Below, piece after piece: positions 1 through 24,578 of a stretch of DNA of 24,578 nucleotides. The translations under genes and the position numbers were made by a program. Positions within the stretch are counted from its first letter, which is position 1, and each line of letters opens with the position of its first letter. The notes under the pieces were generated by a model that worked only from the letters and a program-made list of their open reading frames with translations, did no database searches and had not been told where the DNA came from. This DNA is from a virus: IMG/VR virus record IMGVR_UViG_3300032523_000948, positions 1-24,578 of that record; one strand, 5' to 3'.

Positions 1-2
1 AC

Positions 3-3000
3 GTAGGGGTACTAGAGCAGTTACAAAAATTAATATTACTCAACTACACACAAAAACCTAACTCTTCTATCTCTTTACCGTCTTCTGTATGGAGAAACGT
101 ACCTGAGTTAAGCTCAATTAAAGATACTATAACTATACAAATTGAAGAATTGTATGACACAAAAAATTATTTTGACAGGTCTCCTACTATCCCGATCTCA
201 TCTTATTCTAATACAGATAGTTTAGAACTTAGCAATTTTTTAACATCAAAAGGTCTTTCTTTAACTTCTACAGAATGGATCTACAAACTCGGTATTAACC
301 CCTTATCTGCTAACTATATTGAATTAAGCGGAGGGGATTTAACAGAACTAAGTAAACAAATAGCAGAAAAATATCTTGGGGAAGACAAATACATTTCTAC
401 AACTCAATCGTTTAGCGCCCGCACTGACTTCTTTGATATACCTCTCTCCCTAGGTAATAATTTTTTGATGTGGCCCTCTGGGGTTTATAATTCTAAAACA
501 AAGTTAAACCCCCGGTATATAGCTTCTCCGATAAATGAATCTGGTTTATCGACTGGGGCAACTGCAGGATCTAGTTTAGAGTTAGCTGATACTGTATTTA
601 AAAAAACAACAAGAGGCATTGAAGGTGCTTGGTATCGTAATAACCTGTATGACTATAAGACATCTAATATGTCTGCAAAATTAGACGCAAATTCTAAAAC
701 TGAGTTTCGTTTCCCTTTTCCTGGTTACGGTATATCAGCAGAAGACATTACATGGACAGGTTTTGATTTAAAAAGTACACCACAGTTTCTTTTTTTAAAT
801 AATGAAATACAACAAGATATTTTAAGAAACTACTGGTCTACTACTATAGATCTTACATCTTGTAAGCCGTTACCTCTTAACGATACTACTTTAATTAGTA
901 ATAGAGCCTATCCAAGTAAAGATTACAATCATAGTGATTATATAAAAATCTGGTCCTCCCCGCCTGATTATGATGAGGTGGTATTTTCTGGTTCTGTTGA
1001 TGAGGCATGGCTCTACAAAATGACTCAAACTGATATATCAATTTCCCCATCAGGCAGCACAGTAATAGTTTGGCCTTATGAGAGTATTGACCCTAATGAT
1101 GACTTTCCGGTGTATTATCCTACAGACTTCACTAGCGTATGTAGACCTTTACGTATTTCAGCTATAAACTTTTCAAAAGCTATAGCTGGCAATGCTTTGT
1201 CTAGCTCCGATGTTGTATATAAAATAACAAACTACCAAGACACTCCTGAACTAGCAACTGAATGTTGCTGGCTTTCAGGAAAAACAAAAGGTTATGCAGC
1301 AACAAAAATTTTAAAGACTGAACAAAGGGAGTTACAATTTATAGCAACCCCTGGAGAATATACAAAGTTTATCTGGGAAGGACCTGAATTTACAGATGCC
1401 AATAATGTTTTTAAATCTTTAAAACATCAACCTGATTGTAAGTTTGCAAATACGAATGATTCAACATATCTTGATTCAGACCTTTGCACATGCAAACAAG
1501 TGCTATTCACCCCTTTTGGTAATCCAGGAGAAAATTATAATGAATATAATGGTTTTGCAGATTTTATTATTGAAAATAATTTTGATCCTCAAGATTTAGA
1601 TTTATCAGTATGGAGAGATAGTACCAATACTAGCTATCTTCAAAGTTCAGCTTTTGGTTGGTTTAAAACAAATTCTAAAACAGGCTGGGGAGACGGTCAA
1701 TGGTTTACAGGATCTCCTCGTAATGGTAACAATTTCTATCTACAAAACGGCAAAGCATATGTTTATTATAGAGCTGCAGTTAAAAAAGAAGACAAAGAAG
1801 TAGTTGTCTTACCTGAATATGTTGTTCGTTATCCTTATAATGCAGTCAATCAAACTTGGGTAAGAGCTTTAAAGAGTGCAGACGGAGAATGGGTAAGTAC
1901 TAATCAAAGTTCACCCATGGTGGTCCGCCCGGGAGATATATTATTGTATCAAAGAGCCCAAACATCTTCTTATTCTCTAACTAGTGCAGAGCTACAACCT
2001 ATTGATATTTCTGAAAATAGAGGGTCCATTTGGACTAGTTCTGATTATATTTCAATTGGACCTGATAAGAGTTTTATACTTAGTTATCCTTTTGAAACAT
2101 ATACCAACCCTTCAGCTTTAAATGCTGCTAATTTAGCAAATCCTCAATATCCCGCTCTTAATAGTAATAACCTTGTTACTATTTTACAATGGTCAGTATC
2201 TGCTCCAGGTCAACCCTTACAGATTTTTAGTAATCAATCAAGTCTTATTTTAAATCCTACACTAACCGGTCTTTATACTTTCGCTGTTACAGCAATGTCA
2301 GCTGCTGTATTACCACCACAAACCACTTTTATAACTACTGGTACAGCTGCCGGTACATTCTTTTATACCAACACTAGCATATTTGTCTTTACTAATATAC
2401 CGCAAGTAACAGCGATTTCGAATCAAGTATTAACACCAACTCTGACAAGCTATAGTACCCCGGTACCTGGATACGTTCTTAATACACCTTTGAAAGGCTG
2501 GGATTATAATTTAGGACAAGTTAACCCGTATAGTCTATTAAGCAACTCAGGAGCAAAACCGTATTGGGCAAAAGCTTATAACCAGAAAGATGAATTTACT
2601 GGCTTTAAAGGAATAGAGGCTTGGGGTAAACCTCAGAGATTTGTCAGTAAATATAACATACTGACCCAGCCTGAAATATCAGATATAGTTTTAGAGGTAG
2701 GTAACAGAATTGAATACACCCGTAAGACCTCTGTTGATTTAGCTTGGACCCAGCCTGTTGATCTTACAGTTACTGTTGATAATAATGAATGGTGTACTTT
2801 AAACGTTATTGTTTCTAATACTTCTAATTTAGCTGATCAAATACAAGACTATAAAAACGATCTTGAAGTTTATCCAACCACTGAAACTTCTAATTTGAGT
2901 TTTGAAAGCTTTGTTGATAATGAACCTGTAGAGGTCTATTATAACGCCTTGAATAGCTTTACATGGAATATAACAGCAAACCCACAAATACCAGAAACTA

Positions 3001-4625
3001 TCTATCAAGCTCCTTCGGCCGTTCTGGGTATTATGGCAAAACAACCTTGGGCTAACTTATCTAATCAGTTTTACCCAACAGTAGCAGCTTCACCAGAACT
3101 AGATGAACTTCACGGGGCGGCAGATATAGGGGGGTTCTTTACACCGATGAGTCTAGGTGCTTCTGTATATGTTGATCAAGATTACACGGCTACTTTAAGT
3201 AATTCATCTACTGCTCTAGGACAATATTTTGAAAATATAAAACAAAGATATAGCGGTCGAGGGTTAACTAAAGAGCAACAGCAAACACCATATATAAATT
3301 ATACTGAAAACAATATATGGCTTAAAGAACCTACAGTAACAGGACCTATTGCTGGCACTAATAAGAAGTCTATATTTAAAAAATATCAAAAATTTGTACC
3401 TTATCAGTCTGGTTATGAATCTAACCCACGCTTAAAAATTGGTTTATTAAACCCTCAATCCCGTCAAAGCCCATGGGGCGGTAAAGAGGATTCTGAATGG
3501 ACCGACCTACTAAATAAACCTACCACTTTTACAGGAGAGTTAGATATAGAAGTATGGGCTGATACTCAAATATTAAAGCAAGTAGGACTTCAAGTCGATA
3601 ACTGGGTAACAGATATTTTTGGTAATCAATACAGTTTATACAAAGATTTAAATAATGTTTTACCAATCAATCGCAAAAATATACCAGGGGAGATTTGGGT
3701 TAGGAAAAATTCTCAATTAGTTGAACCTGCTAGTAAAAGTCTATTAAACGTTTTTGATACATATTCAGATACAAATATTGTAAACGAATTAACAGGTAGC
3801 GGTGTACGTAAGATTGATTTATTTTTTGATACTCTACTTATAGAAACATCAGGGTCTATAATATTTGAAAAAATTAACTACGATTACAACACAGATAATA
3901 TTTTTAGTGTTGCTGATGAAGCTCGCTACATTTCTTTAGCTATACCTATTGCTACAAATTTTGATAAAGAATTTAGTAATATTAGTTTATCGAGTTACAG
4001 TTTTGCGAAAGCAGGAGAAACTTGGTTTTTTCCAGAAAGAAAAGAAGTAGTACAATCAATTTGCGGGCTTGTTAATGGCATCATGACTCCAGAGCTCTAT
4101 CAAATAGATCTTAATACTCAAATACTTAAAAAGATATTCCCTATTTCTATAGAAGATATTACAACTATAAACTCTCTTTCAAGTCTCGGCCTAAACTCTA
4201 TAGAGCCACCTATATTATCTCATAATAATCTTAAGAAAGAATTTCTTTTAACTATACTCGGTAAAAGTGATATCAGTACAACTGTAATTATTGAACTTAA
4301 AATAACAGATCTAACTGTTAAAAATCTAGTCAGTGTAACCATTTATACTCCCACTTCTATTAACACTCTTAATGAGCCTCCTATTATTAGTCAAAATTTA
4401 TTTGTGAGTCTTAGCGCTAATAGCCTCTTAAATTTTCAATGTAATACGGAAAACGGTCCTGCGGTTTTTGAAAAAATATCAGGCCCTGACTGGGTAAATC
4501 TTGCCCTTACTGGTCTATTTACAGGTATACCTCCTCTTATACCTACTACCTACAACATAACATTTAAAGCTTTTAATGCTTTTGGTCCCACCTTTTACTC
4601 GTTCATAGTTGTTACCACTCCTTAA
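3..4625 (+). CDS. Very large virion/tail-periphery protein, 5' end cut by window edge
   Basis: The frame is open from the left edge (first whole codon at 3) to TAA at 4623-4625, so at least 1540 residues are present and the true start lies outside the window. A TTG at 150 is only an internal codon. The protein is rich in Ser, Thr, Asn, Tyr and Trp and looks beta-rich, as in phage tail or adhesin proteins. The last ~85 residues resemble a putative Ig/cadherin-like (He_PIG) domain, with a GLFTGIPP turn followed by YNITFKAFNAFG. A PKD-like stretch (LQWSVSAPG) lies near residues 728-765, and a CTCKQ cysteine cluster near residue 495. No enzymatic motif was recognised. It precedes a PKD protein and a tailspike, which supports a tail-fibre or baseplate-periphery role (inference). 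Confidence 0.75.
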   Translation, partial: VGVLEQLQKLILLNYTQKPNSSISLPSSVWRNVPELSSIKDTITIQIEELYDTKNYFDRSPTIPISSYSNTDSLELSNFLTSKGLSLTSTEWIYKLGINPLSANYIELSGGDLTELSKQIAEKYLGEDKYISTTQSFSARTDFFDIPLSLGNNFLMWPSGVYNSKTKLNPRYIASPINESGLSTGATAGSSLELADTVFKKTTRGIEGAWYRNNLYDYKTSNMSAKLDANSKTEFRFPFPGYGISAEDITWTGFDLKSTPQFLFLNNEIQQDILRNYWSTTIDLTSCKPLPLNDTTLISNRAYPSKDYNHSDYIKIWSSPPDYDEVVFSGSVDEAWLYKMTQTDISISPSGSTVIVWPYESIDPNDDFPVYYPTDFTSVCRPLRISAINFSKAIAGNALSSSDVVYKITNYQDTPELATECCWLSGKTKGYAATKILKTEQRELQFIATPGEYTKFIWEGPEFTDANNVFKSLKHQPDCKFANTNDSTYLDSDLCTCKQVLFTPFGNPGENYNEYNGFADFIIENNFDPQDLDLSVWRDSTNTSYLQSSAFGWFKTNSKTGWGDGQWFTGSPRNGNNFYLQNGKAYVYYRAAVKKEDKEVVVLPEYVVRYPYNAVNQTWVRALKSADGEWVSTNQSSPMVVRPGDILLYQRAQTSSYSLTSAELQPIDISENRGSIWTSSDYISIGPDKSFILSYPFETYTNPSALNAANLANPQYPALNSNNLVTILQWSVSAPGQPLQIFSNQSSLILNPTLTGLYTFAVTAMSAAVLPPQTTFITTGTAAGTFFYTNTSIFVFTNIPQVTAISNQVLTPTLTSYSTPVPGYVLNTPLKGWDYNLGQVNPYSLLSNSGAKPYWAKAYNQKDEFTGFKGIEAWGKPQRFVSKYNILTQPEISDIVLEVGNRIEYTRKTSVDLAWTQPVDLTVTVDNNEWCTLNVIVSNTSNLADQIQDYKNDLEVYPTTETSNLSFESFVDNEPVEVYYNALNSFTWNITANPQIPETIYQAPSAVLGIMAKQPWANLSNQFYPTVAASPELDELHGAADIGGFFTPMSLGASVYVDQDYTATLSNSSTALGQYFENIKQRYSGRGLTKEQQQTPYINYTENNIWLKEPTVTGPIAGTNKKSIFKKYQKFVPYQSGYESNPRLKIGLLNPQSRQSPWGGKEDSEWTDLLNKPTTFTGELDIEVWADTQILKQVGLQVDNWVTDIFGNQYSLYKDLNNVLPINRKNIPGEIWVRKNSQLVEPASKSLLNVFDTYSDTNIVNELTGSGVRKIDLFFDTLLIETSGSIIFEKINYDYNTDNIFSVADEARYISLAIPIATNFDKEFSNISLSSYSFAKAGETWFFPERKEVVQSICGLVNGIMTPELYQIDLNTQILKKIFPISIEDITTINSLSSLGLNSIEPPILSHNNLKKEFLLTILGKSDISTTVIIELKITDLTVKNLVSVTIYTPTSINTLNEPPIISQNLFVSLSANSLLNFQCNTENGPAVFEKISGPDWVNLALTGLFTGIPPLIPTTYNITFKAFNAFGPTFYSFIVVTTP

Positions 4626-4635
4626 ACTATGAGCC

Positions 4636-4642
4636 TTAAATA
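4636..4642 (+). promoter_or_regulatory. Late-promoter-like TTAAATA box
   Basis: TTAAATA lies in the 35-nt gap before the PKD protein gene, 18 nt before its ATG. It matches the core of the T4 late promoter (TATAAATA) and the recurrent box of this window. Its spacing is the longest of the set, so it is the weakest by position. Confidence 0.45.
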
Positions 4643-4660
4643 ATCAAAAGATTTATTAAA

Positions 4661-6184
4661 ATGCAAACAGATTTTTTTGTATTATGTGGCACTACAGTTC
4701 CGGAAAGTTATTTCTGGGACTTAGGTGCACCTTTACGTTTTGAGCCTACAACTCAAACTGCATATTCTACAGTTTCCAGTATCTCCGGGTATGCACCTGC
4801 TTTAAATGTTTTATTCTATAATAACTCTGAATCTGATAGAGATTATGATTACACTGATTTTTCTTGGGATTTTGGAGACCATTATAATAGTGTTACAAAT
4901 TTTGTTTCCCTGACATGTACGAATTCTATAATAGAGCATTTATATATTATGCCTGGTGTTTACACTGTATCATTAAGACATACGCAGACAAGAAGCAATG
5001 CTGAGCTGGATCCTACTGCTAATAGTAATTTGTGCCGAAGTAAATATGGTATACGCTGGTTTTGGGATGAATTAAAACTTACACTTCCTAACGGACAGCC
5101 TAATACAAATTTAGCTATAACTTGGAATCAAACAACATGTCTTCCAACTCTCTCTTCAAGACCTAAAACTTGGACACCAGAGCAAGCTTGTTTTCAAAAA
5201 TATTGCAGAGCTTGGTCTTGGTACGATTTAGGTTCAGAACAGTCTAACCCTGTCAAATGGAGTGATGCTGAAACAGACAGAGATTTTCAAAAAAAATGGA
5301 TGTTTGAACCAAATGATACAATTTGCAGTGTTAATGATGCTAGCTTTCTTAATACCGTAGAGGGCAATGATGAAACAGTTATTAAACAATATATTGTAAC
5401 TGTTAAAGAGCTTCCCCCTATAGCAGTTATGACCCCTTTATCAACTATAACAGGTTCATCCCCTCATACAGTACGCCTGTCACCTAAAAACTGTAAACCT
5501 GGTTCTTTCCCTATTGATAGAATTGATTGGGATTTTGGAGATGGATCCCCCATAAAAACAATAACAAGATATAGCGCACCAACAGGAACTGATGTTGTTA
5601 ATACCGGGTTCTTTATTTCTGACTTAAGAGATGTTAGAAATATAGATGTAATACATACATATTACCGTTATAAAAATATGTATCCAGTATTCTATCCTTC
5701 CTTAACTTGTTATAGTGCTAATACCAATACATCTGATGCATGTTGCATAACAGTAGGACCTATTAGTTATGCTCCTACCTCTCAAAATATTCAAATTGTT
5801 AAAGGCAGAAACACTCTAAAAGGTAATGTCTACGCTATTACAAACACTAGCAATAATAATATATCTCTTGTTACAACTAATTCTTCTACTGCTATCTCTC
5901 CAGTAGTATTACCAACTACCCCTTCTGCAACTATAAGAGACGGTAGAGAACAAGAACAAACATTTTTTGGTTACGAAAATAGAGAAAATCCTTTCCCGAG
6001 TATTTACGAACCTACCTGTACGATAGTGTCTGGTATTTTACCTGGTATTTTACCTGAGATTTATCTTGAAACAGAAGATAGTACGCCCTCTCTTTCGGGT
6101 ACTGGTGAAACCGATACTAGCCCATTAACAGGTATTGGTGTACCTATCTTCACTGAGTTTGATTCTCTATACATCATAACTTAA
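4661..6184 (+). CDS. PKD-domain virion protein
   Basis: This 507-residue protein has two PKD-type beta-sandwich domains. The first, around residues 66-105, has FSWDFGD followed by HLYIMPGVYTVSL. The second, around 288-347, has IDWDFGDGSP and a later HTYYRY strand. PKD domains are extracellular protein- or carbohydrate-contact modules. Between them, around residues 124-225, is a Trp/Cys-rich segment (CRAWSW, then PVKW, then QKKWMFEP) that recurs in the 1420-residue protein at 11363-15625. The C-terminus is low-complexity Ser/Thr/Pro/Gly with a duplicated GILP. The ATG follows a late-type box and has no Shine-Dalgarno. A structural tail-periphery or host-contact role is inferred from domains and neighbours. 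Confidence 0.75.
   Translation: MQTDFFVLCGTTVPESYFWDLGAPLRFEPTTQTAYSTVSSISGYAPALNVLFYNNSESDRDYDYTDFSWDFGDHYNSVTNFVSLTCTNSIIEHLYIMPGVYTVSLRHTQTRSNAELDPTANSNLCRSKYGIRWFWDELKLTLPNGQPNTNLAITWNQTTCLPTLSSRPKTWTPEQACFQKYCRAWSWYDLGSEQSNPVKWSDAETDRDFQKKWMFEPNDTICSVNDASFLNTVEGNDETVIKQYIVTVKELPPIAVMTPLSTITGSSPHTVRLSPKNCKPGSFPIDRIDWDFGDGSPIKTITRYSAPTGTDVVNTGFFISDLRDVRNIDVIHTYYRYKNMYPVFYPSLTCYSANTNTSDACCITVGPISYAPTSQNIQIVKGRNTLKGNVYAITNTSNNNISLVTTNSSTAISPVVLPTTPSATIRDGREQEQTFFGYENRENPFPSIYEPTCTIVSGILPGILPEIYLETEDSTPSLSGTGETDTSPLTGIGVPIFTEFDSLYIIT
6032..6055 (+). repeat. 12-bp tandem duplication
   Basis: The unit GGTATTTTACCT occurs twice in tandem (6032-6043 and 6044-6055), in frame. It encodes GILPGILP near the C-terminus of the PKD protein. 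It is a short slippage-type repeat. Confidence 0.8.
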
Positions 6185-6186
6185 AG

Positions 6187-6194
6187 CATAAATA
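6187..6194 (+). promoter_or_regulatory. Late-promoter-like CATAAATA box
   Basis: CATAAATA differs from the T4 late box TATAAATA at one base. It fills most of the 16-nt gap before the tailspike gene and ends 6 nt before the ATG. Confidence 0.6.
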
Positions 6195-6200
6195 ATATTA

Positions 6201-7853
6201 ATGTCTAACGGTATAAAAATATCTCAATTAGTGGATGGAGGATCAATAGCACAACAAGACTATTTACCAGTTGCTCGTGGGAGTGATGAGACATACAAGA
6301 TAGCAGCTAAACAGTTTGTCGTTAATGCCAGTACCCAGGGATCAGGTACACCTATTGTTATAGGTAAACAAGATGGTGCCGGTCAAAACTTACTCTTTAG
6401 ATCCTTATCTGGTGCAGGCGGTATCTCTGTTGTAAATGTAGGAAACACTACTGTTGTCTCTGGCTCTATAACAGCGACTGGCACTCTATCTGCTAGAACC
6501 TTAGAGAGTAGATTTAGTGATAATATAAACGTAAAAGACTTTGGTGTTGTTGGAGACGGAGTTACAAATGATACAGTAGCCTTTACTGCCGCCCTGAAGG
6601 CTTTTTTTAATAACGATAATAAACTTCACTTAGACTTAAACGGTTTAAATATCGGCATTGCTTCTAATATAGTTATTCGCTTTGGGACTGGTGGGTTTGA
6701 CGCTGATGCCGGTGTTCGCGCTACCAGTCTAGGACGACGGATTCATAACGGGCGTTTGATATGGATCGGCGCAAGCAATACCGGAACCATGCTGAATATT
6801 GGCACAAACATTTCTGTAGTTGCAGATGCTGCCCTCAAAAGTTTTACATTTGAAAATGTGCAATTTGACGCGGGAATAAATTCTAAGAGTCTTGTTAGGA
6901 TCTTTAATTTTTACGTGCTAACGTTTGCAAATTGCCAGTTTCTGAATTTCAGCAACGCCACCGCCGTGTTCTTGCCCTCCATCGACGACAGCAATAACTA
7001 CACCGACGATAATGGAGCCTGTTTTTACAACTGTCGCTGGGCATGTCTGGCGACAGGCGCCGGCCACACCGGTACACCAATTTTGGCGTATTGTGGAGAC
7101 TTGGTGGTTTCCCGCGGATTTGCCGAATGGTGCGGCCCCTTTGACTTTCACATTGGCGCGGGAATGATTGAGGGACTGCACTGGTCTTTTGGTAACGCCA
7201 GTCCGACTAACATGCGCTACGGAGCTATTTTTCGAGACCCGCGTCAAATTCAAGTACTCAACTGTGACAATGACAATTGTGGTCTGTATTTCACCACCGC
7301 CGGCTTTGCTGCGAGTGCAACTCAGAGTGCAGCAACAAATATTAGAAACATTATTGTATCCGGCAACAAGTATGGAGTTAGAAACCCACCTGCCGACGAC
7401 GGTGTAATCACTTTTGTGGTTTCCAATCCTGGTACGTCGTTAAGAAATATTTATATTGGCGGCAATACATGTGATGCTGCTGGCGGAGCGACTGCGGTTC
7501 CGTTTTTGAAAGTCCGAACATCCGGCTCTGGCTCAATGACCTTAGCCAATAACTTCTACCAATTCACCGAAGCGTTCCAGGTTAATGCTGGAGACAAAGA
7601 TTTTGGCGCTGCGAACCTTTCCGCAAGCAATTTCAGTACGTATATTGGATCAGACCAGCTAATAACCCGAAAAATAACCTGTAGTACAAGCGCTGGCGAT
7701 TTAATATCCATATTCGCCAGATCAGGATCTCCGGAGAACGAAGTTGCAGCACCGGTTGGCAGTATTGTTCTGCGAACTGATGTTGGTGGTACTGGAACCA
7801 CGCTTTACGTCAAGCAGAGTGGCACAGGTAATACCGGTTGGGTGGGTAAATAA
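6201..7853 (+). CDS. Tailspike / tail fibre with pectate-lyase-like beta-helix
   Basis: This 550-residue protein has a modular tailspike layout. Residues 1-42 (ISQLVDGGSIAQQDYLPVARG, then YKI) resemble the N-terminal particle-binding part of phage fibre proteins. Residues ~113-130 carry DFGVVGDGVTNDTVAF, the usual entry of the pectate-lyase-3 superfamily right-handed beta-helix found in tailspikes and depolymerases. The body is a long beta-helix-like region, and the end (SIVLRTDVGGTGTTLYVK...GNTGW) is a common fibre tail. It probably binds and perhaps cleaves a host surface polysaccharide; no catalytic residues can be assigned by eye. From about base 6680 to the stop, the GC content is far higher than in its neighbours, so the receptor-binding part looks recently acquired. 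Confidence 0.85.
   Translation: MSNGIKISQLVDGGSIAQQDYLPVARGSDETYKIAAKQFVVNASTQGSGTPIVIGKQDGAGQNLLFRSLSGAGGISVVNVGNTTVVSGSITATGTLSARTLESRFSDNINVKDFGVVGDGVTNDTVAFTAALKAFFNNDNKLHLDLNGLNIGIASNIVIRFGTGGFDADAGVRATSLGRRIHNGRLIWIGASNTGTMLNIGTNISVVADAALKSFTFENVQFDAGINSKSLVRIFNFYVLTFANCQFLNFSNATAVFLPSIDDSNNYTDDNGACFYNCRWACLATGAGHTGTPILAYCGDLVVSRGFAEWCGPFDFHIGAGMIEGLHWSFGNASPTNMRYGAIFRDPRQIQVLNCDNDNCGLYFTTAGFAASATQSAATNIRNIIVSGNKYGVRNPPADDGVITFVVSNPGTSLRNIYIGGNTCDAAGGATAVPFLKVRTSGSGSMTLANNFYQFTEAFQVNAGDKDFGAANLSASNFSTYIGSDQLITRKITCSTSAGDLISIFARSGSPENEVAAPVGSIVLRTDVGGTGTTLYVKQSGTGNTGWVGK
6680..7853 (+). other. GC-shifted, probably horizontally acquired segment of the tailspike
   Basis: Hand-counted 60-base lines give 25% GC at 6601-6660. 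The values then rise to 50% (6661-6720), 55% (6961-7020), 57% (7081-7140), 47% (7501-7560) and 48% (7681-7740). The DNA after the gene returns to strongly AT-rich. The shift begins just inside the first beta-helix rungs, near residue 160, and the reading frame stays intact. It fits replacement of the receptor-binding domain by recombination. Confidence 0.75.
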
Positions 7854-7863
7854 TTTAAATAAT

Positions 7864-7887
7864 AATCTGTATATTAACAGACAGATT
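7864..7887 (+). repeat. Inverted repeat in the 95-nt gap after the tailspike
   Basis: AATCTGT (7864-7870) and ACAGATT (7881-7887) form a perfect 7-bp stem with a 10-nt loop; CTGT and ACAG can also pair with a 6-nt loop. There is no T-tract, so it is a weak terminator candidate, or an mRNA 3' end or operator-like element. Confidence 0.4.
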
Positions 7888-7935
7888 TAATGATATAAAT
7901 GTTATATAAAACGTAGTCTGTGCCTACTTTGACCA

Positions 7936-7942
7936 TTAAATA
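7936..7942 (+). promoter_or_regulatory. Late-promoter-like TTAAATA box
   Basis: TTAAATA ends 6 nt before the ATG at 7949, at the end of a 95-nt intergenic gap. It matches the box and spacing seen before other late genes here. Confidence 0.6.
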
Positions 7943-7948
7943 ATCATA

Positions 7949-8872
7949 ATGGTTGAAATTGTCTATAAATCTCTATCGAGTCTCGCCCCTATTGAGCTCA
8001 AATATGAGTATAACAGAGATGAAAGTCTTCAAGGTAGTATAGTTACTTACCAAGACGGGTTTTCTTTTTATGAGTTAGAAGGACTCAAAAACTTTCAAGA
8101 CGTAACTATAAACAGAGATTCTGTCCTTGTACTTACTTCAGCTGTTAGTCTTTCTACTGTTTTTGCACTAGCTCAAGATATTAAACTTGGCAAATTACCA
8201 GGCACGTTTCAACTTCAACCCCGTAATTCTACTATCTATTATATAAAGTATAACACAGAAAAAAATACACTCGTGAAGACATTAACTTCAGCTTCTACTT
8301 TCTTTATACAACCTCTTAACGACAGCGACGAAGTAGAATTATTTGTAGATAGTAAATATGTTCAAGTTAGAGCTAATTACCCTTATGAAGTATATCTAAG
8401 TGAAAGATCTTTAGATCCAGAAGAAATTTTTAGACAAAGATTTCAAATAGTTTATGATAACAATTTTATATCTATTAAAACAAAAACTGATCAAGGCTAC
8501 CGCTATCTCGCCTTTAATAAAGATAATATATTAAGAGCTGTTGGATTAGTTTTAAATGAAACAGTGGTAAATGATTATGTATTTAAATGTTTATCTATAT
8601 CTGACCCTAATCTAAATAGAGGTTTTACTACTAATAATGATTGGGTTACTTATTATTTTGACACAGAGGGAAAAAGTGAAAATAAAACACTAACAATTAA
8701 TAAAAATATATCGACCCCTACTAACCTATTAATAGATTTTCCGTTAGAAAATGCTGCAGAAACAGGTATTGCTAATATCAATATAGCAAATCTAAAAACA
8801 TCCTTAACTCCAGCAGGCGGACCAGCCCCTGTAGAAAATTCTTACGAAAAAGTAGTAATAACAAGTAACTAA
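7949..8872 (+). CDS. Unrecognised virion-associated protein (307 aa)
   Basis: I do not recognise this family. It is soluble-looking, with no membrane segment or signal peptide, and is rich in aromatic residues and Asn in alternating patterns that suggest beta structure, with a Pro/Gly-rich C-terminal stretch (SLTPAGGPAPVENSY). A late-type box precedes it. Its stop codon is one base before the start of the 822-residue lectin/propeller protein, so the two are probably co-transcribed and perhaps assemble together as a tail-appendage pair. A small adaptor linking a fibre to the particle is one possibility, but that is inference from position only. Confidence 0.6.
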   Translation: MVEIVYKSLSSLAPIELKYEYNRDESLQGSIVTYQDGFSFYELEGLKNFQDVTINRDSVLVLTSAVSLSTVFALAQDIKLGKLPGTFQLQPRNSTIYYIKYNTEKNTLVKTLTSASTFFIQPLNDSDEVELFVDSKYVQVRANYPYEVYLSERSLDPEEIFRQRFQIVYDNNFISIKTKTDQGYRYLAFNKDNILRAVGLVLNETVVNDYVFKCLSISDPNLNRGFTTNNDWVTYYFDTEGKSENKTLTINKNISTPTNLLIDFPLENAAETGIANINIANLKTSLTPAGGPAPVENSYEKVVITSN

Positions 8873-8873
8873 T

Positions 8874-11342
8874 ATGCCCGATTTACAACAAAGAAAATAT
8901 TATAAACTTTTTACTGGCACTAACCAATCTGAAGGACATGATAAAATTCATTTCGGTTATGAGGCTGACACTACTGAAATAATACTTAAAAAAGATCAAA
9001 CTACATATTTTCATATGCCCTTCTTTGCCGATACCCAAAACCTGTCAGCATCCTCTTTAATAGCTGATGGGGGAACATCTGGCCCTATACCTGCTTTATC
9101 AGATAGAATTCTTAAAAAACTAGGCAATTATGGCAATACAACACCATGGGGTAACCCGTCCGAAAGATCAGACGGGCAATGGCTATGTTCGTGGTTATAT
9201 GCTTTATCTTCTGAACCCCCCGTCTGGCTTGATAGGTATTATAACCCAGGTCGGTTAGCATATATGGAAGCTTTGGAAGGTAGAGCCAATTTTACTGATT
9301 ACATAAAAGCAGACCCTTTATACTACGATGTAAATTCTACAATGACATTTGAAGCAGGGGTGCTTTATCAATACTTTCACCACGGAGAACAAACCGCCAT
9401 TAAAAATATAACAACATTTTCTGGCCCAAGTGCTGACCGTCTCCGCTTAGATATAGAAGATTGGTCTTGCATGTGTTCTGATAACATAGAGCCAATAGAT
9501 AGGTCAATATATAATAATACAGTTAAAATAGAAAATTTTAAAAATGAATGGGTAGTTAGTTTATACGATCCAGGTTATCAAGATAGAAATTCTCTTTCTT
9601 TTAATAACAACAATTTTATAAATTGTTACGTTAACTATGCTGATGCTTACACCATAACTAATGAATTTACTACTTCTTTTTGGATAAATCACCCCAATTG
9701 GAGCCAAGCAACCTCCACCCAACTACTCGGTAATTTACGTAACGGAGGTTACGGTGTATTTTATAATAACTTACATGATAACCCATACTATGCCATTGCA
9801 GAAACTAACTACGGGCATTTATTCTACTTCAATCAAGAAGGGGAACTGTACCTAGAAAAAAATAATCAATTAATATTAGGAGATACCGCTAAGTTTATTT
9901 TTATTAATATGAATTCTAATGCCGAGATAATTGGTATAGAACAAGAAAAAGCTAGAGGGGTAAAATATAATCACCTTGGGGATGTTTTAACCTACACCCG
10001 ACAACCCAATGGTGACTTATTACAACTAGAAGGGATACCACAATATGCTGTTTTAAGCGGTAATGACGATTCTATATTCGTTACAAGCTTAAGCACCTAT
10101 ATTTTTGATAAAGATTTATTGTTAAAAAATATTTTACCCAAGCCTTACGGTCACAAGGAAGAGTTTGCTTTTAATATTAATGGAGAGCTTGTACGGGAGC
10201 TTTCCTGTTTAGATTTAAAGTTTGATGCCTATAATCAAAAATGGATAATAACTGAACAAGGTATAGCACAGTGCCAGGGAGTAGCTCTTACCGGTCTACC
10301 AAGTAATCAGACCAATAGTAATACAAATATAGCCATTGATCCTGAAAATAATGTCTGGGTATTAGCAGATAGTAATACTATATATAAATTAAACCCTTTT
10401 ACCAAAGACATAATTGACACTTATGAAGTAGGGGTACTTACAGATGCTTTAGATACTGTAAAAAATATAAGCTTCATTAAAGCATATAATAGGGCCACTA
10501 ATGACTACACTTGGTATGCTATAATATATCACAGTTTTGAAAAAACATTGTATATAGTAACACTAGATGGCAATACAATTAAAAATATATTTTTACCCCC
10601 TAAACTTAACATATTAGACCCGGTAACAGCTCAACAAGACCCTGATCTTGTTGAATTTAAAAGCCTAGGAGATTTTACAGGATACGAAAGACGCAGAATT
10701 TTTAACAGATTATTGTACAACAACAACCCACAAATACAGTTTAAAGTTGCTACAACATTACCAAATCGAAGTTTACCGTTTATAGTAGAAACATTATCAA
10801 TACCAGTTCAATATTTTGTAAATAATATTTGGCATTTAGTTACAGTATCTTTAAAAAATAATAATATTAAAATTTATATTGATAACTATTTGAGAAATGA
10901 ATTACAACTTGCTAATAATGCTAATTTTAATTATGAATTTAAGAATAATCTTTTTATAGGAAGTCCTGCAGGTAAGAGTGAAAATTTAAATAAGGAAATT
11001 AATACAACCTCCGTTATTTGGAATGGGTATATTGATAGTGTTCGTGTTTATGACTATGCAATAAAACCAGAATTTATTCAGTATTTTGTAAGAGAAAAAA
11101 CAATAGCAGATGACATACAATGGAATATTCAGACAGCTGCTTTACAGTATGTAGAAGTTGTTGATAGGTTTTTCAAGCATAGAATGCCAGGTTCTAAAAG
11201 TGCTTTTTTTAATATACGCTTAACTGGTGCTAATATTACCGATCCTGATGTAAAATTAAGAGTAGAAAATGATATTAAATTGGCAGTATTACGTTTAAAG
11301 CCGGCGTATGCAGAGCTTTTAAAGGTAGAATGGTTCGATTAA
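8874..11342 (+). CDS. Tail-appendage protein with LamG-like lectin domain and beta-propeller
   Basis: This 822-residue protein appears to have a concanavalin A-like (LamG) sandwich in two halves. The first half, residues ~239-320, has SLSFNNNNF followed by FTTSFWINHPNW. The second, ~619-725, has NIWHLVTVSL, KIYIDNYLRNE, NLFIGSPAG and GYIDSVRVYDYAIKPEFI, the usual LamG ending. Between them, ~320-618, is a beta-propeller-like region with an NHL/SMP-30-type blade (IAIDPENNVWVLADSNTIYKL). The N-terminal ~235 residues, with Trp and Tyr clusters, may anchor it to the particle. The C-terminus (DPDVKLRVENDIKLAVLRLKP) is alpha-helical and ends in LLKVEWFD. It likely binds host glycans. It starts one base after the previous gene and lacks its own promoter box. 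Confidence 0.75.
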   Translation: MPDLQQRKYYKLFTGTNQSEGHDKIHFGYEADTTEIILKKDQTTYFHMPFFADTQNLSASSLIADGGTSGPIPALSDRILKKLGNYGNTTPWGNPSERSDGQWLCSWLYALSSEPPVWLDRYYNPGRLAYMEALEGRANFTDYIKADPLYYDVNSTMTFEAGVLYQYFHHGEQTAIKNITTFSGPSADRLRLDIEDWSCMCSDNIEPIDRSIYNNTVKIENFKNEWVVSLYDPGYQDRNSLSFNNNNFINCYVNYADAYTITNEFTTSFWINHPNWSQATSTQLLGNLRNGGYGVFYNNLHDNPYYAIAETNYGHLFYFNQEGELYLEKNNQLILGDTAKFIFINMNSNAEIIGIEQEKARGVKYNHLGDVLTYTRQPNGDLLQLEGIPQYAVLSGNDDSIFVTSLSTYIFDKDLLLKNILPKPYGHKEEFAFNINGELVRELSCLDLKFDAYNQKWIITEQGIAQCQGVALTGLPSNQTNSNTNIAIDPENNVWVLADSNTIYKLNPFTKDIIDTYEVGVLTDALDTVKNISFIKAYNRATNDYTWYAIIYHSFEKTLYIVTLDGNTIKNIFLPPKLNILDPVTAQQDPDLVEFKSLGDFTGYERRRIFNRLLYNNNPQIQFKVATTLPNRSLPFIVETLSIPVQYFVNNIWHLVTVSLKNNNIKIYIDNYLRNELQLANNANFNYEFKNNLFIGSPAGKSENLNKEINTTSVIWNGYIDSVRVYDYAIKPEFIQYFVREKTIADDIQWNIQTAALQYVEVVDRFFKHRMPGSKSAFFNIRLTGANITDPDVKLRVENDIKLAVLRLKPAYAELLKVEWFD

Positions 11343-11346
11343 ACAG

Positions 11347-11353
11347 TTAAATA
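11347..11353 (+). promoter_or_regulatory. Late-promoter-like TTAAATA box
   Basis: TTAAATA lies in the 20-nt gap and ends 9 nt before the ATG at 11363. No Shine-Dalgarno lies between the box and the start. Confidence 0.55.
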
Positions 11354-11362
11354 TTTACAGTA

Positions 11363-14300
11363 ATGTCTGAGCCTACTAACATCAATCTTGTAAGAAGTAA
11401 TATAAGCACTAACTTCTTAACAGCATCAGCATTTCAGGATGTTAATACCCCTATAACTTCAGGTTACTTTTTACGTTGGAGTGCCCCTCTTAATAGTACA
11501 ACAGGTTATACACTATCAGTAGCATATTTTCAAGGCGGAACAGTTAATGCTTCTACATGTAGCATTTTCATTCCCTATACTACCACATCTCTTTTTTCTG
11601 CAATATCACTTACTGAATATTTTCCTATAAACGTAAGCGATGCTCTTACAATAAACATAACAAGCCTTAGAAATGGTCTAACTATTGACCAAAACACTAA
11701 TACTCTTACTCAATCTGCTACGGCGGTCCGGGTACAATTTTTCCCTAATTTTGATAACACAATTAACTATGCCCCTACTAATTTTGAAATAAGTGCAATA
11801 GGTTATAATAATGAACCATTTATAAGAACATTAACAGCTGTTGTTATACAGAATACAGGAGCCTTTGGTAAGGTAAAAGCACAAGGACCTACAGCTTTTA
11901 AATGGCTATTTCCAAGCAATATACAAGCTAAAACAAATAATGGAACACCCTACACTTCTGATAGTGTTGAAGCTATATCTTCGATTGGTACAATGGTGTT
12001 TTATATTACTGCAGATACAACAAATACATATGCATTATGCACAACAAAGTTAAGTGCTCAATCCTTTGATAGCTATGACCCTAGTCCAACAACTATTCAT
12101 ACAAATTTTTACACTGTTTCATACGATACATTCCCTAAAGTAGATCTTAATCTTTTTATAAATTATGAAAATACAAACCATTCAAATTTCTTTTATCGTT
12201 TAACTTCTTTAACTTCTCTTACAGCTTCCCCCGGTATAGATTTTGTAAGATTGTCTAGTGTTAACATCCCTGTATCCCTTACCCCTCTTACAACAGCTTG
12301 GCTCACTCTTAATAATACTACCACTAAATTATCTGAGATAACCACGCTTAACAGATCTGTTCCAGGGGTATCGAGTGTGCAAGGATACCTATCTGCTATA
12401 GCAAGTGGATGGAATAATACCCCTCACATTTTTGAGCGTAGTTTAAGCGCTATATTTGTTAACTATTTTCTTGATGGAGACTTTATAGGGGCCCCAAAAG
12501 CTTACTTTAAAACACCCATAACAAAACCTCTTAAGTATGAGCTTTTAACAGACATAACTGATACCCCTGGTATGTTATTTTACGGAGAAGGACATACCGA
12601 GACTATACGTCTTACTGCTCAAAACTTACACCCACTTAATGAAAAGTGTATTTGGAGAGTTAATAATTCTCTTACTCAATATCCAGTTTCAAGTGTATTT
12701 GTTTCTCAAATAACTGCTTCAGTTTCAATATCTTCTCAACCCCAGCAGCCGGCAACAGTAAGAATACCAGTTTCTTTGCAGTTAACTAATAATCAATTTC
12801 CGAGTGCCAGTCCCTTACATTTTTTTAATGATGTAGACGGCTTAAAAACCCCTTACCCGTATTTTATTTCTACTGTAGATGTTAACGGCAATGAACTAAA
12901 TCCAAATAATAAAAATAAGCAATCTATAACGATTTTACCTTACGATCAGATTATCTTTGAATTTAAACCTGGTATCGAATCAAGTATATACTTACCAGCT
13001 AATGGATCTATCTCTTCGTATCAAGCATCCCTTCGTTACACTGCATCTCCAGAAGCTTTATCAGGTTGTTATGGCAAATACGGACTTATTTGGAACTGGG
13101 CAGCTTATACTGGTTGTTTAGCAAATCCGGGAACTTTTATCGGTCTACCATCTTCTTGGGCCACCGTTCAATGTTCTGGTACGTTTCCAAAGCAATGGAC
13201 TCAAAATGATCTTTTAAGCACTGATATTTTTAATAACAGTCCAGCTACCTGTTCAGCATCAAACATAATGTGGACAATTTCTTCTGAACCATCTTTCTTT
13301 GTCAACAGTTTTTATGATCCTAAAAGCCTCCCATCTAATTTTGAAACATTTAATATATTTTGTTATGATTTAAGTTTATCAAAAAATGGCGGTGAAATGC
13401 TATCAGCTACTAATAAATGCGGTCTCAATTACACAGGTAGTATATATGAAAATACAAACATAACTTTAAAAGTAAATCAAAATGTAACTTGTCGCATAAG
13501 TGCTATCGAACTTCCCTCCGGTTACAATAATGACTGGCAACCTAAAACAACAACGTTTAACGATAAGTTTTTAATAACCTCAATAGCTCAACCGCTCCTT
13601 CGTATCTATACACCAAACAGATATATATTAACAAATACCAACGTAACTTTTGAAAACTTAATAACTAATACAAGTCTTATAACTTCTTTAGTTGTTAATT
13701 TTGACGACAATAAAGTTTTAAATCTAACTGGGGAAGATATTAAAGCACCATTTAGTGTAACATACGATGTTATCGGTTTAAAAACTATTCAAATAACTGC
13801 TTATACAAACTATAGTTCTAACCCAGTGATAGCAACCTTCCCTAACATTGTAGAAGTATTAGATAGATATGAGCAGGTCTCGCCCTCAGAATATAGAACC
13901 CCGAACACACCTATTGAATTACCTTGGCCTAATAAACCAGGGGTAGGTTCTAATGATTGGGTGGTTGCAGATAATATTAACCACTGGTTTGAAAAGCTTT
14001 TTGATAATCTAAACTATTTAGAGGCTAGAAGTAGAGTATACCCTAGCAGTTACTCTGAATATTTTGGTTACTTAGGAGCTGAACCTACAAGTTTTGGTGG
14101 GTTAACTGCTTGTGAGACCTGGACATGGGAAGATCTTGATTGTTTTAACACTTCATTACCATACGACGTTACTTGGAGAGATGTACTTTCTGCTGAAACC
14201 CCAGATGATAGCGGCCGCTTTTTTAATGAAGGATGTAGTACATGGCAAGCTTATAACTGCACTAGTAAGCAGATTGATCCTGTTTGTTTTGGCTTATATG

Positions 14301-15625
14301 ACCTTAAATGGTCTTGGCGTAGCCGTAAAAAAGGTAACACCTTAACCCCGGTGACTTGGACGCAAACAAAACCCCTCTCTGTTTATGAGAAAAAATGGAT
14401 GTTTCAACAATCTGATGTTCAGCCAATTATAGTTTGTGCTCAAAGTAAATGGCAGGTTAATATACCAGGTATAGACACATTTTACAATACAATTGCAAAT
14501 TTAAACACTCAATTAAGATGCATCTTTTATGGTGTAGCTTCAAAAAATAATTTATTATATCTAACCCAAAAAAATACTCTAAGACTTTACGATGCTACGA
14601 GAGATGCAACCTTTTTTGATTATTTAGATACTATTGATGATGTTGTTGGTTTTTCTAATATTAAAAATGTTTGCTTAGACTCTATTGGTAAAATTTATAT
14701 ATTAGATAATATATTATCTCAAGTAGCGGTATATACCTATGAGAGGGATACCCCAGGGGACAACTTTAAGCCATTTACTATATGGGGAGGCTTTGGAACT
14801 GCTGCATCTAATAGTAAATTCTCTAACCCTAACGATATACATATAGATCAGCTAGACAATGTTTGGGTAACTGATACTGGTAACAATTGTGTTAAACATT
14901 ACTCTAACACAGGTACATGGATTAGAACAATTACTGATGACAATTTAAAAGCAGAAACCCCTCTGTCTACAGCTATTGATAGTTTACAAAATGTGCATAT
15001 TTTAACTACTAAAAGTATACGAGTCTATTCTTACATAGGGGAATTTCTTTTTAGTTATGAATATAAAAATGACTCGTCAGCTATACCTCAAAAAATTAAT
15101 GCTTCTCATAATAGAGAAGTAATCTACCTAGCTTTAAATACTCAAGTGTTAAAGTATTTTCGTAATGGAATATTTTTTGCTTATATTTTTGAAGATGGTG
15201 AATATGGATCTAATATAACTAGTGTTTTTCAAGATGAATATAGAAACGTACTCGTTACTGCAGACGATAAAGTGCTAAAGTTTCCTGATTTAATGTTAAT
15301 TAGAAGACAAAAAGGTGTACTACCAAACAATTTTTGGAAATTAGAAGATATTTTAATTCATAAAGAAGAGTATATACAGAATTGGGTTTACACAAAAGCT
15401 TTTCAACGTATGTGGGATAATATTGAAATATTTAGAAATACTATTTTCTTTGAAAATAATTACTGTAAGGGATATCGACCACCAGTTCACAATAAAGATA
15501 AATTAACTATAGGTCAAAATGAAATTGTTACCTCTACTGCAGTTAATAGAAGCTTAGGTTATCTCTGGGATAATTTTACTACAATGATTGACTATTTTAA
15601 CCCTGATTGTAAGGAACCTATTTAA
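11363..15625 (+). CDS. Giant modular tail protein with Trp/Cys modules, PKD-like domain and NHL propeller
   Basis: At 1420 residues, this is one of the two giant proteins here. The first ~560 residues are Ser/Thr/Asn-rich beta repeats of unclear family. Trp/Cys modules follow at ~569-650 (CYGKYGLIWNW) and ~916-1020 (CETWTWEDL, CFGLYDLKWSW, PVTW, EKKWMFQ), matching the segment in the PKD protein at 4661-6184. A PKD-like domain sits at ~752-832. An NHL-type beta-propeller spans ~1052-1310 (FSNPNDIHIDQLDNVWVTDTGNNCVKHY). Three short helices share a WDN/FDN core, near 875, 1349 and 1402. No enzyme motif is seen. It is probably a long fibre or baseplate-periphery adhesin, followed directly by three small fibre proteins. 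Confidence 0.75.
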   Translation: MSEPTNINLVRSNISTNFLTASAFQDVNTPITSGYFLRWSAPLNSTTGYTLSVAYFQGGTVNASTCSIFIPYTTTSLFSAISLTEYFPINVSDALTINITSLRNGLTIDQNTNTLTQSATAVRVQFFPNFDNTINYAPTNFEISAIGYNNEPFIRTLTAVVIQNTGAFGKVKAQGPTAFKWLFPSNIQAKTNNGTPYTSDSVEAISSIGTMVFYITADTTNTYALCTTKLSAQSFDSYDPSPTTIHTNFYTVSYDTFPKVDLNLFINYENTNHSNFFYRLTSLTSLTASPGIDFVRLSSVNIPVSLTPLTTAWLTLNNTTTKLSEITTLNRSVPGVSSVQGYLSAIASGWNNTPHIFERSLSAIFVNYFLDGDFIGAPKAYFKTPITKPLKYELLTDITDTPGMLFYGEGHTETIRLTAQNLHPLNEKCIWRVNNSLTQYPVSSVFVSQITASVSISSQPQQPATVRIPVSLQLTNNQFPSASPLHFFNDVDGLKTPYPYFISTVDVNGNELNPNNKNKQSITILPYDQIIFEFKPGIESSIYLPANGSISSYQASLRYTASPEALSGCYGKYGLIWNWAAYTGCLANPGTFIGLPSSWATVQCSGTFPKQWTQNDLLSTDIFNNSPATCSASNIMWTISSEPSFFVNSFYDPKSLPSNFETFNIFCYDLSLSKNGGEMLSATNKCGLNYTGSIYENTNITLKVNQNVTCRISAIELPSGYNNDWQPKTTTFNDKFLITSIAQPLLRIYTPNRYILTNTNVTFENLITNTSLITSLVVNFDDNKVLNLTGEDIKAPFSVTYDVIGLKTIQITAYTNYSSNPVIATFPNIVEVLDRYEQVSPSEYRTPNTPIELPWPNKPGVGSNDWVVADNINHWFEKLFDNLNYLEARSRVYPSSYSEYFGYLGAEPTSFGGLTACETWTWEDLDCFNTSLPYDVTWRDVLSAETPDDSGRFFNEGCSTWQAYNCTSKQIDPVCFGLYDLKWSWRSRKKGNTLTPVTWTQTKPLSVYEKKWMFQQSDVQPIIVCAQSKWQVNIPGIDTFYNTIANLNTQLRCIFYGVASKNNLLYLTQKNTLRLYDATRDATFFDYLDTIDDVVGFSNIKNVCLDSIGKIYILDNILSQVAVYTYERDTPGDNFKPFTIWGGFGTAASNSKFSNPNDIHIDQLDNVWVTDTGNNCVKHYSNTGTWIRTITDDNLKAETPLSTAIDSLQNVHILTTKSIRVYSYIGEFLFSYEYKNDSSAIPQKINASHNREVIYLALNTQVLKYFRNGIFFAYIFEDGEYGSNITSVFQDEYRNVLVTADDKVLKFPDLMLIRRQKGVLPNNFWKLEDILIHKEEYIQNWVYTKAFQRMWDNIEIFRNTIFFENNYCKGYRPPVHNKDKLTIGQNEIVTSTAVNRSLGYLWDNFTTMIDYFNPDCKEPI

Positions 15626-15628
15626 ACC

Positions 15629-15635
15629 TTAAATA
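15629..15635 (+). promoter_or_regulatory. Late-promoter-like TTAAATA box
   Basis: TTAAATA lies in the 16-nt gap after the 1420-residue gene, 6 nt before the ATG at 15642. It probably starts the transcript of the three small fibre genes, since the next two follow with gaps of 1 and 4 nt and no box. Confidence 0.6.
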
Positions 15636-15641
15636 AACTAT

Positions 15642-16160
15642 ATGGCTTGTACATTTACAGTTAAAACAATAGAATCTACAGAATGCATAGGAAATTCTTT
15701 AGATAAAATAAATTCTAATTTTGAGAGCCTAAAAGAAGATGCATGTGAAAATTATAATAGACTAGAAACTATTGATGATAGAATTGCTACCTTAGATGAT
15801 CAGATTACAGCTCTTTCCGCTATTACAGTGCCTGGTGTTTTAAAAGCCTGGATTAAATTTGATGGCACAAGAAACACAAGTGGCGTCACTAGTACTAATT
15901 TAACTAACAGATTTATCTATAGTACGTTTAATATAGGTAAAGTGCAAACAATAAGTACTGGGGATTACAGAATATTTTTTAACACTCCGTTTCCAACATC
16001 TAATTATGTAGCTGTAGGTACAAGTAGTCTAGGGACTTCAGCAGGAAAGCGCACCTGGCTTCAACCGTATGACTATAGAACTGCTTTTTTAGGGGTTAGA
16101 GTGGCAAGTACTACCGGCCCGGCTGTAGCCGCTAATCACATCTCTGTTGTTTTTTATTGA
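15642..16160 (+). CDS. Small tail-fibre protein, ECIG family paralogue 1
   Basis: This 172-residue protein opens with a conserved block, TECIGNSLDKINSNFESL, followed by a short coiled coil to residue ~60. The C-terminal ~110 residues form a beta domain starting LKAWIKFDGT and containing YSTFNIGKV, TGDYRIFFNTPFPTSNYVAVGTSS and RTWLQP. This type is common at the ends of marine phage fibres (AW-x-F-x-GT...YTVxFTTxxP). The N-terminus is probably the particle-docking part and the C-terminus a host-contact knob. It is the first gene of a three-gene cluster of paralogues that share the N-terminal block. Confidence 0.75.
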   Translation: MACTFTVKTIESTECIGNSLDKINSNFESLKEDACENYNRLETIDDRIATLDDQITALSAITVPGVLKAWIKFDGTRNTSGVTSTNLTNRFIYSTFNIGKVQTISTGDYRIFFNTPFPTSNYVAVGTSSLGTSAGKRTWLQPYDYRTAFLGVRVASTTGPAVAANHISVVFY

Positions 16161-16161
16161 T

Positions 16162-16677
16162 ATGAGTATATGTTCTAATCCATACTCTATACAACACATA
16201 GAGCTTGATGAATGTATAGGGCTATCTTTAGCTACTATAACATCTAATTATCAATTATTACTACAGGAAAACTGCAGTACATTTGAAGAGGTAGAACGTA
16301 TTTCTCAAAATATAACAAGTTTACAGACTCGCTATAAAAGCTTAACCGCTCAAAAAGCTGGTCTAGCAAAAGCAACTGTTGTGTTTGATGGCACAGGTAC
16401 CGCTAGTCCATCTGTATATTCATCTTTTAATATTGCCAGGGTTTTAAGAACAAGTACTGGGGTTTTTCAATTATCTTTTACAACAGCATTCCCTAATATA
16501 AGTTATGCCCTTATTGGTACAAGTTCTCAGCTCGCTACTCCTGAGCCTCGTTATACCTGGGTACAGCCAACAAATAGCTTTACTACTACATCAGTTACTA
16601 TAAATATAACAGATGATTCTGATTCTGAAACTTTTGTAGACCCAGAATATGTATCTATTATAGCTTACAGTTTATAA
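16162..16677 (+). CDS. Small tail-fibre protein, ECIG family paralogue 2
   Basis: The start is taken as the ATG at 16162, one base after the previous stop; an in-frame TTG at 16147 would overlap the upstream gene and is less likely. The protein has 171 residues. It carries the shared N-terminal block DECIGLSLATITSNYQLL, a short coiled coil, and the same C-terminal domain as its upstream neighbour (AKATVVFDGTGT, SSFNIARV, TGVFQLSFTTAFPNISYALIG, YTWVQP). The two C-termini are clearly homologous but diverged, as expected for duplicated host-contact tips. It has no promoter box of its own. Confidence 0.75.
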   Translation: MSICSNPYSIQHIELDECIGLSLATITSNYQLLLQENCSTFEEVERISQNITSLQTRYKSLTAQKAGLAKATVVFDGTGTASPSVYSSFNIARVLRTSTGVFQLSFTTAFPNISYALIGTSSQLATPEPRYTWVQPTNSFTTTSVTINITDDSDSETFVDPEYVSIIAYSL

Positions 16678-16681
16678 AATT

Positions 16682-17638
16682 ATGACAAGAAAATTTACAG
16701 ATGTAATTGAGGAGGATGAATGTATAGGAGATTCTCTTGTAACTCTTAACTCAAACTTTAGCGCTCTAGATGTAGCAGTGCAAAACTCAACACAAGCAAC
16801 AAACACCACTATTTCAGAACTTTCAACACTTGCAATAGGTAGTACAGGTTTTCGTAACAAACTAATTAATGCTCAAGGTCTTATTAACCAGCGCGGATAT
16901 GTAAGTGGTACCAATCTTACAACAAGTAGTCGCTACACTTTAGATAGATGGGAAATAGTTACTTTAGGTCAAGAACTTGTTTTTGGAATTAGCAGTGCTG
17001 CAAATGCTGTAACATTTACAGCGCCTGCCGGTGGGATTCAGCAGGTAATTGAGGGGGTTAATATAGAAGGTGGTACGTATGTTTTATATTGGGCCGGAAA
17101 TGCTATAGCAAGAGTAAATAATGTTGTTAGAGAAAAGGGTGAAACCTTTAATTTAGACGGGAGAGATAATTGTACAGTGAAATTTTCTAGCGGCACGTTT
17201 TCTAGCGGCACGTTTAGGACACCACAATTAGAAAAGGCTACTGTACCCCATGCATTTGAATACAGACCTTTTGGAACAGAATTAGCCTTGTGTCAGAGAT
17301 ATTTTTGTAAAACATATGATTTAACTACAACCCCTGGTACAGTAGATCTAGACGGAGCAATCTGGTCTCATTCTGATGAACCGACATCTCCTACTATACA
17401 TAATATCGGTTGGAGCTTCCCTGTTAGTATGAGAGTTAAACCAGCGTGCAGAGCTTATTCCCCAGCCACAGGGGCTATTAATAGAGTGCATATAGCAACC
17501 GCTCCCAATGTAGATGTACTTGTCGACTCTATAACAACAGGTACTAATAGAATTTCATATGTAAACTTGGCCTCTAATCTAACACCTACACAAATGCGCA
17601 TATTTGCAGTACATTATACAGCTGATGCTGAGATATAA
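16682..17638 (+). CDS. Tail-fibre protein, ECIG family paralogue 3 with a different tip
   Basis: This 318-residue protein shares the N-terminal block EDECIGDSLVTLNSNFSAL with the two upstream genes, but its body is different. FRNKLINAQGLINQRGY, YTLDRWE and then QLEKATVPHAFEYRPFGTELALCQRYF match a widespread phage/prophage fibre domain that typically follows the pattern LINGDFxIxQRG...DRW...QLExG...FExRPxxxELxxCQRYY. It probably acts as a fibre tip. A 15-bp tandem duplication inserts a second SSGTF just before that QLE segment. It is the last gene before the late promoter at 17670. Confidence 0.8.
   Translation: MTRKFTDVIEEDECIGDSLVTLNSNFSALDVAVQNSTQATNTTISELSTLAIGSTGFRNKLINAQGLINQRGYVSGTNLTTSSRYTLDRWEIVTLGQELVFGISSAANAVTFTAPAGGIQQVIEGVNIEGGTYVLYWAGNAIARVNNVVREKGETFNLDGRDNCTVKFSSGTFSSGTFRTPQLEKATVPHAFEYRPFGTELALCQRYFCKTYDLTTTPGTVDLDGAIWSHSDEPTSPTIHNIGWSFPVSMRVKPACRAYSPATGAINRVHIATAPNVDVLVDSITTGTNRISYVNLASNLTPTQMRIFAVHYTADAEI
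17186..17215 (+). repeat. 15-bp perfect tandem duplication in fibre gene
   Basis: TCTAGCGGCACGTTT occurs twice head to tail (17186-17200 and 17201-17215) and encodes an extra SSGTF. The two copies are identical, which suggests a recent event. Confidence 0.9.
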
Positions 17639-17669
17639 ATCGTTTAAAAATTAACCATTTTAGAATAAA

Positions 17670-17677
17670 TATAAATA
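17670..17677 (+). promoter_or_regulatory. T4-type late promoter, exact TATAAATA
   Basis: This is an exact match to the T4 late-promoter consensus TATAAATA, which is read by a gp55-type sigma. It lies in a 47-nt intergenic gap and ends 8 nt before the ATG at 17686. With a terminator downstream at 18497, it makes the 262-residue gene a unit of its own. Confidence 0.75.
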
Positions 17678-17685
17678 TACACCAT

Positions 17686-18474
17686 ATGAAGCAAAACCCT
17701 CTTTCCGAAATTTATGAATCAAAGGTATTAACCTCTGAAGCAGTTCCTTCCAACAAAGTTAAAGGAGACAAAGAACTCGACGACATGATGAATGCTAAAA
17801 AAGCTCGTCCAGTTTCAGGTCAAGGGCCAGAAGCTAGTAAAAAAGATTTACATGCACCAAAAGAGATGCACGGTACTGAAGTACACGACCCTAAAGTTTT
17901 AAAAGATTCTATGGAAAAACCAACAAAATCATTTGAAGGCTCATTTGAAAAGCTTTTCAAAGCAACAATTAATGAGCAGTTCCCCGGTGAAGAAGAAATG
18001 GGTATGGAGATGGAAGTCGAAGTGCCTACCTCAGACGACGAAATGATGGATGAGCTCGAAGGTGAAAAAGACGAAGTAACAGATCTCGTTTCTGATCTTA
18101 AGTCAGTAATGGACCATCTTCAGACAATCCTTGATAAAATTTCAGAAGAAACTGGCGGAGAAGAAGAAGAATCAGAAGAAGAATCAGAATTCGGAGACGA
18201 AGAAGCTAACGACGTTGAAGATCTCGAAATGGAAGAAGAGCCAGTTAAAGAAGCAACAGAACTAAAACCTCTCGGTGATAAGAGCAAGGTGCTTCAGAAC
18301 AAGAGTAATAAAGTTGGTGGACATCCAAAAGTTCACGGCGGTAAGGCACACGGCGGAGATGTTGATTCAGATCCTAAGTTAAAGCCAGCCAAGGGACATG
18401 ATAAATCATATCAACACCCAAAAGGTAAGCCTGAAGTTAAGTCGACTGTTAAAAGAGGCGATTTCTTTAAATAA
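17686..18474 (+). CDS. Bipolar acidic/basic virion or scaffold-like protein (262 aa)
   Basis: I do not recognise a named family. Residues 1-90 are polar. A strongly acidic core at ~100-205 includes a heptad-like helix (VTDLVSDLKSVMDHLQTILDKI) and long Glu/Asp runs. The last ~55 residues are Lys/Gly/His-rich (VGGHPKVHGGKAHGG). This charge layout is seen in prohead core/scaffold proteins and in DNA-mimicking or DNA-condensing virion proteins. INE at 95-97, followed by Q, is a possible gp21-type cleavage site. It has the window's best late promoter and a strong terminator, which suggests independent, high-level late expression. A head-core or internal protein role is inferred. Confidence 0.65.
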   Translation: MKQNPLSEIYESKVLTSEAVPSNKVKGDKELDDMMNAKKARPVSGQGPEASKKDLHAPKEMHGTEVHDPKVLKDSMEKPTKSFEGSFEKLFKATINEQFPGEEEMGMEMEVEVPTSDDEMMDELEGEKDEVTDLVSDLKSVMDHLQTILDKISEETGGEEEESEEESEFGDEEANDVEDLEMEEEPVKEATELKPLGDKSKVLQNKSNKVGGHPKVHGGKAHGGDVDSDPKLKPAKGHDKSYQHPKGKPEVKSTVKRGDFFK

Positions 18475-18496
18475 TAATCATTTACAGAATTAATAG

Positions 18497-18524
18497 ACGG
18501 CCCCGTAAGGGGCCGTTTCTGTTT
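18497..18524 (+). terminator. Rho-independent terminator
   Basis: ACGGCCCC (18497-18504), a GTAA loop (a GNRA-type tetraloop in RNA) and GGGGCCGT (18509-18516) form a perfect 8-bp GC-rich stem, followed by the T-rich TTCTGTTT. It lies 22 nt after the stop of the 262-residue gene and before the next late-type box. It stands out in this AT-rich DNA. Confidence 0.9.
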
Positions 18525-18536
18525 ATAGAGAAAAGC

Positions 18537-18543
18537 TTAAATA
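18537..18543 (+). promoter_or_regulatory. Late-promoter-like TTAAATA box
   Basis: TTAAATA lies just after the terminator and ends 6 nt before the ATG at 18550. Its place right after a terminator supports a promoter function for this motif class. Confidence 0.65.
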
Positions 18544-18549
18544 CAATAT

Positions 18550-19131
18550 ATGAAGAAATTATTTGAAGAAGAATTTGAAAAAGCTTATCTCAAATATCAT
18601 ACCCACCCAGTAGCTCCTAATTCCCTTGATCCTCGAATTTGGTACTTCTCTCCAGATGGTGGAGATCCAGTTTTGCAACCTGCTGTTAAATCTCAAATAC
18701 TAAAAGATATTGAAATAATAAATTCTGCAGAACATGGAAGCGGTAGAAAGAGGGTGTGGGAATACTTTATAGTTGGACCCGTGCTTGAGGAGGAATCATC
18801 TAAAAGATGTGCTATTAACATATTAGTACTAATTGATAAAACAAACCTTGATGACATGGTTAAGGAGAGAGTACTTCAAACTATTAAGCAAATAAATGGA
18901 AGATTAGCTACTGGCTCCTTACACCCTATTTATTACTTACCCACAATTAGAGATTTAGATCAAGAGAGGTACCCAGCCATCTACCACCCTTATAGTGATA
19001 AGTGGGTTAAGAAGCCAAGATTTCTCGGTGAAGCAAAAATAGATTTAAAAGACATTGCAAGAGATCCTGCATATAAAAAAAATCGTAAACATCCCTTAAA
19101 GAAAGGCATCAAAAAACTAGCAACAATTTAA
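18550..19131 (+). CDS. Unrecognised neck-cluster protein (193 aa)
   Basis: The family is not recognised. The N-terminus is helical and charged (MKKLFEEEFEKAYLKYH). The centre has alternating beta/alpha segments (EYFIVGPVLEE, CAINILVLIDKTN, VKERVLQTIKQINGRL, IYYLPTIRDLD). The C-terminus is basic (KKNRKHPLKKGIKKL). The VGP...NILVLID arrangement loosely recalls nucleotidyltransferase-fold proteins, but the usual DxD-type metal motif is missing, so no function is assigned. It is followed one base later by the gp14-like neck gene, which points to a late structural or assembly role. Confidence 0.6.
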   Translation: MKKLFEEEFEKAYLKYHTHPVAPNSLDPRIWYFSPDGGDPVLQPAVKSQILKDIEIINSAEHGSGRKRVWEYFIVGPVLEEESSKRCAINILVLIDKTNLDDMVKERVLQTIKQINGRLATGSLHPIYYLPTIRDLDQERYPAIYHPYSDKWVKKPRFLGEAKIDLKDIARDPAYKKNRKHPLKKGIKKLATI

Positions 19132-19132
19132 T

Positions 19133-19837
19133 ATGCAAAAGGTCCGTTATCTAAATAAGACAGTCAATGAAAACGAACGGACTTTAATATCTAGTTACTG
19201 GGAGGAACAGATAGAACATTACGGTACTGAAGTAACATATTACACTCACGGTTATACTCTCTCTTCTCATTTTTATCTATACGGAGAAGACCCAACAAGA
19301 CCGTTTCTGTCAGCTGGCCCTATTGTAATGTTAACTGATATTACAAATGATGCCATTATGTTATCTAAATTTGGCATAATGGCTGATTGTGATATGACAT
19401 GTATTTTACATCTATCATCTTTTCAAGAGGTGTTTGGTACTTACAGAGAGCCAAAAGCAGGAGACTTAATTGAAATGGCTGAATATGGAGGGTTTGGAGA
19501 TAGACCGGGCGGTAGAGGGGCTCCGGTATATGAGATAACTGAAAGAGATGATCAAAACTTACAATTTAATGCTAACCAACTTATGGGCCATTATGTATGG
19601 ATAATAAAGTGTAAGCGTTGGGAGTACTCATTCGAGCCTGGTGCACCAAGTGAACCTCTCAATATTCAGTTCAATGATGATGAAGAGTATGGAAGAGAGG
19701 CTGGAGGAGCTAACCCTGAAGAATTGGTACAGCCCTACCCGCAATCAAACGATAAAACTGCTGAATGTATTATAGATGAAAATGCTACAGATAGATCTGA
19801 AATCTATGGCTATTACGGCGGATTAAAAGAATTATAA
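19133..19837 (+). CDS. 14: Neck protein, T4 gp14-like
   Basis: This 234-residue protein resembles T4 gp14, the head-closure/neck protein that with gp13 seals the portal and joins head to tail; T4 gp14 is about 256 residues. Family-like features are IEHYGTEVTYY near the N-terminus, the central DAIMLSKFGIMADCDMTCIL, the GDLIEM / VYEITERDD segment, and the late YVWIIKCKRWEYSFEPG. The neighbouring gp13-like gene strengthens the call. It starts one base after the previous stop, with no promoter box or Shine-Dalgarno. In T4, gene 13 precedes 14; here the order is reversed. Confidence 0.8.
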   Translation: MQKVRYLNKTVNENERTLISSYWEEQIEHYGTEVTYYTHGYTLSSHFYLYGEDPTRPFLSAGPIVMLTDITNDAIMLSKFGIMADCDMTCILHLSSFQEVFGTYREPKAGDLIEMAEYGGFGDRPGGRGAPVYEITERDDQNLQFNANQLMGHYVWIIKCKRWEYSFEPGAPSEPLNIQFNDDEEYGREAGGANPEELVQPYPQSNDKTAECIIDENATDRSEIYGYYGGLKEL

Positions 19838-19844
19838 TTAAATA
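19838..19844 (+). promoter_or_regulatory. Late-promoter-like TTAAATA box
   Basis: TTAAATA begins at the base after the gp14-like stop codon, in a gap of only 13 nt, and ends 6 nt before the ATG of the gp13-like gene. Confidence 0.55.
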
Positions 19845-19850
19845 ACTAAT

Positions 19851-20711
19851 ATGAACGTACTTCCTCGTTATACCTCTGGGTCAACAAATTTTAACTCAAT
19901 CATTACGAGTTATGATGCATTGGCACAAAGAATTCGCAGACAAATGGGAGAGCCCTTGGTTAATGTTGAAATAGCTAATGAGCAAATCTATGACAACATT
20001 GCCCAAGCTATGGAATTTTTTACCAAGTATGCAGGGTACACAGAAGAGTTTTTAATATTTGATTCTGTCAAATATACAAGAGGTGTAGGATTAAATGTTG
20101 CTACTCTCATTAATCAGACCCCAGAGATGTATAAGTCTCAAACTGTAGGCTTGTCAGCTGGTTATGATTATGATTTAGAGTCCTATAGAAGGGTACTTGA
20201 TTGTTTCTCTTTTACTTACGGTGAAACTACAGGTATTAATACACTCTTTACGCTAGAGCAGGCCATGGCCCAGCAAATCTATTCTTCTTATATGGTTGGT
20301 AACTTTGGCTTTGACCTTACAACCTGGGAAGTACTTAAAGGTTTTATTGATACTCGTAATAAGGTGCTGGCTATGACCCCGCACTATAGATTTGATCCAA
20401 AGAATCAAAACTTAAGAATCATACCTGAACCTATTCCCGAACAAACTTACCTAGGAGTTGTTGGTTGTTATATTGAAAGACCAATTAAAGATCTTATTAA
20501 TGAAAGATGGATCTACAGATACTCTTTAGCTCTGTGTAAAATTGTTGTTGGTAACGTAAGAGGTAAATTCTCAGGTACTAACCTCTTTGGTGGAGGATCT
20601 GTTAACTATAATGACTTTATGTCTCAAGGTATTCAAGAAAGAGACGCTCTAGAAGTTGAACTAAAGAATACATATGAAGATGTAACCGGAGCTATGTTCT
20701 TTATTGGATAA
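19851..20711 (+). CDS. 13: Neck protein, T4 gp13-like
   Basis: This 286-residue protein resembles T4 gp13 (309 aa), the portal-proximal neck protein needed to complete DNA-filled heads and attach tails. Typical features are the N-terminal helix IRRQMGEPLVNVEIANEQIYDNI followed by AMEFFTKYAGYTE, the middle LDCFSFTYG and WEVLKGFIDTRNKVL, and the C-terminal RWIYRYSLALCKIVVGNVRGKFSG...LFGGGSVNYNDFM segment, which is highly conserved in T4-like phages. It follows the gp14-like gene and carries its own late-type box. Cellular role: virion assembly in the cytoplasm, then part of the particle. Confidence 0.9.
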   Translation: MNVLPRYTSGSTNFNSIITSYDALAQRIRRQMGEPLVNVEIANEQIYDNIAQAMEFFTKYAGYTEEFLIFDSVKYTRGVGLNVATLINQTPEMYKSQTVGLSAGYDYDLESYRRVLDCFSFTYGETTGINTLFTLEQAMAQQIYSSYMVGNFGFDLTTWEVLKGFIDTRNKVLAMTPHYRFDPKNQNLRIIPEPIPEQTYLGVVGCYIERPIKDLINERWIYRYSLALCKIVVGNVRGKFSGTNLFGGGSVNYNDFMSQGIQERDALEVELKNTYEDVTGAMFFIG

Positions 20712-20719
20712 TTATTTTT

Positions 20720-20992
20720 ATGAACTTTAACGATACAGTATTAGAAGTTTTAGAAGAAGCCAAAGGTGGTAGATGTACTAAGGTCACTAAGCAAATGTCT
20801 TCAAGCCGGGCTTCAAAAAAATATATGAGATGTGCTAGGGTAGATGGTAAGCTTAAAAGAGTACATTACGGTGATCCAAATCTTAGAATTAAAAAGTCTA
20901 ATCCTAAAAAGCGTAAATCTTTTAGAGCCCGTCACAAATGCTCAACAGCTAAACCAGGAACTGCAAAATACTTTTCTTGCAAGAATTGGTAA
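20720..20992 (+). CDS. Small basic Cys-containing protein with internal-protein-like leader (90 aa)
   Basis: This 90-residue, strongly Lys/Arg-rich protein is of a type seen in T4-like marine phage genomes, but I know of no function for it. The body has YMRCARVDGKLKRVHYGDP, then RIKKSNPKKRKSFRARHKCSTAKPGTAKYFSCKNW. It has four Cys in the spaced contexts RC, RC, KC and SC, which could bind zinc. The N-terminal MNFNDTVLEVLEE followed by A ends in L-E-E|A, which fits the (I/L)-x-E gp21 cleavage rule and resembles the leader of T4 internal proteins. A DNA-binding head-internal protein is plausible (inference). It abuts the gp4 gene with no gap. Confidence 0.7.
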   Translation: MNFNDTVLEVLEEAKGGRCTKVTKQMSSSRASKKYMRCARVDGKLKRVHYGDPNLRIKKSNPKKRKSFRARHKCSTAKPGTAKYFSCKNW

Positions 20993-21442
20993 ATGAATCG
21001 CAAAAGAACATCTAAGTTCAAACAAGGTATATTCAACCCTGTTAATAAAGACAAGTATAAAGGATCGACGCCAATACTTTATAGGTCATCATATGAGATC
21101 AAGTTTATGCGCTGGTGTGACCACAACCCAGCGATACTGACCTGGGGATCAGAATCAGTTATAGTACCTTATCAAAATCCTCTTACTCAAAGAGTGTCTC
21201 GTTACTTTGTTGATTTTAATATAACTTTAAGAAATAAAAACGGCGAAACTAAAAAATATCTTATAGAAATAAAACCCTCTGTTCAGACCGTACCACCTAT
21301 ACCCACTAAAAATACAAGATCTCTTCTTAGACGCCAAGCTGAGTATGTTAAGAATAGAGCTAAGTGGGAGGCGGCAACTCAGTTCGCGACTAAAAAAGGT
21401 TCAGAGTTCGTTGTACTTACTGAGAAGCATTTAGGCCTTTGA
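20993..21442 (+). CDS. 4: Head completion protein, T4 gp4-like nuclease fold
   Basis: This 149-residue protein closely resembles T4 gp4 (also gp50/gp4), the head completion protein. Signature features are the N-terminal GIFNPVNKDKYKG, then YRSSYEIKFMRWCDHNP, then RYFVDFNITLRN and LIEIKP. E35, D74 and E92-x-K94 form an E...D...ExK set like that of TnsA/restriction-endonuclease-fold nucleases, so a role in trimming or processing packaged DNA ends is plausible; in T4 it is known genetically for head completion. Its ATG directly follows the previous stop (TAAATG). Its 3' end overlaps the convergent minus-strand gene by 12 bp. Confidence 0.9.
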   Translation: MNRKRTSKFKQGIFNPVNKDKYKGSTPILYRSSYEIKFMRWCDHNPAILTWGSESVIVPYQNPLTQRVSRYFVDFNITLRNKNGETKKYLIEIKPSVQTVPPIPTKNTRSLLRRQAEYVKNRAKWEAATQFATKKGSEFVVLTEKHLGL

Positions 21443-22297
21443 AGAATACTTTCTAGTCTTTTCAGAACCAGGTACAACCTCTTCAGTTATCTCTTCTGTT
21501 ATAATAGTTTTTGTCCGAGCCGGGATAGGTTGATCAACTAACAGTTGTTTAGTTTCTTTTAATACCGATCCACCTCGAGCAATGTTATAAGCTAATACCA
21601 AAGATACAGCTAATGGATCAAATACTAAAACAATAATCAAGATAAAAAGCTTTACAACTGTATCAAGAGGTAAGCCAACTGATTCAGCCACAAACTTAAA
21701 GGTACCAATATCATGCACTTCATTACCTTCAGAGTTTAAAACAATAAGTTCATTATCTTTCTCAAATGCTGTAGTTTGAAGTTCTTGTACCCGGGCTGTT
21801 AAGCCTTTGATCTCTTCAGCTGATCTTGCCATATCCTCATAAACTGGTTTAGCTGCTAGACGAGACATTTGAGGCAAACGAGTTTCTTGGGACTTACGAG
21901 CATCATTAAGAGTGTTAATACGAGAGTTAATCTGTTCAACTTCTTTTGTAATGTTATCTTTTTGCTGTACAATAAGAGAGGCCTTATTATCAATGAGTTC
22001 TGTCTTACCGGCATTAACCTGGTAGCCTGATGATAGATAACCATAGATACCTAATGAGGTAATACCCATGAGAACTAATACTGCCGTTATCATGTATATC
22101 TTTAAAAACCAAACTACCTTGTTCCAGTAACGATATAGGAATGAGGTTGCTACTAATTTACCTAACTCTAAGGACCCGGCCATAATAATGACTGACCAAA
22201 AGTGTCCGGAGAATAAAGTTGCAATACCAAGGACTGAAAAATAAGCTGCACTTCCTGCTACCAGTAAGGCTGTGAATGCTAATAGTGCTGTAAACAT
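21431..22297 (-). CDS. Membrane protein with central coiled coil (288 aa), sole minus-strand gene
   Basis: The protein has three hydrophobic helices at ~3-30, 33-55 and 63-88, then a soluble region at ~95-195 with a heptad-like coiled coil (KEVEQINSRINTLNDA, AEEIKGLTARVQELQ). A fourth hydrophobic helix lies at ~213-240 (VVKLFILIIVLVFDPLAVSLV), followed by a polar, Glu/Thr/Lys-rich tail. This is an inner-membrane topology with a large loop held between membrane segments. No named family was recognised. Lysis control, superinfection exclusion or membrane anchoring of assembly are options, with none proven. Start ATG is at 22297-22295, 8 nt from a TTAAATA box. It is convergent with, and overlaps, the gp4 gene and is divergent from the 101-residue gene. 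Confidence 0.75.
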   Translation of the reverse strand: MFTALLAFTALLVAGSAAYFSVLGIATLFSGHFWSVIIMAGSLELGKLVATSFLYRYWNKVVWFLKIYMITAVLVLMGITSLGIYGYLSSGYQVNAGKTELIDNKASLIVQQKDNITKEVEQINSRINTLNDARKSQETRLPQMSRLAAKPVYEDMARSAEEIKGLTARVQELQTTAFEKDNELIVLNSEGNEVHDIGTFKFVAESVGLPLDTVVKLFILIIVLVFDPLAVSLVLAYNIARGGSVLKETKQLLVDQPIPARTKTIITEEITEEVVPGSEKTRKYSSKA

Positions 22298-22305
22298 ATT
22301 AGCAA

Positions 22306-22312
22306 TATTTAA
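22306..22312 (-). promoter_or_regulatory. Late-promoter-like TTAAATA box, minus strand
   Basis: On the minus strand, TTAAATA ends 8 nt before the ATG of the membrane protein gene. It shares a 38-nt divergent gap with the plus-strand TATAAATA box at 22323-22330. Confidence 0.5.
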
Positions 22313-22322
22313 TCAGAATAAG

Positions 22323-22330
22323 TATAAATA
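22323..22330 (+). promoter_or_regulatory. T4-type late promoter, exact TATAAATA
   Basis: This exact TATAAATA ends only 5 nt before the ATG at 22336. If transcription starts at the usual T4 distance from the box, the mRNA would begin at or next to the start codon. Confidence 0.7.
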
Positions 22331-22335
22331 TTACT

Positions 22336-22641
22336 ATGACAAGGGATCAAAAATTAATTGCTGAAGCTTACAACAATGTCACCATAAACGAACAAGCACA
22401 GAGTGCTGTTCCTTACACTGGGCCCTATGAATATGTTTTATGGCTTGCAGACTTGGATGGTTTTCTTGAAAGACTCAGACAAGCAACAGACACAGGCATG
22501 GAATTTAAAACAGCTCACTGTGCCCTTAAACAAGATCTGCAAGAAATGGGCATGCCAGTAACAGATACTGATGTTTACGTGTTTCCAAAAGCAACTGACT
22601 TCACACAAGTTGCCCTTGTGCCTACTCAATATATAGGGTAG
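22336..22641 (+). CDS. Putative head-internal protein with capsid-targeting-like leader (101 aa)
   Basis: The family is not recognised. The N-terminal MTRDQKLIAE followed by A closely mirrors the 10-residue leader of T4 internal proteins (MKTYQEFIAE followed by A), which targets them to the prohead and is removed by gp21. A second possible site is I17-N18-E19. The remaining ~80 residues form a compact alpha/beta domain (YEYVLWLADLDGFLERLRQA, CALKQDLQEMGMPVTDTDVYVF). It stands directly upstream of the gp21-like protease gene, where T4 has core protein gene 68. A core or packaged internal protein is inferred. Confidence 0.65.
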   Translation: MTRDQKLIAEAYNNVTINEQAQSAVPYTGPYEYVLWLADLDGFLERLRQATDTGMEFKTAHCALKQDLQEMGMPVTDTDVYVFPKATDFTQVALVPTQYIG

Positions 22642-22659
22642 AAAATAAGACCTGTTAGA

Positions 22660-22666
22660 TTAAATA
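22660..22666 (+). promoter_or_regulatory. Late-promoter-like TTAAATA box
   Basis: TTAAATA lies in the 35-nt gap before the protease gene and ends 10 nt before its ATG at 22677. Confidence 0.55.
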
Positions 22667-22676
22667 ATAGAAACCT

Positions 22677-23351
22677 ATGGGACTTAAATTTTTAGTCGAA
22701 GATATTCATGACGGGCTCGATTTCATGATCGAAGAAAAAAACCGTCAAGGGGAACAAAAGCTCTACATCACCGGTCCATTCTTAATGGCCGAGCAAAAGA
22801 ATCAAAACGGTCGTATCTATAAACTAGATGAGATGGTTACTGAAGTTAATCGTTACACTGATGAGATGGTTAAGTCTCGTCGTGCTATTGGTGAAATGAA
22901 TCACCCACAGTCGACAGAAGTTAACCCTGTTAATGCCTGTCACTTGGTTACGGAGTTAAAACAAAATGGTAATTACTTTATGGGCAAGTCCCAGGTGCTC
23001 AATACACCAATGGGTCAGCTTCTCAAGTCTCTAATTACAGACGGAATTAAAATGGGTATCTCTTCTCGTGCTCTTGGTAACATCAATGATTCTGGAGACA
23101 CAAAACACGTTTCAAATTTTCACTTAATCTGTCTTGATGTTGTGCATCAACCTTCAGTACAGAACGCCATGCTTGAGTCAGTAATGGAGTCAAGAGAGTA
23201 TATGATTCGTCCTGATGGTTCAATTATTGAGTGCTCAGCAAAAGCAAAAGCACAACTCGCTGAAAAACTTTCCAACATGCCAAGACATGGCACTGACACA
23301 TTCTTAAGAGAGGCCTTGATCGGCTTTATTAATAAAATTAAACTTGGATAA
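22677..23351 (+). CDS. 21: Prohead core protein and protease, T4 gp21-like
   Basis: This 224-residue protein resembles T4 gp21 (212 aa), the serine protease of the herpesvirus-assemblin-like fold that matures the prohead by cutting core, vertex and internal proteins after (I/L)-x-E. Key features are ITGPFLMAEQKNQNGRIY, the catalytic His in GEMNHP (H76), a second His at 89 in the NPVNACHLV strand, and the Ser motif GISSRALG (S129/S130). The C-terminal ~60 residues are probably a propeptide or core-binding part. It lies between two genes whose products carry putative gp21-cut leaders. The next gene starts one base after its stop. Confidence 0.93.
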   Translation: MGLKFLVEDIHDGLDFMIEEKNRQGEQKLYITGPFLMAEQKNQNGRIYKLDEMVTEVNRYTDEMVKSRRAIGEMNHPQSTEVNPVNACHLVTELKQNGNYFMGKSQVLNTPMGQLLKSLITDGIKMGISSRALGNINDSGDTKHVSNFHLICLDVVHQPSVQNAMLESVMESREYMIRPDGSIIECSAKAKAQLAEKLSNMPRHGTDTFLREALIGFINKIKLG

Positions 23352-23352
23352 T

Positions 23353-24390
23353 ATGAGAAATCGGGACGAAAAACTTTTAGCAGAAGCTTATACATTAATC
23401 AATTGCAATAATACTTTGCAACAAATGTGGAAAAACGATGAACAAGCTTCAGTTAATGAAGGTTTAGGAGATACTGTTAAGACCAAACTTGTTCAGCCTT
23501 TAGTAACTTGGTTGATTAATAAAGTTAAGGAAACATCTCCTGAGCTTTATAATAAAGTTGCTGCAGCAATTCAAAACAAGGACCAACAAGCATTAACGGC
23601 TATATTTAATGATCCAAAAGTACAACAAGAGCAAAATGCTATTTCACAACAAGTAACGACAGAAAGTCTTACCCCTATTTCAGAAGCAGATCAAAAGCCA
23701 AGCTTAATAAATTCAGTATTGTCTTGGGTTAAAGCTCACCCAAAACTATCTGCAGTTGGTGCGCTTGCTGTATTAGGAGTTCTTGGTTTAGCAGTATACG
23801 GCTCTGGTGGTGTTGTACCTTTATTAATGGCTATTGGCTCAAAGAGTCTAACAGGTGCAGTAACAGGTGGTGTAGGTGGAGCGGCAATAGCAGGTGGAAA
23901 ATCAGCAATTTCTCAAATAGCAAATCAAGGTAAAGTCGATATTAAACAAACAGCTAAAGATGCTCTTAAAGGTGCTGGTTATGGTGCTGCTGCAGGAGCT
24001 GTTGGTGGTGCATTAGGGGCAGTGGGTCAAGCTGCTGCAGCAGGAGCTGGTGCCGTTAGTAAAGACATTTCATCCTATATACAGAAATTGCTACAAAGTA
24101 GACAACCTGGCGATAAACTTTTAGCTCAAGCAGCTCAAGCAAATCCTGATAACCCGTACTTCCGTAAATTTGTAGAATTTCGGGCTAGTGGTGAATTACC
24201 TGACGACGTTATTAATAGTACTACAAGCAAAAATATCTTACAAAAAATAGCTAACGGTCAAGCTTCTAAAGAAGAAGTAGAACAGCTTAAATCATATTTT
24301 ATGGATTTTGTAGGTTTTGAAAAACAAAATCGCGCAAATATAGCATCCGATGCATCATTTAAAAAATTAATCGGAGATATAACTCAATAG
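23353..24390 (+). CDS. Putative packaged internal protein with Gly/Ala-rich hydrophobic core (345 aa)
   Basis: The start is the ATG at 23353, one base after the gp21 stop; a TTG at 23344 would overlap gp21. The N-terminal MRNRDEKLLAE followed by A resembles the T4 capsid-targeting leader. V34-N35-E36|G and I109-S110-E111|A are further gp21-like sites, the last a full match to the (I/L)-x-E|A rule. Residues ~129-190 and ~204-238 are hydrophobic and Gly/Ala-rich (ALAVLGVLGLAVYG, GAAAGAVGGALGAVG), like glycine-zipper membrane or pore segments. The C-terminal ~105 residues are polar helices. It lies between gp21 and a core gene. An internal protein that could insert into a host membrane is an inference. 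Confidence 0.65.
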   Translation: MRNRDEKLLAEAYTLINCNNTLQQMWKNDEQASVNEGLGDTVKTKLVQPLVTWLINKVKETSPELYNKVAAAIQNKDQQALTAIFNDPKVQQEQNAISQQVTTESLTPISEADQKPSLINSVLSWVKAHPKLSAVGALAVLGVLGLAVYGSGGVVPLLMAIGSKSLTGAVTGGVGGAAIAGGKSAISQIANQGKVDIKQTAKDALKGAGYGAAAGAVGGALGAVGQAAAAGAGAVSKDISSYIQKLLQSRQPGDKLLAQAAQANPDNPYFRKFVEFRASGELPDDVINSTTSKNILQKIANGQASKEEVEQLKSYFMDFVGFEKQNRANIASDASFKKLIGDITQ

Positions 24391-24441
24391 GCTGCAAATA
24401 TACCTACTAGATAATTACTAAAAAAATATATAATTACTAAT

Positions 24442-24578
24442 ATGACAACAGAAGAACAAAATACAATTACTAACTTTATTGGCAAGCTAGCCAACAAGGA
24501 TTACTCAGAAGCACAACAAGCTTTAGAGGTTGCCGTAGAAACAAAATTAAAAAATAAGATTCGTAATTACGTAAATCA
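24442..24578 (+). CDS. Probable prohead core/scaffold protein, 3' end cut by window edge
   Basis: Only the first 45 residues are visible (MTTEEQNTITNFIGKLANKD, then YSEAQQALEVAVETKLKNKI). This is a charged, fully helical N-terminus. The pattern of a short helix, ALxxAVxxKLKNKI and then more basic residues resembles the start of small prohead core proteins of T4-like phages (gp67 type). The place, downstream of gp21 within the head-assembly cluster, fits. The 51-nt gap before it holds no clear TAAATA box and no Shine-Dalgarno; it is very A/T-rich (AAAAAAATATATAATTACTA). Confidence 0.55.
   Translation, partial: MTTEEQNTITNFIGKLANKDYSEAQQALEVAVETKLKNKIRNYVN

What the first reader, a model, noticed from the sequence alone, without database searches (positions are those of the whole stretch)
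20720..24390. Three proteins near the prohead protease carry T4 internal-protein-like capsid-targeting leaders
Seen: the proteins at 20720, 22336 and 23353 begin MNFNDTVLEVLEE|A, MTRDQKLIAE|A and MRNRDEKLLAE|A. Known: T4 internal proteins start MKTYQEFIAE|A, which targets them to the prohead and is cut by gp21 after (I/L)-x-E. The gp21-like gene lies among them. Inferred: this phage packages an uncharacterised set of proteins (one small and basic, one compact, one hydrophobic) and may inject them with its DNA, as T4 IPI is, for anti-restriction or takeover roles.
Basis: partly seen in the sequence, partly recalled or inferred. Interest (0 to 1): 0.72.

Follow-up and report, generated by a model that had tools for sequence, protein, structure and literature searches.

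The report
Capsid-loading tags on phage cargo proteins
Three unrelated proteins beside the head-maturation protease of this T4-like phage start with short, probably removable tags like those that load T4's internal proteins into the virus head, and related tags mark over a hundred unrelated proteins in environmental phages, which suggests a large, swappable set of proteins carried in the virion and probably injected into the host.

Summary
Three genes (20720, 22336, 23353) around a true T4-type prohead protease (22677-23351, Peptidase_S77) start with 10-13-residue leaders ending (L/I)-x-E. In the window 4 of 19 genes have this motif N-terminally, against 5 of 528 internal stretches (P about 3e-5).

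Comparative evidence favours capsid-targeting propeptides. The 20720 body occurs in two cultured phages with the S77 protease, where a leader ends E|A, and in four without it, where the protein starts M-A at that point. The gap just after the protease is empty in 33 relatives and filled in 9 by leader-bearing genes with 7 mutually unrelated bodies. A scan for the 22336-type leader found 59 N-terminal cases among 65 distinct matches; changing E to K cut matching stretches from 74 to 7. The 109 leader-bearing proteins collected have 63 unrelated bodies, up to 13 genes per contig. The T4-type leader marks 53 more bodies, including an S-adenosylmethionine lyase.

Corrections: there are two leader classes, P1' is often not Ala in the 20720 family, and the cargo is not generally basic. 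Packaging, cleavage and injection are inferred, not shown. Verdict: T4-style capsid targeting with a new leader class and new cargo.

The parts
20720..20992 (+). Small basic protein (90 aa; predicted mature 77 aa, pI 11.0), PHROG 7595-like body; leader class 1
   Evidence: AF2 model mean pLDDT 82.6 with a weakly placed helix at residues 3-15 and a folded body
20720..20758 (+). Predicted leader MNFNDTVLEVLEE, cut after residue 13 (LEE|A)
   Evidence: 75 of 77 homologues with an N-terminal extension have [LIVMF]xE within 7 residues before the first body Cys; leaderless homologues start at this point
22336..22641 (+). Cargo protein (101 aa; predicted mature 91 aa, pI 4.2); leader class 2
   Evidence: one close homologue at the same place in L024/L132; body related to a leader-bearing array gene in L274, pairwise E 1e-9 with the leader removed
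22336..22365 (+). Predicted leader MTRDQKLIAE, cut after residue 10 (IAE|A)
   Evidence: leader consensus on 63 body clusters
22323..22330 (+). TATAAATA, T4-type late promoter core directly upstream of the 22336 ATG
   Evidence: sequence; TAAATA within 30 nt upstream of 64% of leader genes versus 27% of other genes of 100 aa or more
22677..23351 (+). gp21-like prohead protease (224 aa)
   Evidence: Peptidase_S77 E 3.7e-28, PHROG 207 E 1.9e-56
23353..24390 (+). Cargo protein (345 aa; predicted mature 334 aa) with a Gly/Ala-rich hydrophobic segment, in the slot right after gp21; leader class 2
   Evidence: no homologue of the body found
23353..23385 (+). Predicted leader MRNRDEKLLAE, cut after residue 11 (LAE|A)
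24442..24578 (+). Start of the 49-aa gene that lies before gp22 in relatives (gp67/gp68 position); cut by the contig end
   Evidence: MTTEEQNTITNFIGKLANKDYSEAQ..; order gp21-49aa-gp22-gp23 in relatives
20993..21442 (+). gp4-like head-completion protein
   Evidence: PHROG 218 head closure E 9.6e-48; TnsA-like N domain E 6.6e-17
17686..18474 (+). Possible fourth cleaved head protein (262 aa, acidic), MKQNPLSEIYESKVLTSE|A; weaker case
   Evidence: motif found; a Glu at residue 18 is kept in the homologues listed

Best explanation
The three N-termini are capsid-targeting propeptides of the T4 internal-protein kind. During assembly the leader binds the scaffold core and brings the protein into the prohead; the gp21-like protease then cuts after (L/I)-x-E and frees the mature protein, which stays with the DNA and probably enters the host on infection. 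The leader is a portable tag: the same leader sits on many unrelated bodies, and the position just after gp21 accepts different tagged genes in different phages. Shown here: the leaders, their conservation at peptide level, the fixed Glu, the swapped bodies, late-promoter-like sequences upstream, and the match of leader presence to S77 protease presence in six reference phages. Inferred: binding to the core, cleavage, presence in the virion, injection, and a function in host takeover or counter-defence.
For: (1) 20720 body: HTVC008M and C48C1 have the S77 protease and leaders ending LPLEE|AEFQG and ELELTE|AEYQG; Kolga, CRP-3, HTVC106P and elemoA lack it and start MAKYQG, MAVDKSK, MAIDKSK, MAESVKS. 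A second body subtype repeats this: L033 LEE|ATDKDKMPANKPRR versus CRP-3 M|AVDKSKMKCNKPRR. (2) Leaders MKTFKEFYLEE and MKTFKQFYLEE on the same body match T4 ipI MKTFKEF. (3) Slot after gp21: empty in 33 loci, leader genes in 9 (one seen), 7 bodies with no mutual BLAST hit. (4) Leader-2 scan: 59 of 65 distinct matches N-terminal; E-to-K control 7 versus 74 stretches, and the one N-terminal K case keeps LLE one residue earlier; T4-type leader 1 versus at least 120. (5) With E and A masked, E returns in 26 of 31 new leaders, and four of the five exceptions carry LLE one residue earlier. (6) Synonymous codons vary. (7) Proteins with T4-type leaders include PHROGs named internal virion or internal head protein. 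(8) The six contigs of 184 kb or more with leader genes all carry the protease.
Against: No virion proteomics was found for any of these phages. Several array contigs (G004-G008) lack gp21, though they are fragments that share 17-52 genes with gp21-bearing G003. In large genomes leader genes lie far from gp21, so proximity is not general (in T4 too: ip genes at 65-74 kb, gp21 at 103 kb). Three loci have a gene in the slot without a leader (L032-L034). Leader 2 often offers two possible cuts (LLE|E and LEE|A). Position 4 of leader 2 is not aromatic, unlike the T4 residue reported to matter for targeting (PMC9026906).
Confidence: 0.85

Rival explanations
1. The leader is a tag for another destination, for example a phage-made compartment, the tail, or a host complex, and the (L/I)-x-E-A motif is part of a binding helix, not a cut site.
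For: Leader genes are spread over large genomes and arrays away from head genes; the leader is predicted helical; bodies are not basic on average.
Against: The motif equals the T4 gp21 cut motif; leaderless homologues start right after the E position in phages without the protease; the slot next to gp21 is used; exceptions shift the E but keep L-x-E.
Confidence: 0.08
2. The shared 5' ends reflect a nucleic-acid signal (late promoter plus translation start) or simple recombination of gene starts, with no peptide function.
For: TATAAATA-like sequences sit just upstream of many leader ATGs; slot genes look swapped at a fixed 5' edge.
Against: Codons vary while residues hold, for instance all six Leu codons at the first Leu; different leaders precede the same 20720 body, nearly all ending [LIV]xE.
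Confidence: 0.03
3. One or more of the three are prohead core or assembly proteins that gp21 processes as part of head building (like gp67, gp68 or gp22), not cargo delivered to the host.
For: 20720 is syntenic with head genes in most relatives and is conserved like a structural protein; its fold also occurs fused to XkdF in other phages.
Against: 22336 and 23353 are absent from most relatives and their place is taken by unrelated bodies, unlike core proteins. The 20720 body also occurs in phages without this protease. For 20720 this rival remains open.
Confidence: 0.2

Closest known systems
T4 internal proteins IPI, IPII, IPIII with the capsid-targeting sequence (reviewed in PMC9026906, PMC9958956)
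   Same: 10-19-residue N-terminal leader, (L/I)-x-E before the cut, a gp21-family protease in the same phage, unrelated mature bodies under one leader, non-conserved gene content
   Different: Leader 2 has the consensus KDQxLLEEAY rather than MKTYQEF; cargo is neutral or acidic as often as basic; more tagged genes per phage in some relatives, in tandem arrays and in a slot beside gp21
T4 Alt (injected ADP-ribosyltransferase; PMC9026906)
   Same: Leader-cleaved protein carried in the head
   Different: No Alt homologue was identified in the window
Phage P1 Dar proteins (PMC9024508)
   Same: N-terminal capsid-targeting signal on DarB in a phage with a prohead protease; injected anti-restriction proteins
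   Different: P1 Dar proteins share no common N-terminal consensus according to that paper; no sequence relation was tested here
SPN3US and phiKZ head proteins (PMC5694885)
   Same: N-terminal propeptides removed by the prohead protease
   Different: Propeptides there are mostly over 100 residues and the cut motif is AxE or SxE

Membership tests
T4-type capsid-targeting sequence / internal proteins | Short (10-19 aa) N-terminal propeptide ending (L/I)-x-E | tested here: met
   13, 10 and 11 residues; LEE, IAE, LAE
T4-type capsid-targeting sequence / internal proteins | gp21-family (S77) protease in the same phage | tested here: met
   22677-23351, Peptidase_S77 E 3.7e-28
T4-type capsid-targeting sequence / internal proteins | Same leader on unrelated mature proteins | tested here: met
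   109 proteins in 63 body clusters; 7 unrelated slot bodies
T4-type capsid-targeting sequence / internal proteins | Sequence like MKT(Y/F)xEF before the cut | tested here: inconclusive
   Seen on relatives of 20720 (MKTFKEFYLEE), not on the window's own three leaders
T4-type capsid-targeting sequence / internal proteins | Mature proteins small and basic | tested here: inconclusive
   20720 yes (pI 11.0); 22336 no (pI 4.2); 23353 pI 8.9; leader bodies have a mean net charge near zero
T4-type capsid-targeting sequence / internal proteins | Leader directs the protein into the prohead and is cleaved there | not testable with these tools
   Needs virion mass spectrometry or a reporter fusion
T4-type capsid-targeting sequence / internal proteins | Mature protein is injected with the DNA | not testable with these tools
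   Needs an infection assay
gp21 / Peptidase_S77 | Profile match over the curated cut-off and position next to gp22-gp23 | tested here: met
   98.8 bits against a cut-off of 27; gp21-49aa-gp22-gp23 in relatives

The most novel reading that the evidence does not exclude
Environmental T4-like phages use a second capsid-loading code, (K/R)DQxLL(E/A)EAY, to carry a large, exchangeable set of effectors (up to 13 tagged genes on a 66-kb contig), loaded into the head and injected at infection, as a virion-borne counter-defence and takeover kit. The tag would let one list such effectors directly from sequence.
Probability: 0.55. Interest if true: 0.85.

Novelty: new variant of a known kind. Interest (0 to 1): 0.7.

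Why it matters
T4 packages three internal proteins, and of these only IPI has a clear counter-defence role. If this tag works as inferred, many uncharacterised phage proteins become predicted virion cargo from their first 15 residues, and testing them for inhibition of restriction and other defences becomes direct. It would also supply new tags for loading reporter proteins into phage heads.

Tried and rejected
Nucleotide search of part of the window against cultured phages: no match. Bodies of 22336 and 23353 in cultured phages: none. Pfam, PHROGs and PADLOC on 65 leader-2 proteins gave almost nothing; the 23353 hit to Effector-associated domain 1 (E 5.5e-4, below its cut-off) was not relied on. 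The AF2 model of 22336 had mean pLDDT 50 and was not used. The 20720 model has no significant PDB match. tblastn with the bare 20-aa leader finds nothing, as expected for so short a query. A basic-cargo rule was tested and dropped. Searches of the held paper library for the leader strings found nothing.

Full report
Observation. Within the window, [LI]xE[AGS] lies at residues 7-20 of 4 of 19 genes but in only 5 of 528 internal 14-residue stretches (binomial P 2.8e-5). The window is a whole IMG/VR record that ends inside the next gene, so gp22 and gp23 were read from relatives. Their order is gp4, a minus-strand membrane gene, gp21, a 49-aa gene, gp22, gp23. In the relatives gp23 shows a likely processing site WCFE|A or S, or CLNE|G, near residue 54, which fits a Glu-specific protease (inference from sequence).

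The 20720 protein as a natural experiment. Its body is conserved in many phages, but the N-terminus is not. The leaders include MNFNNTVLEILEE, MEFDKLVAEILLE, MKTFKEFYLEE, MQTFKQFLLE and MFKQFDSKVTELLKEFVETFPVEVQE, and 75 of 77 extended homologues have [LIVMF]xE within seven residues before the first body cysteine. T4 ipI starts MKTFKEF and ipII and ipIII start MKTYQEFIAEA. Cultured phages give a control. HTVC008M and C48C1 carry an S77 protease and have leaders ending LEE|AEFQG and LTE|AEYQG. Kolga EXVC016S, CRP-3, HTVC106P and a Flavobacterium elemo phage have no S77 match, and their proteins start with M-A at that same point. Two body subtypes show the same pairing. For CRP-3 an in-frame stop directly precedes the start, and for HTVC106P only one codon separates them, so no leader is hidden upstream. 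This is comparative evidence, from six phages, that the E|A bond is where the mature protein begins.

The 22336 and 23353 leaders. These share a different consensus, (K/R)D(Q/E)xLL(A/E)EAYxxV. A DNA pattern for the DQ form in 2.9 million viral contigs gave 74 stretches; of 65 distinct matches, 61 had a start codon just upstream and 59 of those are real leaders. Codons vary while residues hold. Replacing E by K in the pattern left 7 stretches, only one of them a likely gene start, and that one has LLE one residue earlier. When E and A were masked during detection, 26 of 31 further leaders had E at that column; four of the other five have LLE one residue earlier and the fifth has QLE.

Swapped bodies. 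In 33 gp21 loci the small core gene follows gp21 directly. In nine loci, including the window, a leader gene sits between, with seven bodies that show no mutual BLAST similarity. One further body (L032-L034) lacks the leader. Elsewhere the leader genes form tandem arrays, up to 13 in a 66.5-kb contig. In total 109 proteins fell into 63 body clusters. The body of 22336, leader removed, is related to one array protein. TAAATA, the core of the T4 late promoter, lies within 30 nt upstream of 64% of leader genes and 27% of other genes; in the window it is TATAAATA at 22323-22330.

Link to the protease. The six contigs of 184 kb or more that carry leader genes all have the protease. Smaller array contigs often lack it, but they are fragments sharing 17 to 52 genes with a protease-bearing genome.

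What the cargo may do. Leader-2 bodies match almost no known family. T4-type leaders mark 53 body clusters, which include PHROGs named internal virion or internal head protein (a positive control), peptidoglycan hydrolases, a methyltransferase and an S-adenosylmethionine lyase. Phage SAM lyases are known to counter restriction (established knowledge of the T3 enzyme); that one carried in a virion would act at once on entry is inference. The 20720 body is predicted to be a small cysteine-containing fold with a loosely placed leader helix, without a PDB match but with relatives in other phages and in giant viruses.

Known versus new. The capsid-targeting concept, the L/I-x-E motif and the idea that T4-like phages use it to package varied proteins are published (PMC9026906, PMC9958956); P1 has an analogous signal (PMC9024508). 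I found no paper in the held library on the leader-2 consensus or on tagged arrays, but that library is incomplete. I therefore file this as a new variant of a known kind. Packaging, cleavage and injection are not shown.

Noticed in passing
window 21431-22297 (-): A membrane and coiled-coil protein on the minus strand inside the head-gene block, conserved in many relatives including G001 and G003, with no family match above cut-off. Function unknown.
   Followed up: partly
window 17686-18474: Acidic 262-aa protein with MK(K/Q)NPLxEIYxSxVLxxE at its start; a Glu at residue 18 holds in the homologues listed. Possible further protease substrate or core protein.
   Followed up: partly
L402 3704-4408 (-): S-adenosylmethionine lyase (PF23780, E 7e-15) with a T4-type capsid-targeting leader.
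   Followed up: partly
L255 (G003:C1:195589-199008, -): Tandem array of genes starting MSFKxFxxES or similar, a T4-like leader, in a genome of the window's own group.
   Followed up: no
HTVC008M 72211-72867 (L420): The gp21 of this pelagiphage itself starts MKLITEELTDVQLIAEADENG, with QLIAE|A close to leader 2; may be its self-cleavage site.
   Followed up: no
L010 10685-11590: Slot cargo contains FVLDGHHRWSQ, which by eye recalls ParB-like nuclease domains; L002 and L010 slot cargos end PVAQQPVTR and PVAQQQPTR although otherwise unrelated, perhaps a recombination edge.
   Followed up: no
window 22323-22336: TATAAATA ends only five bases before the ATG of 22336, so a transcript from it would be nearly leaderless; many leader genes share this layout.
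   Followed up: partly
window 20720-20992, body: Foldseek finds the same fold in a marseillevirus (Tunisvirus), an iridovirus and in phage proteins named XkdF and ChaB: a widespread viral domain of unknown role.
   Followed up: partly
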